A DNA stretch of 64,000 bases from Pseudomonas protegens CHA0 (GTDB taxonomy: Bacteria; Pseudomonadota; Gammaproteobacteria; Pseudomonadales; Pseudomonadaceae): positions 187,001-251,000 of the forward strand of contig NC_021237.1 in assembly GCF_000397205.1 (NCBI RefSeq), read 5' to 3'. Below are positions 1 to 64,000 of the stretch, piece by piece (the first letter of the stretch is position 1; each line of letters starts with the position of its first letter). The position numbers and the translations under genes are program-made. The notes beneath the pieces were generated by a model. It saw only the letters and a list, made by a program, of their open reading frames with translations. It ran no database searches and was not told the origin of the DNA.

Positions 1-135
1 TGCGACCCACGGGGCGAATCCCGGGGCAACAGCGCGGTGATCGACCGCGATTTCGAGGTCCTGGTGTACACCTGGAGCGCCCGGCTCAAGAGCTTCGATC
101 ATCAGCTCGATGCCTTGGAAATCGAATACTCCTAA
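1..135 (+). CDS. C-terminal fragment of an unidentified protein (5' end outside window)
   Basis: An open frame runs from base 1 to a TAA at 133-135 and gives the last 44 residues of a protein, ending LEIEYS. It has normal Pseudomonas codon use. A GC-rich hairpin follows directly, which suits a gene end. The fragment is acidic with alternating hydrophobic residues (FEVLVYTWSARL), but I do not recognise the family and cannot assign a role. The reading frame is fairly certain; the function is unknown. Confidence 0.6.
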   Translation, partial: CDPRGESRGNSAVIDRDFEVLVYTWSARLKSFDHQLDALEIEYS

Positions 136-160
136 AAGCCCCTTCCCCTGGCCCTGTAAC

Positions 161-193
161 AGCGGCGGCTGCCGGTTTGCGGCAGCCGCTGCC
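161..193 (+). terminator. GC-rich hairpin after the first gene, possible terminator
   Basis: A perfect 9-bp stem (165-173 pairing with 181-189), extendable outward by about three pairs, lies 26 bases after the stop codon. No T-run follows, so it may be a Rho-type or mRNA-stabilising hairpin and not a true intrinsic terminator. Confidence 0.4.
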
Positions 194-358
194 GGGGCCA
201 TCTCCCCGCGCTCCACGGTTTTTCACATTCAAAGATTGGGCTCGCCCTAGCCGCCAGTGGTAATCTGCGCCGGTTTTACGCGGAGTCGAGCCGCAACCCG
301 TCATGGGTTCAGGGAAGACGACCACACCTTCAAACAACGGATATTGATCGGGTCAGAC

Positions 359-1861
359 ATGAATAAATCAGCAGGCGTACTGTTAGGAATCGTCGTCGCA
401 GTAGGTGCCATCAGTGCCGGCGGCGCCTGGTACACCGGCACCAAGCTGGAAGGGGTCCTGCAGCAGCAGGTGATTGAAAGCAACAAGGAGCTGCAAGCGG
501 CGCTGATCGGCTATGACGCCACCGCCACTCTGGAGCTGGTGTCCCTGGAGCGTGGCGTGTTCAGCAGCAATGCCCGCTACCGCCTCAAGACCCAGGGCGA
601 GGTGTTCAACGGTGGGCTGGAACTGATGATCGCCGACCATATCGAACACGGCCCGCTGCCTTTCTCGCGCTTGATCCGCCTCAAGTGGCTGCCAGTCATG
701 GCGTCCAGTCATTACGAGTTGGAGAACAACGGGCAGACCGACAAGTGGTTTGCCGCCACCAAGGGTGCTGCACCGTTCAAGGGCGTGGTCAATGTCGGCT
801 ATGACCTGTCCGCGGAGGGCACCGTAGATTTCGCTCCGATGGAACTTGCCCTGGATGAGCTGAACAACCTCAAGTTCTCCGGCCTGAATGCCACTTTCAG
901 CGTCGGCGACAATCGCCGCAAGGCCAAGGTCGATGGCTATATGGACAGCCTGAGCCTGTTCCTCAGTTCGCCGGACAAGGCCCCGCTCAAACTGGAAATC
1001 AACGGCCTGACCCTGGCCAGCAACCTGCAGAAGAGCAGCTTCGACTACTTCCTGGGCCAGAACACCCTGGAGCTCAGCGGTTTGAAGGCCACCTTCGGTG
1101 ACAAGCAGTCGGTGCTGACCCTGAAGCACTTCGAGCAGAAGACCTTCAGCGAAGAAACCGGCAGCACAGTGGCGGGCCGTGCGGATTACCGAGTGGGCGA
1201 AATCGCCTTCGACGGCAAGACCGTGGGTTCGGCCGAGATGCTCTGGAGCATGAAGAGCCTCGACAGCCAGGGCATGCTCGATCTGGTCCAGGTCTACCAG
1301 AACGTGCTGCAGCCGTATCAGAAGGCCGCCACCGAGGCCTCTGCCGAGGGTGAACCGGCTCCGGAACTGCAAATGTCCGACGCCGAGCAGGTCAAGGTAC
1401 GGGCTGCCGTGAACAAGGTCCTGGAAGCCAAGCCGCAGATCGCCCTGGAAAGCCTGGCATTCAAGACCGCCGGTGGTGAAAGCCGTTTCAGCCTGAGCCT
1501 GGATCTGGCCAAGCCGCAGAGCCTGGAGCTGCCGCCGGCTGAGCTGGGCAAGCAACTGGTCAGCCAGCTGGATGCCAAGCTGTCGCTGTCCAAGCCGATG
1601 GTGGCAGACATCGCCGCCCTGCAGGCCCAGGCCGAAGGCCAGACCGATGCCAAGCTGATCGCCGAGCAAAGCGCGGCCACTGCAGAAATGCTCAGTGCCA
1701 TGGCCCTGTCCACCCAACTGGCCAAGCTGGAAGGCAATGACGTGGTGTCGGCCCTGCACTATGCCAATAACGAAGTGAACTTCAACGGCCAGAAAATGAC
1801 CGTTGAGCAGTTCATCGGTTTGGTCATGAGCAAGCTGGGGGGCGTAGGCGCCCAGCAGTAA
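359..1861 (+). CDS. YdgA-like DUF945 family protein, exported or membrane-anchored
   Basis: A 500-residue protein. The ATG at 359 (MNKSAGVLLG) is preferred over an in-frame upstream GTG, because the extra 34 residues read like non-coding sequence and the chosen start leads straight into an N-terminal hydrophobic segment (about residues 5-22). Such a segment is typical of the single anchor or uncleaved signal of YdgA/DUF945 proteins. The rest is soluble and rich in short beta-type segments, and the length fits the E. coli YdgA family (about 500). The family's biochemical role is not established. It is monocistronic, with a strong terminator just after it. Family call by overall features; moderate to good confidence. 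Confidence 0.7.
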   Translation: MNKSAGVLLGIVVAVGAISAGGAWYTGTKLEGVLQQQVIESNKELQAALIGYDATATLELVSLERGVFSSNARYRLKTQGEVFNGGLELMIADHIEHGPLPFSRLIRLKWLPVMASSHYELENNGQTDKWFAATKGAAPFKGVVNVGYDLSAEGTVDFAPMELALDELNNLKFSGLNATFSVGDNRRKAKVDGYMDSLSLFLSSPDKAPLKLEINGLTLASNLQKSSFDYFLGQNTLELSGLKATFGDKQSVLTLKHFEQKTFSEETGSTVAGRADYRVGEIAFDGKTVGSAEMLWSMKSLDSQGMLDLVQVYQNVLQPYQKAATEASAEGEPAPELQMSDAEQVKVRAAVNKVLEAKPQIALESLAFKTAGGESRFSLSLDLAKPQSLELPPAELGKQLVSQLDAKLSLSKPMVADIAALQAQAEGQTDAKLIAEQSAATAEMLSAMALSTQLAKLEGNDVVSALHYANNEVNFNGQKMTVEQFIGLVMSKLGGVGAQQ

Positions 1862-1869
1862 AGGTGCAC

Positions 1870-1895
1870 GGGCCGCTTTGCGCGGCCCTTCTTGT
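1870..1895 (+). terminator. Intrinsic terminator of the DUF945 gene
   Basis: A 7-bp GC stem GGGCCGC/GCGGCCC (1870-1876 with 1882-1888) with a short TTTGC-type loop is followed by TTCTTGT. It starts 9 bases after the stop codon. Confidence 0.8.
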
Positions 1896-1907
1896 GCAAC
1901 CCCTGAC

Positions 1908-1936
1908 GCCCGGCCTGTGCAGCCCACAGGTCGGGC
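1908..1936. repeat. Second strong inverted repeat between the DUF945 gene and pgaA
   Basis: A near-perfect 12-bp inverted repeat (GCCCGGCCTGTG / CACAGGTCGGGC) with a 5-base loop. It could be a back-up terminator or a protein site upstream of pgaA. No T-run follows. The remaining 200 bases to pgaA probably hold the pga promoter, but I see no clear sigma-70 boxes. Confidence 0.5.
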
Positions 1937-2136
1937 GTTGTGCTGTCTGGAGCAAGGCGGTGAGGGCGGCTGCAGGCCCCGCAGAATCTGATTCTGAATA
2001 AATATGGCGCTGCAAATTCTGAACTAACCTTCGTGGAAGAATTCTCCCAGACGCTCTGTCGATCTTCTGATCGTCCGGGCTGGGGCGTAAGGGCGGGGCG
2101 CATAACTCCGGCTAGCCACGTAAGGATGCTGACGAA

Positions 2137-4623
2137 ATGCAACGCACTGTTCATCCCGCTCGCCGCTACGGCCTTCGTCCGCTGTTTCGCCTGGCATTGT
2201 GCAGCCAACTGTTATGGCCGGGCCTGGCGTTCGCCGATGCGGCCTATGACCAGTTGATCATCCAGGCCCGGGCCGGCAGCTACGCCCCGGCGCTGAACCA
2301 TTTGCGCCAAGTGCCGGCGGACCGGTTGAACAACGGGCTGGTCAGCGACCACCTGCAGATCGCCAGCTGGGCCGGCCTCGATGCCGAGGTGGTGAAGGTC
2401 TACGAGACCCAGGGCCGCAACCGGGTGCTGCCGGCGCAGGCGCTGGCCGCCACGGCCCGTGCCTATCGCAACCTCAAGCAGTGGGACAACGCCACCCAGG
2501 TCTATCGCCTGGCCCTGCAGCGCGACCCGCAGAACGCCGACCTGCAGCTGGGGCTGGCCCTGACCCAGGCCGATGCCGGCCAGCCGGTCGAAGCCGTGGC
2601 CCGGGCCAAGGCCCTGGTGGCGGCCAAGCCCGATGACCCGAACCGGCGCCTGGCCCTGGGCTACGCGCTGACCCGCGCCAACCAGCCTTATGACGCCCTG
2701 GCTGCATACGACCAGGCGTTTATCCGCGCTGGCGACAAGCCCGAAGTCATTCGCGAATACATCTACGCCCTGCAGCGGGCGCGCCTGCCGGAACCGGCCC
2801 TGCGCCTGGCCCGGCAGCACCCCGGGCTGATCGATCCGGTGATCCAGCGGCGCATCCAGGCCGACCTCGCCGCCGAACGGGTGCGCCTCTCGGAGCTGGC
2901 CAGCCGCAGTGAGAAAGAGCGCTTTGTGGTGGCCGACCGTGCCCTGGCCGACTACGACACCCTGTTCGCCGCCTGGGGCAAGGACCCTCAAGCCCAGGAC
3001 GACCTGACCCGCTGGCGCATCGACCGCCTGGGCGCCCTCAAGTCCCGGGCGCGCACCGCAGAGGTGATCAGCGAATACGAGCAGCTCACCGCTGCCGGCG
3101 TGGCCATTCCCCCGTATGCCCTGCGCTGGGTGGCGGCCTCCTACCTCGACCAGCGCCAGCCGGAAATCGCCGCGGACCTGTATCGGCGTGTGTTTTCGGC
3201 ACCGGACGGTGATGCCGACCACCGCCTGGAAGACACCACCGCGCTGTATTACGCGCTGCTGGAAAGTGAACGCCCGGAAGAAGCGCTGAAACTCGCCAAT
3301 GACCTGGCCGACAGTGTGCCGCAGCGAATTCAGCTCACCGGGCAAACCGTGGGCGACCCCAATGACGACTGGGTCGATGCCCAACTGCTGGCGGCCCAGG
3401 CCGGTGCCGACGGCACGGCCGGGGCTGACCTGCCGGGCACCGAGCAGCGCCTGGAGACCCTGGCGGGGCAGGCTCCGGGCAACATCAGCGTGCGCCTGGC
3501 CCAGGCCGATCTGTACCGGGTGCGCGACTGGCCCCGGCTTTCGGAAAGCCTGCTCAAGGAAACCGAGAGCGTGGCCCCGCGCGATGTCAGCCTGGAAGTG
3601 TCCCAGGGCCATACGGCCCAGGACCTGCAGGAATGGCGGCAACTGGATGCGCTGACCGACGACGTGGTGGAGCGCTTTCCGGAGAGCCGCCAGGTGCAGC
3701 GCCTGGCCCGCGAGCGCGAAGTGCACGACATGGCCGAACTGCGGGTCATGACCTATGGCGGCAAAAGTTACGGCGGTGGCAGCAATGGCGCCGGCGCGGT
3801 ATCCGGCAGCCGTGATTTCGGCATCGAAAGCCGGCTTTACACGCCGCCGATCGCCGAGGACTGGCGCCTGTTCGGCGGCATCGGCTATGCCATGGGGGAC
3901 TTTTCGGAAGGGATCGGCCATCACCGCTGGCAGGTCCTGGGGGTCGAGCGGCGCACCCGCGACATGACCCTGGAAGCGGAAGTCTCCAACCATTCCTATG
4001 GCTACGGCGACAAGACCGGTGCCCGGGTGTCGCTGGCGCGGGACATCGACGATCACTGGCAATACGGCGGCAGCCTCGACTACCTCTCTGCCAACACCCC
4101 GCTGCGGGCCCTCAACAGTGATATCAGCGCCAACGGCGGCAGCGCCTTCCTGCGTTGGCGGGCCAATGAAAGCCGCGAGTGGAAACTGTCCCTTAGCCCA
4201 TCGCACTTCAGCGACGGCAACAATCGGTTCGAGGCCCTGCTCACGGGCCGCGAAGGGGTCTACCGCTCGCCGAAAGTGCAGGTCGACCTCGGCCTGGAAG
4301 TGGGCGCCAGCCACAACACCCTGGAAGACACCCCCTACTACAACCCCGAGGCGGACCTCAGCGTCCTGCCCACCGTCACCGTCAACCACGTGCTCTATCA
4401 CCGCTATCAGACCTCCTGGAGCCAACAGTTCCAGGCCGGCGCCGGTACCTACAGCGAACGCGGCTACTCCACTGGAGCGGTGGGGCTGCTCAGCTACGGC
4501 CAGCGCTACAGCTGGAACGACGTGTTCGACATCGGCGGAGTCCTGAGCGTGATCAACCGGCCTTACGACGGCGATCGGGAAACCGACCTGCGCCTGGCTG
4601 TCGACCTTACCTATCGCTTCTAG
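2137..4623 (+). CDS. pgaA: PgaA, outer-membrane porin for poly-beta-1,6-GlcNAc export
   Basis: An 828-residue first gene of a four-gene operon. An N-terminal signal peptide ends near FADAAYD (about residue 33). The next ~470 residues carry repeated helical pairs of TPR type (for example blocks starting WDNATQVY and PYDALAAYDQAF). The last ~300 residues alternate beta strands and end in LAVDLTYRF, a typical outer-membrane C-terminal signature ending in Phe. In E. coli the TPR part binds PgaB in the periplasm and the barrel exports partly deacetylated PNAG. The length matches PgaA (about 800). Only 14 bases separate it from pgaB. The Shine-Dalgarno is weak. Assignment is firm because all four pga genes follow in order. 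Confidence 0.93.
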   Translation: MQRTVHPARRYGLRPLFRLALCSQLLWPGLAFADAAYDQLIIQARAGSYAPALNHLRQVPADRLNNGLVSDHLQIASWAGLDAEVVKVYETQGRNRVLPAQALAATARAYRNLKQWDNATQVYRLALQRDPQNADLQLGLALTQADAGQPVEAVARAKALVAAKPDDPNRRLALGYALTRANQPYDALAAYDQAFIRAGDKPEVIREYIYALQRARLPEPALRLARQHPGLIDPVIQRRIQADLAAERVRLSELASRSEKERFVVADRALADYDTLFAAWGKDPQAQDDLTRWRIDRLGALKSRARTAEVISEYEQLTAAGVAIPPYALRWVAASYLDQRQPEIAADLYRRVFSAPDGDADHRLEDTTALYYALLESERPEEALKLANDLADSVPQRIQLTGQTVGDPNDDWVDAQLLAAQAGADGTAGADLPGTEQRLETLAGQAPGNISVRLAQADLYRVRDWPRLSESLLKETESVAPRDVSLEVSQGHTAQDLQEWRQLDALTDDVVERFPESRQVQRLAREREVHDMAELRVMTYGGKSYGGGSNGAGAVSGSRDFGIESRLYTPPIAEDWRLFGGIGYAMGDFSEGIGHHRWQVLGVERRTRDMTLEAEVSNHSYGYGDKTGARVSLARDIDDHWQYGGSLDYLSANTPLRALNSDISANGGSAFLRWRANESREWKLSLSPSHFSDGNNRFEALLTGREGVYRSPKVQVDLGLEVGASHNTLEDTPYYNPEADLSVLPTVTVNHVLYHRYQTSWSQQFQAGAGTYSERGYSTGAVGLLSYGQRYSWNDVFDIGGVLSVINRPYDGDRETDLRLAVDLTYRF

Positions 4624-4637
4624 AGAAGAGTGTGACG

Positions 4638-6635
4638 ATGCGCCTGATCAACCGTTGCATCCTCCTGCTGGGAGCCCTGGTTCTCAGCGCCTGTTCCCAG
4701 CCCGCCGCCGACTTTCTCGCCCCGGCGCAACGGCCGTTGCCCAACACCGAGGCGCCCTGGCCGAAGAACCACGTGCTGGGCATTGCCTACCACGACATCG
4801 AGGATCGCGACCCGGACCAACGGGTGGTGGCGGTGCGCACCGAGCGGATGATCGAGCAACTGGCCTGGTTGCGGGAAAACGGCTACCGGCCCGTGACCGT
4901 GGACCAGATCCTGGCGGCGCGTAACGGCGGCCCCGAACTGCCGGCCAAGGCCATCCTGCTGACCTTCGATGACGGCTATTCGAGCTTCTACACCCGGGTG
5001 CTGCCGGTGCTGCGCAGCTATCACTGGCCTGCGGTGCTGGCGCCGGTGGGTACCTGGATCGACACCCCGGCCGACCAGCCGGTGAACTTCGCCGGCGAGC
5101 TGCGGCCCCGCTCACAGTTCCTGACCTGGGCGCAGGTCCGGGAAATCTCCCGTTCCGGGCTGGTGGAAATCGCCGCCCATACCGACCACAGCCACCTGGG
5201 CATTCTTGCCAACCCTCAGGGCAACCTGCAGCCGGCGGCGGCGACCCGCCGTTTTGACGCCGCCTCCGGGCGCTATGAAAGCGAGGCGGATTTCCAGGCG
5301 CGGATGCGCCAGGACGTGACCGCCATCTCGAACAAGATCCTGGCCGTGGCCGGCTATCGCCCGCGGATCTGGGTCTGGCCCTACGGCACGGCCGACGGCT
5401 CCACCCTGCAAGTGGTGGACAGCCAGGGCTTCAAGCTGGCCCTGACCCTGGACGACGGCCTGGACACACTCGACAACCTGATGAGCAGCCCGCGTTTCCT
5501 GGTGGTCTCGGACCCGGACGGCATCCACTTCTCCAACAGCATTGTCGGCGCCGAGACCGCCGCACCCATGCGCGTGGTGCACGTGGACCTGGACAACGTC
5601 TACGACCCGGATCCCAAGCAGCAGGAGGTCAACCTCGGCAAGCTGGTGCAGCGCATGGCCGACCTGGGGGCCAACACCGTATTCCTCCAGGCCTTCGCCG
5701 ACCCCAAGGGCGACGGCCTGGTGCAGTCGCTGTATTTCCCCAACCGGCACCTGCCGATGCGCGCCGACCTGTTCGACCGGGTCGCCTGGCAGTTGCGCAC
5801 CCGGGCCCACGTCAAGGTCTATGCCTGGATGCCGGTGCTCAGCTTCGCCCTGGACGCCCGGCTGCCCCGGGTCACGCGCTGGGATCCGGCCACCGGCCAG
5901 AGCACCATCGATCCTAAGCAGTACCAGCGGCTGTCGCCCTTCGACCCCACTGTGCGCCGGCAGATCGGCGACCTCTACGAGGACGTGGCGCGCATGACGT
6001 CGGTGGACGGCATTCTGTTCCACGACGACGCCGTGCTCTCGGATTTCGAAGACGCCAGCCCCGGGGCCTTGCGCGCCTATGCGGCCCAGGGCCTGCCGGG
6101 TTCCATGGCCGCCCTGCGCGACGATCCGGCCACCCTGCAGCGCTGGACCCGCTTCAAGAGCCGCTACCTGATCGACTTCACCCATGAGCTGGCCGCCAAG
6201 GTCCGGGCGATTCGCGGGCCGCAGGTGCAGACCGCGCGCAACCTGTTCGCCGAGCCGATCATCAACCCGCAGAGTGAAACCTGGTTCGCCCAGAACCTCG
6301 ATGATTTCCTGGTCAGCTACGACTGGACCGCGCCCATGGCCATGCCGCTGATGGAAGGCCAGAGCCAGCGGCATTCCGGGCCCTGGCTCGAAGCCTTGGT
6401 GGACCAGGTGCGCGCCCGCCCCGGTGCCTTGCAGCGCACGGTGTTCGAGCTGCAGGCCCGGGACTGGGCCCGCAAGCCCGCCAGCGACCTCTCCGCCCAG
6501 CAACTGGCGGACTGGATGGGCCGCCTCAAGCGCCAGGGCGCGACCAATTTCGGCTACTACCCGGACAACTTCCTCGAGAACTCACCGGACCTGAAGACTC
6601 TGCGGCCCGCGCTCTCCAACAAATGGAGCCCTTGA
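4638..6635 (+). CDS. pgaB: PgaB, poly-beta-1,6-GlcNAc N-deacetylase lipoprotein
   Basis: A 665-residue protein. The ATG at 4638 sits 7 bases after AGAAGAG and is preferred to an in-frame GTG at 4632. The lipoprotein signal has lipobox LSAC with Cys19. The N-terminal CE4 polysaccharide deacetylase domain (residues ~45-280) shows the metal/catalytic pair D111-D112 in LLTFDDGYSS and the two histidines H181 and H186 (five apart, as in E. coli PgaB). The C-terminal half (~310-640) is the GHL13 hydrolase-like domain that binds or cleaves PNAG. The enzyme deacetylates a fraction of GlcNAc residues in the periplasm, which is needed for export through PgaA. Confidence 0.95.
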   Translation: MRLINRCILLLGALVLSACSQPAADFLAPAQRPLPNTEAPWPKNHVLGIAYHDIEDRDPDQRVVAVRTERMIEQLAWLRENGYRPVTVDQILAARNGGPELPAKAILLTFDDGYSSFYTRVLPVLRSYHWPAVLAPVGTWIDTPADQPVNFAGELRPRSQFLTWAQVREISRSGLVEIAAHTDHSHLGILANPQGNLQPAAATRRFDAASGRYESEADFQARMRQDVTAISNKILAVAGYRPRIWVWPYGTADGSTLQVVDSQGFKLALTLDDGLDTLDNLMSSPRFLVVSDPDGIHFSNSIVGAETAAPMRVVHVDLDNVYDPDPKQQEVNLGKLVQRMADLGANTVFLQAFADPKGDGLVQSLYFPNRHLPMRADLFDRVAWQLRTRAHVKVYAWMPVLSFALDARLPRVTRWDPATGQSTIDPKQYQRLSPFDPTVRRQIGDLYEDVARMTSVDGILFHDDAVLSDFEDASPGALRAYAAQGLPGSMAALRDDPATLQRWTRFKSRYLIDFTHELAAKVRAIRGPQVQTARNLFAEPIINPQSETWFAQNLDDFLVSYDWTAPMAMPLMEGQSQRHSGPWLEALVDQVRARPGALQRTVFELQARDWARKPASDLSAQQLADWMGRLKRQGATNFGYYPDNFLENSPDLKTLRPALSNKWSP

Positions 6636-6638
6636 ATC

Positions 6639-7988
6639 ATGGTGGATCGTATCTTTGCGCTGGTGGTCCTGGCGCTCGTTCTCGGCGTGCCCCTGGGGCT
6701 GATCTTCGTGCTGACCGGCGAATTCCTCATGGACTTCGTCTTCTACTACCCCTTGTTCATGTCGGCGCTGTGGATCGCCGGCGGCCTGTATTACTGGATG
6801 CACTGGGAGCGCCACTGGCCGTGGAGCGACGACACCCTGCCGCCGCCCCTGGCCGGTGAGCCGCTGATCAGCATCCTCATTCCTTGCTACAACGAAGGCG
6901 ACAACGTCGCCGACACCATTCATGCGGCCCTGGCCCAGCAGTACCCGAACATCGAAGTGATCGCCATCAACGATGGCTCCAAGGACAACACCGCCGAGGT
7001 GCTGGACCGCCTTGCCGCCCAGGACCCGCGCCTGCGGGTGTTGCACCTGGCGCAGAACCAGGGCAAGGCCGTGGCCCTGCGCATGGGCGCGGTGGCGGCA
7101 CACAGCGAATACCTGGTGTGCATCGACGGCGATGCGCTGCTGGCGCCCAACACGGCGGCCTACCTGGTGGCGCCGATGCTGGACAACCCGCGCCTGGGCG
7201 CCGTGACCGGCAACCCGCGGATCCGCACCCGTTCGACCCTGGTGGGTCGGGTCCAGGTGGGCGAGTTCTCCTCGATCATCGGCCTGATCAAGCGCACCCA
7301 GCGGGTGTTCGGCAAAGTCTTCACCGTCTCCGGGGTGATCGTCGCCTTCCGTCGCACCGCCCTGCACCGGGTGGGCTACTGGAGCCCGGACATGATCACC
7401 GAAGACATCGACATCAGCTGGAAGCTCCAACTGGACCACTGGTACGTGTTCTTCGAGCCGCGGGCGCTGTGCTGGATCCTCATGCCGGAGACCCTGCGCG
7501 GCCTGTGGAAGCAACGCCTGCGCTGGGCCCAGGGCGGCGCCGAGGTGCTGTTCAAGAACATCCGCGGGATCTGGGAGTGGCGCCACCGCTACCTCTGGAC
7601 CCTGCTGTTCGACTACTGCCTGTCCACCGGCTGGGCCTTCACCTTCCTGCTGTCGGTGATCTTCTGGGCCCTGGGCAAGTTCATCGTCATGCCCGAGGCC
7701 GTCGCGGTGCACACCATCGTCCCACCGGCCTTCACCGGGCTGGTACTGGCGATGGTCTGCCTGACCCAGTTCGCGGTGAGTATCCTGATCGACCGCCGTT
7801 ATGAAAAAGACCTCTGGAAAACCATGTTCTGGGTGGTCTGGTACCCGCTGGTATTCTGGTTCATCAGCCTGTTCACCACCCTGGTGAGCTTTCCCCGGGT
7901 GCTGTTTGGCGAACACCAGAAACGCGCGCGCTGGGTCAGCCCGGACCGCGGCATCAAACCCATCGATGACGAAGAGGAGGTGCGCTGA
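6639..7988 (+). CDS. pgaC: PgaC, poly-beta-1,6-GlcNAc synthase (GT2 family)
   Basis: A 449-residue inner-membrane glycosyltransferase. Two N-terminal membrane segments (about 5-30 and 35-55) precede a GT2 domain with INDGSKD, the IDGDA metal-binding motif, the catalytic-base motif TEDIDISWK and the processive synthase signature KQRLRW (Q-x-x-R-W type). Three or more C-terminal membrane segments follow. It polymerises UDP-GlcNAc at the cytoplasmic face and needs PgaD. The ATG lies 3 bases after the pgaB stop, and its own stop overlaps the pgaD start, so translation is probably coupled. Confidence 0.96.
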
Positions 7989-8512
7989 TGAAAATCATCC
8001 GAACCCGCCAGCGTCCGTTCATGGTGATCGTCGACGTTGTCCTCACCGTACTGGCCTGGGTAGGCCTGCTGTACTTGCTGGTTCGTGGGCTCATTCCGCT
8101 GCTAGACAGCCATGAAGGGCCGCGGATCGAAGCGGGCATGCTCGATGCCCTGACCACCCTGCAGTTCTATGCCTGGGTGGCGGTACTCAATGCGGTGCTG
8201 CTGATTTCCTGGGCCCGCTACCGCCAGCGTCGCAACAAGAGCTACCCGCCCCGGCTGCCGGCACCCGTGGTAGACGACAAGCGCCTGAGCGAAACCTTCA
8301 AGCTCAACGACGCGACCTTCGCCCAGATGCGCCAGCCCGGCACCATGATCGTGCACAACGACGAGGAGGGCGGTATCAGCCACGTCACCACGCAGTTCTA
8401 TCGCATTCTTCCCGAAGACCAGCAGCACCCGCCGCTGAGGGTGGAACCGCCACCGCGGGTGATCCATCTGCGTTCGGAAGGGGATGAAGGCAAGAAGACA
8501 GGAGAAGATTGA
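7988..8512 (+). CDS. pgaD: PgaD, auxiliary subunit of PNAG synthase
   Basis: A 174-residue protein whose ATG overlaps the pgaC stop (TGATG). Two membrane segments (about residues 13-33 and 57-75) frame a short loop, and a polar cytoplasmic C-terminal tail is rich in charged residues. In E. coli, PgaD and PgaC together form the c-di-GMP-responsive synthase. The tail here is longer than in E. coli PgaD (about 137 residues). Sequence is poorly conserved in this family, so the call rests on position, topology and size. Confidence 0.88.
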   Translation: MKIIRTRQRPFMVIVDVVLTVLAWVGLLYLLVRGLIPLLDSHEGPRIEAGMLDALTTLQFYAWVAVLNAVLLISWARYRQRRNKSYPPRLPAPVVDDKRLSETFKLNDATFAQMRQPGTMIVHNDEEGGISHVTTQFYRILPEDQQHPPLRVEPPPRVIHLRSEGDEGKKTGED

Positions 8513-8516
8513 TTGC

Positions 8517-8541
8517 CCAGGGGGGATGAGCCCTGGGGGGG
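8517..8541 (+). terminator. Hairpin after pgaD
   Basis: CCCAGGG and CCCTGGG pair across a short GGATGAG loop a few bases after the pgaD stop. It is followed by a G-run and not a T-run, so it is a weak intrinsic terminator candidate. Confidence 0.45.
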
Positions 8542-8999
8542 GGACGGCTCTTCTGAATTTGCAGAGGGAATTGTCTGATTCTATTTTCAGTAAATAAATC
8601 AATGCGTTATTGATTTATTTGGGGTTTCTGCGTGGGTTTGTCGCTCCGGATGTGGTTGCGGGTGAGTTGTTCTTTATCGTAGCGAGAGAGTGAGAAACAG
8701 GGTTCTTGCGTACGGGCGTTGGCTCTTGTAAGTGTGCAATCTCCTATTGTTGCTCAAACTTTTTAAAGCTATATAGCCTTGATTTAAAAGGCTTTAAGGT
8801 GATTTTTTCTTTAAATATTTCAAAATTTAAAATGGGCGGCTCCATGATGGAACTGCATGTTTTTTATCTCGTAAAGTTGTTTGAAAGTTTGATTTGATTT
8901 TTATTGGCGATTCTTCGGCAGTCATTTGACGATGCAGTAATAGCTTATTAGCGTCACGTCCTTCGTAGCTCTTGTCGTCACGCTTTCGAAGGATCGGAT
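8542..8999. other. AT-rich intergenic region upstream of the CDI island
   Basis: About 460 bases, much richer in A and T than the pga operon. I see no convincing gene; a 63-codon frame at 8706-8897 has no ribosome site or family features. The T/A-rich tracts around 8760-8830 and 8890-8950 probably carry the promoter of the downstream two-partner-secretion genes. The sharp change in base composition marks the left edge of the island. Confidence 0.5.
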
Positions 9000-9317
9000 A
9001 TGTCTCTCTCTACGCTCGGGATGAGGTTGTGCTGTGCCTTGGCCTGCCTGCTGCTGTTTAGCGCGCTGCATAGCGCCGCTGTCGCGCCGATGCCTGGTAC
9101 CACCTTCAACCTGGGCGCCCAGTCCTTCATCCGCGGCTACAAAGACCCGAGCCTGAACGGCGACAGCGGCTACTGCTGGCGCAACCACCTGCGCTGGACT
9201 CGCCCGATGGGCCACCACCTTGTCACCGGCGTGAGCTTTACCCATTCCCTCGAACGTCCCGAAGCCTTGAGTGAACGGGAAACCCCGACCCATTTCCGCC
9301 TGGATTTCTATCTCTGA
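9000..9317 (+). pseudogene. Internally deleted TpsB (ShlB/FhaC-type) outer-membrane transporter remnant
   Basis: A 105-residue frame that keeps a cleavable signal peptide (about residues 1-27, CCALACLLLFSALHSAAV). It then jumps directly to the signature FIRGYKDPSLNGDSGY, which matches the conserved VRGY/F loop-6 motif near the C-terminus of TpsB transporters, and ends in a barrel-like strand FRLDFYL with C-terminal aromatic character. A working TpsB is about 550-580 residues, with two POTRA domains and a 16-strand barrel. POTRA domains and most strands are missing, so this protein cannot be a functional transporter. It lies 27 bases before the tpsA/cdiA gene, the normal tpsB-tpsA order. It may still be translated. 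Confidence 0.75.
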
Positions 9318-9344
9318 TTGCACTGATTCATTGAGGCTTTTGAC

Positions 9345-12300
9345 ATGGACGTTCGCCAACTCGCCTTTCTGGCCCGCCAGCCTTCCGCCACCCTGCAAGC
9401 GCGTGATTCGTTCTGCGGCTTGTCCAAGCGCAGCCTGGCGTTCGTCCTGGCCAACGTGATGTTCTGGCAGCCGCTGGTGGCGATGGCCGACGGCATCGTG
9501 GTCAACGGCAGCGGCACCAGCCTCGGCCAGGCGGGCAATGGCGTGCCCATCGTCAACATTGCCACGCCAAATGGCGGCGGCCTGTCGCACAACAAGTTCA
9601 GCGACTACAACGTCGGCCAGCAGGGGGTGATCCTCAACAACGCCATCAACCGCACCCAGGAAACCCAGCTCGGCGGAATCATCCTCGGCAACCCCAACCT
9701 GGGCGGCCGCGCGGCCAATGTGATCCTCAACGAGGTCAACGGCGGCAGCCCCAGCCAGCTCAAGGGCTACACCGAAGTGGCCGGGCAGTCGGCCCATGTC
9801 ATCGTCGCCAACCCCTATGGCGTGAGCTGCAACGGCTGCGGCTTTATCAACACCCCGAAAGCCACCCTGACCACCGGCAAACCGGTGGTTGAGAACGGTC
9901 AGATCCAGCGTTACCAGGTGGACCAGGGCAGCGTCGCCATCGAGGGTGCGGGCCTCAACGCGAGCAATATCGACCAGTTCGAAATCATCACCCGCAGCGC
10001 CAAGATCAACGCCGAGATCCAGGCCAGGCACCTGGCGGTGATCGCCGGGGCCAACGACGTCGACGCCAAGACCTTGAACGCCACGGCCCGCACCGCCAAC
10101 CCGGCGGATGCACCGCAACTGGCCATCGACTCATCAGCCCTGGGCGGCATGTACGCCGGGGCCATCAAACTGGTGGGCACCGAGGCCGGGGTGGGGGTGA
10201 AGCTCGACGGCAAGCTGATCGCCAGTGGCGGTGATATCCAACTGGATGCCAACGGCCAGTTGCGCATGGCGGAGGCAAGCGCGGAGAAGGGCGCGGTGGC
10301 GATCAAGGCGCAAAGCCTGGAGGCCCAGGGCGCGGTCTACGCCGGCACCGAGCTCAAGGTGCAAACCCAAGACGACCTGAACAACCACAGCACCCTGGCG
10401 GCGGCCAACAGCATCAACCTGGGCAGCGGCGGGCAACTGAACAATCAGGGCATCATCGAAGCCGGGGTCAACCTCGACAACAGCAGCAACCCGAACGGCG
10501 ATGTCACCCTGACGGCGCAAAACCTGAACAACACTGGCAAGAGCGTGGTGGCCAGCCGTGATCTGACGGTCACGACCACCCAGACCCTGGACAACCAGGG
10601 CGGCACCCTGAGTGGGCAGCGCCAGGTAACGGTCAGCGCTGGGACTCTGGATAACAGCCATCAGGGCAAGCTGCTGAGCGCCGAGCGCCTGCAACTCAAT
10701 GCCGATCAGGTGCGCAACGGCCAGGGCGGCCTGATCAAGAGCCAGCAGTCCCTCAATGCCACCCTGGGCCACCTGGGCAACAGCGGCGGCGAGCTGTCGA
10801 GCCAGGGCAGCAGCACCCTGGTACTGGCCGGCATGGACAACCTCACCGGCGTGGTACTGGCGCAGCAGACCCTGACCATCACCGGCAGCGCTGAGCTGGA
10901 CAACCAGGGCGGGCTGCTGTCGGGCTGGCAGGGCCTGACCCTCAACGGCACAGGCTTGAACAACAGCAACAAGGGCACCGTCTCCAGCCTCAAGGGCGGT
11001 GTCGACATCACCCTCAGCGACGCCTTGAACAACAGCCAGGGCGGAGGCCTAGTCAGCCAGCAGGCTCTGGACGTCAAGGCCGCCAGCCTCGACAACAGCC
11101 ACCAGGGGGTGATCTCCAGCGCCGGCGAGCAAAGCCTCAAGCTGCGCGACCTGCTGGACAACAGCCAGGGCGGCTCCATCGACAGCGCCGCGACCCTGAC
11201 CCTGCAGGCCATGACCCTGGGCAACAACGGCGGCACCCTTGACGCCGCGGGTGACCTGACCTTTACCGGCACCGACCTGGACAATGGTACCGGCACTTTC
11301 ACCGGCAAAACCGCCGTCACCCTTAATCTGTTGGGCGCGTTGAACAATACCCACGGCAAGCTGGCCAGCGGCGGCCCGCTGCGCATCGAACGCGCAGGGC
11401 AGATCGACAATCGGGGTGGCCAGATGGCCAGCCAGGGCCTGCTGAGCCTGTTCGCTGCCAGCCTGGACAATCGTAACCGTGGGACCTTGATGGCCAACGA
11501 CCCACTGAGCCTGACCCTGGACGGCGCACTGCAGAACAGCGGTGATGGCTTGATCTACAGCCAGAACGGCGGCCTGCACGTTCAGGCCGGGAGCCTCACC
11601 AATGGCAAGGGCACCCTGCAGAGCCAAGGCGCTCTGAACCTGAGCACCGGCGACATCGACAACCAGAGTGGTCGCATCCTGGCCAGGAACGGTAACCTGA
11701 ACATCGGCGCCGGCCACTTGGATAACCGTGGGGGCGTGCTTTCTAGCGTGCAAGGCGCGATGACCGCCGATCTACGCGGCGTGCTGAAAAACGGCTACGA
11801 CCCGAGCAACAACCGCCAGGGCGGCGTGACCCAGGCCCAGCGCCTGACCCTCAAGGCCCTGGCTGGCATAGACAACGACGGCGGGCGGATTTCCGCGCAA
11901 AGCGGCGATGCGCTGATCACCACCGACGATTTCGATAACCGCAACGGTGGCCTCTACGCCAAGGGCCTTGTCAAAGTTAGCGGCGGCCATTTCGACAACA
12001 GCGGCAACAACGGGCAAATCGCCGGCCAGCAGATTAATTTCGACCTCAGCGGCGCTCTGAATAACCACAAGGGCATCATCGAAAGCGACAGCAGCCTGAC
12101 GATCAAGGCCGCCAGCCTCGACAATCAGACCGGCCAATTGCGCGCCCTGGGAGACGGTGGCGATACACGGCTGGAGCTCGGAGGATTGTTCGACAACCGC
12201 GATGGCTCTCTGGAAACCGCCAACCAAAACCTGGCCTTCGACGCTGGCAGCTTCAACAACCGTGGCGGCAGCGTGCTGCACAGCGGCAACGGCCTGTTCG

Positions 12301-15300
12301 GCCTGTCCATGGCCAACCTCGAGGATGTGGGCGGGCGCCTGAAAACCGCCGGCCAGCTGACCCTGGAAGGCGAACGCTGGACCAACAGCAGCTCGATCCA
12401 GGCCGGGAAACTGACAGTCAACGTCAACCACCTGACACAGGCCCGTACGGGCCAGCTCCTAGCCGGCAATGGCCTGATAGGCAGCGGCGTGAACTGGATC
12501 AATGACGGCCTGATCGGCAGTGATGCAGGCGTCAATATCGACCTCAGTGGTCATTACAGCAGCAAGGGCCGACTCAGCAGCTTTGGGCAACTGGACCTAA
12601 AAGCTGCCCAAGTGGACCTGGCAGACAGTGCCAGTATTGCTGGCGGCGGCAACACCACAGTCTCGGTGTTCGGCCAATTGAACAACGCAGGGCGCCTGAG
12701 CGCTGCGGCCGGGCTCACGCTCAACGCGAGTGGCATCAACAATCAGGGCACCCTTGGGGCTGCCCAGAACCTGACCTTGACCACCGGCGGCCTGCTCAAC
12801 GATCACGGGCTGGTGTTCAGTGGCGACGACATGGGGCTGCGGGTCGACACCCTGACCAACAGCTACGGCAACGTTTACAGCCTCGGTCATCTGACGATCG
12901 ATCGCGATGGTCAGGGGGCTCTGGCCAGCCGCATCGCCAACCGTTCCGGCACCCTGCAAAGCGATGGTTCCATGACGCTTGCAGCCAGCACCCTTGAGAA
13001 CATGCGCGATGTGCTGGCCACCAACAACGGCGGCATCTACACCGCCAGAATCGCTGAAGTCGCCTGCATCGAGGGCTACAACGCCGGTGACTGTGGCGGC
13101 AAACGCAATCACGTGTGGGAGATCGTTCAGCGCGACAAATTCGAAGTCACCGAAGCGAGTGCGGCGTCGAGCATTGCCGCTGGCGTCAACCTGAATATCA
13201 ACGCTGGCGACCTGCTGAACCAGAGCAGCAGTATCAGCGCGGCCGGCAACCTGATGGCCACGGTCAACAACCTGACCCACAGCGGCGTGGAAACCGGCGA
13301 GACCGAAACCACCCGGGTGTTCATGTCGGCGCGGACCAAAAATGCCAGTGCCTGGTACAACGTCGCTAACGCTGTCACCAACCGATACTGGTTCCAGAGT
13401 GCGGGTTATACGCCTGATGACCTGGGTGGTCTGGAAGGCGCGCTGGCCGGTTTTATCGGCATGACCGAACGTGAGTGGGTCGGCCTGGGGACGACGAAAA
13501 AACTCGCCGGTGGTGATCAAAGCTATGCCGCAGTGATCCAGGCCGGGGGAGCGGTGAGCATCAAGGCCGGCAATGGCTTCGACAGCAGCGTGGTCCGTCC
13601 GGGTTACACCTATGTCGGCAGCGGTGCGCGTACCGATACCCAAGTACCGGGTACCGCCTTCGCCACTCGCATCAGCCTCAACCCGCAACTGCCCCCAGAC
13701 CTGACCCAGCAACAGGTCAACCCCCTGGCCCTGCCTGGCTTTAGTCTGCCCGCTGGGCAGAACGGTCTGTTCCGCCTCAGTGGTCAGAGCAGCAGCGCCG
13801 CACCAGCTCCGGCGCAGATCGCCGGCCTGCCGGATGCCGCGAACCTTACCCGGCCGCACAAGTACCTGATAGAAACCAACCCGGTACTCACCGACCTCAA
13901 GCAGTTCATGAGCTCGGACTACCTGCTGTCCAGCCTCGGTTACAACCCGGACGACAGCGCCAAACGCCTGGGGGATGGCTTCTACGAGCAGAAGCTGATT
14001 CAACAAGCGGTACAAGCCCGTACCGGCCAGCGTTTTATCGACGGCCAGAACAGCGACGAACAGCTGTTCAAGTACCTGATGGACAACGCCATTCAAAGCC
14101 GGCAACAGCTCAACCTGGCGGTGGGCGTGGCCCTGACCTCCGAGCAGGTGGCGGCCCTGACCCACGACATCGTCTGGCTGGAAAGCCATGAAGTGAACGG
14201 CGAACAAGTGCTGGTGCCCGTGCTCTACCTGGCCCAGGCCAAGAACCGACTGGCCCCGAACGGCGCCCTGATCGCGGGTAACGACGTCAACCTGATCGCC
14301 GGCCAGGACCTGAACAACGTCGGCACCCTGCGCGCGACCAACAACCTGTCGGCCCAGGCCGGGCAGAACCTGATCAACAGCGGCCTGGTGGAAGCCGGTA
14401 GTCGCCTTGACCTGCTGGCCGGCAACGACCTGGTGAACAAGGCCGGCGGCATCATCGCCGGGCGTGACGTGAGCCTCGCCGCAACCTGGGGCGACGTCAT
14501 CAACGAGCGCACCCTGACCTCGCACCAGAGCAGCAACGGCAGCTACGCCCAGCAGCGCGACTTCGTCGACAACGCCGCCCGGGTAGAGGCGGCGAACAAC
14601 CTGGTGATCAGTGCCGGACGCGACATCAACAACAACGGCGGCGTACTCAAGAGCGGAGCCGACACCTGCCTCAAGGCCGGTCGCGACGTCAACCTGAGCG
14701 CTGTGGAACAGGTGGTCAGCAATGACCGCGGCGTGCGCTACAACGACCTCAGCGTGACCCAGAACGGCTCCAGCCTGCAGGCCGGTCGCGACCTGGCCAT
14801 CAGCGCCGGGCGCGACATCACGGCCATCGCCAGCCAGATCGAGGCCAAGCGCGATGTGGCGATGACCGCCACGGACAACCTCAACCTGATCTCGGCGGCC
14901 AACGAGCAGCATTCGGCGAGCAAGACCAAGAAGGTGACCAGCCAGGAGGATCATGTTCAGCAGGTAGCTACCACCTTGGTGGCGGGCGGCAATGTGGCGC
15001 TCAAGGCCGGTGAGGATCTTGCGCTGACGGCCAGCCGAGTGACGGCGGGGGATGAGGCGTATCTCTATGCGGGCGGTGATGTGAACCTCAGCGCCGCGCA
15101 AAACAGTGACTACAGCTATTACCGCAAGACCAAGACCAGCAGCTCCGGGCTGTCCAGCAGCCAGAAAACACGGATCGACAGCAGCAGCTCCACCACCCAA
15201 CAGGGCTCCTCCGTCAGTGGCGATACGGTGGTCATACGGGCCGGCCAAGACATTGGCGCAACCGCCAGCGATATTGTCTCCACCCACTCCACCAGCCTGG

Positions 15301-17951
15301 TCGCGGGACGTAATGTCGAGATCGACAGCGCTACCGAAACCAGCGAAGAAAGCCATTCGACATCGAAGAAAAAGTCCGGCCTGTTGAGCAGTGGCGGGAT
15401 TGGTTTCACCCTGGGCTCCACCAGTGCGAAGAACACCTCTTCCAGCACCACCGAAAACGCCAAGGCCAGCACCATTGGCAGTGTGCTCGGCAACGTCGAT
15501 ATCCAGGCCGGCAAGGACCTGACTCTGAAAGGCTCCGACGTCATTGCCGGCAAGGACATCAGCCTCGTCGGACAGAACGTCAACATCCTCGCGGCGGAAA
15601 ATCACAACAAGAGCGAGCAAACCTCCAAAACCAAGACCAGCGGCCTGACCTTGGCCTTGTCTGGAACCGTCGGCAGTGCCGTCGACGCCGCGTACCAGAC
15701 CACCAAGCAGGCCAAGGAGGAGGACGATAGCCGCCTCTCTGCCCTGCAAGGCATCAAGGCCGGCCTGACCGGTGTCCAGGCCTGGCAAGCGGCCCAACAG
15801 GGCGGCGGGATGAACGGCGATAACATCGGCCAGTTCGTCGGCATCAGCATTTCCCTGGGCTCGCAACAGTCCAGTTCCAAGCAGACTCAGGAACAGGTGG
15901 TCAGTCAGGGCAGTAGCCTGACCAGCGGCAACAACCTCTCCATCGTGGCGGCCGGCAGTGGCACCGCTGCGACGGATGGCGACATCCGCGTGCAAGGCAG
16001 CCAACTCAAGGCAGGCAATAACGTGCTGCTGGCCGCTGAGCGTGACATCCAGCTTGAGGCCGCGGCCAACCGGCAAAAGCTTGATGGCAAGAACAGCAGC
16101 AGTGGCGGTGCCATTGGCGTCAGCTTGGGCGTTGGCCCCAACGGCGCAGGCCTGAGTATCTTCGCCAACGGCAACAAGGGTGTGGGCAAGGAAAAGGGCA
16201 CCGGCACCACCTGGACCGAGACCACCCTGGACGCCGGTAACCAGGCGAGCCTGATCAGTGGGCGGGACGCCGTTCTCAAGGGTGCGCAAGTCAATGCGGA
16301 CAAGATCACGGCCAAGGTCGGGCGCGACCTCACGCTGCAAAGCCTGCAAGACACCGACGACTACAAGTCCAAGCAGAGCAATGTCAGCGGTGGTGCCAGC
16401 TTCACGTTCGGCACGATGACCGGCAGCGCTTCGGTCAGCGTCAGCCAGAGCAAGATCGACTCCAAGTACCAGAGCGTGCAGGAACAGACCGGGTTGTTTG
16501 CCGGCAAGGGCGGCTATCAGGTTGAAGTGGGCAAGCACACCCAGCTCGATGGCAGCGTCATCGCCAGCACCGCAGAAACCGACAAAAACCGCCTGAGCAC
16601 GGGCACCCTGGGCTGGAGCGATCTCAAGAACGAGGCCGAATACAAAAGCCAGATGCAGAGCGCCAGCGTCAGCAGCGGTAACGGCGGTGCTGATGGCTTC
16701 ACCAGCAACATGCCCAGCGGCATGTTGATCGCCTACAACCACGGCGGCAGTGCCAGCGGCACCACCTCATCGGCAATCTCCAACGGCACTTTGGACATTC
16801 GTGATCCAGGCCAGCAGAAGCAGGACATTGCCACCCTCAGCCGCGACGTCGAACACGCCAATGGCAGCATCAGCCCGATCTTCGACAAGGAGAAGGAGCA
16901 GAAGCGCCTGCGAGAGGTGCAGCTGATTGGCGAGATTGGCACTCAGGTGACGGACATTGTTCGGACCGAGGGGCAGTTGAAGGCCGATCAAGAGGCGAGC
17001 AAGGAACTTGAAGAGAAAGGTATTTATCGACCAGGAAGCAATGCCAGCAAAGAGGAGGTTGAGAAGTACCAGACGAAGCTGATTGCTACTGATGCCTATC
17101 AGCAGATCATGGGCAAATACGGTACGGGTGGTGATTACCAGCGAGTAGCCCAAGCCGTCACCGCCGCCCTGCAAGGATTGGCCGGTGGGGATATCGGCTC
17201 TGCCCTGGCTGGCGCCTCGGCACCGTATCTGGCGCAGTTGATCAAGAAATCCACAGGTGACAATCCAGCCCTCAACACAATGGCTCACGCTGTGCTGGGA
17301 GCTGCCGTTGCCCAGGCCCAAGGTAACTCGGCAATAGCGGGCGCTGCAGGTGCTGCAGGTGGAGAGCTGACTGCTCGATTGATCACCCAGCAGCTGTATG
17401 GCACCAGCGATACCAGCTCCCTCAGTGAAGAACAAAAGCAGACAGTGGCTGCGCTATCGACGTTAGCCGCTGGGCTTGCGGGGGGAATTGCGAAAGGCGA
17501 TAGCGCGGGTGCAATTGCGGGTGCCGGGGCTGGCAAGAATGCTGTGGAAAATAATCATTTAGGAACAGGGGTCAATATTTTTGGCCATCAATTGGGTAAG
17601 GACCAAGTAGCGGAATTTGGCAACGAACTCAAAGCATCCTGTGGTGATTCCGGAGGGCTGCAAGCTTGTCTGAAAACTTACGACACATGGAAAGAAACTT
17701 CCTACCGGCAGGGCGGGTTGGAGACAAAAGAGGCTCAGGCGGGCTGGGAAGCGTTCGTAGAGGCAGTTTACACAGAGAAAGTGCTGCCTCTATGTAAAGG
17801 GAACGCTGCTTGTGAGCGCAATGTTGCTACCCATATGGCCGTCACGACGGTGACGTATGCGGGCGACAGTGTAGGTATAGGTCAGGCAATCGGCGAGGCT
17901 ACCCGGGCAGTCAATTTGGCTAATGGAAACTGGGTTCGCGTTGGGTTGTAA
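9345..17951 (+). CDS. CdiA/TpsA-type filamentous haemagglutinin exoprotein, truncated before its toxin tip
   Basis: A 2868-residue frame from ATG 9345. The N-terminus has an extended signal region (about 1-46, ending LVAMADG). The TPS secretion domain follows, with the NPYG motif in VIVANPYGVSCNGCG (about residue 150). Next come long arrays of FHA-1-type repeats (recurring LDNxxG and LxNxGG units, about 300-1200), a central cysteine-bearing region (about 1240-1560, CIEGYNAGDCGG), FHA-2 repeats (about 1640-2400), and a pretoxin region with the VENN motif at 17543-17554. In CDI systems the segment after VENN is the variable toxin. Here an in-frame TAA at 17949 stops translation about 130 codons after VENN. 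The same frame continues for another 146 codons to 18389, so the ancestral protein was about 3014 residues. As read, the gene makes a surface adhesin-like rod without toxin. Confidence 0.9.
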   Translation: MDVRQLAFLARQPSATLQARDSFCGLSKRSLAFVLANVMFWQPLVAMADGIVVNGSGTSLGQAGNGVPIVNIATPNGGGLSHNKFSDYNVGQQGVILNNAINRTQETQLGGIILGNPNLGGRAANVILNEVNGGSPSQLKGYTEVAGQSAHVIVANPYGVSCNGCGFINTPKATLTTGKPVVENGQIQRYQVDQGSVAIEGAGLNASNIDQFEIITRSAKINAEIQARHLAVIAGANDVDAKTLNATARTANPADAPQLAIDSSALGGMYAGAIKLVGTEAGVGVKLDGKLIASGGDIQLDANGQLRMAEASAEKGAVAIKAQSLEAQGAVYAGTELKVQTQDDLNNHSTLAAANSINLGSGGQLNNQGIIEAGVNLDNSSNPNGDVTLTAQNLNNTGKSVVASRDLTVTTTQTLDNQGGTLSGQRQVTVSAGTLDNSHQGKLLSAERLQLNADQVRNGQGGLIKSQQSLNATLGHLGNSGGELSSQGSSTLVLAGMDNLTGVVLAQQTLTITGSAELDNQGGLLSGWQGLTLNGTGLNNSNKGTVSSLKGGVDITLSDALNNSQGGGLVSQQALDVKAASLDNSHQGVISSAGEQSLKLRDLLDNSQGGSIDSAATLTLQAMTLGNNGGTLDAAGDLTFTGTDLDNGTGTFTGKTAVTLNLLGALNNTHGKLASGGPLRIERAGQIDNRGGQMASQGLLSLFAASLDNRNRGTLMANDPLSLTLDGALQNSGDGLIYSQNGGLHVQAGSLTNGKGTLQSQGALNLSTGDIDNQSGRILARNGNLNIGAGHLDNRGGVLSSVQGAMTADLRGVLKNGYDPSNNRQGGVTQAQRLTLKALAGIDNDGGRISAQSGDALITTDDFDNRNGGLYAKGLVKVSGGHFDNSGNNGQIAGQQINFDLSGALNNHKGIIESDSSLTIKAASLDNQTGQLRALGDGGDTRLELGGLFDNRDGSLETANQNLAFDAGSFNNRGGSVLHSGNGLFGLSMANLEDVGGRLKTAGQLTLEGERWTNSSSIQAGKLTVNVNHLTQARTGQLLAGNGLIGSGVNWINDGLIGSDAGVNIDLSGHYSSKGRLSSFGQLDLKAAQVDLADSASIAGGGNTTVSVFGQLNNAGRLSAAAGLTLNASGINNQGTLGAAQNLTLTTGGLLNDHGLVFSGDDMGLRVDTLTNSYGNVYSLGHLTIDRDGQGALASRIANRSGTLQSDGSMTLAASTLENMRDVLATNNGGIYTARIAEVACIEGYNAGDCGGKRNHVWEIVQRDKFEVTEASAASSIAAGVNLNINAGDLLNQSSSISAAGNLMATVNNLTHSGVETGETETTRVFMSARTKNASAWYNVANAVTNRYWFQSAGYTPDDLGGLEGALAGFIGMTEREWVGLGTTKKLAGGDQSYAAVIQAGGAVSIKAGNGFDSSVVRPGYTYVGSGARTDTQVPGTAFATRISLNPQLPPDLTQQQVNPLALPGFSLPAGQNGLFRLSGQSSSAAPAPAQIAGLPDAANLTRPHKYLIETNPVLTDLKQFMSSDYLLSSLGYNPDDSAKRLGDGFYEQKLIQQAVQARTGQRFIDGQNSDEQLFKYLMDNAIQSRQQLNLAVGVALTSEQVAALTHDIVWLESHEVNGEQVLVPVLYLAQAKNRLAPNGALIAGNDVNLIAGQDLNNVGTLRATNNLSAQAGQNLINSGLVEAGSRLDLLAGNDLVNKAGGIIAGRDVSLAATWGDVINERTLTSHQSSNGSYAQQRDFVDNAARVEAANNLVISAGRDINNNGGVLKSGADTCLKAGRDVNLSAVEQVVSNDRGVRYNDLSVTQNGSSLQAGRDLAISAGRDITAIASQIEAKRDVAMTATDNLNLISAANEQHSASKTKKVTSQEDHVQQVATTLVAGGNVALKAGEDLALTASRVTAGDEAYLYAGGDVNLSAAQNSDYSYYRKTKTSSSGLSSSQKTRIDSSSSTTQQGSSVSGDTVVIRAGQDIGATASDIVSTHSTSLVAGRNVEIDSATETSEESHSTSKKKSGLLSSGGIGFTLGSTSAKNTSSSTTENAKASTIGSVLGNVDIQAGKDLTLKGSDVIAGKDISLVGQNVNILAAENHNKSEQTSKTKTSGLTLALSGTVGSAVDAAYQTTKQAKEEDDSRLSALQGIKAGLTGVQAWQAAQQGGGMNGDNIGQFVGISISLGSQQSSSKQTQEQVVSQGSSLTSGNNLSIVAAGSGTAATDGDIRVQGSQLKAGNNVLLAAERDIQLEAAANRQKLDGKNSSSGGAIGVSLGVGPNGAGLSIFANGNKGVGKEKGTGTTWTETTLDAGNQASLISGRDAVLKGAQVNADKITAKVGRDLTLQSLQDTDDYKSKQSNVSGGASFTFGTMTGSASVSVSQSKIDSKYQSVQEQTGLFAGKGGYQVEVGKHTQLDGSVIASTAETDKNRLSTGTLGWSDLKNEAEYKSQMQSASVSSGNGGADGFTSNMPSGMLIAYNHGGSASGTTSSAISNGTLDIRDPGQQKQDIATLSRDVEHANGSISPIFDKEKEQKRLREVQLIGEIGTQVTDIVRTEGQLKADQEASKELEEKGIYRPGSNASKEEVEKYQTKLIATDAYQQIMGKYGTGGDYQRVAQAVTAALQGLAGGDIGSALAGASAPYLAQLIKKSTGDNPALNTMAHAVLGAAVAQAQGNSAIAGAAGAAGGELTARLITQQLYGTSDTSSLSEEQKQTVAALSTLAAGLAGGIAKGDSAGAIAGAGAGKNAVENNHLGTGVNIFGHQLGKDQVAEFGNELKASCGDSGGLQACLKTYDTWKETSYRQGGLETKEAQAGWEAFVEAVYTEKVLPLCKGNAACERNVATHMAVTTVTYAGDSVGIGQAIGEATRAVNLANGNWVRVGL

Positions 17952-18004
17952 GTCGTAGAGGATGCGAGTTTACTGGCTACGCTTGGTAGTATGCTCGGAG
18001 TAGC
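17337..18004 (+). repeat. Direct repeat copy 1: pretoxin/VENN end of cdiA
   Basis: About 670 bases that recur nearly unchanged 2889 bases downstream at 20234-20893. Copy 2 lacks 9 bases near its left end and differs at scattered sites. The repeat covers the VENN motif and ends where the two toxin sequences diverge, just after ATGCTCGGA. Such repeats let orphan toxin modules be swapped onto the main cdiA gene by homologous recombination. Confidence 0.9.
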
Positions 18005-18389
18005 TGCAAAAGGGACACAAACCGTAGAAACCGCCTTGCAAGTCCCTGGTAGAGTACAAAGTCGGGTAAATCTAAGGAACGGAAGCCAGGCAGAGGGCGC
18101 CGGTTGGAATCATCTGACAAATGAGCACTATTCACTAACAAAAAACAAAAGTCAGTTTACTGTTCCGCAAGAGGAACTACGTCAAATTTTGCAAAGTAAA
18201 GAGGTTGTTAGCACACCAATAACTAAGATTCTGCCGAGTGCCGATGGACCTCGATATGTACGTGAGGTTGACTTGGGGAGAAGTATTGGGACTGATAAGT
18301 TTAATAACTTTTCTCCGACATCTAAAATGAGCGTGCTGACGGATGGGGCAGGAAATTTGGTTTCCGCATTCCCAGGAGTGATCAAATGA
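17952..18389 (+). pseudogene. Severed CdiA C-terminal toxin domain (CT1)
   Basis: The direct in-frame continuation of the large cdiA frame after the TAA at 17949. The copy at 20834 has TTTCAA where this one has TTGTAA, so a CAA-to-TAA nonsense change explains the break. An internal ATG at 17991 (MLGVAAKG) could restart a 132-residue product. The unique part begins after GVAAKGT and contains WNHLTNEHYS, YVREVDLGRSIGTDKF and an ending GNLVSAFPGVIK. The last two resemble small RNase-type toxins of the BECR fold, but this is a tentative reading. Its stop overlaps the start of the likely immunity gene (ATGA), the usual CDI arrangement. Confidence 0.7.
18003..18017 (+). repeat. Toxin-junction micro-repeat, copy 1
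   Basis: GCTGCAAAAGGGACA (coding A-A-K-G-T) marks the switch from conserved pretoxin to unique toxin sequence in CT1. Near-identical copies occur at 18743-18757 and 23079-23093. Confidence 0.7.
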
Positions 18390-18730
18390 AATTTGTAGGG
18401 AATGCTGCTGAGAAGGAAATTAGAGCGACTCTCATTTCGTCAGCAGCATATATATTCGAAAATATATTTGTTCTGAAGTTTCTTGAGCGGGTGTTTGGCT
18501 CTTTGTCGTCTGCTTATGTGCTAAGCCATACTCCCGATCAAGGTGAGGATTTTTATGTGGTTCTAGTAAATGGCTCTGCTGTAGTTAAGTTTGAACTTTC
18601 TCGGGGTAGTGCTGATGCCGAGCCTGAAAATTTTTCCATTATTGATGTTAATGGTTATAAAAAGTTAATTCGGGGGCGTCATGCTCAGTTGAAGTTAGCT
18701 GTTGCGATAGAGTTGGCGGCGGGAAAATAA
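18386..18730 (+). CDS. Probable CdiI immunity protein for CT1
   Basis: A 114-residue protein whose ATG overlaps the toxin stop (ATGA at 18386-18389), so translation is coupled to the toxin frame. It is AT-rich compared with cdiA, as immunity genes usually are. The sequence is soluble with mixed alpha/beta character and has no signal peptide, which fits a cytoplasmic antidote to a cytoplasmic-acting toxin. I do not recognise a family. The role is inferred only from position. Because the toxin is severed, it may now protect only against neighbours that carry the intact toxin. Confidence 0.7.
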   Translation: MKFVGNAAEKEIRATLISSAAYIFENIFVLKFLERVFGSLSSAYVLSHTPDQGEDFYVVLVNGSAVVKFELSRGSADAEPENFSIIDVNGYKKLIRGRHAQLKLAVAIELAAGK

Positions 18731-19219
18731 GCTAAGTTTAATGCTGCAAAAGGAACTGGGACTTCTGTAGTTCCCCAAAAAGGAAGTGTTTCCTTCGAGA
18801 ACGGAAAGACATTTGAGAGTCTGAGTGCTTCGGAGCAACAAGGACTGAAAGCTATTTAAAATCTTGGCTATGACGTCCATGTACCCTTGGAGGCAAGCAA
18901 AAAAGGCATATCTGGCTTGCCTACTGCTGAATTCAACGTTCAAGGGTTTGGGAAGGTTGACGTTTACGCGCCAAATAATTTGAACCCTAAGACTATTTCT
19001 CGAGAGATTGAGAAGAAAGTTGTTCAAGGGCAGGCAAATTCAGTGGTGGTGGTCGTTCCTGAGAGTTTTAGCAAAGTAGATATGTATAAGTCTGCTGCTG
19101 CAGCTTTTGGGAAAAACAAAGGGGGGGAACCAATTCCTCTGAAGCAAGTGATTTTCTCTCAGGGGGAAAAAACTATTCAGTTAGATAGGCAAGCTATTAA
19201 TAGCCTGTTAGGGAGGTAA
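18731..19219 (+). pseudogene. Orphan CdiA-CT toxin module (CT2) with an internal stop codon
   Basis: Directly after the CT1 immunity stop, an open frame without its own start codon begins AKFNAAKGTGT, repeating the A-A-K-G-T toxin junction. It is interrupted by TAA at 18857-18859 and continues in the same frame to TAG/TAA-flanked 19219 (RQAINSLLGR). A TTG at 18887 could start the second part. The core LPTAEFNVQGFGKVDVYAP followed by ISREIEKKVVQGQANSVVVV resembles PD-(D/E)XK-like CdiA_C nuclease domains (acidic residue in DVY, lysine in the next helix, Q-x-x-S-V-V strand). The family call is tentative. As an orphan module it would be silent unless recombined onto cdiA, and the stop must also be repaired. 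Confidence 0.65.
18743..18757 (+). repeat. Toxin-junction micro-repeat, copy 2
   Basis: GCTGCAAAAGGAACT at the start of the CT2 module. It is identical over 15 bases to 23079-23093 and close to 18003-18017. Confidence 0.7.
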
Positions 19220-19221
19220 AA

Positions 19222-19482
19222 GTGTCTAAATTTCTATGTAGATGCTCCCATGTCATTAGCTTGGTTAGCTCTCCTACTTCAGATGAGTTCACTCTTGTTT
19301 CAAATAAGCTACTGTATGATTTTGCGGAGCAGGCTGATAAAGGAAGAGTTCCTTTTGATGAATTTTTTGATCGTATAGAAGCAACTGGCAAAGATGTTAT
19401 TATTTGCCCTGTATGCGCTCGGATTTGGATAAAAAAGGATGAAGGGCCAGAATATTGGCCTTACCTTGAAGAAAAGGAATGA
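19222..19482 (+). CDS. Probable immunity protein for orphan CT2, zinc-ribbon-like
   Basis: An 86-residue protein that starts with GTG at 19222, 5 bases after a good GGGAGG site and 2 bases after the toxin stop. A CRC pair near the N-terminus and a CPVC pair near residue 62 could bind one zinc ion. The C-terminus is acidic (PEYWPYLEEKE), common in antidotes of nucleases. No signal peptide. The role is inferred from its place behind the toxin module. A strong terminator follows at once. Confidence 0.65.
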   Translation: MSKFLCRCSHVISLVSSPTSDEFTLVSNKLLYDFAEQADKGRVPFDEFFDRIEATGKDVIICPVCARIWIKKDEGPEYWPYLEEKE

Positions 19483-19510
19483 AAATCTCCCCGGCTAGCC
19501 GGGGAGATTT
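19483..19510. terminator. Perfect palindromic terminator closing the first toxin block
   Basis: AAATCTCCCCGG and CCGGGGAGATTT form a perfect 14-bp arm palindrome (19483-19510), with A-run and T-run ends, so it can stop transcription in both directions. It begins at the immunity gene's stop codon. Confidence 0.85.
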
Positions 19511-19562
19511 CTATGTTTCACTCCTATTCTTACTGACCTCAATTCTAATCTTCTGATTGACC

Positions 19563-19706
19563 TCAAATCCCGCCTGCTGCAACCAATGCCCACGTAATGG
19601 AAGCGTGGGGATACTCGGTGCCACTCAACGGCGGGTAGAAATCGGCTGCGATGGTGGCGAAACGTTCAGTTTTGGGCAGGGCTGCCCTATGATCGGCCTT
19701 AGCCAT
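19563..19706 (-). CDS. Small hypothetical protein (47 aa) downstream of the XRE gene
   Basis: On the minus strand an AGGAG site and an ATG at 19706 open a 47-codon frame reading MAKADHRAALPKTERF and ending LVAAGGI. The ribosome site (CAGGAG, about 6 bases upstream) and the regular amino-acid mix suggest a real gene or the start of a longer one that has lost its end. It is 79 bases downstream of the XRE regulator and probably co-transcribed. Function unknown. Confidence 0.45.
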   Translation of the reverse strand: MAKADHRAALPKTERFATIAADFYPPLSGTEYPHASITWALVAAGGI

Positions 19707-19785
19707 ATTCAGCTCCTGTTTAGCTGCTTGTGGTTAGCGGGTCTTGGGTGTTAGAGCACTCAAGGCCCGCGTCTTTTTTGCAGGG

Positions 19786-20148
19786 CTAACGGGTCAGCGT
19801 CTGCAAATGTTTTTTGATCAGGAAGGCATCGAGCAACGTCTTGACCACCTTCTTGTCTTCTTCGGGTATCTGCTCGACTTCCTGAAACTGCCGCAACAAT
19901 TCCCGATCCTCGAACTTAGCCTTGGCCGCGTCATCGCTTGCTCCTTCCAGCAGGTAATCGCTGCTGACATCCAGGGCATCGGCCAGACGCTTCAAAGTGT
20001 CGCCGCTGGGCCGTGAAGTTCCACGTTCGTAGCGGCCAATGTGGGTGTAGTGCAGTTCAGCCAGTTGCCCCAGCTCGGTTTGGGACAGGTTTTTCTGCTT
20101 GCGAAGGCTGCGTAGCCGTTCGGCAAAGCCAGTGATGTTCTCGGCCAT
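19786..20148 (-). CDS. XRE-family (HTH_3) transcriptional regulator
   Basis: A 120-residue protein from ATG 20148 (MAENITGFAERLRSLR). An in-frame upstream ATG at 20190 would add 14 residues and cannot be ruled out. The N-terminal 60 residues form a classic Cro/CI helix-turn-helix: LSQTELGQLAELHYTHIGRYERG followed by PSGDTLKRLADALDVSSDYLL. The C-terminal half is a charged helical tail (EEDKKVVKTLLDAFLIKK). It lies on the opposite strand inside the toxin-module array, between CT2 immunity and the duplicated VENN segment, with GC content like the core genome. It may be a cargo remnant or a local regulator. Targets unknown. Confidence 0.8.
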   Translation of the reverse strand: MAENITGFAERLRSLRKQKNLSQTELGQLAELHYTHIGRYERGTSRPSGDTLKRLADALDVSSDYLLEGASDDAAKAKFEDRELLRQFQEVEQIPEEDKKVVKTLLDAFLIKKHLQTLTR

Positions 20149-20233
20149 ATCCAGCGTCTCGGTCTCATAAAGCATTACGGATAGAGCCATCTTCCATTAC
20201 GCCATGCGCCGACGCTGGAATGTGATGAGCTGA

Positions 20234-20893
20234 AGCGGGCGCCGCAGGTGGAGAGTTGGCTGCTCGATTGATCACCCAGCAGCTGTATGGCACCAGCGAT
20301 ACCAGCTCCCTCAGTGAAGAACAAAAGCAGACAGTGGCTGCGCTATCGACGTTAGCCGCTGGGCTTGCGGGGGGAATTGCGAAAGGCGATAGCGCGGGTG
20401 CAATTGCGGGTGCCGGGGCTGGCAAGAATGCTGTGGAAAATAATCATTTAGGAACAGGGGTCAATATTTTTGGCCATCAATTGGGTAAGGACCAAGTAGC
20501 GGAATTTGGCAACGAACTCAAAGCATCCTGTGGTGATTCCGGAGGGCTGCAAGCTTGTCTGAAAACTTACGACACATGGAAAGAAACTTCCTACCGGCAG
20601 GGCGGGTTGGAGACAAAAGAGGCTCAGGCAGGGTGGGAACAGTTCGTAGAGGCAGTTTATACAGAGAAAGTGCTGCCTCTATGTAAAGGGAACGCTGCTT
20701 GTGAGCGCAATGTTGCTACCCATATGGCCGTCACGACGGTGACGTATGCGGGCGACAGCGTAGGTATAGGTCAGGCAATCGGCGAGGCTACCCGGGCAGT
20801 CAATTTGGCTAATGGAAACTGGGTTCGCCTTGGGTTTCAAGCTGTAGAGGATGCGAGTTTCCTGACTACGTTTAGTAGTATGCTCGGAATAGC
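20234..20893 (+). repeat. Direct repeat copy 2: pretoxin/VENN segment on the orphan C39 module
   Basis: Matches 17337-18004 at an offset of 2889 bases from about 20250 on. The VENN codons lie at 20432-20443. The left edge abuts unrelated DNA next to the XRE gene, and the right edge is the switch to the C39-type toxin. Confidence 0.9.
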
Positions 20894-21410
20894 CGGGAAG
20901 GGTGGAGGTACTGATGGTTTATTGACTTCAGAGAAAGTTTTAGGTGGTGCGGGTGGTAATTGGAAAGTAATAAATGAGGTGGTAGATCCCTCTGTAGTGA
21001 AGCAAGTAAATAGTCTTAGCTGCGGGCAAGCTTGTGTTGAAATGATGCTTGGGGATCGCAAGATTAATGCTTCTCAAAATGTTATTTCGAAACTTGCGGG
21101 TGACGGAGCAACCTATGAGACGCAGCTGGCCTCCGTACTGAATAAGCTAGACTCTTCTGGCTCTCGTAAGTGGGTTGGATCTGGTGTTGATGCGGACGAT
21201 ATAGGGACTTTTCATGGGCTGAGTTCAACTGGGGCGTGGGCTGCTCAGCTTTGGGAAAGAGGTAGTAAAATCGGACATTGGGTTGTGGTAGATGGCTTGG
21301 ATAGCGGCGGGCGTGTGATGATTCGTGATCCATGGAAAGGAACTAGCTACAAAATGGATATGAAAGAATTTCAAGGGACGTGGAATGGTTATTCAATCTG
21401 GGGGCAGTAG
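20256..21410 (+). CDS. Orphan CdiA-CT module (CT3): VENN pretoxin plus C39-like cysteine peptidase toxin
   Basis: A 384-codon frame with no ATG start. TTG at 20256, just behind GGTGGAGAG, is the only plausible one, and the frame runs open further left as cdiA-homologous sequence. Residues 1-210 copy the pretoxin end of CdiA, with VENN at 60-63. Residues ~235-384 form a papain-like C39 peptidase domain: VVKQVNSLSCGQAC with Q250 and catalytic C256, GHWVVVDG with H341, and MIRDPW with D358. Unlike bacteriocin-processing C39 enzymes it has no transporter domain. Here it is the variable tip, so it probably cleaves a target protein in the recipient cell. All three catalytic residues are present. 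It needs to be moved onto cdiA for delivery. Confidence 0.8.
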   Translation: MAARLITQQLYGTSDTSSLSEEQKQTVAALSTLAAGLAGGIAKGDSAGAIAGAGAGKNAVENNHLGTGVNIFGHQLGKDQVAEFGNELKASCGDSGGLQACLKTYDTWKETSYRQGGLETKEAQAGWEQFVEAVYTEKVLPLCKGNAACERNVATHMAVTTVTYAGDSVGIGQAIGEATRAVNLANGNWVRLGFQAVEDASFLTTFSSMLGIAGKGGGTDGLLTSEKVLGGAGGNWKVINEVVDPSVVKQVNSLSCGQACVEMMLGDRKINASQNVISKLAGDGATYETQLASVLNKLDSSGSRKWVGSGVDADDIGTFHGLSSTGAWAAQLWERGSKIGHWVVVDGLDSGGRVMIRDPWKGTSYKMDMKEFQGTWNGYSIWGQ

Positions 21411-21413
21411 ATT

Positions 21414-21665
21414 ATGAAATTAGTGGTTGTTAGTTGCGAGACGAAAAATAAAGGAGTGTATTCGTTTTTTTTAAAGTATGGAGAGCAACTTTTTTTAGAT
21501 GAGGTGAAAGTGTGTCAAGGTGTCGTGCTATATGTTGAATATGGGGTGGGTATTCAGGAGATTTTACATAAAAATGCAGAAAGCGTGAAAAATATGCATC
21601 GATTAGTTTTTGAAATTTATCGGGGGGGGGACGTGGTTTTTCCTTTCTATGTAGGTGATTTTTAG
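21414..21665 (+). CDS. Probable immunity protein for the C39-type toxin CT3
   Basis: An 83-residue protein whose ATG lies 3 bases after the toxin stop. It is AT-rich and beta-strand-rich (MKLVVVSC, VVLYVEYGV, LVFEIYRGGDVVFPFYV), without a signal peptide. It resembles the product of 22781-23071 in length, strand pattern and the C-terminal G-D/E-D-V-x-F-P motif, and that gene also follows a C39-type toxin. This pairing supports an immunity family specific to this peptidase. No known Pfam family recognised. Confidence 0.7.
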   Translation: MKLVVVSCETKNKGVYSFFLKYGEQLFLDEVKVCQGVVLYVEYGVGIQEILHKNAESVKNMHRLVFEIYRGGDVVFPFYVGDF

Positions 21666-21719
21666 TTAGGAGAAGATCTAATTTTTTTTGGTTGGAGTAA
21701 TGAAGTAGTCGAGCTAAAT

Positions 21720-22806
21720 AGTACGGCGGAATCTAGAAACCAGATTCAGAGCGCAAACGTCAGCGTTACCAGTTCATCGGTAACCTACAGCGGCACCTTG
21801 GAGATTCGTGATTCAGGCCAGCAGAAGCAGGACGTCGCCAACCTAAGTCGCGATGTTGAACACGCCAATAACGCCTTGAGCCCGATCTTCGATAAGGAGA
21901 AATAGCAAAAACGCCTGTGTCAGGCGATGGATATCATTCGGACTCGGGGCACCATTGACGCGGTCAAGGCTCAGAAAGATCCGCAGATGCTTGAGGCGGA
22001 CCGACAGAAGTTGGTTATCCAATAACAACGAGTGTGACATCGAGTGCAAAGGCAAGATTGCGCAGCAAGGAGCTAGCGGTGGTCTGGTACTTTCTGCTGC
22101 TATGTTGGCGGCTGTAACCGCCACTGCAGCGACCCCTGAAGTCATTGTTCTTGTCCGTGCTTCCACGGCTGGTTGCAAGGTTAATCCGGGGCTGTGCGTT
22201 AACGAAGCCAATATTTGGCTAGCCGAATTTGTGGCGAGTGAGGTACTACCAGCCGGATTAGTCGCCGGTGGAGCGGCCAAACTGACAGCGGAGCAGCTCA
22301 GCGACGTCCGAGCGTTGAGGGAGCTGCAAAAGCAGACCGGGAAACAGGTGAGCTCTGAGGCATTGTCTGTTGTTTTGGGGGGGAGTGCGGGAGCCGGTGG
22401 AAGCTGCAATGTTCTGGATGAAGTCGTAAATCCTAATGTTGTAAAGCAACTTACTCCCACAGGTTGTGGAGCGGCCTGCGGTGAGATACTGCTGAATGAT
22501 CGTGGGATTTTTACTACTCAAGTTGAGTTGGGGGCAGAGCTGCCCCCCTACGAATACCTTGGCAAACAAGCTGAATAAATTTGACTCTGGTTGGGCAGGT
22601 AATACTGTTGTATACGTCTAGTTTTAATGCATTGAATAAAACAGGCTTGTGAAGTGCAATAATGTGGGATTCGGAAAATAAAATAGGGCGTTGGGTTGTT
22701 GTTAGTGGGGGTGATGATGCGGGCCGAGTGTTGATTAAAGACTCGTAAGATGGATCTTTATAGCTTTAAGGACGTATGGAATGGGCAATCCGTATATAAG
22801 CAGTAG
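21720..22806 (+). pseudogene. Decayed cdiA fragment with a second, inactivated C39-like toxin (CT4)
   Basis: The left part (21720-21940) is a diverged copy of cdiA around 16629-16920: [10 protein letters not shown] and SRDVEHAN are shared, and a TAG lies at 21903. A 207-codon frame (21955-22578) then encodes a different pretoxin segment (CKVNPGLCVNEANIW) and the first part of a C39 domain (VVKQLTPTGCGAAC), ending at TAA 22576. Past the stop the remaining peptidase sequence is readable: KIGRWVVVSGGDDAGRVLIKDS, then TAA at 22746. The catalytic His is Arg (CGT at 22689), and the DPW motif is broken. So this is a paralogue of CT3 with several inactivating lesions. Confidence 0.75.
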
Positions 22807-23071
22807 CGTTGTAATTCGGTCGCTTTGTTATTCTGAGGGCTCTCAGGAAATTCTTTATGTTTTTATAGTTGACGGCGTTGAGCGAAAACTAACCGGGAAG
22901 ATGCATGATGACTCAGATATAAGAGGTGTTGAGTATAGTTGCGAACTGGATGAGTTTGTGATGTTACTCATGCCATTTGATGAAAAAACATCAAAAAAGC
23001 TGTTTTCAATATCTTGGATGTATGTTGACGGCGAGGACGTTGAGTTTCCAATCACTTTAATTCGATTGTGA
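22781..23071 (+). CDS. Probable immunity protein (CT3-immunity paralogue) behind the dead toxin CT4
   Basis: A frame of 96 residues. The nominal ATG at 22781 overlaps the end of the toxin remnant, and the true start may lie a few codons later near VVIRSLCY, which aligns with the start of the CT3 immunity protein. The C-terminal pattern LFSISWMYVDGEDVEFPI matches that protein's RLVFEIYRGGDVVFPF region. The frame is intact while the toxin is dead, suggesting retention for protection from neighbours. Confidence 0.6.
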   Translation: MGNPYISSSVVIRSLCYSEGSQEILYVFIVDGVERKLTGKMHDDSDIRGVEYSCELDEFVMLLMPFDEKTSKKLFSISWMYVDGEDVEFPITLIRL

Positions 23072-23078
23072 TTTTGTA

Positions 23079-23093
23079 GCTGCAAAAGGAACT
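23079..23093 (+). repeat. Toxin-junction micro-repeat, copy 3
   Basis: GCTGCAAAAGGAACT directly after the CT4 immunity gene. It reads on as AAKGTAGEKA and a stop, i.e. the left edge of a further module whose toxin has been deleted. It is identical to 18743-18757. Confidence 0.7.
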
Positions 23094-23107
23094 GCTGGAG
23101 AAAAGGC

Positions 23108-23440
23108 GTGATAAGAAATAATGCTATTATTTTAGTGCTGTTTTTGCTTGTGGGTTGTGCCCCTTCATACTCTCACTGGACTGACGGGATGAATGCTCTG
23201 GTTGGTACTAAGTTTGAGTCCCATATTTATTCGGACTGTAGTCGAGGGTGTGGAGATTCGTATTGGTCGCCGGTAAATAGAAATGAAGTGTTTGATCGTG
23301 TGCTCGAAGAAGGGGAAGGCAGGCGCTTTTACATAACGTGGATAAGAGATTGTCGATATTCTGTTTTGGTTTCTAGGGATGGAATTATAAAGTCTTGGAG
23401 ATATGAGGCCGCAAACACGAAAAGCTGTTATGTTTTTTAG
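23108..23440 (+). CDS. Small lipoprotein, possible orphan immunity protein
   Basis: A 110-residue protein from GTG 23108 behind AAAAGG. The signal peptide IILVLFLLVGCAPS has a lipobox LVGC, so the product is a lipoprotein. Mature part rich in Cys, Trp and Tyr (YSDCSRGCGDSYW, WIRDCRYSVLV), suggesting disulfides in the periplasm. It starts 15 bases after a toxin-junction remnant, the place of an immunity gene. Lipoprotein immunities are known for toxins acting in the cell envelope. Family not recognised. Confidence 0.6.
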   Translation: MIRNNAIILVLFLLVGCAPSYSHWTDGMNALVGTKFESHIYSDCSRGCGDSYWSPVNRNEVFDRVLEEGEGRRFYITWIRDCRYSVLVSRDGIIKSWRYEAANTKSCYVF

Positions 23441-23530
23441 TCTAATGGCTATAGATAGGGACGAGCAGCTTTGAAAGAGGTGACTATTTAAAGAAGCGGG
23501 AGGTCGTGAAATACAGGAGTTTGTATTCAA

Positions 23531-24169
23531 GTGAGTCAGATGCTGAGACTGTCTTTTTTTAGTGTTTTTCTAATTTTTTCCGGATGTAGTGTTGGTCCCT
23601 ATATTCATCCTGAATCTACGAATATAAATAAGGGTCACTCTAATTCGACTTGTCATGGCAGGCGAAGTGCCTTTTGGTATGGGATTGTAAATCCTGGCGA
23701 TTTTTCTGGAGCGGTGATTGCGACTGTTTATACCACGCTGCCAGGTACGCCAGAATTTGACCCTGTTACTCGATCTATTACCGGTACAACAGACACTCAA
23801 TTGAGAATTGAGTTTGAGGTTCATCCATATAAGCCTGAACAACAATGGGCTTTCGGCAAAGAGGCCAAGGCCATTGTTCGACAAGCACATGTCATGCAGA
23901 AAATGCATGCGCAAAACCCTACGTTCATCAGTACATCCTCGTCTTATATAGTGTTGCGATTGAACAATGGAGACCAGAGAGAAATTTTTGCTCCGCAAAT
24001 ACAGACGACTTTTGAAGCGAAGAAAAATCGACCCAGTGTTATATCTATCCAATTGTCGCCGGGGCAGTTGGACGATTTTTCGATAACCCTTCCTGATATA
24101 TTTGTGAACACTAAAAAAATCGATATTCCGACCATGCATTTCAAAAGTAATGAATGCCGAAGGAGATGA
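23531..24169 (+). CDS. Hypothetical lipoprotein
   Basis: A 212-residue protein from GTG 23531 (an ATG at codon 4 is an alternative). Signal peptide MLRLSFFSVFLIFSGCS with lipobox FSGC. The mature part begins with HPESTNINKGHSNSTCHG and is beta-rich (VIATVYTTLPGT, QLRIEFEVHPY). I do not recognise the family. It is AT-rich like the toxin modules and is the last gene before a terminator, so it belongs to the island and may be another envelope-located immunity or a captured gene. Confidence 0.6.
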   Translation: MSQMLRLSFFSVFLIFSGCSVGPYIHPESTNINKGHSNSTCHGRRSAFWYGIVNPGDFSGAVIATVYTTLPGTPEFDPVTRSITGTTDTQLRIEFEVHPYKPEQQWAFGKEAKAIVRQAHVMQKMHAQNPTFISTSSSYIVLRLNNGDQREIFAPQIQTTFEAKKNRPSVISIQLSPGQLDDFSITLPDIFVNTKKIDIPTMHFKSNECRRR

Positions 24170-24215
24170 ATGTGTTGCTGAGCAATATAAGTGAGCAACT
24201 TCCGCTAAAGGCAGC

Positions 24216-24244
24216 GGGCGACTTTAAAGTCGCCCTTATTTATT
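24216..24244 (+). terminator. Terminator at the right end of the CDI island
   Basis: A perfect palindrome GGGCGACTTTAAAGTCGCCC (24216-24235) followed by TTATTTATT. Base composition returns to core-genome values after it. Confidence 0.85.
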
Positions 24245-24246
24245 GA

Positions 24247-24513
24247 CTAGGTCATTTGCGGTTGCAAACGCCGTGATGTCACATCCAGCAGATCACAGCC
24301 ATCGCGCAGCAGGATGCTGCACACCAGGGTCAGTTCCTGCAGTAGCACCGGTTCGCTGCGCAGGGTCTCGGCGGCGAAGTTCTCCAGCAGTTGGGTCGCG
24401 GCGCGGATGCGAAAGGCTGCGGCGTCGTGCAGCACATCGATGGGCGCATGGGTGTCGATCAGCAGGGAAGGAATCAGGCAGTCGTGGCCGGTTAGGGATA
24501 TATAACGGTTCAT
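24247..24513 (-). CDS. Small hypothetical protein, resembling DUF3077-type Pseudomonas proteins
   Basis: An 88-residue protein, ATG at 24513, reading MNRYISLTGHDCLIP. The middle segment THAPIDVLHDAAAFRIRAATQLLENFA and the following helix LVCSILLRDGCDLLDV resemble the two-helix pattern of small DUF3077-like proteins common in Pseudomonas. The role of that family is unknown. The 3' end lies 3 bases from the island's terminator, which can act on both genes. Family call weak. Confidence 0.55.
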   Translation of the reverse strand: MNRYISLTGHDCLIPSLLIDTHAPIDVLHDAAAFRIRAATQLLENFAAETLRSEPVLLQELTLVCSILLRDGCDLLDVTSRRLQPQMT

Positions 24514-24743
24514 TAGTACACCTCGCTTAATGGATCGATGTACTCGTTACTCCGGTCGCCAAACCAGGTCGCCATATGGGCGACGGCCGGACTATAAGCC
24601 GCCGGCTTGCGAGGGTGCAAGGCAAGTGTGGTGGCGTCTTTTCCGAGAGCGTTGTAGGGCTTTTTCCGTACACATCCATCCCGCTTGCGACTGTATTTCC
24701 AGGTGTTTAGCCAGGGCGCTTTTGGCGAACGGTCGGCTAGCCT

Positions 24744-24763
24744 GTATGTACATTTGTAAATAC
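24744..24763. promoter_or_regulatory. Imperfect inverted repeat upstream of brnT, candidate autoregulatory operator
   Basis: GTATGTAC and GTAAATAC (7 of 8 positions symmetric) flank a 4-base centre, ending 10 bases before the brnT ATG. BrnA antitoxins repress their own operon through their DNA-binding domain, so this is a reasonable operator candidate. Confidence 0.45.
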
Positions 24764-24773
24764 GGAATTGCTT

Positions 24774-25052
24774 ATGTACGTTGCATGGGACGAGGCCAAG
24801 AACCACGCCAACATGCTCAAGCACGGCATCGATTTCAACGATGCGGTGCTGATGTTCCAGCGCCCGGTGCTGTCCTTGCGCGATGAGCGCCTGGACTATG
24901 GCGAGGAGCGCTGGGCCAGCCTCGGTTGGATCAGGACCCTGGTGGGCGTGGTGGTCCATACCGAGCGGCGGGGTCATGCGGTGCGCATCATCTCGGCGCG
25001 AAAAGCCACTAAGCGGGAGGCTAAATATTATGTCCAACGGATCGAAAACTGA
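24774..25052 (+). CDS. brnT: BrnT-type toxin of a type II toxin-antitoxin pair
   Basis: A 92-residue protein from ATG 24774 (MYVAWDEAKNHANMLKHGIDF). The W-D-x-x-K-x-x-x-N-x-x-K-H-G-x-x-F opening and the closing RIISARKATKREAKYY are the BrnT (DUF497) hallmarks. BrnT is a RelE/BECR-fold ribonuclease that stops translation. The gene precedes and overlaps brnA by 23 bases, the usual toxin-first order of this family. Start preferred over an in-frame TTG at 24768. Confidence 0.9.
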   Translation: MYVAWDEAKNHANMLKHGIDFNDAVLMFQRPVLSLRDERLDYGEERWASLGWIRTLVGVVVHTERRGHAVRIISARKATKREAKYYVQRIEN

Positions 25053-25278
25053 TTGGGATCGCCTGGCGAAAACCGATGACCAGGGCATCGATACTTCTGA
25101 TATTCCCGAGTTGGATGACGATTTCTTTCGCCGCGCCGAGGTGCACCTGCCGGGCAAGAAGGCCGTGACCATTCGCCTGGATGCCGATGTGCTGGAGTGG
25201 TTCAAGGGCCAGGGCGCGGGTTACCAGACGCGGATCAACCAGTTGCTGCGCCAGTACATGCAGGCCCACCGGGACTGA
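25030..25278 (+). CDS. brnA: BrnA-type antitoxin
   Basis: An 82-residue protein from ATG 25030 inside the 3' end of brnT. The N-terminal half is acidic and flexible (DQGIDTSDIPELDDDFF), the toxin-binding part. The C-terminal half KKAVTIRLDADVLEWFKGQGAGYQTRINQLLRQYM is the ribbon-helix-helix-like BrnA domain that binds the promoter and neutralises BrnT. Both pair members look intact. Confidence 0.9.
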   Translation: MSNGSKTDWDRLAKTDDQGIDTSDIPELDDDFFRRAEVHLPGKKAVTIRLDADVLEWFKGQGAGYQTRINQLLRQYMQAHRD

Positions 25279-25501
25279 GGCCTGTGCATCATTTCAGGAG
25301 GCGGGCGGATGGCCCGCCGCTCTTTCCGGCCGGCCGTGGAGGGTGGTCGCCATTGCGATTCCTGTCTGAAATATTCATTTACAACTACCCCCGTCCTCAA
25401 GCTCAATCTGCTCCCTTGCCTGGTGCGAAGGAGTGCGCTCTTTCGTGCAGGCTATAGTCTTGTGCTCACCCTGACCTCATCCGCAAATAAGGTGCTTTCG
25501 T

Positions 25502-26062
25502 ATGTCTCGCTTTGCCTCCCGCAATACTTGGCTGGCCGTTGGTGCCGCGTTGCTGTGCCTGCACTTGCCCGTGCAGGCCCAGGAGCGTTTTACCCTGAAC
25601 ATTCCCGGGGTTTCGGATGACCGGCTGTTCACCACGGGCAATGCCAGCGATGCCAAGGGCTGTGGCGGGCACAATAATTCCCCGGCCTTGAACTGGACCG
25701 CCGGCCCGACCGGGACCTTGAGCTACGCCATCGTCATGCACGACCCGGACGGGGCCAAGGGCCAGGGCGTGGATCACTGGGTGCACTACGGCATCAAGCC
25801 CACCACCCGGCAGATTCCCGCCGGTGCCGGCAACAAGCCGAACCTGGAAGGGCTGGCCGGCCTCAACAGCCGCAACGGTACTTCCTATATGGGCCCGTGC
25901 CCGCCGGTGGGTGACAGCGCGCACCACTACATCATCCAGATCTACGCCCTGGACCTGCCGCCGGAAGCCCTGCCCGCCGGGCTGACCCGCGCCCAACTGC
26001 TGGAAAAGATCAACGGTCACGTACTGCGCAACAGCAGTGTGGTGCGCCGCTATTCCCGCTGA
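25502..26062 (+). CDS. Periplasmic YbhB/YbcL (PEBP) family protein
   Basis: A 186-residue protein with a cleavable signal peptide ending VQAQ (about residue 26). The PEBP core is present: SPALNWTAGPTGTLSYAIVMHDPD, the DHWVHYGI segment, and YMGPCPPVGDSAHHYIIQIYALD, which carries the conserved G-P-C-P-P-x-G and H-x-Y of the ligand pocket. Bacterial members bind small anionic ligands; their role is not settled. Two cysteines could pair. It stands alone, with 223 bases upstream in which I see no gene. Confidence 0.85.
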   Translation: MSRFASRNTWLAVGAALLCLHLPVQAQERFTLNIPGVSDDRLFTTGNASDAKGCGGHNNSPALNWTAGPTGTLSYAIVMHDPDGAKGQGVDHWVHYGIKPTTRQIPAGAGNKPNLEGLAGLNSRNGTSYMGPCPPVGDSAHHYIIQIYALDLPPEALPAGLTRAQLLEKINGHVLRNSSVVRRYSR

Positions 26063-26150
26063 GTGAAATTTTTTCCGAAGGCTTAACCCGAATCGCCCAG
26101 GGGCTTCGTCTGAAGGGGGGAATGGATCATTTCTTTCCGAGGTCAGCCCC

Positions 26151-27884
26151 ATGTCCCTTCCCGTGCATTTCCTTCGTCCGGCCGCCCAGGGTTTTGCCGC
26201 CGGCCTGTTGCTGGCAGTTGCCGGCTGTGGTGTGTCGTCCAAGCCCGAATCCGCTGCCGGCTCGTCAACCCAGGGAGCATTGCCGCAGTACGAGGTGCAG
26301 CATGCCGATGCCACCATGGCCAAGCGCGCTGTGCATCCCATGAGGTTGTCAGCGCCGATGCCGGCGCCCATTAGCTCACGGGATTCGCTGGTGGCCGGTT
26401 ACCGCGACGAGCCCCGGGAGCAGTACCAGAAACTGCCGGACAACCCGATCCACAGCGTCGCCGAAGCACCGGTCTCGACCTTCAGCGCCGACGTCGATAC
26501 GGGTGCCTATGCCAACGTCCGCCGCTTGCTCAACCAGGGCAGCCTGCCGCCGGAGGGCGCGGTGCGCCTGGAGGAACTGGTCAACTACTTCCCCTACGAT
26601 TACGCCCTGCCCACGGACGGCTCGCCCTTTGGCGTGACCACCGAGCTGGCGCCGTCGCCGTGGAATCCCCATACCCGCCTGCTGCGCATCGGCATCAAGG
26701 CATCGGATCGCGCGGTGGCGGAGCTGGCCCCGGCCAACCTGGTGTTCCTGGTGGATGTCTCCGGCTCCATGGATCGCCGTGAAGGCCTGCCCCTGGTGAA
26801 AAGCACCCTCAAGCTGCTGGTGGATCAACTGCGGGACCAGGACCGGGTGTCGCTGGTGGTCTACGCCGGTGAATCACGGGTGGTGCTGGAGCCCACGTCC
26901 GGTCGTGACAAGGCGAAGATCCGCACTGCCATCGACCAGCTCACCGCGGGTGGTTCCACGGCGGGCGCCTCGGGTATCCAGCTGGCCTACCAGATGGCCC
27001 AGCAGGGTTTTATCGACAAGGGCATCAACCGCATCCTGCTGGCCACCGACGGCGACTTCAACGTCGGCGTCAGCGACTTCGACAGCCTCAAGGCCATGGC
27101 CGCCGAGAAGCGCAAGAGTGGTGTCTCCCTGACCACCCTGGGGTTCGGCGTGGACAACTACAACGAGCACCTGATGGAGCAACTGGCCGATGCCGGTGAC
27201 GGCAACTACGCCTACATCGACAACCTGCGCGAAGCGCGCAAGGTGCTGGTGGACCAGCTCAGCTCGACCCTGGCGGTGGTGGCCAAGGACGTGAAGCTGC
27301 AAGTGGAGTTCAACCCGGCCCAGGTCAGCGAATACCGCCTGCTGGGTTATGAGAACCGTGCACTCAAGCGAGAAGACTTCAGCAATGACAAGGTCGACGC
27401 CGGGGAAATCGGTGCAGGGCATACGGTTACCGCGTTGTATGAAATTGTCCCGGCTGGCGAGAAGGGTTGGCTGGAGCCGCTGCGTTATGCCCAGGCCAAG
27501 GCGCCGCAACAGAGTGGCAAGCAGGGCGAGCTGGCCATGCTGCGGCTGCGCTACAAGGCGCCGGAAGGCGGCAGCAGCCGCCTGATCGAACGGCCCATCA
27601 GTGCCCAGCAGCCCGGCAGCCTGGCGGCGGCCAGCCCCGACCTGCGCTTCGCCGCAGCCGTGGCGGCGTTCTCCCAGCAGCTCAAGGACGGCCGCTACAC
27701 CGGCAACTTCAGCCTGGCCGACACGGTCAAGCTGGCCCAGGGCGCCAAGGGTGCCGACCCTTACGGCCTGCGAGGCGAGTTCGTACAGCTGGTGGAGCTG
27801 GCGCAAAGCCTGCAAACTCAGGCGCCGAAAGCCCAGGCGGCGCAGCCCGTGGACTTGAGCCAAGTGCAGAGCCGCCTTGAGTAG
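26151..27884 (+). CDS. YfbK-like von Willebrand factor A domain lipoprotein
   Basis: A 577-residue protein. The lipoprotein signal ends in LAVAGC (Cys26). A conserved N-terminal region (about 98-190, PIHSVAEAPVSTFSADVDTG) precedes a VWA domain with an intact MIDAS motif D202-x-S204-x-S206 (LVDVSGSM) and LLATDGDFN later. A C-terminal DUF3520-type region (about 395-560) follows. VWA domains bind ligands or partner proteins through a metal ion. The gene is followed at 37 bases by a sigma-factor gene and then a membrane protein, an arrangement that suggests a linked envelope-sensing unit. Exact function unknown. Confidence 0.88.
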   Translation: MSLPVHFLRPAAQGFAAGLLLAVAGCGVSSKPESAAGSSTQGALPQYEVQHADATMAKRAVHPMRLSAPMPAPISSRDSLVAGYRDEPREQYQKLPDNPIHSVAEAPVSTFSADVDTGAYANVRRLLNQGSLPPEGAVRLEELVNYFPYDYALPTDGSPFGVTTELAPSPWNPHTRLLRIGIKASDRAVAELAPANLVFLVDVSGSMDRREGLPLVKSTLKLLVDQLRDQDRVSLVVYAGESRVVLEPTSGRDKAKIRTAIDQLTAGGSTAGASGIQLAYQMAQQGFIDKGINRILLATDGDFNVGVSDFDSLKAMAAEKRKSGVSLTTLGFGVDNYNEHLMEQLADAGDGNYAYIDNLREARKVLVDQLSSTLAVVAKDVKLQVEFNPAQVSEYRLLGYENRALKREDFSNDKVDAGEIGAGHTVTALYEIVPAGEKGWLEPLRYAQAKAPQQSGKQGELAMLRLRYKAPEGGSSRLIERPISAQQPGSLAAASPDLRFAAAVAAFSQQLKDGRYTGNFSLADTVKLAQGAKGADPYGLRGEFVQLVELAQSLQTQAPKAQAAQPVDLSQVQSRLE

Positions 27885-27921
27885 ACCTCAGACCCGCAGT
27901 GAACAGGAGTTCAACCGCCCT

Positions 27922-28503
27922 ATGTCTGCTGCCCAATCCACCAGCGACGCCAGCAGCGATGAAACGCTGCTGGCGCGTTACCGTGCCGGAGACCCCGCGG
28001 CCTTCGAGGTGCTTTACCAGCGCCATCGCCAGGGCTTGTATCGCTTTGTGCTGAGCCTGTGTGGCAAGGCCGAGCTGGCGGATGAGGTCTACCAGGAAAC
28101 CTGGCTCAGCCTGATCCGCAGCACCAGCCAGCCCCAGGGCCGGGCCAGCTTTCGGACCTGGCTGTACCAGATTGCCCGCAACCGCTTGATCGACCACTGG
28201 CGCAAGCACGGCCAGCGCAACCCGTTGCACGACAGCTATGACGAACAACTGCACGGTGAAGCCGACCAAGCCCCCGGCCCCGAACAGCAACTGAGCCTGT
28301 GCCGCGACCAGCAGCGTATCGAAGCCGCCCTGCAGGACCTGCCCGAAGACCAGCGCGAGGTGTTCTTGCTGCGGGCCCACGGCGACCTGGAACTGCCAGA
28401 AATCGCCAGCCTGACCCAGGCTCCCCTGGAAACGGTGAAAAGCCGTTTCCGCTATGCGTTGAAAAAATTGCGTCGGCTCCTGGCCGAGGAGGTACTCACA
28501 TGA
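27922..28503 (+). CDS. ECF-type RNA polymerase sigma factor
   Basis: A 193-residue protein. The ATG at 27922 with AGGAG 12 bases upstream is preferred over a TTG overlapping the previous gene. Region 2 reads ALADEVYQETWLSLIRS-like (ELADEVYQETW) with GRASFRTWLYQIARNRLIDHWR. Region 4 reads LPEDQREVFLLRAHGDLELPEIASLTQAPLETVKSR with the helix-turn-helix. It should direct RNA polymerase to a small regulon, possibly including its own operon. Its stop overlaps the next gene's ATG (ATGA), the usual link between a sigma factor and its anti-sigma factor. Confidence 0.92.
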   Translation: MSAAQSTSDASSDETLLARYRAGDPAAFEVLYQRHRQGLYRFVLSLCGKAELADEVYQETWLSLIRSTSQPQGRASFRTWLYQIARNRLIDHWRKHGQRNPLHDSYDEQLHGEADQAPGPEQQLSLCRDQQRIEAALQDLPEDQREVFLLRAHGDLELPEIASLTQAPLETVKSRFRYALKKLRRLLAEEVLT

Positions 28504-29183
28504 CTGACGCCCGACAGACCCCTACCCCCGAAGAGCAGATGCTGGCGCATATCCGCCAACACAGTACCCAGGAACCACCGGCCCATCTGGATGCCCTGAT
28601 CCTGGCCACTGCCCGCCGCGAAGCCCCGGCGCCCAAGCCCGGCTTCTGGCAACGCTGGATGCAGGCCTGCCTGCGGCCGCGTTATCAACTGGCTTTTGCC
28701 AGTCTGTTTGGCGTGGCGCTGGTCATCGGTTTGCTGCGGCCTTCCCCGGAGCACTATCCACAAGAGCAGGCCTTTGTCCCTGCGCCCGCTCCAGCCCCAG
28801 CTGCGCCCATGGTACGCCAGGCGGCGCCACGTTCCGCCGAGTTGGCCGGGGCCTTGAGCGTCCCTGAGCCGGCTGCCCCTTCGCCCATCGCTCCGGCGGC
28901 CCCTGTCGGCAGTTTTGCCGCGGCGCCGGAGATGGAAGCGTCCGCTGATGCAGCGCCACCTGCGATGGCCAAGCCCAGGGCCGAGTCGAGCAAGCTGGCC
29001 AAGCGCATGTCGGCGCCGGCCGCGCCCCGGGCGATCAAGCGATTGAATGAGCAACTGCAGACAGTGCTGCGTCTATGGGACGAGGGTCAGAACCGCGCGG
29101 CGGCCGAGTTGCTGCTCCAGCTGCAGGAAACTTATCCACAGGAGGATCTGGACGCGCGCCTGCAAGCCTTGCGTCGTCAATAA
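28500..29183 (+). CDS. Single-pass membrane protein, probable anti-sigma partner
   Basis: A 227-residue protein whose ATG overlaps the sigma-factor stop. The cytosolic N-terminus (1-60: EEQMLAHIRQHSTQEPP) is followed by one membrane helix (about 64-82, YQLAFASLFGVALVIGLL). A long Ala/Pro-rich linker (90-170) and a helical C-terminal periplasmic part follow, AIKRLNEQLQTVLRLWDEGQNRAAAELLLQL. Position and topology fit an anti-sigma factor, but no HxxxCxxC zinc anti-sigma motif is seen, so the call is by context. Confidence 0.65.
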   Translation: MTDARQTPTPEEQMLAHIRQHSTQEPPAHLDALILATARREAPAPKPGFWQRWMQACLRPRYQLAFASLFGVALVIGLLRPSPEHYPQEQAFVPAPAPAPAAPMVRQAAPRSAELAGALSVPEPAAPSPIAPAAPVGSFAAAPEMEASADAAPPAMAKPRAESSKLAKRMSAPAAPRAIKRLNEQLQTVLRLWDEGQNRAAAELLLQLQETYPQEDLDARLQALRRQ

Positions 29184-29255
29184 GGTGCGGGGGTTGGCTG
29201 TCGCAGCGGAAAACGCGCACTATCTGCCCAGTTTCCAGAAAGTGAGAGGCCGGTC

Positions 29256-29441
29256 ATGGCACCCCGCATCGACCGTATTGCTGCAATGTTGAACTGCCCG
29301 ATCAAGGGCGCGGAGCTGCGCCAGGCCATCAAGGAAAGCCGCAAGGACTTTGGCCTTGAAGAGGGCGAGGACCTCGATCAGCAGGCCGACGACGAAGACG
29401 ATCAGGCGGACCCGCACTCCGACGCCGTCGAGGAGGAGTGA
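29256..29441 (+). CDS. Small acidic hypothetical protein
   Basis: A 61-residue protein from ATG 29256 with GAGAGG about 7 bases upstream. The N-terminal half APRIDRIAAMLNCPIKGAELRQAIKESRK is mixed. The second half is very acidic (LEEGEDLDQQADDEDDQAD), perhaps disordered. No family recognised. Start, ribosome site and codon use support a real gene. Confidence 0.6.
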   Translation: MAPRIDRIAAMLNCPIKGAELRQAIKESRKDFGLEEGEDLDQQADDEDDQADPHSDAVEEE

Positions 29442-29459
29442 CCCTGGCAGCCCCAGCGC

Positions 29460-29924
29460 TCAGGCGTAGGGGGTGGCGGGCAACTCGATGAACTCGGCGC
29501 AGGCACCGTCCGCGGTCATGCGCCGGGCCCGTTCCGGCAGCAGCCGGGCGTGGTTTTCCACTTGCCAGCGATACCAGCTCAGGCGCTGCACGATCCGCCG
29601 CCGGCAGGGTTCCGGCAATTGCCCCAGCAGGTCGACACTCTCGGGCGCCCAGCGGGCTCGGGTCGAGTAGTAGCAGAACAGGTTTTCCCGCAGGCCGAAA
29701 CAGTCCTCAATGCTTTCCTCGACGCTGTATGCGTAGCGCTCGAAGCTGGCGCTCAGTTGCTGTGCGCCGTCGGCGTTGTCCCGCAGGTAGGCGAAGATCC
29801 CCGGCCAATTGATGCAGTACAGGTGCTCGTCCCAATCGCCGTCCCGGGTCAGGTATTGGCCCTGGCCGCGAAAGAACTGCAGCACTTCCTCGCGCTCCAG
29901 AGCCACTTCAAAGTTGCTTTTCAT
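29460..29924 (-). CDS. Hypothetical cytosolic protein
   Basis: A 154-residue protein, ATG at 29924 ([18 protein letters not shown]). Trp- and Tyr-rich (YCINWPGIFAYLRD, LSWYRWQVENHARLLP), no signal peptide or membrane helix. It overlaps the 3' end of the upstream gene by 17 bases, so the two are translationally linked. I do not recognise the family. Confidence 0.7.
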   Translation of the reverse strand: MKSNFEVALEREEVLQFFRGQGQYLTRDGDWDEHLYCINWPGIFAYLRDNADGAQQLSASFERYAYSVEESIEDCFGLRENLFCYYSTRARWAPESVDLLGQLPEPCRRRIVQRLSWYRWQVENHARLLPERARRMTADGACAEFIELPATPYA

Positions 29925-30759
29925 CGGGTGTTCCCTTGACGTCGGCGATGCTCACAGATAACGCCACGCATTCGATCACGCAATCGAAGCCGATTTCCAG
30001 GCGCAGGTGATAACCGGGGCCCAGGCGAGTGAGCTGGGTGCGCATGCGCCCGTCGAAGCGCGTGCCGCTGACCGCCAGTTCGCTGATGCCCTGGACCTTG
30101 AGCACGAAACTGCAGTGGGTCGCCGCCTCGATCACCGGCCAGCTGGCAGGCACAGACAAGCGCGGCAGTTCACCGCTCAGGTGCAGGCTCAGTTGCTCGC
30201 CCTGGAACTGCGGGCCCTGGGTCTCCAGGTCATAGGGCGTGGCGGTCACATCGAACTCGGCCCGCCAGGCTTCAGGGTTGTCGATGCCGAACAGCCAATC
30301 CCCGCCGAAACGCTCACGGTGCGGGATTGCCCGGCACTCTGCCAGCGAAGGCAATTGCGCGCGGACCAGGTCTTCCTGCCAGCGCTCCCGTGCCGCGTTC
30401 AGCAGGCGCTGGAAAAGGTCCCGGCTGTTGTCGATCACCCCTGGCCAGTTGCTGGGCCACTGATCGTATTCGTAGTCGTCCTCGATGGGCTCCCAGATCT
30501 GTTCGAAGTCGTAGTCCGGGTCATCCAGGGCCGCTTGCAGCACCTCCACCAGCCGCTGTCGATGCCGGAAATTTTCCCGGGAACCGTGGCGCATCAGGCC
30601 GTAGTGGCGGACCAGGTATTCGCGGTCGTCCGGGTCATTGGGGTTGTAGCGGTTCAGTTCGGCATCCAGGGCCGGGGGCATGTCATAGCCCATGAACCAG
30701 GTGACCCAGTCGCGTATCTGGGGCTCGAAGGGTTGATTGTGCAGGGGATGGCGCAGCAT
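29908..30759 (-). CDS. Hypothetical protein co-transcribed with the 154-aa protein
   Basis: A 283-residue protein. The ATG at 30759 is chosen because CAGGAGGT lies just upstream; a longer frame to 30867 lacks a site. Sequence is soluble and rich in Trp, Asp and Arg: [37 protein letters not shown], and a beta-rich C-terminal half ([14 protein letters not shown]). It has a paired, overlapping partner downstream, reminiscent of effector/immunity or two-subunit pairs, but nothing shows which. No family recognised. Confidence 0.7.
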
Positions 30760-30878
30760 CGGGACCTCCTGTCCGGGGGCGGCGAATGTAGCAAGTTGCG
30801 CCTCGCCAGGACAGCCCGGGGCCGTCATGTGTGCGGGGTGCCGTCCGGGCATCGCGCCGTTTTGCATCGCGGATCAAC

Positions 30879-30913
30879 AAAAAAGCCCCAGGCCGTAAGA
30901 CCTGGGGCTTTTT
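30879..30913 (-). terminator. Intrinsic terminator of tRNA-Arg
   Basis: AAAAAGCCCCAGG and CCTGGGGCTTTTT form a long stem with a CCGTAAGA-type loop and A/T runs on both sides. It lies 10 bases beyond the tRNA 3' end. Confidence 0.9.
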
Positions 30914-30922
30914 CGCTGAAGA

Positions 30923-30999
30923 TGGCGCACTCGGCGGGATTCGAACCCACGACCCCTGCCTTCGGAGGGCAGTACTCTATCCAGCTGAGCTACGAGTGC
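30923..30999 (-). tRNA. tRNA-Arg (anticodon CCG)
   Basis: The minus strand folds as a complete cloverleaf of 77 bases including an encoded CCA. Acceptor arms GCACTCG/CGAGTGC pair fully. The anticodon loop CTCCGAA between CTGCC and GGCAG gives anticodon CCG, reading CGG codons. The T-loop GGTTCGAATCC is canonical. A terminator follows. tRNA genes are frequent integration sites, but I see no integrase or repeated 3' end nearby. Confidence 0.96.
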
Positions 31000-31187
31000 A
31001 GTGCGGGCGACATCATACCTATGTCGACTCGGGGCGTCCACGCCGGTTTTCATCGGCTGGTGCTTGTCCGTCGCAACCCCCGGAAACCCGGGCCGTAGTG
31101 GCAGTTTTTCCTGCTGAAGCTTCCTCGTACCTGCGCGCAACCTGCAGCCAGAACCGTGCAATCACGGGGCACAGGGAGGTGCAGGAG

Positions 31188-31730
31188 ATGAACTGTTCCA
31201 TGCCGGGCGGTCTGCAAGCGGGCCTGTCGGACCAACTGTTCGAAGCCAGCTGGAGGGCGGTATTGCCCGGTTTGCAGCGCCGCGCCCGGCAGTTGGCGCG
31301 GGGCAACGCCGATGGTGCCCAAGAGTGGCTGGCGGCCACGGCGATCAAGGCGCTGCTGTTCTTTCGCCGCTCGCCGGAGCGGATTCGCGACCCCCAGGGC
31401 TTTCTGTTCCTGGTGCTCGATCATGTGTTTGTCGACAGCTGCCGCCGGCAGGCCCGGGAGCAGCGCCTGTTTGTGGATTTCGCCGGGCTTGAGGATGACC
31501 CGCTGCAGCAGCTGGAGGCCCCGCAGATGTCGGTGCTCGACCAGGTGGAGTTGCTGGAAACCCTGGCCCTGCTCAGTCGACGGGTGGCGCAACTGCCGCC
31601 GAAGAAGCGCCGCCTCTTTGAACTAAAGTTTGTCGACGACCTGCCCTATCCCCACATCGCCGCCGAGCTGGGCATGAACCAGCCCTTGGCGCGCAAGTAT
31701 GTGCAGCTGTTGCGGGCGCAGTTGCGTTGA
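31188..31730 (+). CDS. FecI-like sigma-70 family regulator of the R-body locus
   Basis: A 180-residue protein from ATG 31188, with GGGAGG about 8 bases upstream; longer in-frame extensions pass through the tRNA and are not coding. Region 2 is recognisable in DPQGFLFLVLDHVFVDSCRRQAREQR and region 4 in LPPKKRRLFELKFVDDLPYPHIAAELGMNQPLARKYVQLL. No anti-sigma gene accompanies it; instead the reb genes follow after 119 bases. In P. aeruginosa PA14 a FecI-type factor (FecI2) controls R-body genes in a similar locus, so the same role is likely. Confidence 0.8.
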   Translation: MNCSMPGGLQAGLSDQLFEASWRAVLPGLQRRARQLARGNADGAQEWLAATAIKALLFFRRSPERIRDPQGFLFLVLDHVFVDSCRRQAREQRLFVDFAGLEDDPLQQLEAPQMSVLDQVELLETLALLSRRVAQLPPKKRRLFELKFVDDLPYPHIAAELGMNQPLARKYVQLLRAQLR

Positions 31731-31849
31731 TGCGGCCTGAGGTTTCACAGCCGGCTCGCTCGGGCGTTCCTGTTCAGTGAGCCTGTTTTCGATGCTGTAG
31801 CCGGTGCCGCCGCCTTCTGCGGTGGGCCATTCCATCTAAGGAGAGATGT

Positions 31850-32077
31850 ATGCCCGATCCAATGGTCAACTCGCAGATCACCGATGCCGTCACCCAGACC
31901 AACGTCAAGGTCGTGGCCGAGGCTCCGGCCCAGGCCATCGCCTCGCTGTACCAGGTGGCCAGCCACTCGGCCGGCCTGTCGCTGCAGAACGCGGTCAACA
32001 GCCAGCAGGCGCTCAACCAGATCTCCAATGCGGTGGTGTCCAAGGCCGTGGCGCTGATCATGGCGATTGGCGAGTAG
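31850..32077 (+). CDS. RebB-family R-body structural protein (copy 1)
   Basis: A 75-residue protein from ATG 31850 behind AAGGAGAG. The opening VNSQITDAVTQTNVKVVAEAP is the RebB family signature, followed by an Ala/Ser-rich helix (ASLYQVASHSAGLSLQNAVNSQQALNQISNAV). RebB-type proteins polymerise into R-bodies, coiled ribbons that can extend abruptly when pH falls. Shorter than copies 2 and 3; lacks their C-terminal VDTTAGA segment. Confidence 0.9.
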   Translation: MPDPMVNSQITDAVTQTNVKVVAEAPAQAIASLYQVASHSAGLSLQNAVNSQQALNQISNAVVSKAVALIMAIGE

Positions 32078-32101
32078 GGCTGACCGCCCGGGAGAATCGT
32101 C

Positions 32102-32770
32102 ATGGCCTGGTTCAAGAAGAAAACCCCACCCGCAGCCGCGGCCGATGAAAGCGCCGGCGCGGCGGCCGACCCTGGCGCCGCTGCAGTAGCCGCCGAGCCT
32201 GAGGCACCCTCGGCGATGGCCGGTGACGCCGCCTCGACAGCCAGCGCGCCGGCGCCCGATCCTGCGCCATCGCCTGCAGGCCCGGCGCAGCCCTCGATGA
32301 TGCAGACGATGAACGCGCACCTGCTCAAGCAGGCCGGCACGCCCAGCAGCGACAGCACCGATGCCCTGAACAGCCAGATTGTCCAGGCGGTGCAGTTCAG
32401 CAATGCCCAGACCTTCAGCTATGCCCCGGCGCAGATCGCAGCAGCGCCGGACATGATGATCAGCCAGGCCGCCGGCCTGGTGGCGCAGTCGGCGGCGGGG
32501 TATTTCGACGGGGTCAGCAAGCTGGCCCTGGCGGCCCAGGCGGTGCTGCTCAAGCAGATGACCGAGAACATCGTCAAAGAGAACGTCAAGGGGGCTGCCG
32601 AGGATGCCCTGGGCGCGTTGGTCACCGATCTGCTGGTGGGCGCGGCGGCAGCGGTGGCGGCGGCTGCCGGGGCCATGGAGGCCGACGCGGCCGGCGTGGC
32701 CATCGACAAGATCGACCAGAGCATCGCCAAGTACAGCAGCACCCTGGCCAATCGCACACCGTCCTCCTGA
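32102..32770 (+). CDS. Long RebB-like R-body protein with Ala/Pro-rich N-terminus
   Basis: A 222-residue protein, 24 bases after copy 1. Residues 1-65 are a low-complexity Ala/Pro/Asp linker after MAWFKKK. Residues ~85-160 (LNSQIVQAVQFSNAQTF, QAAGLVAQSAAGYFDGVSKLALAAQAV) repeat the RebB helix pattern. A very Ala-rich helix (GAAAAVAAAAGAMEADAAG) closes the protein. The basic head and extra helix suggest an anchoring or capping subunit of the ribbon. RebB relation inferred by eye. Confidence 0.75.
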   Translation: MAWFKKKTPPAAAADESAGAAADPGAAAVAAEPEAPSAMAGDAASTASAPAPDPAPSPAGPAQPSMMQTMNAHLLKQAGTPSSDSTDALNSQIVQAVQFSNAQTFSYAPAQIAAAPDMMISQAAGLVAQSAAGYFDGVSKLALAAQAVLLKQMTENIVKENVKGAAEDALGALVTDLLVGAAAAVAAAAGAMEADAAGVAIDKIDQSIAKYSSTLANRTPSS

Positions 32771-32911
32771 GCAAGCGCCCCGGGCGCGCCAGGTGCCCGG
32801 GGCCTGCACGGCCAGGAGCATGACCGCGACACAGGCTTTCCCCCTGGCGTTGAAGTTCGACGGACCCGGTGCCCAGCCCTTCAACGTCATTCATTGAGTA
32901 AGGAGCATGCA

Positions 32912-33469
32912 ATGGCGAATGAAGAGCAGACCCCGATGGCGACGATATTCGGCTTTGCCGAGAAGTATCTGAAACGCCCCTTGACCCAGGTCGAGCGCCA
33001 GGTACTGGAGGCATTTGCCCAGGACAAGCCGCTGGACATGTCCAGGGCCGCGCAACAGAGCGTCGATCAGGCGCGGCAGCGGGCCACGGAGCTGATGCAG
33101 TCCGATGGGCTGCGCACCCGGCAGATCATCGATCAACTGGCCGGTTCCGCCGCCGCGGGCAAGGCCGATCCCCAGGCGCGGGAGCTGGTGCTGCGCCAAT
33201 TGCTGGCGGCCGCCGAGTCCGAGGAGCCGCTGTCGGTATCGCCCCCCGGGGCCGGCCTGGTGACGACCGCCGCCGCTGCAGCCGCCGCGGCGGCGCTGGC
33301 GCCGGCACTGTCCCCGGCCAGCTTCCCGGCGGACGATCCGCAGCTCAAGGCAATGATCAGCGCCCTGGTCCAGCAGGAGGTGAAAGCCGCGGTCGAGGCG
33401 CGGATGGCCGGGCTGTCGCAGAAAGTCGAAGACACCCTCCAGCAACTGACCGCCGGCAGTGGGCAATAA
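32912..33469 (+). CDS. R-body locus accessory protein, function unknown
   Basis: A 185-residue protein from ATG 32912 behind TAAGGAG; an upstream ATG at 32894 is in frame but poorly placed. Predicted helical: a head (ATIFGFAEKYLKRPLTQVERQVLEAF), charged helices, one poly-Ala segment (about 118-132) that could cross or lie on a membrane, and a coiled-coil-like tail (MISALVQQEVKAAVEARMAGLSQKVEDTLQQL). It sits among reb genes, so it may be a chaperone or assembly factor. Possibly the counterpart of the small non-Reb genes in other R-body clusters. Confidence 0.7.
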   Translation: MANEEQTPMATIFGFAEKYLKRPLTQVERQVLEAFAQDKPLDMSRAAQQSVDQARQRATELMQSDGLRTRQIIDQLAGSAAAGKADPQARELVLRQLLAAAESEEPLSVSPPGAGLVTTAAAAAAAAALAPALSPASFPADDPQLKAMISALVQQEVKAAVEARMAGLSQKVEDTLQQLTAGSGQ

Positions 33470-33542
33470 GGGCCCCCTGAAATAACCGCAAGGCCGTTCA
33501 AGCCCCGCTTCACAGCATCAGGGCTGCCACGTTCACTCAATG

Positions 33543-33560
33543 ACACGGAATGCTCCGTGT
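33543..33560 (+). repeat. Inverted repeat before RebB copy 2
   Basis: ACACGGA and TCCGTGT flank ATGC, 23 bases before the copy 2 start codon and just upstream of its AGGAAG ribosome site. It can form a 7-bp hairpin at the 5' end of this gene's RBS region, or be a protein site. Confidence 0.5.
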
Positions 33561-33582
33561 GCCTAACAAAGGAAGTTGAGCC

Positions 33583-33897
33583 ATGCCACTTGTAAACGAA
33601 CAAATCACCGATGCCGTCACCCAGACCAACGTCAAGGTCGTCGCCGAAGCGCCGGCCATGGCGATGGGCACCATCTACCAATCCATGGCCCAGGCCACCG
33701 CGATCCTGTTCCAGAACTCGGTCTCGGCGCAGCAGCAGCAAAACACCCTGGCCCAGGCGGCCACCAACCAGGGCGTGATGCAGATCTACAGCGTCGACAC
33801 CACCGCCGGGGCGGCGGCCACCGAAAAAGTCGCCCAGGGCGGGGTCTCCGACAACCTCACCAGCCTGTTGACGGTTCTCAAGTCCTTTCAGAGCTGA
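33583..33897 (+). CDS. RebB-family R-body structural protein (copy 2)
   Basis: A 104-residue protein from ATG 33583, AGGAAG upstream. RebB signature NEQITDAVTQTNVKVVAEAP, then MAMGTIYQSMAQATAILFQNSVSAQQQQ and a C-terminal NQGVMQIYSVDTTAGAAATEKVAQGG. Nearly identical to copy 3, differing at few positions. P. aeruginosa likewise has two similar RebB-type subunits (RebP1, RebP2), which assemble together. Confidence 0.92.
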   Translation: MPLVNEQITDAVTQTNVKVVAEAPAMAMGTIYQSMAQATAILFQNSVSAQQQQNTLAQAATNQGVMQIYSVDTTAGAAATEKVAQGGVSDNLTSLLTVLKSFQS

Positions 33898-33951
33898 TGG
33901 CTGAAAGCCTGATTTTCCGTTGAACCTACCTGCTGAAAAAATGGAGTTTTT

Positions 33952-34266
33952 ATGAGCACAGTCAGTCCGCAAATCACCGATGCCGTCACCCAGACCAACG
34001 TCAAGGTCGTCGCCGAAGCGCCAGCCATGTCGATGGGCACCATCTACCAGTCCATGGGCCAGTCCGTGGCCATCCTGTTCCAGAACTCGGTTTCGGCGCA
34101 GCAGCAGCAAAACACCCTGGCCCAGGCGGCCACCAACCAGGGCGTGATGCAGATCTACAGCGTCGACACCACCGCCGGTGCGTCGGCCACCGAGAAAGTC
34201 GCCCAGGGAGGTGTGGCCGACAACCTCACCAGCCTGTTGACGGTGCTCAAGTCGTTCAGTAGCTGA
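33952..34266 (+). CDS. RebB-family R-body structural protein (copy 3)
   Basis: A 104-residue protein from ATG 33952 behind a weak GGAG (ATGGAGTTTTT). Matches copy 2 along its length with changes at the N-terminus (STVSPQ), around SMGQSVAIL, and at the end (LKSFSS). The gap from copy 2 is only 54 bases. High DNA identity between the two suggests recent duplication or gene conversion. Last gene of the locus; a terminator follows. Confidence 0.92.
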   Translation: MSTVSPQITDAVTQTNVKVVAEAPAMSMGTIYQSMGQSVAILFQNSVSAQQQQNTLAQAATNQGVMQIYSVDTTAGASATEKVAQGGVADNLTSLLTVLKSFSS

Positions 34267-34289
34267 CCGTTCCCCAGGCGCCATGCCAG

Positions 34290-34330
34290 CGCCCCCGCCG
34301 CCTGCCATAGGCTGCGGGGGCGTTGTCTTT
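34290..34330 (+). terminator. Terminator of the R-body locus
   Basis: AGCGCCCCCGC and GCTGCGGGGGCG pair around CGCCTGCCATAG and are followed by TTGTCTTTT. Confidence 0.75.
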
Positions 34331-34646
34331 TGCCCGGCGGCATGGGAGGTTGAAGCGGATTTTTTACCGCTAGGCGCCTTTACGTTCTTTTTTTCGAACA
34401 GCCTATTGTCCTTTACCCCCGTTGACCCTAGGATTCGTTTGAGATTTCAAACGCTCTTGCCTGGGTGCCCAAACGCACGTCTATTCTTGTGTGCGACTTT
34501 TTCGTGCTTTTACCCAGTGAACGATTTTCCTGACGGCAGCCTGGCCACGGGCTGGTGACAGCGCCCCGGCGCTCTCCTCCTGACCTGGCGCCTTTCTACA
34601 ATCACAATTCGCCCCGCGTATGCGCGGTGCTGTTAAGGAAGCCGAC
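34331..34646. promoter_or_regulatory. gabD upstream region with inverted repeat CGTTTGA-N4-TCAAACG
   Basis: About 315 bases without a gene. A perfect 7-bp inverted repeat with a 4-base centre lies at 34436-34453, about 195 bases before gabD, and could be an operator for a gab regulator. Several T-rich tracts follow (34380-34400, 34490-34520). I find no convincing sigma-54 boxes. The gabD ribosome site AAGGA precedes ATG 34647. Confidence 0.45.
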
Positions 34647-36089
34647 ATGCAGCTCAAAGACGCCCAGTTGTTCCGCCAACAAGCCTTCATCGATGGAGCT
34701 TGGGTCGACGCGGACAACGGCCAGACGATCAAGGTCAACAACCCCGCTACCGGTGAAATCCTCGGTACCGTGCCAAAGATGGGCGCTGCCGAAACCCGCC
34801 GCGCCATCGAGGCCGCCGACAAGGCCCTGCCGGCCTGGCGTGCCCTGACCGCCAAGGAGCGCGCCACCAAGCTGCGCCGCTGGTATGAATTGCTGATCGA
34901 GAACCAGGACGACCTGGGTCGCCTGATGACCCTGGAGCAGGGTAAGCCGCTGGCCGAAGCCAAGGGCGAAATCGCCTACGCCGCCTCCTTCATCGAATGG
35001 TTCGCCGAAGAAGCCAAGCGCATCTACGGCGACGTGATTCCCGGCCACCAGCCCGACAAGCGCCTGATCGTGATCAAGCAGCCGATCGGCGTGACCGCGG
35101 CCATCACCCCGTGGAACTTCCCGGCGGCGATGATCACCCGTAAAGCCGGCCCGGCCCTGGCCGCCGGTTGCACCATGGTCATCAAGCCCGCTTCGCAAAC
35201 CCCGTTCTCGGCCCTGGCCCTGGTGGAACTGGCGCACCGTGCCGGCATCCCGAAAGGCGTGCTGAGTGTGGTCACCGGCAGCGCCGGCGACATCGGCGGC
35301 GAGCTCACCAGCAACCCGATCGTGCGCAAGCTGTCGTTCACCGGCTCCACCGAGATCGGTCGCCAGCTGATGGCCGAATGCGCCAAGGACATCAAGAAAG
35401 TCTCCCTGGAGCTGGGCGGCAACGCGCCGTTCATCGTGTTCGACGACGCGGACCTGGATAAGGCCGTCGAAGGCGCGATCATCTCCAAGTACCGCAACAA
35501 CGGCCAGACCTGCGTCTGCGCCAACCGCCTGTACATCCAGGATTCGGTCTATGACGCCTTCGCCGAGAAATTGAAGGCAGCAGTGGCCAAGCTGAAGATC
35601 GGCAACGGCCTGGAAGAAGGCACCACCACTGGCCCGCTGATCGACGAAAAAGCCGTGGCCAAGGTCCAGGAACACATCGCCGACGCCCTGAAAAAAGGCG
35701 CGACCCTGCTGGCCGGCGGCAAGTCCATGGAAGGCAACTTCTTCGAGCCGACCATCCTGGTCAACGTGCCCAAGGATGCAGCCGTGGCCAAGGAAGAAAC
35801 CTTTGGCCCACTGGCGCCGCTGTTCCGCTTCAAAGACGAAGCCGAAGTCATCGCCATGTCCAACGACACCGAATTCGGCCTGGCCTCGTACTTCTATGCC
35901 CGCGACCTGGGCCGTGTGTTCCGTGTGGCCGAGGCCCTGGAATACGGCATGGTCGGGGTCAACACCGGCCTGATCTCCAACGAAGTGGCGCCGTTCGGCG
36001 GCATCAAGGCCTCGGGCCTGGGCCGTGAAGGTTCCAAGTACGGGATCGAGGATTACCTGGAAATCAAATACCTCTGCCTGGGTATCTGA
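34647..36089 (+). CDS. gabD: Succinate-semialdehyde dehydrogenase (NADP+), GabD
   Basis: A 480-residue protein of the ALDH family. It oxidises succinate semialdehyde to succinate in GABA catabolism. The ATG at 34647 is used (AAGGA upstream, MQLKDAQLFRQQAFIDGAWVD). Key residues: N157 in TPWNFP, the FTGS motif at 231, E255 in LELGGN, catalytic C289 in NGQTCVCANR. Length matches GabD (about 482). The partner gene gabT follows in the same direction after 177 bases. Confidence 0.96.
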   Translation: MQLKDAQLFRQQAFIDGAWVDADNGQTIKVNNPATGEILGTVPKMGAAETRRAIEAADKALPAWRALTAKERATKLRRWYELLIENQDDLGRLMTLEQGKPLAEAKGEIAYAASFIEWFAEEAKRIYGDVIPGHQPDKRLIVIKQPIGVTAAITPWNFPAAMITRKAGPALAAGCTMVIKPASQTPFSALALVELAHRAGIPKGVLSVVTGSAGDIGGELTSNPIVRKLSFTGSTEIGRQLMAECAKDIKKVSLELGGNAPFIVFDDADLDKAVEGAIISKYRNNGQTCVCANRLYIQDSVYDAFAEKLKAAVAKLKIGNGLEEGTTTGPLIDEKAVAKVQEHIADALKKGATLLAGGKSMEGNFFEPTILVNVPKDAAVAKEETFGPLAPLFRFKDEAEVIAMSNDTEFGLASYFYARDLGRVFRVAEALEYGMVGVNTGLISNEVAPFGGIKASGLGREGSKYGIEDYLEIKYLCLGI

Positions 36090-36266
36090 TCCGGTTTCAA
36101 GCGCCGGGGGCACGAGAGCGCTGTCCCCCTGCGCAGCTTTAAAAAACGCACTTTTCAAGGTGGCCCGGGACCGCTCCGACAGTCGATCATCGCATGCTGT
36201 CGCAGGCGCTTCCCCGCCCCGCAACCCTTGAATCACACCGCTGCCGCAGCGGTGAATGAGGACACT

Positions 36267-37544
36267 ATGAGCAAGACCAACGCATCTTTGATGAAACGCC
36301 GTGAAGCCGCTGTACCGCGCGGTGTTGGCCAGATTCACCCGATCTTCGCCGACAGCGCGAAGAACGCCACCGTCACCGACGTTGAAGGCCGCGAGTTCAT
36401 CGACTTCGCCGGCGGTATCGCGGTACTGAACACCGGTCACGTGCACCCGAAGATCATCGCCGCGGTGACCGAGCAACTGAACAAGCTGACCCACACCTGC
36501 TTCCAGGTCCTGGCCTACGAGCCTTACGTGGAGCTGTGCGAGAAAATCAACGCCAAGGTGCCAGGTGATTTCGCCAAGAAAACCCTGCTGGTGACCACCG
36601 GTTCCGAAGCCGTAGAGAACGCCGTGAAGATCGCCCGTGCCGCCACTGGCCGCGCCGGCGTGATCGCCTTCACCGGCGCCTACCACGGCCGCACCATGAT
36701 GACCCTGGGCCTGACCGGCAAGGTCGTGCCTTACTCGGCCGGCATGGGCCTGATGCCAGGCGGCATCTTCCGCGCGCTGTACCCGAATGAACTGCACGGC
36801 GTGAGCATCGACGACTCCATCGCCAGCATCGAGCGCATCTTCAAGAACGACGCCGAGCCTCGTGATATCGCCGCGATCATCATCGAGCCGGTGCAGGGCG
36901 AAGGCGGCTTCTACGTCGCGCCCAAAGAGTTCATGAAGCGCCTGCGCGCCCTGTGCGACCAGCACGGCATCCTGCTGATCGCTGACGAAGTGCAGACCGG
37001 CGCTGGCCGTACCGGCACCTTCTTCGCCATGGAACAGATGGGCGTTACCGCCGACCTGACCACCTTCGCCAAGTCCATCGCCGGCGGCTTCCCGCTGGCC
37101 GGTGTCTGCGGCAAGGCCGAGTACATGGACGCCATCGCTCCAGGCGGCCTGGGCGGCACCTACGCCGGTAGCCCGATCGCCTGTGCGGCGGCCCTGGCGG
37201 TGATGGAAGTGTTCGAGGAAGAGCACCTGCTGGATCGCTGCAAGGCTGTTGGCGAGCGCCTGGTGACCGGCCTCAAGGCCATCCAGGCCAAGTACCCGGT
37301 GATCGGTGAAGTGCGTGCCCTGGGCGCGATGATCGCGGTGGAGCTGTTCGAAAACGGCGACAGCCACAAGCCGAACGCCGCTGCCGTGGCCCAGGTCGTG
37401 GCCAAGGCTCGCGACAAGGGGCTGATCCTGCTGTCCTGCGGCACCTACGGCAACGTTCTGCGGGTTCTGGTACCGCTGACCTCGCCGGATGCCCAGCTGG
37501 ACAAAGGCCTGGCCATCATCGAAGAGTGCTTCGCTGAACTCTGA
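36267..37544 (+). CDS. gabT: 4-aminobutyrate transaminase, GabT
   Basis: A 425-residue PLP enzyme (class III aminotransferase) that passes the amino group of GABA to 2-oxoglutarate, giving succinate semialdehyde for GabD. The ATG at 36267 (MSKTNASLMKRREAAVPRG) follows GAGGACACT. Visible residues: the TTGSEAVENAVK PLP-binding loop (about 110), D240 in LIADEVQTG, and Schiff-base lysine K269 in TTFAKSIAGG. The 177-base gap to gabD may hold a second promoter. Confidence 0.96.
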   Translation: MSKTNASLMKRREAAVPRGVGQIHPIFADSAKNATVTDVEGREFIDFAGGIAVLNTGHVHPKIIAAVTEQLNKLTHTCFQVLAYEPYVELCEKINAKVPGDFAKKTLLVTTGSEAVENAVKIARAATGRAGVIAFTGAYHGRTMMTLGLTGKVVPYSAGMGLMPGGIFRALYPNELHGVSIDDSIASIERIFKNDAEPRDIAAIIIEPVQGEGGFYVAPKEFMKRLRALCDQHGILLIADEVQTGAGRTGTFFAMEQMGVTADLTTFAKSIAGGFPLAGVCGKAEYMDAIAPGGLGGTYAGSPIACAAALAVMEVFEEEHLLDRCKAVGERLVTGLKAIQAKYPVIGEVRALGAMIAVELFENGDSHKPNAAAVAQVVAKARDKGLILLSCGTYGNVLRVLVPLTSPDAQLDKGLAIIEECFAEL

Positions 37545-37567
37545 TGACGCTGTGACCTGATCGACAG

Positions 37568-37594
37568 AAAAACCCGCTTCGGCGGGTTTTTTTT
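37568..37594 (+). terminator. Terminator of gabDT
   Basis: AAAACCCGC-TTCG-GCGGGTTTTTTTT, a textbook intrinsic terminator 24 bases after the gabT stop. Confidence 0.95.
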
Positions 37595-37682
37595 CGCCCT
37601 CAGGCGGCTCCAGGGGGATTTGCGTTGTATGGAAGCCCGCGCATTGACTAAGGTGCAAGGGATTGCCTAGGGAGCGTGCTGC

Positions 37683-38897
37683 ATGACCGCTGTTGATTTA
37701 CCCGCTGTACCTCGCGTGCTGATTGCCGAGGCTGATCCCTGGTCTCGTGATTTGCTCAAGCAAGTGCTGTTGAACGTGCGCTGTGATGCGCGTCTGGACT
37801 TGTGTGCCGACGGTCAGGAGGCCATGGACCTGCTGAGCGCCAAACCCTATGACCTGATCATTGCCGATTGGGAGCTGCCGGGCATCGATGGCCTGTCGCT
37901 GCTGCGCGCGGTGCGCCAGCGCAAGCGCAACCCGGTGCAGCCGTTCATCCTGCTGAGCGTGCGCAGCGACAGCGCCAGCGTGCGCGAGGCCTTGCCCCTG
38001 GCGCCCACTGCCTACCTGACCAAGCCCCTGAACATGGAAGGGCTGACCCAGCGCCTGCAGGGCCTGCTGCTGGACGCCGGCCAGGAAGTCTCCTGCGAGG
38101 TGCCGGCCCTGGCGCCGGGCATGACCCTGTGGCCCTTTCTCGAACGCCGGCGCGATGTGGCCGACGGCGCGCCGCTGCTCACCGATGTGCAACTGGCGGT
38201 CAAGCGCAGCCTCAACCCCGAAGGCCTGGATCTCAAGGTGCTGGAGGAAGAGATCCGCACCGATCCCCAGGTCACCGCGGTGCTGATCGCTGCAGCCAAC
38301 AGCGCCGCGCAGCACCATGGCGACGGCGTGCAGACCCTGTCCCAGGCCCTGCATCGGCTGGGCACCGGGCAGAGCATGAACCTGATCCTCGGCCTGACCC
38401 TCAAGCGCAGCGCGCGCCTGAGCGATCCGGCCCTGGCCGACTATGCCGAGCGCTATTGGGAGCTGTCCCTGCATACCGCGGAATACGGCCGGACCCTGGC
38501 GCGCCTGCTGGACCTGGACCAGGAGCGCTGCTACTGCGCCGGGCTACTGCATCGCCTGGGCGACCTGGCGCTGCTGCGTTGCCTGCAGGAGTGGAAACAG
38601 GCCGGCGGCGAACTGGACGACCAGGAAGAAATCGGCGATGCCCTGGAGCGCTTTGGCGCGGCCTACGGCTCGGCGCTGCGGACCCGCTGGCGCATGCCCC
38701 TGGAACTGCGGGAACTGATTGCCTCGATCTACCAGTTGGGCGGTGGGGTGTATTCCCGCGAGGCACTGGTGATGAACCTGGCGGCGCAGCTGGCGCGGCT
38801 GACCGAGCACGAAGGGGTGGAAGAGATCGCGCGCTGCAAGACCGCGCGGCTGCTGAAGGTCGGGCTGCCGGAACTGACCCGTCTGCGCAAGGGCTGA
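37683..38897 (+). CDS. Response-regulator receiver plus HDOD domain protein
   Basis: A 404-residue protein. The N-terminal receiver domain (about 10-130) has phospho-acceptor D62 (LIIADWELPGIDG) and K114 (YLTKPLN). The C-terminal HDOD domain (about 165-370) contains ILGLTLKRSARLSD and LHRLGDLALLRCLQ. HDOD domains are HD-fold signalling modules without proven catalysis. No kinase gene adjoins, so the input is unknown; a c-di-GMP cyclase gene is convergent downstream. Confidence 0.88.
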   Translation: MTAVDLPAVPRVLIAEADPWSRDLLKQVLLNVRCDARLDLCADGQEAMDLLSAKPYDLIIADWELPGIDGLSLLRAVRQRKRNPVQPFILLSVRSDSASVREALPLAPTAYLTKPLNMEGLTQRLQGLLLDAGQEVSCEVPALAPGMTLWPFLERRRDVADGAPLLTDVQLAVKRSLNPEGLDLKVLEEEIRTDPQVTAVLIAAANSAAQHHGDGVQTLSQALHRLGTGQSMNLILGLTLKRSARLSDPALADYAERYWELSLHTAEYGRTLARLLDLDQERCYCAGLLHRLGDLALLRCLQEWKQAGGELDDQEEIGDALERFGAAYGSALRTRWRMPLELRELIASIYQLGGGVYSREALVMNLAAQLARLTEHEGVEEIARCKTARLLKVGLPELTRLRKG

Positions 38898-38903
38898 ACC
38901 ACT

Positions 38904-38985
38904 GTAGGAGCCGGCTGGCCGGCGAAGAGGCCTTCGAGTCTTGTGCAAGCCTTGCGGGCGCCTTCGCGGGCCAGCCAGCTCCTAC
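38904..38985. repeat. REP/BIME element between convergent genes
   Basis: GTAGGAGCCGGCTGGCC at the left and GGCCAGCCAGCTCCTAC at the right form the inverted arms typical of Pseudomonas REP pairs. Confidence 0.85.
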
Positions 38986-39003
38986 GGGCGAGTGGTCGCG
39001 GGT

Positions 39004-39996
39004 TTATCCGGTGATGATGCGGTTCTTGCCCTGGCGCTTGGCTTCGTACATGGCGCTGTCGGCGCGGGCGAACAGGTTGTCCAGGCTTTCGTCTTCCGCC
39101 AGCAGGCCGGTCAGGCCCTGGCTCACGGTGATGGTGAACGTCTGGCCCTGGTGGCTGAAATTCTGGCGCTGGATCTCCCGTTGCAGGCGCTCGGCCACCT
39201 GGCGCGCCATGTCCGCGGTGCAGCCGGGAAAAACCGCGGCGAACTCCTCGCCACCGATCCGCCCGAACAGGTCGCCGCGACGCAGGGCCGCGCGCCCGCT
39301 TTCGGCGATGCGCTGCAGGACGATGTCGCCTTCGGGGTGGCCGTAGGTGTCGTTGATCACTTTGAAGTCATCGATATCCAGCAGCAGGAAGGCCAGGGAC
39401 GAACCTTGCAGGCGCGCCTGCTCGAACTCGCGGTTGGCGCATTCGAAGAAGTGCCGACGGTTGCTGCTCTGGGTCAGCACGTCGGTGGTGGCCAGGCGTT
39501 GCAACTCGGTTTCCAGCTGCTTCTTTTCGGTGATGTCTTCGGCGATGCCGACCACGATCAGGCGTTGCCCGGGCTCGGCATTGCGGTTGATGAAGCATTT
39601 GTCGCTGAGCCAGCGCACCTGGCCCTGGGCATCGATGATGCGGTATTCGCGATCTTCCACCGCGCCCTTTTCCAGGACCTGGGCCAGGCTGCGCTCGGCG
39701 TACTCCAGGTCATCGGGGTAGATGCTGTCGCGCCATTGATTGCAGTCCGCCAGGAGCAGGCCTGCGGGGCGACCGAAGATCCGTTCATAGGCCGGGCTGA
39801 CGTACAGCACCTGGCGGCTGTCCCAGTCGAAGGCCCAGAGCACCGCGTTGACACTGACCAGCAGCGAGCTGAACAGCTGCTCGCGTTCGGTCAGGCGGGC
39901 CACTTCGCCCTGTGCATGCATCAGGGCCATCAGGGTTTGCGCGGCTTCGGGCCACTGTGGAAGCGCAGAGGGAGTGTGTGGGTTCTTGTTGACCAT
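39004..39996 (-). CDS. PAS-GGDEF diguanylate cyclase
   Basis: A 330-residue protein, ATG at 39996 preferred over an in-frame TTG five codons earlier. An N-terminal helix (SLLVSVNAVLWAFDW) enters a PAS domain (about 45-160, ending IVVGIAEDITEKKQ). The GGDEF domain (about 165-330) keeps the active site GRIGGEEFA and an RxxD inhibitory I-site RRGD five residues upstream. It should make c-di-GMP with product feedback. No membrane segment. Neighbour gene order agrees with the PA0290/PA0286 region of P. aeruginosa. Confidence 0.9.
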   Translation of the reverse strand: MVNKNPHTPSALPQWPEAAQTLMALMHAQGEVARLTEREQLFSSLLVSVNAVLWAFDWDSRQVLYVSPAYERIFGRPAGLLLADCNQWRDSIYPDDLEYAERSLAQVLEKGAVEDREYRIIDAQGQVRWLSDKCFINRNAEPGQRLIVVGIAEDITEKKQLETELQRLATTDVLTQSSNRRHFFECANREFEQARLQGSSLAFLLLDIDDFKVINDTYGHPEGDIVLQRIAESGRAALRRGDLFGRIGGEEFAAVFPGCTADMARQVAERLQREIQRQNFSHQGQTFTITVSQGLTGLLAEDESLDNLFARADSAMYEAKRQGKNRIITG

Positions 39997-40178
39997 CGGC
40001 ACAGATCTCAAAGGGCGTGCCGCGCGCCGTTAGGCAGCGGCTACAACCAAGCCCGCCTGGGTGGCGAAGTGTTGTTTGAGATAGGGGATCGGGCGCTAAG
40101 TTCCCGGCCGCTACAGCGATAGCGCGAGCGCCCGCCAGACGGTCGAGAGGGGCCTGCAAGGCTTGATTTCAGAAGGGC

Positions 40179-40208
40179 AGCCCCTCGCCACGGGAGTGGC
40201 GAGGGGCT
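40179..40208 (-). terminator. Hairpin at the 3' end of the desaturase gene
   Basis: AGCCCCTCGCCAC and GTGGCGAGGGGCT form a 13-bp stem with a tiny loop directly behind the desaturase stop (minus strand). Few T bases follow. Confidence 0.7.
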
Positions 40209-40212
40209 GGGG

Positions 40213-41397
40213 TCAGGCGGTGGTGGGGCGCAGGGAATAGGTCTTGAGCTGATGGGCGAAATCACGCAGGGACTGAATGCCGCTGGCCTCGGCCTCGTGT
40301 ACCCAATCCTTGATGGCCGCGAGCATGTCGTGGCCGTTGGAGCTGGTCTTGACCCAGATCTGCTGCAGGGCCAGACGCTTCTCGTAGATCACCTTCAAGG
40401 CCTGGCTGTGCTCCAGCATGCTCTGGATGCGCAGGTGGTGGCGGTCTTCCAGCAGGCTGGTTTCCCGGGACAGCAGGCGCTTGGCGCGGTGGAACTGGTG
40501 GCGCACCGAATGATCGACCTTGGCCAGTTCCTGTTTCACCAGCGGGCCGATCACCAGCTTGCGGTACTGGGCCATGATCTGGAACCGGTTGTTGAGGATG
40601 GCCATGGCGGTGTCCATGTCCAGGTGGCCCTTGCCTTCGACTCGGTGGGCGATGGGCGCCACGCGCTGGACCCTGGCCAGACGCAGGAAGCTGAAGACCT
40701 TGATCCAGGCCCAGCCCAGGTCGAACTCCCACTTCTTCACCGAGAGCTTGGCCGAGTTGGGGTAGGTGTGGTGGTTGTTGTGCAGCTCTTCGCCGCCGAC
40801 GATGATGCCCCAGGGCACCAGGTTGGTGGCGGCGTCGCGGCATTCGAAGTTGCGGTAGCCCACCGCATGCCCCAGGCCATTGATGACCCCGGCGGCCCAG
40901 AACGGAATCCACATCATCTGGATGGCCCAGATGGTGATGCCGATGGTGCCGAACAGCAGCAGGTCGATGGCTGCCATCAGCGCCACGCCGCCCAGCTTGT
41001 AGCGGCTGTAGAGGTTGCGTTCGATCCAGTCTTCCGGGCAGTTCTTGCCGTAGATGCGCAGGGTCTCCGGGTTCTTCGCCTCTTCGCGATACAGCTCGGC
41101 GCCCTTGCGCAGCACGGTGGACAGGCCCTTGACCACCGGGCTGTGGGGGTCGTCGGCGGTTTCGCACTTGGCGTGGTGCTTGCGGTGGATGGCGGTCCAC
41201 TCGCGGGTGTTCTGCGCCGTGGTCAGCCACAGCCAGAAGCGGAAGAAATGTTTCAGGCCGGCGTTGAGTTCCAGGGAACGGTGCGCGGAATAGCGATGCA
41301 GATAGACCGTGACCGCGACAATGGTCACGTGGGTCATCAACAGGGTGACTGCCACCAGTTGCCAGGCGGACAAGCCAAGTAAACCTTCGTACCACAT
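40213..41397 (-). CDS. desA: Delta-9 acyl-lipid fatty acid desaturase, DesA-like
   Basis: A 394-residue membrane di-iron enzyme. ATG 41397 (MWYEGLLGLSAWQL) is preferred over an upstream in-frame start. The three histidine boxes are present: HRYSAHRS, HRKHHAKCE and HNNHHTYPN. Membrane segments lie at about 8-30 and 155-195. It inserts a double bond at position 9 of acyl chains in membrane lipids, adjusting fluidity. Size and neighbours fit P. aeruginosa DesA (PA0286). A long C-terminal helical extension (about 270-394) is usual for this group. Confidence 0.92.
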   Translation of the reverse strand: MWYEGLLGLSAWQLVAVTLLMTHVTIVAVTVYLHRYSAHRSLELNAGLKHFFRFWLWLTTAQNTREWTAIHRKHHAKCETADDPHSPVVKGLSTVLRKGAELYREEAKNPETLRIYGKNCPEDWIERNLYSRYKLGGVALMAAIDLLLFGTIGITIWAIQMMWIPFWAAGVINGLGHAVGYRNFECRDAATNLVPWGIIVGGEELHNNHHTYPNSAKLSVKKWEFDLGWAWIKVFSFLRLARVQRVAPIAHRVEGKGHLDMDTAMAILNNRFQIMAQYRKLVIGPLVKQELAKVDHSVRHQFHRAKRLLSRETSLLEDRHHLRIQSMLEHSQALKVIYEKRLALQQIWVKTSSNGHDMLAAIKDWVHEAEASGIQSLRDFAHQLKTYSLRPTTA

Positions 41398-41543
41398 AGG
41401 CGATAAGGCCCTCGATAAAGAAAAAAACAGCCCAGGCATTATCACTAAGCCCACTGAGAAAACCAGTCGCCCTTTCAGATAAGAGTGGCGGAATGTTTCT
41501 TCCTCTATAATCCCAAACTTTTCGTGTGGAAATAGACGGACTT

Positions 41544-43463
41544 ATGTCGGTTTCTTATCGCAATGGTTTGCGTGCCGCGCTGCTCTATCTGCTGTTGTCG
41601 CTGGTCTGGTTGCAGTTCAGTGGTTACTTATTGAGCAGTTTCTTCGATGAGTTTTCCGATCGGGCCCATTGGCAACTGGTTGGCGGCTATGCCTGGGCGG
41701 TGGTCAGCGCGGTGCTGATCTTCTTCGCCCGGGCCCGTCTGCTGCGGGTGTTGGGGGCCGATCGCTGGCTGCGCCACCAGCAGAAGGACCGCGAGCGCCT
41801 GCGCCAGGCGGCGGCGGTGTTCGACTGCACCCGCGAAGGGGTGCTGGTGAGCGATACCCAGGGGCAGATCGTCCACGTCAACCGCGCCTTCATCGAAATC
41901 ACCGGCTACCAGCGCGAAGAGGTGCTGGGCCGCCAGCCGAGCCTGTTCAAGTCCGGGCATCATTCGGCGCAGTTCTATCAATCGATGTTCGACTCGTTGC
42001 AGAAGACCGATGAGTGGAGCGGCGAAATCTGGAATCGGCGCAAGAGCGGCGAGATCTACCCGCAATGGCAGACCATCCGCGCGATCCGCGATGAGCAGGG
42101 CGAGCTGACTCATTACGTTGCGGTATTTTCCGACATCAGCGCGATCAAGGATTCCGAGCACGAGCTGGCTCACCTGGCCCATCACGATCCGCTGACCGAC
42201 CTGCCCAACCGCCTGCTGTTCACCGACCGTGCCGAACAGGCCCTGGCTTCGGCGCAGATCCACAAGCGCGGCTGCGCCATGCTGATGATCGATCTGGACC
42301 ACTTCAAGATGATCAACGACAGCCTGGGGCACAACGTCGGCGACCAACTGCTCAAGGCGGTGGCCGAGCGCCTGGGCGGGATGTTCGGCCCGGGCATCAC
42401 CCTGGCGCGCCTGGGCGGCGACGAGTTCGCGGTGCTGGCCGAAAGCTGCCCGCAGCTGGTGCAGGCGGCGGCCCTGGCCCAGCGCATCATCGACGGCCTC
42501 AAGGAGCCCTTCCAGCTCGGCGAGCAGCAGGTGGTGATCAACGCCAGTATCGGTATCAGCCTGTTTCCCAGCGACGCGTTGAGTGCCAGCCAACTGCTGC
42601 GCAACGCCGATGCGGCGCTGTTCAAGGCCAAAAGCGCCGGGCGCAACGGTTACGCCCTGTACACCGAGGAGCTCACCGCCCATGCCCAGCAGCGGGTGGA
42701 AATCGCCTTCGAGCTGCGCCGCGCCCTGGACCAGCAGGAACTGCGGGTCTATTACCAGCCGGTGCACGACCTCAAGACCAGCCGCCTGGTAGGCGTCGAG
42801 GCCCTGGTGCGCTGGGAGCATCCCGAGCGCGGGCTGGTGTCGCCGGCGGAGTTCATACCGATTGCCGAGCGCACCGGGATGATCGCCGAGATCGATGCCT
42901 GGGTCATGCAGCAGGCTTGCCGGCAGATGTGCCAGTGGCAGGCCGATGGCGTGGTGCTGTCGTTTATCGCGGTGAATGTCTCGACCCGCCTGTTCGCCCG
43001 CAGCGAGCTGTACCAGCAGGTGGCCCAGGTGCTGCACGAGACCGGGCTGGATCCGGCCTACCTGGAGCTGGAAGTCACCGAAAGCGCGGTGATGGACGAT
43101 CCCGAAGTGGCCCTGGAGCAGATGCACCGTTTGCGCGAGCTGGGTATTCGCCTGGCCATCGACGACTTCGGCACGGGCTACTCCTCCCTGCTGCGGCTCA
43201 AGCGCCTGCCGGTGCAGAAGCTCAAGATCGACCAGGGTTTTGTCGCCGGCCTGCCGTTCGACGAGGACGATGCAGCGATATCCCGGGTCATCATTGCCCT
43301 GGCCCAGAGCATGGGCATGCAGGTGCATGCCGAGGGTATCGAGCAGGTGGAACAGGCGCGTTTCCTTCTGGAGCACGCCTGCGACCTGGGCCAGGGCTAC
43401 TGGTTCGGCCGGCCGATGCCGGCGGCGCAACTGGTCTGGAGCAACGCCCCGCAGATCCGTTGA
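41544..43463 (+). CDS. Membrane PAS-GGDEF-EAL protein (PA0285/PipA-like)
   Basis: A 639-residue protein, ATG at 41544. Two membrane segments (about 10-30 and 48-70) are followed by a PAS domain (about 90-210), a GGDEF domain with intact LARLGGDEF but no I-site, and an EAL domain with VGVEALVRWEHP, FIAVNVS and DDFGTGYSSL. The EAL motifs for metal binding look complete, so phosphodiesterase activity on c-di-GMP is likely. It is divergent from desA with about 146 bases between them, as in P. aeruginosa. Confidence 0.9.
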   Translation: MSVSYRNGLRAALLYLLLSLVWLQFSGYLLSSFFDEFSDRAHWQLVGGYAWAVVSAVLIFFARARLLRVLGADRWLRHQQKDRERLRQAAAVFDCTREGVLVSDTQGQIVHVNRAFIEITGYQREEVLGRQPSLFKSGHHSAQFYQSMFDSLQKTDEWSGEIWNRRKSGEIYPQWQTIRAIRDEQGELTHYVAVFSDISAIKDSEHELAHLAHHDPLTDLPNRLLFTDRAEQALASAQIHKRGCAMLMIDLDHFKMINDSLGHNVGDQLLKAVAERLGGMFGPGITLARLGGDEFAVLAESCPQLVQAAALAQRIIDGLKEPFQLGEQQVVINASIGISLFPSDALSASQLLRNADAALFKAKSAGRNGYALYTEELTAHAQQRVEIAFELRRALDQQELRVYYQPVHDLKTSRLVGVEALVRWEHPERGLVSPAEFIPIAERTGMIAEIDAWVMQQACRQMCQWQADGVVLSFIAVNVSTRLFARSELYQQVAQVLHETGLDPAYLELEVTESAVMDDPEVALEQMHRLRELGIRLAIDDFGTGYSSLLRLKRLPVQKLKIDQGFVAGLPFDEDDAAISRVIIALAQSMGMQVHAEGIEQVEQARFLLEHACDLGQGYWFGRPMPAAQLVWSNAPQIR

Positions 43464-43466
43464 TCC

Positions 43467-43606
43467 CTGTAGCCGCTGGCGCAGGCTGCGAACGGTTTGG
43501 GCGGCATACCGACGTGGCAGGCGCGGTGTTGAGGTTTGGCGCAAGGGCGCCAGGCAAGGCCCTGGGGGCCTTTGCGCAACCTCGCTGAAGCTCGGCAGCG
43601 GCTACA
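43467..43606. repeat. Second-family REP-like inverted elements (GTAGCCGCTG type)
   Basis: TGTAGCCGCTGGCGCAGGCTGCGAACG at the left and CTCGGCAGCGGCTACAGGG at the right form inverted arms. Similar sequences occur at 50150-50206 and 52888-52997, so this is a repeat family distinct from the GTAGGAGC type. Confidence 0.65.
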
Positions 43607-43659
43607 GGGTTGGGGCTAAGCTGCTGTCAGCTCGAATAATTTCTTCTGGTTATATAAAC

Positions 43660-43684
43660 ATTCTTAAATAGTATTTTTAAGAAT
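43660..43684. promoter_or_regulatory. AT-rich inverted repeat in the oscA promoter
   Basis: ATTCTTAA and TTAAGAAT (perfect 8-bp arms) flank a 9-base centre, about 80 bases before oscA. Genes of sulfur starvation in pseudomonads depend on CysB, whose sites are AT-rich and loosely palindromic, so this is a CysB-site candidate. Confidence 0.5.
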
Positions 43685-43763
43685 ATCCGGCCCTATCTAG
43701 TATTGCTCCCACGCCGCAAGCAGTGCCGCCACTGCCAGGCACATCCCACTCAGGAGCAACACC

Positions 43764-43946
43764 ATGAGCGCATCTCTACGTAGCGTTGACGGCCAGGACG
43801 AAGCAACCATCTTGCGGGAAATTCAAAGCGCACTGCGCGACCTGCGCTTCGGTGCGGTGGAAATCACCGTGCACAACGCCCAGGTCGTGCAGATCGAACG
43901 CAAGGAAAAATTCCGTCTGCAGCAGCCCGGCCACAAACCGAGTTGA
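43764..43946 (+). CDS. oscA: OscA, small sulfur-starvation protein
   Basis: A 60-residue protein with AGGAGCA upstream of ATG 43764. Sequence ATILREIQSALRDLRFGAVEITVHNAQVVQIERKEKFRL matches the OscA/DUF2292 pattern (VEI.VHN..VVQIE..EK.R). OscA is known in pseudomonads as a small protein needed for growth on organic sulfur sources, encoded upstream of sbp. The same place here, 171 bases before sbp, supports the call. Confidence 0.88.
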   Translation: MSASLRSVDGQDEATILREIQSALRDLRFGAVEITVHNAQVVQIERKEKFRLQQPGHKPS

Positions 43947-44117
43947 AAGTACCTCGCTGAACACCGCGTCACCCTCTCGCGAACGAGAGGCCCGACTGGT
44001 CAACCGGAGGGCGTCATCCATGACCCCCTGCACGAATCCCAGCGTTCCTTTTCGAATGCGGGCTGAAATCGCCATAAGAAAAATGCCAGCACCTTAAAAA
44101 ATTTCAGGAGCTTCACC

Positions 44118-45128
44118 ATGTCGTCGATTCGCCGTTATGCCCTGGCCGCCCTCGCCAGCGCCGTTTTCGCCGGTTCCGCCGTTGCCAAGGACTATGAGCT
44201 GCTCAATGTGTCCTATGACCCGACCCGTGAGCTGTACCAGGATTACAACGCCGAGTTCGTGAACTTCTGGAAGAAGGACCACCCGGGCGACAACGTGAAG
44301 ATCCAGCAATCCCACGGTGGCTCGGGCAAGCAGGGCCGGGCGGTGATCGACGGCCTGCGCGCCGACGTGGTGACCCTGGCCCTGGCCGGTGACATCGACG
44401 AAATCGCCAAGCTCGGCAAGACCCTGCCGGCGGACTGGCAGAAACGCCTGCCCGATGCCAGTACCCCCTACACCTCGACCATCGTGTTCCTGGTGCGCAA
44501 GGGCAACCCCAAGGGCATCAAGGATTGGGGCGACCTGATCAAGAAAGACGTCTCGGTGATCACCCCGAACCCGAAAACCTCCGGTGGTGCACGCTGGAAC
44601 TTCCTCGCCGCCTGGGCCTACGGCCTGAAGGCCGGTGGCAGTGAGGCCAAAGCTCAGGAATACGTGAAGGAGCTGTTCAAGCACGTACCGGTACTGGACA
44701 CCGGGGCCCGCGGCTCGACCATCACCTTCGTCAACAACGGTCAGGGCGACGTGCTGCTGGCCTGGGAAAACGAAGCTTTCCTGGCCCTCAAGGAAGACGG
44801 CGGCGCCGACAAGTTCGATATCGTCGTACCTTCGCTGTCGATCCTCGCCGAGCCGCCAGTGGCGGTGGTGGACAAGAACGCCGAGAAGAAAGGCAACACC
44901 CAGATCGCCGAGGCCTACCTCAAGCACCTGTACAGCCCGGCCGGCCAGGAAATTGCCGCGAAGAACTTCTACCGCCCACGGGACAAGGACATCGCCGCCA
45001 AATATGCCCAGCAGTTCCCGAAACTGGACCTGGTAACTATCGACAAGGACTTCGGCGGCTGGAAAACTGCCCAACCGAAATTCTTCAATGACGGTGGCGT
45101 GTTCGACCAGATCTACACGGCGCAATAA
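44118..45128 (+). CDS. sbp: Periplasmic sulfate-binding protein Sbp
   Basis: A 336-residue protein, ATG 44118 behind AGGAG. Signal peptide to about residue 24 (FAGSAVAKD). The mature chain starts with [17 protein letters not shown] and contains [35 protein letters not shown] and LAWENEA, all sulfate-binding-protein signatures. It delivers sulfate or thiosulfate to CysTWA. A REP pair separates it from cysT. Confidence 0.96.
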
Positions 45129-45135
45129 CCCTGTT

Positions 45136-45217
45136 GTAGGGGCTGGCTTGCCAGCGAAGGCGCCCCTGAGGGCAATGCACGACTTGCGGGCCCTTTCGCC
45201 GGCAAGCCGGCTCCTAC
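45136..45217. repeat. REP/BIME element between sbp and cysT
   Basis: GTAGGGGCTGGCTTGCC left arm and GGCAAGCCGGCTCCTAC right arm. It lies inside the transporter operon, as REP elements often do, where it may adjust expression of sbp relative to cysTWA. Confidence 0.88.
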
Positions 45218-45278
45218 CAGGCAGAGCCCGCATTGAGTTGCGGGTTTTGCGTATCCGTTCCGTTAACCAAGGACTCTT

Positions 45279-46097
45279 ATGTCGCGTCGTATCTCCCCCG
45301 TCATACCCGGCTTCGGGCTGACGCTGGGCTACACCTTGGTGTACCTCAGCCTGATTGTGCTCATCCCCCTGGCGGCGATGTTCGTGCATGCCGCGCAACT
45401 TACCTGGGAACAGTTCTGGGCGATCATTTCGGCGCCACGGGTGCTCGCCGCGCTCAAGCTGAGCTTCGGTACCGCGTTGTATGCGGCCATCATCAACGGC
45501 GTCATCGGCACCCTGCTGGCCTGGGTCCTGGTGCGCTACAGCTTCCCCGGGCGCAAGATCATCGATGCCATGATCGACCTGCCATTCGCCCTGCCCACCG
45601 CCGTGGCGGGCATTGCCCTGACTGCGCTCTACGCGCCCACCGGCCTGGTGGGGCAGTTCGCCACCGACCTGGGTTTCAAGATCGCCTACACCCCCCTGGG
45701 CATCACCCTGGCACTGACCTTCGTCACCCTGCCATTCGTGGTGCGCACGGTGCAGCCGGTGCTGGCGGACATCCCCCGTGAAGTGGAAGAAGCCGCCGCC
45801 TGCCTGGGTGCCAAGCCGTGGCAGGTGTTCCGCCATATCCTGGTACCGGCCCTGCTGCCGGCCTGGCTCACCGGTTTTGCCCTGGCCTTTGCCCGCGGCG
45901 TGGGCGAGTACGGTTCGGTGATCTTCATCGCCGGCAACATGCCGATGAAGACCGAGATCCTGCCCCTGCTGATCATGGTCAAGCTCGACCAGTACGATTA
46001 CACCGGCGCCACTTCCATCGGCGTGCTGATGCTGGTGGTTTCCTTCATTCTGCTGCTGCTGATCAACCTGCTGCAGCGGCGCATCGAACGACCTTAA
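45279..46097 (+). CDS. cysT: Sulfate/thiosulfate ABC permease CysT (CysU)
   Basis: A 272-residue inner-membrane protein from ATG 45279. About six membrane helices, with the ABC-permease EAA loop in REVEEAAACLGAKPWQVFRHILVPALLPA. FARGVGEYGSVIFIAGNMP is typical of CysT. It pairs with CysW to form the channel fed by Sbp. Confidence 0.95.
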   Translation: MSRRISPVIPGFGLTLGYTLVYLSLIVLIPLAAMFVHAAQLTWEQFWAIISAPRVLAALKLSFGTALYAAIINGVIGTLLAWVLVRYSFPGRKIIDAMIDLPFALPTAVAGIALTALYAPTGLVGQFATDLGFKIAYTPLGITLALTFVTLPFVVRTVQPVLADIPREVEEAAACLGAKPWQVFRHILVPALLPAWLTGFALAFARGVGEYGSVIFIAGNMPMKTEILPLLIMVKLDQYDYTGATSIGVLMLVVSFILLLLINLLQRRIERP

Positions 46098-46109
46098 GGA
46101 GGCGCGACC

Positions 46110-46982
46110 ATGTCCCAATCGTCCATTTCCGCCGCGTCCTCCGCCAACGCCGCCCGCCGTGGCAGCGCCACCTCGCGGCGCCTGCTGATCGGCCTCGGCT
46201 GGCTGATCTTCGCCCTGTTCCTGCTGCTGCCGCTGTTCATCGTGGTGTCCCAGGGCCTGAAGCTCGGCCTGGGGGCGTTCTTCGATGCGATCTTCGAGCC
46301 CGACGCCCTGTCGGCGCTGAAACTCACGGTGATCGCGGTGCTGATCTCGGTGCCCCTGAACCTGGTGTTCGGGGTCAGCGCGGCCTGGTGCGTGAGCAAG
46401 TACTCGTTCCGCGGCAAGAGCATCCTGGTGACCCTGATCGACCTGCCGTTCTCGGTGTCGCCAGTGATCGCCGGCCTGGTCTATGTGCTGATGTTCGGCG
46501 CCCAGGGCCTGTTCGGCCCGTGGCTTTCGGACCACGACATCCAGATCGTCTTCGCCTTGCCGGGCATTGTCCTGGCCACCATCTTCGTCACCGTGCCCTT
46601 CGTTGCCCGGGAACTGATCCCGCTGATGCAGGAGCAGGGCACCCAGGAAGAGGAGGCCGCCAGGTTGCTGGGGGCCAATGGCTGGCAGATGTTCTGGCAC
46701 GTCACCGTGCCCAACATCAAATGGGGCCTGATCTACGGCGTGGTGCTGTGTACCGCCCGGGCCATGGGTGAGTTCGGCGCGGTGTCGGTGGTTTCCGGGC
46801 ATATTCGCGGGGTCACCAACACCCTGCCGCTGCACGTGGAAATCCTCTACAACGAGTACAACCACGTCGCCGCCTTTGCCGTCGCCAGCCTGTTGCTGAT
46901 CCTTGCGTTGTTCATCCTGCTGCTCAAGCAGTGGAGCGAATCCCGAATCAACCGCCTGCGCGCCAGCGCCGCGGAGGAATAA
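46110..46982 (+). CDS. cysW: Sulfate/thiosulfate ABC permease CysW
   Basis: A 290-residue protein from ATG 46110 behind AAGGAGG, 12 bases after cysT. Six membrane helices. EAA loop [48 protein letters not shown] is the CysW signature. Second half of the sulfate channel. Confidence 0.95.
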
Positions 46983-46985
46983 GTC

Positions 46986-47975
<990 letters not shown>

Positions 47976-47997
47976 CCCCGCCGACATCACGCCCGCT

Positions 47998-48079
47998 GTA
48001 GGAGCTGGCTTGCCAGCGAAAGCGTCCTTCAGGTTTGCACCTGGCTCGAAGGCCTCTTCGCCGGCAAGCCGGCTCCTGC
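47998..48079. repeat. REP/BIME element after cysA
   Basis: GTAGGAGCTGGCTTGCC and GGCAAGCCGGCTCCTGC inverted arms between convergent genes. Confidence 0.88.
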
Positions 48080-48116
48080 GGGGGCCGGCCCAATATTCCC
48101 GAAGCGTTCCCGGGCT

Positions 48117-48641
48117 TCAGACCATGGCTTTCTTGTGCCGCAGGGCCACCGGCCCGGAACGCTGCTCGATGGCCTGCTTCAGGTCATGGCGCAGGCCCAG
48201 CAGGAAGACCAGTTCGGCCACCACGAACAGCGGGCCGACAATCAGCCCCGAAAGGTCGTCGACGAAGGCCGGCTTGCGGCCCTCGTAGTAATGGCCGATG
48301 AACTGGATCACCCACCCGATCACGAACAGGCCCAGGCCGCTGCTCAGCCAGAGCCCGGTACTTTGCGCCGCCAGCACCTGGCCGGCCCACACCGATAGCG
48401 CCATCAGCACCGTCATCAGCACCCCCAGGCGCACTTCCAGGCGCAGGTAGAACACTGACGCGGCCAGGGCCAGCAGCAACGCCGGCGACCACGACAGCCC
48501 GGCCATGCTCCAGGCGGGACGCGACAACAGCACGGCCACCGCCACCACGATCATCGGAATGCCGATAAAGTGGCTGGCGATATTGCGCGGGTCGCGGTGG
48601 TAGGCGGCGTATTGACTGAGATGATCAACGAGGCTTTTCAT
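48117..48641 (-). CDS. Mpo1/DUF962-like membrane protein
   Basis: A 174-residue protein with four membrane helices. The start MKSLVDHLSQYAAYHRDPRNIASHFIGIP and the later FIGHYYEGRKPAFVDD are the two conserved histidine-bearing blocks of the Mpo1/YGL010w (DUF962) family. Yeast Mpo1 is an iron-dependent dioxygenase that alpha-oxidises 2-hydroxy fatty acids. The bacterial role is not proven. ATG at 48641 with GGAGGAAC just upstream. Confidence 0.85.
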   Translation of the reverse strand: MKSLVDHLSQYAAYHRDPRNIASHFIGIPMIVVAVAVLLSRPAWSMAGLSWSPALLLALAASVFYLRLEVRLGVLMTVLMALSVWAGQVLAAQSTGLWLSSGLGLFVIGWVIQFIGHYYEGRKPAFVDDLSGLIVGPLFVVAELVFLLGLRHDLKQAIEQRSGPVALRHKKAMV

Positions 48642-48743
48642 TGTTGTTCCTCCGTTAGGGTGGCTCGATCATGCCCGGCGGCGGTGCTCGGCTCTGTCAG
48701 CTAGGCGACAATCATTGCGATGCCCTGAGGGAAAGACCTGTTC

Positions 48744-49430
48744 ATGGACCTGCACCAGTGGCGTGAATGCCTGATGACCGGCCAGTGGTTCAGCCACCTG
48801 CCGGCTTCCTTACAGAATAGTTTGCTCGACAGTGCGCGCCCGCGCCGGCTGACGGCGGGGCAGTGCCTGTTCCGGCGCGGCGATCCGCCCTGCGGGCTGT
48901 ACGCGGTGCTCGAGGGCACGGTGCGGGTCGGAGCTGTCAGCGAGCAGGGCAAGGAGGCCTTGCTGAGCCTGATGGAAGCGCCCCACTGGTTCGGCGAGAT
49001 CTGCCTGTTCGACGGCCAGCCCCGTACCCACGATGCCTACGCCGAGGGCGCCTGCACCCTGCTCCAGGTGCCGCAGGCGAATCTGCTGCAACTACTGGAG
49101 CAGCAGCCGCAATACTGGCGCCAGTTCGCCCTGCTGATGAGCCACAAACTGCGCCTGGCCTTTATCAACCTGGAGCAGTTGAGCCTGATGCCGGCCCCGG
49201 CGCGGGTGGCCAGCCGCCTGCTGGCGATGGCCGCCGGCTACGGTGAAGTGGCCCAGGCCCGCCGCGTGCTGCAACTGCCCCAGGAACAACTGGCGCTGAT
49301 GCTCTCGCTGTCGCGCCAGACCACCAACCAGATCCTCAAGGAGCTGCAGCACCAGGGCATCCTGCGCCTGAGCTATGGCGAGATCGAAATCCTCGACACC
49401 GAGCGCCTGCGCGCCCTGACCTCGCCATAG
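48744..49430 (+). CDS. Crp/Fnr-family transcriptional regulator
   Basis: A 228-residue protein from ATG 48744. The N-terminal cyclic-nucleotide-binding fold (about 15-130) has GQCLFRRGDPPCGLYAVLEG and HWFGEICLFDG. The C-terminal winged helix (about 148-220) has PQEQLALMLSLSRQTTNQILKELQHQG. No FNR-type cysteine cluster; the R-x-x-x-S/T cAMP pocket is not evident, so the ligand is unknown. Divergent from the Mpo1-like gene, with 102 bases between them. Confidence 0.9.
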   Translation: MDLHQWRECLMTGQWFSHLPASLQNSLLDSARPRRLTAGQCLFRRGDPPCGLYAVLEGTVRVGAVSEQGKEALLSLMEAPHWFGEICLFDGQPRTHDAYAEGACTLLQVPQANLLQLLEQQPQYWRQFALLMSHKLRLAFINLEQLSLMPAPARVASRLLAMAAGYGEVAQARRVLQLPQEQLALMLSLSRQTTNQILKELQHQGILRLSYGEIEILDTERLRALTSP

Positions 49431-49456
49431 AAGCCCCCGCGATGTCCCTGCCTCCC

Positions 49457-49704
49457 GTAGGAGCTGGCTTGCCAGCGAAGAGGCCCGCAAGATCGCCTTC
49501 GCCGGCAAGCCGGCTCCTACAGAAACCCCCCGCGTTGTTCCTGCCTCTCGTAGGAGCTGGCTTGCCAGCGAAGAGGCCCGCGAGATTGCCTTCGCCGGCA
49601 AGCCGGCTCCTACAGAAACCCCCGCGTTGTTCCTGCCTCCCGTAGGAGCTGGCTTGCCAGCGAAGGGGCCCGCAAGATCGCCTTCGCCGGCAGCCGGTTC
49701 CTAC
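49457..49704. repeat. Tandem array of three REP/BIME units
   Basis: Three inverted-arm units (49457-49520, 49550-49613, 49642-49704), each GTAGGAGCTGGCTTGCCAGCG...GGCAAGCCGGCTCCTAC. They are separated by near-identical spacers of about 28-29 bases (AGAAACCCCCGCGTTGTTCC). The last arm is altered (GGCAGCCGGTTCCTAC) and contains the stop codon of the next gene. Confidence 0.92.
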
Positions 49705-50111
49705 GAGCCACGATAGGTCGAGAACCCATAAGGGCTGAGCAACAACGGAATGTGGTAATGCTGCTCGGTCTGCCTGACCTCGAAGATCACCGGGATCTCC
49801 GGAAAGAAGGTCTCGCGCTTGGCTTGCCTGAAGTACTCGCCGGTCTTGAACACCACCCGATACTCGCCGGCCGTCAGCGCCCGGCCCGCCGGAAACAGCT
49901 CGGCAATCCGCCCCTGCTCATTGGTCACCCCTTCGGACAAGGGCTTCCAGTCCTGGCCCACCTGCTGCTCCAGGGTCACCTTGACCCCCGGCGATGGCAG
50001 GCCGTTCTCCAGGTTCAGCACGTGCACGCTCAACGGATTGCCTGCCGCCAGGGCCAGGCTCGACAAACCACACAGGCCGATGGCCGCCAGACTATTACGC
50101 AAAACATTCAT
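49701..50111 (-). CDS. Periplasmic 5-hydroxyisourate hydrolase (transthyretin-like)
   Basis: A 136-residue protein, ATG at 50111 with AAGGAGTGG upstream. A cleavable signal peptide (about 1-23, SSLALAAG) precedes a transthyretin-like domain: SVHVLNLENGLPSPGVKV, the conserved His near the start, GRI in NEQGRI, and the C-terminal tetrapeptide YRGS (family signature YRGS). It hydrolyses 5-hydroxyisourate in urate breakdown. An exported version resembles E. coli HiuH, which is also periplasmic. Its stop codon lies in a REP arm. Confidence 0.93.
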   Translation of the reverse strand: MNVLRNSLAAIGLCGLSSLALAAGNPLSVHVLNLENGLPSPGVKVTLEQQVGQDWKPLSEGVTNEQGRIAELFPAGRALTAGEYRVVFKTGEYFRQAKRETFFPEIPVIFEVRQTEQHYHIPLLLSPYGFSTYRGS

Positions 50112-50149
50112 GCCCCACTCCTTCCTCGATTGAACAAACAACAGAACCT

Positions 50150-50206
50150 GTAGCCGCTGCCGAGCCCGCGAGGCTGCGAACGACCGCAACGCGGGCGCAG
50201 GTTTTC
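50150..50206. repeat. GTAGCCGCTG-type repeat, single unit
   Basis: CTGTAGCCGCTGCCGAG followed by GCTGCGAACGACCGCAACGCGGGCGCAGG, shared in part with 52888-52997 and 43467-43606. Confidence 0.55.
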
Positions 50207-50210
50207 ACGA

Positions 50211-50699
50211 TCACTCACGCCCGGCCTCGGTAGCCAACCCCACCCGCTGCGCGGCCTGGAGCGCACACGCCTCGTCCTGCGCCGCGCCACCGGCCCCGGC
50301 AATCCCGATGGCCCCCACCAACTGCTTGCCGGCAAACAACGCAAGGCCGCCACCGAGCAACAACAGCTCCGGCAAGGTATTGAGATTGGCCGCCTCGGGG
50401 TTGTTGCGCGCCCGTTCGGCGAACAGCCGGCTCGAAGTCTTGGTCGACAGCGCGGTGTAGGCCTTGCGCTGGCTGGCCGGGCCGTTGTGCGGGCCCACCC
50501 CATCGCCGCGCATCGCCACCAGCAGGTTGCCGCCACGGTCCAGCACCGATACCGCCGCGGTGCACTGGGCCAGGCTGGCATCGGCCAACTGGCGTGCGGC
50601 GGCCAGGTCCAGTTCGGCATGGCGCGGCAGTTCGAGCGCCGCCAGGGCCGTGCCGGCGAGGCTCAGGCCGAGGCCCAGGACAAGAGGTTTGCAGATCAT
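50211..50699 (-). CDS. Exported GlcG/HbpS-like (heme-degrading domain) protein
   Basis: A 162-residue protein from ATG 50699 (MICKPLVLGLGLSLAGTALAALE). Signal peptide about 1-20. The domain shows AQCTAAVSVLDRGGNLLVAMRGDG, RKAYTALSTKTSS and LVGAIGIAGAGGAAQDEACA, all typical of the GlcG/HbpS fold. HbpS-type proteins bind heme and protect against peroxide in actinomycetes. It is 99 bases upstream of the hydroxyisourate hydrolase gene and probably in one operon, divergent from a two-component system. Confidence 0.87.
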   Translation of the reverse strand: MICKPLVLGLGLSLAGTALAALELPRHAELDLAAARQLADASLAQCTAAVSVLDRGGNLLVAMRGDGVGPHNGPASQRKAYTALSTKTSSRLFAERARNNPEAANLNTLPELLLLGGGLALFAGKQLVGAIGIAGAGGAAQDEACALQAAQRVGLATEAGRE

Positions 50700-50766
50700 C
50701 GAACGAGCTCCATAAAGACCGGTGGCCACCTTAGCCAGCGCACTCCGTCAGAACTCCGTCGTCTTG

Positions 50767-50782
50767 ATTACAAGTTTGTAAT
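50767..50782. promoter_or_regulatory. Inverted repeat ATTACAA-GT-TTGTAAT between divergent operons, candidate response-regulator box
   Basis: A perfect 7-bp inverted repeat with a 2-base centre, 68 bases upstream of glcG-like and 53 bases upstream of the response-regulator gene. Its form resembles the CATTACAA-type boxes of E. coli HprR/CusR regulators, which control hiuH there. So it is a likely binding site for the regulator encoded next to it. Confidence 0.65.
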
Positions 50783-50835
50783 GGGCAAGCGCGCGTCGGG
50801 CGCCTAGCCTGTGCCGATCATTTCCGAGGTGCGCC

Positions 50836-51516
50836 ATGCGTTTGCTGGTAGTTGAAGACGAAGCCAAGACCGCCCATTTCCTTGCCAAGGGCCTGGGAGA
50901 ATCCGGCTTTGCCGTGGACGTGGCCCTGAACGGCCTGGACGGGCGCTATTTCATCGAGCAGCAGGAGTACGACCTGATCATCCTCGACGTCATGCTCCCC
51001 GGCCTCAACGGCTGGCAGTTGCTGCAACTGGTGCGCCAGCGCGGTGCCACCCCGGTGCTGTTCCTCACCGCCCGCGACGCTATCGAGGATCGGGTCCGCG
51101 GCCTGGAACTGGGCGCCGACGACTACCTGCTCAAGCCCTTCGCTTTTGCCGAGCTACTGGCCCGGGTGCGCACCCTGCTGCGCCGCGGACCGCTGCGCGA
51201 GGCCGAGTCCTTCAGCATCGCCGACCTGGAGATCGACGTGCTGCGCCGTCGCGTCAGCCGTGGCGGCCAGCGCATCGCCCTGACCAACAAGGAGTTCGCC
51301 CTACTGCACCTGTTGGCCAGCCGCCAGGGCGAAGTGCTGTCGCGGACCCTCATCGCCTCCCAGGTGTGGAACCTGAATTTCGACAGCGACACCAACATGG
51401 TGGAAGTGGCGGTACGAAGGTTGCGGGCCAAGGTCGACGACCCCTACATGCCCAAGCTGATCCACACCGTGCGTGGCGTCGGCTACCAGCTGGAAGCCCC
51501 GGATGAAGCGCTCTAG
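50836..51516 (+). CDS. OmpR/PhoB-family response regulator (HprR/CopR-like)
   Basis: A 226-residue protein from ATG 50836. Receiver domain with D51 ([13 protein letters not shown]) and K100 ([14 protein letters not shown]). C-terminal winged helix from about 128 ([39 protein letters not shown]). The heavy-metal/peroxide subfamily look ([13 protein letters not shown]) is clear. It overlaps the sensor gene by 14 bases and is divergent from the hydroxyisourate hydrolase operon, which it probably controls. Confidence 0.93.
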
Positions 51517-52891
51517 TTCCATCGCCTGGCGGCTGGCCCTGGCCTTTGCCGCGGTCTGCGCCCTGGTGCTCAGCGTGATCGGGGTGTTCCTCTACCGTTC
51601 CCTGGCCGGGGAAATCGCCTACCGCGACGACCTGGCCCTGCTCGGCCGCCTGGAACAGGTGCGGGCCCTGCTGCAGGACAGCGACAGCCTGGATGCCCTG
51701 CAAGCCCGGCCCCGGCTGTACCAGAACATGCTGGGCAACCAGGAAAGCCTGCTGCTGGTGCTGCGGGCCGATGGCTCGACGGTGATCGACATCAACCCGC
51801 GCCGGCAGCCCCTGCCCGCGCTCGACCCCATTGCGCTGCAACAGGCGCCGCAACGCACCGATGTCCGCCTCTGGCCGGGGCCGGACGATGTGCCGGTGGC
51901 GCTGCTGGCGGGCCAGGCCCGGGGGCCCAAGGGCGAAGCCCTGACTGTGGTCGCCGGCAAGGTTCTCAGCGAGCGCGAGCAGATGCTCGCCAGTTACCGC
52001 CTGCGCCTGTACCTGGCGGTGGGGCTGGGGGCCTTGCTGGCCTTCGCCCTGGGCCTGCTGCTGTTGCGCCGGGGCTTGCAGCCCTTGCGCCAGCTCAGCG
52101 AAGCGGCCCGCCAGATCGACCTGCGCAGCCTCGACCGGCGCCTGCACACCAACGGCATCCCGGCGGAATTCCACGAGCCGGTGCAGGCCCTGAACGCCAT
52201 GCTGGCGCGGCTGGAAGAGAGCTTTGAGCGTCTGTCGCAATTTTCCGCCGACCTGGCCCACGAGATCCGCACGCCGTTGCACAACCTCCTGGGCAGCAAT
52301 GGCCTGGCCTTGAACCAGCCGCGCAGTGCGGCGGAGTACCAGGAAGTGCTGGCCTCCAACATGGAAGAGTTCGAGCGCCTGGGACGCATGGCCGAGAACC
52401 TGCTGTTCCTGGCCCGGGCCGAGCAGGCCGATGCGGTGCTGGACCTGCAGGTACTGTCACTGGCCGGTGTCGGGGCGCAACTGTGCGACTACTTCGAAGC
52501 CCTGGCCGACGACCGCCAGTTGCGCCTGGAGAACGGTTTTTCCGGCGAGCTGCGGGCTGACCAGCAATTGCTGCAACGGGCCCTGGGCAACCTTCTGGCC
52601 AATGCCGTGCGTCATGCCGATGCAGGGTCGCTGATCCGCCTGCGGCGCCACGACGAAGCGGGCTGGTGCTGGTTGCAGGTGCACAACCAGGGCCCGGCGA
52701 TCGCCCCCGAGCACCTGCCCCGGCTGTTCGACCGTTTCTACCGGGTCGACCCGTCCCGAGCCGAGCCGGGGGACTCCGGGGGCCTGGGGCTGGCCATCGT
52801 GCACTCGATCATGCTGCTACATGGCGGCCAGGTGCGGGTCACGAGCGATGAGCAGGCCACGGTATTCGAACTGGGCTTCCCCCTCCTGTAG
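51503..52891 (+). CDS. Heavy-metal/peroxide-type sensor histidine kinase
   Basis: A 462-residue protein from ATG 51503. Membrane segment 1 (about 8-30), periplasmic domain (~31-165), segment 2 (about 168-190, [17 protein letters not shown]), HAMP region, HisKA motif [18 protein letters not shown], then an ATPase domain with [13 protein letters not shown], the G1-like [11 protein letters not shown]. coli HprS senses peroxide through cysteines; here the periplasmic part and second membrane segment lack Cys, so the signal may differ. Confidence 0.92.
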
Positions 52892-52997
52892 CCGCTGCCG
52901 AGGCTGCGACAAGGCCGCCAGGCCTTCAGCGGTCTGCAGTATTTGCGCCCGCGTTGCGGTCGTTCGCAGCTTCGCAGGCTCAGCAGCGGCTACAAGG
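52888..52997. repeat. GTAGCCGCTG-type inverted repeat pair
   Basis: TGTAGCCGCTGCCGAGGCTGCGA at the left and AGCAGCGGCTACAAGG at the right, enclosing GCGTTGCGGTCGTTCGCAGC. Lies between convergent genes, just behind the sensor kinase stop. Confidence 0.7.
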
Positions 52998-53007
52998 CTG
53001 CTGGGGC

Positions 53008-54012
53008 TTAGCGCAGGCCGTCGCGAAATTGCCCCGGGGTCATCCCGGTCCAGCGCTTGAATGCCCGGCTGAAACTGCTGGCATCGGCAAAGCCCAGCAG
53101 GTAGCTGATCTCGCTCAGGGAGCACTCCAGGTCCCGCAGGTGCAGCAGGGCGAGGTTTTCCCGGCATTCGTTGAGCAGGGTGTCAAAGCGCGTGCCTTCA
53201 TCCGCCAGGTGCCGTTGCAGGCTGCGCAGGCTCAGGTGCAGGGCCTGGGCCACTCGCTCCGCCGAAGGTTCGCCTTCGGGCAATTGGGCTTCGATCACCC
53301 CGCGTACCTTGCGCTCCCAGGTCAGGGGCCGCAGTTGCAGGAGGGTGCGCTTGAGCACCGCTTCGTTGTGCTCGGCCAGCTCCGGGTTGGCGTCGTCCAG
53401 GTGGCTGTCGAAATCGTGCAGGCCGAACTCCAGGCAGTCGTCCACGGCGGCGAACTGCACCGGGCAGCGGAATACCTTGTGCCACTGGCTCGGGTCCGCC
53501 GGGGCCGGGCGCCGTAATTGCACGGCCAGCGGCGCGTAGTCACGGCCCAGGCGGTTGCGGCAGGTGCGCACGTAGATCGCGGCAAAGGCGTCGATGGCTT
53601 CGAAGGCCGGTTGCGGCGAGCCCTCCGGCACCTTGAGGAAGAACCGGTAGCGGTCCGCTTCCCGGGTCAGGGCCAGTTCCAGGGCGTCGCTGACCACCTG
53701 GTGATAACGCACGATGCGTTCGAACACTTCCCGCAGGCTGCCGCTGGCCACCAGGGCGTAGCCCAGGGCATGGAAGGTGGTGGGGCTGACAAAGCGCGAC
53801 ACCCGCAGGCCGATGGCCGGGTCGCCGCTGGCCTGCACGGCGAGATGCCACAGGCGGGTGGTGGCCGACAGCGGGTAGCGGGCGTTGGGGTCGTCCATCA
53901 ATTGCGGGTCGAGCCCGGCTTCGCGGCACAGTGCGGCGCTGTCGAGGTCCAGAGCGTCCAGTTGCTTGCGCAAGGCGCGGGTCCAGCTGGCAAGGGAGGT
54001 GGCTTCGGTCAT
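53008..54012 (-). CDS. AraC-family transcriptional regulator (OruR/ArgR-type architecture)
   Basis: A 334-residue protein, ATG at 54012 (MTEATSLASWTRALRKQL). The N-terminal ~190 residues match the arabinose-binding-like effector domain of long AraC proteins (AALCREAGLDPQLMDDPNARYP, FHALGYALVASGSLREVF). The C-terminal HTH_18 has VAQALHLSLRSLQRHLADEGTRF and ISYLLGFADASSFSRAFKRWTGMTPGQFR. It is divergent from the desaturase gene and probably regulates it in response to a lipid-derived signal. Confidence 0.93.
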   Translation of the reverse strand: MTEATSLASWTRALRKQLDALDLDSAALCREAGLDPQLMDDPNARYPLSATTRLWHLAVQASGDPAIGLRVSRFVSPTTFHALGYALVASGSLREVFERIVRYHQVVSDALELALTREADRYRFFLKVPEGSPQPAFEAIDAFAAIYVRTCRNRLGRDYAPLAVQLRRPAPADPSQWHKVFRCPVQFAAVDDCLEFGLHDFDSHLDDANPELAEHNEAVLKRTLLQLRPLTWERKVRGVIEAQLPEGEPSAERVAQALHLSLRSLQRHLADEGTRFDTLLNECRENLALLHLRDLECSLSEISYLLGFADASSFSRAFKRWTGMTPGQFRDGLR

Positions 54013-54111
54013 GCGATTGGCGCGTCCGGTCAACAGGTTGGCGTTTACGGCTAGCGCCCGGAGCCGGGGCTCGGGGCAGGATGCACACATCACTGACCAG
54101 AGGATGGAATC

Positions 54112-55185
54112 ATGCAGGGTATTTCTGCAAGCCCCGAGCGGATGAACGCACAGCAGCGGGCGGCGCATATACGCCAGGTGGTCCTGGCCCGGGGTGATGA
54201 ACTGCGCCAGCGTTTTCCTTTGCTGCGGCACCAGGACGCGCTGGGCGCGGGGATCCTTGCGTTCGCTCTGTCGGGGATGCTGGGGTCAGCGCTGCTCTAT
54301 GTCACGGGGCACCTGGCCTGGTGGGCGTGCCTGCTGCTCAATGCCTTTTTCGCCTCCCTGACCCACGAGCTGGAACACGACCTGATCCACAGTATGTACT
54401 TTCGCAAGCAGCGCCTGCCCCACAACCTGATGCTGGGGCTGGTGTGGCTGGCGCGGCCGAGCACCATCAACCCCTGGGTGCGCCGCCACCTGCACCTGAA
54501 TCATCACAAGGTGTCCGGCAGCGAGAGCGACATCGAGGAGCGCGCCATCACCAACGGCGAGCCCTGGGGCATCGCCCGCCTGCTGATGGTGGGGGACAAC
54601 ATGATGGCGGCCTTCATCCGCCTGCTGCGGGCGCCGGGGGCCAGGCGCAAGCTGGGCATCCTCGTTCGTACCCTGGCGGTGTACGCGCCGCTGGCATTGC
54701 TGCATTGGGGCGCCTGGTATGTGTTCCTGGGCTTTCATGGGGCCAACGGCGTGGCCGCCCTGTTGGGCAGCCCGATCCAGTGGTCGCAAGACACCGTGTC
54801 GCTGATGCACTACGTCGATATCGCCGTGGTGGTGATCATCGGCCCCAACGTGCTGCGCACCTTCTGCCTGCACTTTGTCAGTTCCAACATGCACTACTAC
54901 GGCGACATCGAGCCGGGCAACGTGATCCAGCAGACCCAGGTACTCAACCCCTGGTGGATGTGGCCGTTGCAGGCCTTCTGCTGCAACTTCGGCAGCACCC
55001 ACGGCATCCACCATTTCGTGGTCAGGGAGCCGTTCTACATCCGCCAGATGACGGCATCGGTGGCGCATAAAGTGATGGCCGAGATGGGCGTGCGCTTCAA
55101 CGATTTCGGCACCTTTGCCCGGGCCAACCGTTTTCATCCTGTGGAACAGGCGCAGGGGGATGCGGGGGAGGCTGTGCGAGCGTAG
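54112..55185 (+). CDS. Second membrane fatty acid desaturase/hydroxylase-like enzyme
   Basis: A 357-residue protein from ATG 54112 (an ATG at 54142 is an alternative). The di-iron histidine boxes are HELEHDLIH, RRHLHLNHHK and THGIHHF, and at least four membrane segments lie between. The box spacing fits the fatty acid desaturase/alkane-hydroxylase superfamily; the substrate is not evident. The last codons run into a REP arm that supplies the TAG stop. Divergent AraC regulator next door. Confidence 0.88.
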   Translation: MQGISASPERMNAQQRAAHIRQVVLARGDELRQRFPLLRHQDALGAGILAFALSGMLGSALLYVTGHLAWWACLLLNAFFASLTHELEHDLIHSMYFRKQRLPHNLMLGLVWLARPSTINPWVRRHLHLNHHKVSGSESDIEERAITNGEPWGIARLLMVGDNMMAAFIRLLRAPGARRKLGILVRTLAVYAPLALLHWGAWYVFLGFHGANGVAALLGSPIQWSQDTVSLMHYVDIAVVVIIGPNVLRTFCLHFVSSNMHYYGDIEPGNVIQQTQVLNPWWMWPLQAFCCNFGSTHGIHHFVVREPFYIRQMTASVAHKVMAEMGVRFNDFGTFARANRFHPVEQAQGDAGEAVRA

Positions 55186-55222
55186 GAGCCGGCTTTTACA
55201 CGGTCCGATAGCCAGCTCCTAC
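55182..55222. repeat. Short imperfect REP element between desaturase and atsA
   Basis: GTAGGAGCCGGCT and AGCCAGCTCCTAC with a 15-base centre. Its first bases overlap the desaturase stop codon (TAG 55183-55185). Confidence 0.8.
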
Positions 55223-55226
55223 AAGC

Positions 55227-57663
<2,437 letters not shown>

Positions 57664-57667
<4 letters not shown>

Positions 57668-59259
57668 GCGTGTCTCCAGCGGGTGGCGCGAAGTTCGAGT
57701 TGTTGCCCGATCAGGTTGAGCAGGGCCCCGGTAAGGCCCACCAGGAGCATGCCGGCCATGATCAGGTCCATGCGTAGCAGTTGCTGGGCGCTGATCATCT
57801 GGCTGCCGATGCCGCCGTTGGACGGCATGAAGTATTCCGCGCCGATGGTGCCCAGCCAGGCGTAGATCAGGCTGATGCGCAGGCCGGCGAAAATCCCCGG
57901 CGCGGCGCCGGGCAGCACCAGCCGGCGCAGCCGTTGCCAGAGGTTCAGGCGCAGTACCTGGGCGGCTTCCGCCAGTTGCGGCGAGAGCTGGGCGACGCTG
58001 CGCTGGGTGGCGATGAACAGCGGGAAGAATGCGGCCAGGGCGACGAACACCCACTTGGCCAGTTCCCCCAGGCCGAACCAGGCGGTGAGCAGCGGCACCC
58101 AGGCGAAGATGGCGATCTGGCGGATGGCGGCCAGGGTCGGGCCCAGCAGGCGTTCACTGAACCGCGACAGGCCCAGCAGCAGGCCAAAGGCAAAGCCCAG
58201 GCCGCCGCCCAGCAGCAGGCCGCCGAGGGTGCGGCCCAGGCTCAGGCCCATGCCCCCCAGCAGGCTGCCATCGAGCAGGCCGTTGCCGGTGGTGGCGAGT
58301 ACCGCCAGGGGGCTGGGCAGGATGTTCGGGTCGACCCACTGCTGGTCGCTCGCCACTTGCCACAGGGCTAGCAGCGCCAGGGGCAGCAGCCAGGGTTGCA
58401 GGCGCTGCCAGCCCTGGTAGCGCGGGCCGCGACGGAATTCGGCGGTGGCCGGGTGCGGCCAGTGCACCAGCCGGCGGTCGAGCCAGCCGATGCCGCGGTC
58501 CATGCACACCCCCAGCAGGCCGATCACCAGGATGCACACGAAGACGATGTCCAGCATGAACAGCTGGCGTGCCCAGACCATCAGGTAGCCGATGCCTTCG
58601 CTGGAGGCCAGCAGTTCCACTGCCAGCAGCGAGGTCCAGCCGGTGGCCAGCGCCAGGCGCACCCCGGCCATGAAGGCCGGCAGCGCAGCGGGCAGCACCA
58701 GGCGGCGCACCAGCAGCGCCGGCGGCAGGCGCAGCACCGCGGCGGCTTCCCGCAGCCGGGGCTGGGCATCGCGCACGCCCACCAGGGTGTGCAGGGTCAC
58801 GGGCACCACCACCGCCTTGATCAGCACCACCAGCTTGAGCACTTCGCCGATGCCGAAAAACACCATGAACAACGGGATCCAGGCCAGGGTGGGGATCTGC
58901 GACAGGGCGCCGAAGGTGGGAAACACCAGGCGCTCCAGGCGTCGGCTGAAGCCCAGGGCACCCCCCAGCAGGGCGCCGGCGGCGATACCCGCCAGCAGGC
59001 CCCAGAACAGCCGTTGCAGGCTGATCGCCAGATGGCTCCACAGCTCGCCGTGGGCCAGCTCCAGGGCACTGCTCCAGACCAGGGCCGGGGCCGGCAGGAT
59101 CTGTTCGCTCATCCATTGATTGCGGCTGGCCAGCCACCACAGGGCTAACAGGCTGATGGGCAACAGCCAGGGCAGCAGCCGCTGGCTGATCAGGGGCCAG
59201 CCCGGGCGTCCGTCGGACGGCGCCGCCAGGGGCAGGCTGAGCAGGGAAACACGGGCCAT
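57664..59259 (-). CDS. atsB: Double permease AtsB of the sulfate-ester transporter
   Basis: A 531-residue membrane protein, ATG at 59259. It carries two tandem ABC-permease domains: the first (about 60-265) with EAA loop LREAAAVLRLPPALLVRRLVLPAALPAF, the second (about 325-525) with LAEAAQVLRLNLWQRLRRLVLPGAAPG. Thus one chain supplies both halves of the channel, where SsuC/TauC permeases are single-domain dimers. The stop overlaps the atsC start by 4 bases. Confidence 0.92.
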
Positions 59260-59627
59260 GGATGACCTCCGTCGTCGGGTACTGCATGGCGTGGGTCGAT
59301 GCCGTAGGGGCTGGCTTGTCGGCGAATCAGCGTTTGAGGGTCTGTTCGCTGGCAAGGCGGTTTCTACGTGTTATGCATTTGTGGTCTATTAAAATTCTTA
59401 TCGATTCTATTAAGAGATAAGAAAGGCCATTTAAGGCTTCTCGCCGACACGCATCCAATGCATTTGAAGAATATTTTTCATGCATTTCATGCATATCCCC
59501 GGGGACGCCCGTGGCAGCTGATTTATTCGATATAGTTATTAAAATGTGAATTTATAGTATTTAAATGTTGAACGATTCCGTGCCTACCTTTTGCTCCTCT
59601 CAGCCTTTGCCACCAGGAGCCGCACCC
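59260..59627. promoter_or_regulatory. Divergent atsBCA / atsR promoter region
   Basis: 368 bases without a gene. A degenerate REP unit lies at about 59309-59374. An inverted repeat TTCTTATC-N13-GATAAGAA is at 59395-59423 and AT-rich tracts with repeated ATGCATTT (59455-59500) follow. The first fits the loosely palindromic AT-rich sites expected for CysB or SftR control of this sulfur-starvation cluster. Confidence 0.5.
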
Positions 59628-60650
59628 ATGAACCTTCCCTTCAAACGCGTCATCAGCCTGTTCGCCGCCCCGGCCCTGGCGGGGCTCCTGGGCTGCCTGC
59701 CGCTGCTGGCCCAGGCCGACGAACTCAAGGAAATCCGCATTGCCGTGCCCGACCTCAGTGCCGGCACCCAGCACAGCGGCGGTGGGGTGGTGGATGTGCT
59801 GCGCCAGCAACAGATCTTTGAAAAGGCCTTCGCCGACCAGGGCATCAAGATCCAGTGGAATTTCTTCAAGGGCGCAGGCCCGGTGATCAACGAGGCCTTC
59901 GCCAACGGCCAGGTGGACCTGGCGTACCTGGGGGACCTGGCCGCCATCATCGGCAAGTCCAACGGCCTGGATACCCGCCTGCTCAGCGCCTCGGCCCGTG
60001 GGGTCAAGCACTATCTGGGGGTGGTGCCGGGTTCGGGGATCAAGACCCTGGAAGACCTCAAGGGCAAGCGCGTAGCGGTGTTCCGTGGCACCGCCACCCA
60101 GCTGTCGTTCGACGCGGCCCTGGCCAGCCGGGGCCTGAGCGAGAAGGACCTGAAGGTGGTCAACCTTGACTTCAACGCGGCGGTGGCGGCCCTGGCGGCC
60201 AAGCAGATCGACGCCTCCTGGGGCAGCACCGGGCTCTCGGCCCTGCGCAGCAAAGGCCTGGCCGAACTGCCCCTGAGCACCAAGGACCTGGGCGGCGCAG
60301 GCAGCGTGCAGAGCGTGCTGGTGGGCGCCGGCAAGTTTGTCGACGAACATCCCGAGGCCGTGGAAAAACTGCTCAAGGCCCAGCAGCAGGCCGTAGAGTG
60401 GCTGACCCAGGACAGCAACAAGGAAGCCTACATCCAGCTGGTTTCGGGGCTGGCCAGCTACCCGCCGGTGATCTTGCAGGATGACCTCAAGGACCAGCGC
60501 CTGAGCGAGATCTTCCCCTCGACCCTGGACCCGGTGTTCCTCGGCAAACTGCAGGATTCGGTAGACCTGGCGGCCAAGGAACGCTTGATTCGCAAGCCGT
60601 TCAAGGTGGATGCCTGGGTCGCCCCGCAGTTGGCCGCTGCCGGTCTTTGA
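59628..60650 (+). CDS. atsR: Periplasmic sulfate-ester-binding protein AtsR
   Basis: A 340-residue protein from ATG 59628 behind CAGGAG. Signal peptide to about residue 31 (LLAQADELK). The mature chain (EIRIAVPDLSAGTQHSGGGVVDVL, QVDLAYLGDLAAIIGKSNG, LEDLKGKRVAVFRGTATQLSF) follows the NrtT/SsuA periplasmic binding fold. It presents sulfate esters to AtsBC and is transcribed divergently from atsB. Confidence 0.9.
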   Translation: MNLPFKRVISLFAAPALAGLLGCLPLLAQADELKEIRIAVPDLSAGTQHSGGGVVDVLRQQQIFEKAFADQGIKIQWNFFKGAGPVINEAFANGQVDLAYLGDLAAIIGKSNGLDTRLLSASARGVKHYLGVVPGSGIKTLEDLKGKRVAVFRGTATQLSFDAALASRGLSEKDLKVVNLDFNAAVAALAAKQIDASWGSTGLSALRSKGLAELPLSTKDLGGAGSVQSVLVGAGKFVDEHPEAVEKLLKAQQQAVEWLTQDSNKEAYIQLVSGLASYPPVILQDDLKDQRLSEIFPSTLDPVFLGKLQDSVDLAAKERLIRKPFKVDAWVAPQLAAAGL

Positions 60651-60661
60651 GGTCGGCACCA

Positions 60662-60815
60662 TTCGCCGGCAAGCCGGCTCTTGCGTAACCCTGGAGCCGG
60701 CTTGTCGGCGAGGGCGGTCTTGAGGGCCTCTTCGCTGGCAAGCCAGCTCCTACGGTCGACGGGGATATCGTGCGGGATCTTGTAGGAGCCGGCTTGCCGG
60801 CGAAGCTGTTCTACA
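60662..60815. repeat. Cluster of REP units between atsR and sftR
   Basis: At least four REP arms in 150 bases (TTCGCCGGCAAGCCGGCTC, GAGCCGGCTTGTCGGCG, GGCAAGCCAGCTCCTAC, GTAGGAGCCGGCTTGCCGGCG). The last, partly degenerate arm contributes the TAG stop of the next gene. Confidence 0.85.
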
Positions 60816-61731
60816 CGGCGATGGCGTGCCCCTGCCGATCCACCGCCACCAGCACTTCGATCATCTTGCGCGCCGCCGGCGACAGGCGAAAACCGCTGCG
60901 GCTGACGATGCCGCAACGGGCATTCAGGCTGTCGATGTTCTGCGGCAGGTTGCGCCAGTGCAGCAGCGCCAGCGAACCCTGGGCGATGTCTTCGGCAAAG
61001 GCCTCGGCGGTGCCCACGCCGATGGCATTGGACTGGCGGACGATCTTCACCAGCGCCGGAAAGTGCTCGGTCTCGATGGTCGGGGAAAAATCGATGCGTC
61101 CGCTGAGGTTGGCCAGCAGCTTGCGGATCCCCGGGGGGATCAGGGTGGTGGCCAGGGGGTAATCGAACATGTCGTTGGTGGACAGGCTCTCCTTGGCCAG
61201 CAGCGGGTGCCCGGGGCGGCAGAAGAACACTCCGCGCTTGGGCGTCAGGGGCTGGGTCTGGTAGTTCGGGTCGGCTTCGAAATGGCGGATATCGGCGATA
61301 AAGAATTCGATCTCTTCGCGGTTCAGGCTGCGGCTGAGTTTTTCCCAGTTATCCACGGCAAAGCAGGTGCGCACCTTCGGGTGGGCACTGGTGAATTGCG
61401 CCACCGCATCGGGCACCAACTTCACCGCCGGGGCCGGGCCGCAGCCGAAGCGCACTTCGCCGGCGTCGAGCTTGGTCATCTGGGTCACTTCGCTGCTGAG
61501 CAAGGCCGCCCCCTGCACCAGGCTCAAGGCGTGCTGCAGCACCACTTGGCCTTCCGGGGTGGGGCGCAGATCCTTGTTGCCGCGGTCCACCAGCACGCAG
61601 CCGAACTCCTGTTCCAGGCCCTGGATACTGCGGCTGAAGGCCGGCTGCGTGATACCCATGGCGTCGGCGGCGCGGACAAAACTGCGGTGTTCATTGAGGG
61701 CGATGAAGTAACGCAATTGGCGAAGATCCAT
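60811..61731 (-). CDS. sftR: LysR-family regulator of sulfate-ester use, SftR-like
   Basis: A 306-residue protein, ATG at 61731 preferred over an upstream start. N-terminal winged helix MDLRQLRYFIALNEHRSFVRAADAMGITQPAFSRSIQGLEQEFG. The effector domain (about 90-300) starts GEVRFGCGPAPAVKLVPD. It lies between atsR and atsK and is divergent from atsK. In P. putida S-313 the LysR protein SftR controls the same genes, so the homologous role is likely. Confidence 0.85.
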   Translation of the reverse strand: MDLRQLRYFIALNEHRSFVRAADAMGITQPAFSRSIQGLEQEFGCVLVDRGNKDLRPTPEGQVVLQHALSLVQGAALLSSEVTQMTKLDAGEVRFGCGPAPAVKLVPDAVAQFTSAHPKVRTCFAVDNWEKLSRSLNREEIEFFIADIRHFEADPNYQTQPLTPKRGVFFCRPGHPLLAKESLSTNDMFDYPLATTLIPPGIRKLLANLSGRIDFSPTIETEHFPALVKIVRQSNAIGVGTAEAFAEDIAQGSLALLHWRNLPQNIDSLNARCGIVSRSGFRLSPAARKMIEVLVAVDRQGHAIAV

Positions 61732-61831
61732 ATGCTTTCCCGGCATCCGAAAAATAGCTCGAAGGCATTTGCGACGAGTGAGGAATGAGGTTTTAAATGC
61801 AAGCTCTTATTCCGTCAACGAAGCATGTAGT

Positions 61832-61861
61832 TATCTATTAGATCTAAATTGAATATAGATA
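61832..61861. promoter_or_regulatory. Inverted repeat in the sftR-atsK divergent promoter
   Basis: TATCTAT and ATAGATA (perfect 7-bp arms) with TTAGATCTAAA in the centre, in an AT-rich 180-base gap. The T-N-A symmetry fits a LysR-type box for SftR. The atsK ATG lies 53 bases after. Confidence 0.5.
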
Positions 61862-61914
61862 GAGCGTTGTTTCGCGGCGGTTCCACTGTAAGCAGTCCGA
61901 TGAGGGTGTACCTG

Positions 61915-62820
61915 ATGAGCAATGCCGCCTTAGCCGTTCAACCTGCTGTTCATGCCCTTGATATTCACCCGGTGGCCGGCCGTATCGGCGCCGAGATCCG
62001 TGGCGTGCAACTGTCCGGCGATCTCGACGCCGCCACCGTGGAAGCGATCCAACAAGCGCTGGTGCAGTACAAGGTGATTTTCTTCCGTGGCCAGACCCAC
62101 CTCGACGACCAGAGCCAGGAAGCCTTCTCGCACCTGCTGGGCGAACCGGTGGCCCACCCCACCGTGCCGGTACGCGACGGCACCCGCTACCTGCTGGAAC
62201 TGGATGGCGCCGAGGGCCAGCGGGCCAACTCCTGGCACACCGACGTGACCTTCGTCGACGCCTACCCCAAGGCCTCGATCCTGCGCTCGGTGGTGGCCCC
62301 GGCCTCCGGTGGCGACACCGTCTGGGCCAACACCGCCACGGCCTACAACGAACTGTCGGCGGAACTGCGGGAGCTGGCGGACAAGCTCTGGGCGGTGCAC
62401 AGCAATGAATACGACTACGCCGGGGCCAAGCCGGACGTTTCGGCGGAGAAGCTGGAGCGTTACCGCAAGGTATTCACCTCCACGGTATTCGAGACCGAGC
62501 ACCCGATCGTTCGCGTGCACCCCGAGAGCGGTGAAAAGAGCCTGGTACTGGGGCACTTCGTGAAGCGCATCAAGGGCTATTCCCAGGCGGACTCGGCGCA
62601 TCTGTTCGGCTTGCTGCAAAGCCACGTCACCCGTCTGGAAAACACCGTGCGCTGGCGCTGGAGCGCAGGGGACGTAGCGATCTGGGACAACCGCTCGACC
62701 CAGCACTATGCCGTGGACGACTACGGCACCCAGGACCGCATCGTGCGCCGTGTGACCCTCAAGGGCGACGTCCCGGTGGGCGTCCACGGCCAGCGCAGCC
62801 AGACCACCAAAGGCCTCTGA
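61915..62820 (+). CDS. atsK: Alpha-ketoglutarate-dependent sulfate-ester dioxygenase AtsK
   Basis: A 301-residue protein (the AtsK length) from ATG 61915; upstream in-frame starts lack support. The Fe(II) facial triad is visible as H108-x-D110 (NSWHTDVTF) and the distal His in TQHYAVDDYG (residue 264 by P. putida AtsK numbering); the Arg of RIVRRVTL binds 2-oxoglutarate. The enzyme oxidises alkyl sulfate esters, freeing sulfate plus an aldehyde. It is TauD-family. Divergent from sftR. Confidence 0.96.
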   Translation: MSNAALAVQPAVHALDIHPVAGRIGAEIRGVQLSGDLDAATVEAIQQALVQYKVIFFRGQTHLDDQSQEAFSHLLGEPVAHPTVPVRDGTRYLLELDGAEGQRANSWHTDVTFVDAYPKASILRSVVAPASGGDTVWANTATAYNELSAELRELADKLWAVHSNEYDYAGAKPDVSAEKLERYRKVFTSTVFETEHPIVRVHPESGEKSLVLGHFVKRIKGYSQADSAHLFGLLQSHVTRLENTVRWRWSAGDVAIWDNRSTQHYAVDDYGTQDRIVRRVTLKGDVPVGVHGQRSQTTKGL

Positions 62821-62869
62821 CCCGCCCCCTCAAGCCCCTACGGGCATTTACCCGATGAACCTGCCCACT

Positions 62870-62951
62870 GTAGGAGCTGGCTTGCCAGCGAAGGCGCCCT
62901 CGAGAGCGCTGCAAGGTCCAAGGGCCTCTTCGCCGGCAAGCCGGCTCCTAC
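62870..62951. repeat. REP/BIME element after atsK
   Basis: GTAGGAGCTGGCTTGCC and GGCAAGCCGGCTCCTAC arms with a 48-base centre, between convergent genes. Confidence 0.9.
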
Positions 62952-62978
62952 GGGGGAAGGTGCAGGTACGGGTGGGGG

Positions 62979-64000
62979 TTACCACACGCCGATCTGTACC
63001 AGCTTTTCGCTTTCCGGCTCGCCGTAGCGAAAACGCTGGCCGCGCAGGTCGATTTCTTGATGGCTGATGGTGGTACGGCGTTTCAGGCCGCGCAGCCATT
63101 CCAGCACATATCCCAGGTGTTCTTCGCGCACCGCGGCATAGGCCGGATCGGTCCCCAGGTCGTGCAACTCCTGGGGGTCGTTGTGCAGGTCGAACAACTG
63201 CGGGCGCAAGCCATCGTAGGCCAGGTACTTCCAGCGCTCGCTGCGCACCATGGTCATGCGGCAGCGGTCGATGGGCTGGCCCAGGCGCTCTCGCGCCGGG
63301 GCCTGGAAGGCGTAGTCGTATTCGCTGATGGCGTAGCGGCGCCAGGCCGGTTCGGCGCCGTGCAGCAGGGGGATCAGCGAGCGGCCTTCCAGGCGATGCT
63401 CGGCCCCCGGCAGGCCCAGGGCCTCGAGAAAGGTCGGCAGGGCGTCGATGGTTTCCACCAGGCGTTCGTCCACGGTGCCGCGGCTGCTGTCTGCCGCCGT
63501 GCGCGGGTCGCGGACGATCAACGGCACGCCCACCGCCGGTTCCAGCAGAAATTCCTTTTCCCCCAGGTAGTGGTCGCCAAGGAAGTCGCCGTGGTCGCTG
63601 GTGAAGACGATCAGGGTGTCGTCCCAGCGGCCGTTGCTCTGCAGGAAGTCAAACAGCCGGCCGAGCTGGTCATCCACCTGCTTGATCAGGCCCATGTAGG
63701 TGGGCACCACGTTCAGGCGCACCTCATCCCGGGAAAAATTCAGGCTTTCTTCATGCTGGCGGAAGGCGGCGTAGACCGGGTGATCGCTGAGCTGCCCTGG
63801 CGCGGCGCGCACCGCCGGGATCACCTGCTCCGGGCCATACAGGGCGTGGTACGGGGCAGGCGCGATATAGGGCCAGTGCGGTTTGATGTAGGACAGGTGC
63901 AGGCACCAGGGCTGCTCGCCTTGTTCGCTGATGAAGTCGATGGCGCGGTCGGTGGTGTAGACGGTTTCCGAGTGCTCTTGCGCGACCCGGGCCGGCAGGT
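62979..64000 (-). CDS. Sulfatase / phosphonate-monoester-hydrolase-like enzyme (5' end outside window)
   Basis: The frame is open on the minus strand from the window edge to a TAG at 62979 (341 visible residues). The central and C-terminal alkaline-phosphatase-superfamily motifs are visible: HLSYIKPHWPYIAPAPYHALYGPEQ, LIVFTSDHGDFLGDHYLGEKEFLLEPAVGVPLI, and a C-terminal RSERWKYLAYDGLRPQLFDLHNDPQEL. The first looks like PMH/choline-sulfatase-type enzymes more than AtsA. The catalytic CxPxR region is beyond the window, so the nucleophile is unseen. Probably part of the sulfate-ester cluster. Confidence 0.8.
   Translation of the reverse strand, partial: LPARVAQEHSETVYTTDRAIDFISEQGEQPWCLHLSYIKPHWPYIAPAPYHALYGPEQVIPAVRAAPGQLSDHPVYAAFRQHEESLNFSRDEVRLNVVPTYMGLIKQVDDQLGRLFDFLQSNGRWDDTLIVFTSDHGDFLGDHYLGEKEFLLEPAVGVPLIVRDPRTAADSSRGTVDERLVETIDALPTFLEALGLPGAEHRLEGRSLIPLLHGAEPAWRRYAISEYDYAFQAPARERLGQPIDRCRMTMVRSERWKYLAYDGLRPQLFDLHNDPQELHDLGTDPAYAAVREEHLGYVLEWLRGLKRRTTISHQEIDLRGQRFRYGEPESEKLVQIGVW

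What the first reader, a model, noticed from the sequence alone, without database searches (positions are those of the whole stretch)
31188..34266. R-body locus with its own sigma-like regulator, three short RebB proteins, one long RebB-like protein and a helical accessory protein
R-bodies are pH-triggered extensible protein ribbons, best known from Caedibacter (killing of paramecia) and shown in P. aeruginosa PA14 to aid host colonisation. Here all parts stand in one direction between tRNA-Arg and gabD. The locus encodes a FecI-like regulator without an anti-sigma partner, RebB copies at 31850, 33583 and 33952, a long protein (32102) that fuses an Ala/Pro linker to a RebB-like core, and an undescribed helical protein with a poly-Ala segment (32912). 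The gene set differs from the simplest two-subunit R-body clusters. The long RebB fusion could be a ribbon end or anchor and the accessory protein an assembly factor. That is inference.
Basis: partly seen in the sequence, partly recalled or inferred. Interest (0 to 1): 0.8.

Follow-up and report, generated by a model that had tools for sequence, protein, structure and literature searches.

The report
R-body locus with rewired switch
This is a known kind of gene cluster for making R-bodies (coiled protein ribbons that spring open), but sequence comparison suggests how its genes are switched on together, that this bacterial group has lost a usual co-activator of the switch, and that related clusters carry nearby enzyme-like genes that could be cargo.

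Summary
In detail: six co-directional genes between tRNA-Arg and gabD encode an ECF sigma factor, three PF11747 RebB proteins, a long Reb-like protein and a helical protein. As a system it is known: reb genes of P. protegens Pf-5 are published, and the set corresponds to fecI2, rebD, rapA, HP2.2, rebP1 and rebP2 of the Group 2 / PA14-type reb cluster. The '32912' protein belongs to a family found at the same position in 39 of 40 related loci. Features I found no description of: (1) a promoter signature, TTCACA-N15-CGTT, upstream of rebD and rebP1 here and in nearly all fecI2-bearing relatives read, absent from ten remnant clusters without fecI2 nearby, so most likely the FecI2 promoter; (2) a covarying hairpin at the predicted 5' end of the rebP1P2 mRNA; (3) in most relatives a like promoter also precedes rcgA(-fecI2), implying self-activation, whereas the P. 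protegens-type group of this window lacks rcgA and that site; its fecI2 leader carries an RsmA/E-type GGA hairpin over the ribosome-binding site; (4) some relatives hold enzyme-like genes in or beside the cluster (papain-like; DNase-I-like with its own site), candidate payloads. All is computed; nothing is bench-tested.

The parts
31154..31182 (+). fecI2 leader with two hairpins: CCGTG-CAAT-CACGG (31154-31167) and GCAC-AGGGAG-GTGC (31169-31182); the second contains a perfect match to the published Rsm consensus (A/U)CANGGANG(U/A) at 31171-31180, overlapping the Shine-Dalgarno
   Evidence: consensus quoted in PMC4353343. Motif in 8 of 8 clade leaders read; 5 plus-strand and 2 minus-strand matches in the whole 64 kb window
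31188..31730 (+). fecI2-type ECF sigma factor, 180 aa (HP2.3)
31744..31769 (+). predicted FecI2 promoter of rebD: TTCACA-N15-CGTTC
31850..32077 (+). rebD: short RebB-family protein, 75 aa (group 3 Reb)
32102..32770 (+). rapA: 222 aa, variable Ala/Pro N-terminus plus conserved helical Reb-like core (group S4, HP2.1)
32846..32889 (+). intercistronic inverted repeat GGCGTTGAAG...CTTCAACG(C/T)C between rapA and the 32912 gene; one compensatory pair in L045
   Evidence: no more stable than shuffles, z +0.39
32912..33469 (+). helical/Ala-rich accessory protein, 185 aa, HP2.2-type family
33509..33534 (+). predicted FecI2 promoter of rebP1P2: TTCACA-N15-CGTTC
33543..33560 (+). hairpin near the predicted 5' end of the rebP1P2 mRNA: ACACGGA-ATGC-TCCGTGT
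33583..33897 (+). rebP1: RebB-family structural subunit, 104 aa
33952..34266 (+). rebP2: RebB-family structural subunit, 104 aa
34287..34322 (+). strong G+C hairpin followed by a T-rich stretch after rebP2, likely terminator (not listed by the terminator scan)

Best explanation
A Group 2 / PA14-type R-body cluster. RebP1 and RebP2 polymerise into the ribbon, RapA decorates it, RebD and the HP2.2-type protein help assembly (roles from PA14 work or inferred). The ECF sigma factor FecI2 transcribes two units, rebD-rapA-HP2.2 and rebP1-rebP2, from promoters TTCACA-N15-CGTT; the rebP1P2 mRNA begins with, or very near, a stem-loop that probably protects it. In most relatives the same sigma would also transcribe rcgA(-fecI2), an autocatalytic switch that could explain the rare all-or-none expression reported in PA14. 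In the P. protegens-type clade of this window rcgA and that promoter are gone, so FecI2 is no longer self-activated; FecI2 synthesis is most likely gated at translation by RsmA/RsmE on a hairpin over its ribosome-binding site, that is, by Gac/Rsm. Shown here: gene content, motif and hairpin conservation, absence of rcgA and of its site. Inferred: which protein uses each site, and the feedback behaviour.
For: Promoter: strict TTCAC[AG]-N15-CGTT lies upstream of rebD in 37 of 38 and of rebP1 in 36 of 36 loci that contain that gene (39 loci, L041-L078 and L157; many are close relatives), and of both in the window; 79 sites in 932,842 strand-bases against 1-3 in five first-order simulations. fecI was seen in 38 of the 39 (L077 begins inside rapA; L078 by tblastn). 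Strict sites: 0 in 10 of 10 remnant clusters with no fecI in the 12-14 kb read. Not used to define the motif: two Burkholderia plasmid loci have it at rebD (2 of 2; L189 is unannotated) and as TTCACG-N15-CGTC at rebP (2 of 2). Alphaproteobacteria, with the pattern loosened to [GT]TCAC[AG]-N15-CGT[TC]: rebD 6 of 6, rebP1 5 of 6. Feedback: 24 of 29 rcgA genes have TTCAC[AG]-N15-CGT[TC] 85-115 nt upstream; 0 of 8 protegens-clade fecI genes do. RcgA loss: of 19 genus genomes with three RebB genes, 12 have RcgA at 384-414 bits; 7, the window's own among them, have nothing above 76 bits; the clade lies among RcgA-bearing clusters in a tree. 5' hairpin: 92.3% of cells paired against 16-52% in slid controls, 5 of 7 pairs with changes on both sides, 0 of 500 shuffles reach the covariation score. 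Rsm: perfect consensus in 8 of 8 clade fecI2 leaders, in a hexaloop in the three folded; rebB_1 and rebB_2 fell more than 44- and 93-fold in a P. fluorescens SS101 rsmYZ mutant (PMC4353343, section read). PA14: rcgA and fecI2 both needed for PrebP1, active in 0.26% of cells (PMC8322103, section read).
Against: No transcription start, binding or expression data were available here. PA14 sequences were not held, so the names fecI2, rcgA, rapA, rebD and rebP rest on published descriptions, order and size. The motif is short: 4 exact TTCACA-N15-CGTTC sites in this genome, two of them not at reb genes, and with one mismatch fewer sites (33) than the reversed-pattern control (89); in 12 relatives the count exceeds the control in 4 (three Paraburkholderia, one Lysobacter) and is below it in 8. 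It is convincing only in place. L070 lacks the strict site at rebD; alphaproteobacteria have no strict site at reb genes and fit only the loosened pattern, L079 not even that at rebP1; rcgA of 4 Lysobacter and 1 Azoarcus locus has none. The Eleftheria reb plasmid without annotated sigma has no strict site but one TTCACG-N15-CGTC on the other strand away from the reb genes. Two of the five hairpin measures are not above shuffles (pairs with double change 60 of 500, further pair types 262 of 500), 7 of 24 distinct rows lack the innermost pair, and related sequences inflate such scores. The Rsm motif contains a Shine-Dalgarno, so some matches before start codons are expected. SS101 probably has the RcgA-bearing cluster type (not examined), and its authors suggest indirect Rsm control.
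Confidence: 0.75

Rival explanations
1. TTCACA-N15-CGTT is not a sigma-factor promoter but a binding site for RcgA or another Crp/Fnr-type protein (TCACA resembles half of a CRP site), with some other sigma doing the transcription.
For: PA14 rcgA, called a transcription factor there, is needed for PrebP1 (PMC8322103); the matching genes beside fecI here are Crp/Fnr-like; TCACA is a CRP half-site (recalled).
Against: The site is kept in 8 of 8 clusters of the clade without rcgA and absent in strict form from 10 of 10 remnants without fecI; no conserved partner half-site was seen upstream; fixed 15-base spacing and CGT at -10 fit ECF promoters (recalled). The remnants also lack rcgA, so they do not separate the two by themselves.
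Confidence: 0.1
2. The inverted repeat after the rebP1 -10 element is a DNA operator for a repressor or activator rather than an RNA hairpin.
For: Palindromic; the 5' arm is nearly invariant within Pseudomonas; the A. caulinodans reb promoter has a palindromic RebR site (PMC5527310, passages read).
Against: Arms change together to quite different sequences in Lysobacter, Paraburkholderia and Azoarcus, as expected of a stem rather than of a fixed operator; it is kept in the clade that lacks rcgA.
Confidence: 0.25
3. The cluster is a decaying remnant in this lineage and makes no R-bodies.
For: rcgA is gone; other Pseudomonas at the same site keep only rebP or rebD-rapA-rebP; in one clade member (L076) rapA is not one open frame; a rebB1 deletion in CHA0 gave no insecticidal difference (PMC7784888, passages read).
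Against: Purifying selection, strongest on rebD, rebP1, rebP2 and fecI2; promoters and 5' hairpin kept in 8 of 8 clade loci; reb genes respond to iron limitation in Pf-5 (PMC3377617, passages read) and are up on wheat roots in CHA0 (PMC7784888).
Confidence: 0.08
4. FecI2 in this clade is controlled through its unknown promoter (for example by iron or stationary phase) and the Rsm-like hairpin is only a Shine-Dalgarno that happens to fit.
For: PFL_0183/0184 rise about 2-fold under iron limitation in Pf-5 (PMC3377617); blocks upstream of fecI2 are conserved in the clade.
Against: Perfect 10-base consensus in 8 of 8 leaders, folding into a hexaloop in 3 of 3 tested; strong rsmYZ effect on reb genes in a relative (PMC4353343).
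Confidence: 0.3

Closest known systems
P. aeruginosa PA14 reb cluster (rcgA, fecI2, rebD, rapA, PA14_27675/27660/27650, rebP1, rebP2; Wang et al. 2021, PMC8322103)
   Same: By description: sigma factor, rebD, rapA, rebP1 and rebP2 and a variable stretch between rapA and rebP1
   Different: No rcgA at orthologue level in this genome; one HP2.2-type gene in the middle. PA14 sequences themselves were not compared (not held)
Group 2 reb synteny, HP2.1-HP2.4 (Raymann et al. 2013, PMC3583457)
   Same: HP2.1 = rapA, HP2.2 = 32912, HP2.3 = fecI2 (my assignment from size, order and the text of two papers)
   Different: HP2.4 (cyclic-nucleotide-binding-type regulator, taken as rcgA) is missing
P. protegens Pf-5 PFL_0180/0183/0184 and CHA0 reb genes (PMC3377617, PMC7784888)
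   Different: The passages seen give expression and a mutant phenotype only, no promoter, RNA or regulator analysis
A. caulinodans reb operon with PraR/RebR (PMC5527310)
   Same: R-body genes under a dedicated activator
   Different: 'sigma' has 0 occurrences in that paper; single operon; repressor PraR
Gac/Rsm targets with GGA motifs at the ribosome-binding site (PMC4353343)
   Same: Consensus (A/U)CANGGANG(U/A) over the Shine-Dalgarno of fecI2
   Different: Binding not tested; reb genes were taken there as probably indirect targets

Membership tests
R-body (reb) cluster, RebB family PF11747 | at least two RebB-family subunits above the curated cut-off | tested here: met
   three proteins, 91.8-99.9 bits against cut-off 24
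R-body (reb) cluster, RebB family PF11747 | SDS-insoluble coiled, extendable ribbons | not testable with these tools
   needs electron microscopy
Group 2 / PA14-type reb cluster | sigma factor plus rebD-, rapA- and rebP-type genes in one cluster | tested here: met
   by comparison with related loci, not with PA14 itself
Group 2 / PA14-type reb cluster | cyclic-nucleotide-binding-type regulator RcgA/HP2.4 (described as frequent or strongly conserved, not as universal) | tested here: not met
   best own-genome match 73.2 bits, taken as a paralogue; RcgA of 12 related genomes scores 384-414
Group 2 / PA14-type reb cluster | HP2.2-type protein upstream of rebP1 | tested here: met
   linked family of 45 ORFs covering 39 of 40 loci plus the window; identity with Raymann's HP2.2 inferred from position and size
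FecI-type iron-signalling sigma systems | FecR-type anti-sigma factor and TonB receptor next to the sigma gene | tested here: not met
   neighbouring ORFs have no such Pfam match; FecI equivalog score 39.5 against cut-off 260
Gac/Rsm-controlled mRNA (fecI2 leader) | ANGGAN hexaloop over the Shine-Dalgarno | tested here: met
Gac/Rsm-controlled mRNA (fecI2 leader) | binding by RsmA/RsmE and derepression in rsm mutants | not testable with these tools
   needs gel shift and reporter
Rfam RNA families | match to any described RNA family at the rebP1 leader hairpin | tested here: not met
   only tRNA and gabT in the window at gathering score; six weak matches below gathering in 31700-34600, none on 33509-33582

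The most novel reading that the evidence does not exclude
TTCAC[AG]-N15-CGT[TC] is the common promoter of an R-body sigma regulon in alpha-, beta- and gammaproteobacteria, usually an autocatalytic FecI2/RcgA switch, and dedicated R-body payloads sit inside that regulon: a papain-like (YaeF/C92-type) protein between rapA and the HP2.2-type gene in P. fluorescens/chlororaphis-type clusters, an unnamed 730-residue family in the same slot in some Lysobacter, P. mangiferae, P. indica and Azoarcus, and a DNase-I-like (CdtB-family-like) protein with its own site beside rcgA in two Paraburkholderia. The window's clade then carries a payload-free, open-loop version.
Probability: 0.35. Interest if true: 0.78.

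Novelty: new variant of a known kind. Interest (0 to 1): 0.52.

Why it matters
What switches R-bodies on, why only rare cells make them, and which toxin they release are open. A shared promoter signature makes the first testable by 5'-end mapping and gene removal, offers a feedback explanation for rare all-or-none expression with a natural control (a clade that lost the loop), and points to concrete genes to test as payload.

Tried and rejected
RebB in phages: no tblastn match for RebP1 or RapA in 50,697 phage records; reb plasmids exist (16 of 72,556 records, all predicted non-mobilizable). A phage-cargo reading was dropped.

A 25-codon ORF between rapA and the 32912 gene in the window is not conserved in the clade and was dropped. 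The intercistronic hairpin there is conserved in sequence but no more stable than shuffles, so I claim nothing for it beyond one compensatory pair.

Relocated rcgA: the best own-genome match (G000:C1:235744-236418, window 48744-49418) scores 73.2 bits. Similar matches (75.7-78.5 bits) lie about 15-19 kb from reb in six further genomes where both share a contig: four with RcgA (G236, G238, G263, G310... of which all four also have the 400-bit RcgA), two without (G325, G354), and in the remnant-bearing G047 as well; taken as a paralogue.

Other FecI2 targets in this genome: the two remaining exact sites lie within overlapping ORFs (L109) or about 18 nt before a start codon (L110) and look like chance. 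Profiles of the papain-like and 730-residue slot families find nothing in this genome (the tool warns that an empty answer alone shows nothing).

Solved structures: no match for Reb (E <= 0.01) or RapA (E <= 0.1) profiles, none convincing for the papain-like family (best E 0.17). AlphaFold of RapA: pLDDT 60.5, pTM 0.30, no regular structure in residues 1-65, then helices 66-78, 87-106, 116-158, 162-216; too poor for a fold search, none was run. No model of the 32912 protein was obtained.

Tree: 36 rows (window, L041-L075); L076-L078 and L157 were not put in. The RcgA-less clade lies among RcgA-bearing clusters; support printed for its own monophyly was low (38), and values after rerooting are approximate. 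In one search the L052 row of the FecI alignment was out of frame and is ignored. One search stopped on a script error and was rerun. In one search no Crp-like ORF was found in L060, L077, L078 and L079-L083 besides the protegens clade; L077 is cut off, L078 does hold rcgA in two pieces with N runs, the alphaproteobacteria may be too distant for the queries used (Ruegeria has an annotated Crp/Fnr gene beside its sigma gene), and L060 has none found.

Full report
OBSERVATION. The six ORFs, their order, direction and the flanking tRNA-Arg and gabD are as described. Three proteins are RebB (PF11747) far above cut-off; the 180-aa protein is an ECF sigma factor; the 222- and 185-aa proteins match no Pfam family above cut-off. 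The genome (6,867,980 bases, one contig) has no other PF11747 match. By recall this length is that of P. protegens CHA0.

WHAT IS KNOWN. In Pf-5, PFL_0180, 0183 and 0184 are named as predicted R-body genes, and PFL_0183/0184 rise under iron limitation (PMC3377617, passages seen). In CHA0 reb genes are up on wheat roots and down in insects, and a rebB1 deletion had no insecticidal effect (PMC7784888, passages seen). In PA14 the cluster with rcgA, fecI2, rebD, rapA, rebP1 and rebP2 makes R-bodies; rcgA and fecI2 are both needed for PrebP1, which fires in 0.26% of cells; RapA co-purifies and co-localises with RebP1 (PMC8322103; sections 6-9 and 13 read). Raymann et al. describe Group 2 synteny with HP2.1-HP2.4 (PMC3583457, passages and section 11 read). 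Dorr et al. 2026 place PA14 RapA in group S4, with an extended Pro-rich N-terminus (PMC13430693, results and first of two parts of the discussion read). On this basis 31850 is rebD (group 3), 32102 rapA (S4), 33583/33952 rebP1/rebP2 (group 2) and 31188 fecI2, and I call the Crp/Fnr-like gene beside fecI in relatives rcgA. PA14 sequences were not held, so these names rest on description, order and size.

THE 32912 PROTEIN. ORFs of 90 aa or more between rapA and rebP1 of 40 related loci were compared all against all: one linked family of 45 ORFs (some are overlapping or spurious frames) contains the window protein and members from 39 of the 40 loci (not L051), alphaproteobacteria included. Links are by chaining: the window protein itself matches 14 members directly, down to 16.7 bits. 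A database search with the family found 38 proteins, none with a Pfam domain; those that carry a name are mostly from P. protegens and near relatives; only the 8000 candidates sharing most words were scored. It fits HP2.2. The window RapA core has NSQIVQAVQFSN against NEQITDAVTQTN of RebP1, but the profile comparison is weak.

DISTRIBUTION AND SITE. 29 of 398 genomes drawn from the genus have RebB matches: 19 with three, 5 with two, 5 with one. All 11 clusters fetched with wider flanks have gabD beside them, as do the fluorescens-, chlororaphis- and protegens-type named loci long enough to show it; P. indica and P. mangiferae loci do not. Of 19 genus gabD loci scanned (the best per genome), 13 reb-free ones have tRNA-Arg 0.26-0.44 kb before gabD, one with a lone rebP (L132) has it at 0.74 kb, and 5 show none in the stretch, one of them the window's own, where the cluster pushes it out of range. 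Ten clusters are reduced to rebP alone or rebD-rapA-rebP with no fecI or rcgA in the 12-14 kb read; the second RebB contig of G079 was not read.

PROMOTER. Aligning upstream regions showed TTCACA, 15 bases, CGTTC before both rebD and rebP1. Strict scanning (TTCAC[AG]-N15-CGTT) of 39 loci gave 79 sites: 37 at rebD (of 38 loci with rebD), 36 at rebP1 (of 36 with rebP1), 4 upstream of rcgA standing apart from fecI2, and 2 upstream of a divergent gene next to rcgA in Paraburkholderia. The split is my reading of the listed positions; in L051 the rebD start was not called cleanly and the site at 5302 is counted as rebD's. The loci are related, many closely, so these are not independent. First-order simulations give 1-3 sites. 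Ten fecI-less remnants have no strict site; three looser matches there lie away from reb. Genome-wide the motif is not enriched over its reversed control in this genome nor in 8 of 12 relatives, so it is informative only in place. In alphaproteobacteria the strict form is missing at reb; after seeing Ruegeria I loosened it and found CGTC at -10: rebD 6 of 6, rebP1 5 of 6, with six further sites in the same six loci. Two Burkholderia plasmids have the strict form at rebD and CGTC at rebP; each also has a strict minus-strand site at or just inside the called start of its rcgA.

FEEDBACK AND ITS LOSS. 24 of 29 rcgA genes have TTCAC[AG]-N15-CGT[TC] 85-115 nt upstream, taking a 238-aa RcgA to set the start; in the fluorescens/chlororaphis type this is the rcgA-fecI2 unit, with CGTC at -10. 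Some alphaproteobacterial sites lie near fecI (L079, L082, L083), but starts there are uncertain. In the P. protegens-type clade 0 of 8 fecI2 genes have such a site within 700 nt; 8 of 8 loci lack a Crp-like ORF beside fecI (for the seven relatives, and for the window) and 7 of 7 clade genomes searched lack an RcgA orthologue. The clade lies among RcgA-bearing clusters, so loss is the simpler reading. Prediction: this clade runs FecI2 open-loop.

FECI2 LEADER. The last 40 nt before fecI2 are highly conserved in 8 of 8 clade loci and in the window fold into CCGTG(CAAU)CACGG and GCAC(AGGGAG)GUGC; shorter pieces with the second hairpin have z -2.47 (window), -2.04 (L041) and -2.70 (L045). The second is a perfect (A/U)CANGGANG(U/A) site over the Shine-Dalgarno. 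Of 9 RcgA-bearing relatives, 8 have CANGGA near the presumed fecI start and 0 the perfect consensus; two folded pieces of theirs show no such hairpin (z -0.38 and +0.62). In P. fluorescens SS101, rebB_1 and rebB_2 fell more than 44- and 93-fold in the rsmYZ mutant (PMC4353343, section 10 read). I infer Gac/Rsm acts through FecI2.

5' HAIRPIN OF rebP1P2. Beginning 8 nt after CGTTC in the window, a stem of mostly 6-7 bp with a loop of 4-6 nt is found from Pseudomonas to Lysobacter, Paraburkholderia and Azoarcus with changed arms; Dyella and two Paraburkholderia have weaker or interrupted stems. On 27 sequences (24 distinct), 92.3% of cells pair against 16-52% in slid controls, 5 of 7 pairs have double changes, covariation 0.450 against 0.242 shuffled (0 of 500); but the number of pairs with double changes (60 of 500) and of pair types (262 of 500) is not above shuffles. 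The 27 were taken from 37 available; the ten left out have stems like rows already in. Alphaproteobacterial leaders were not examined. No Rfam match lies there. Its place at the predicted 5' end suggests protection from decay; that is inference.

CANDIDATE PAYLOADS IN RELATIVES. Between rapA and the HP2.2-type gene, 17 loci of the fluorescens/chlororaphis type hold a protein of about 213-217 aa with a weak YaeF / permuted papain-like match (NCBIfam 2.9e-4, Pfam C92 0.07, both below cut-off) and invariant H and C residues. Three of four Lysobacter loci, P. mangiferae, P. indica (L052) and an Azoarcus MAG hold a family of about 730 aa with no convincing Pfam match. In two of three Paraburkholderia a 231-aa Exo_endo_phos protein (1.9e-12 and 2.6e-12; CdtB-family NCBIfam 2.2e-6 for the one tested, below cut-off; solved CdtB chains 4.3e-6 for the same one) has its own strict site. 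The slot is empty in the window clade, but also in an RcgA-bearing relative (L157) and in the Dyella and Paraburkholderia loci, so emptiness is not special to this clade. That any of these is R-body cargo is a hypothesis.

LITERATURE LIMITS. I found no description of the promoter motif, the hairpins or the rcgA loss in the searches (listings), or in the PA14 paper's text ('motif', 'consensus', 'hairpin', 'palindrom': 0 occurrences; 'protegens' 0). Only open-licence PMC papers were searchable, and figures and supplements were not seen, so Fig. 1b of the PA14 paper may already show a cluster without rcgA.

VERDICT. The cluster is known; its regulatory anatomy, the missing feedback in this clade and the payload leads are the useful part.

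Noticed in passing
L069 9429 and 9524-10219; L072 9263 and 9355-10050: Paraburkholderia: divergent from rcgA, a 231-aa DNase-I-like (Exo_endo_phos, CdtB-family-like) gene preceded by its own TTCACA-N15-CGTT site.
   Followed up: partly
L047 6557-7210 and 16 further fluorescens/chlororaphis-type loci: A papain-like (YaeF/C92-type, weak match) protein of about 213-217 aa encoded inside the reb cluster between rapA and the HP2.2-type gene.
   Followed up: partly
L068 6445-8643, L067 7002-9179, L071, L073, L074, L052: A family of about 730 aa without convincing Pfam match in the same slot; motifs such as HxH and HCGEG remind of metal-dependent deaminases (impression only).
   Followed up: partly
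L147-L156 (ten Pseudomonas genomes): Reduced reb clusters beside gabD: rebP alone or rebD-rapA-rebP, without fecI, rcgA or the strict promoter motif in the stretch read; how they are expressed is unknown.
   Followed up: partly
L076 around 6001-6469; L157 4830-5469: rapA is not one open frame in P. protegens 14B2 (L076) and in L157 (two overlapping pieces); a sequencing error or a real break, not pursued and not joined.
   Followed up: no
window 30999-31150: Conserved blocks upstream of fecI2 in the P. protegens-type clade (around GGAAACCCGGG and GGCAGTTTTTCC) that may hold its unidentified promoter.
   Followed up: no
window 33583-34266: rebP1 and rebP2 are 88.8% identical in DNA and mostly show lower dS than fecI2 in the same comparisons, as if homogenised or codon-constrained.
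   Followed up: partly
window 48744-49418: A Crp/Fnr-family gene (taken as a paralogue of RcgA, 73 bits); similar matches lie 15-19 kb from reb in other Pseudomonas with and without rcgA.
   Followed up: partly
window 36159-36220: gabT RNA motif (RF01738, 56.4 bits) between gabD and the following aminotransferase gene.
   Followed up: no
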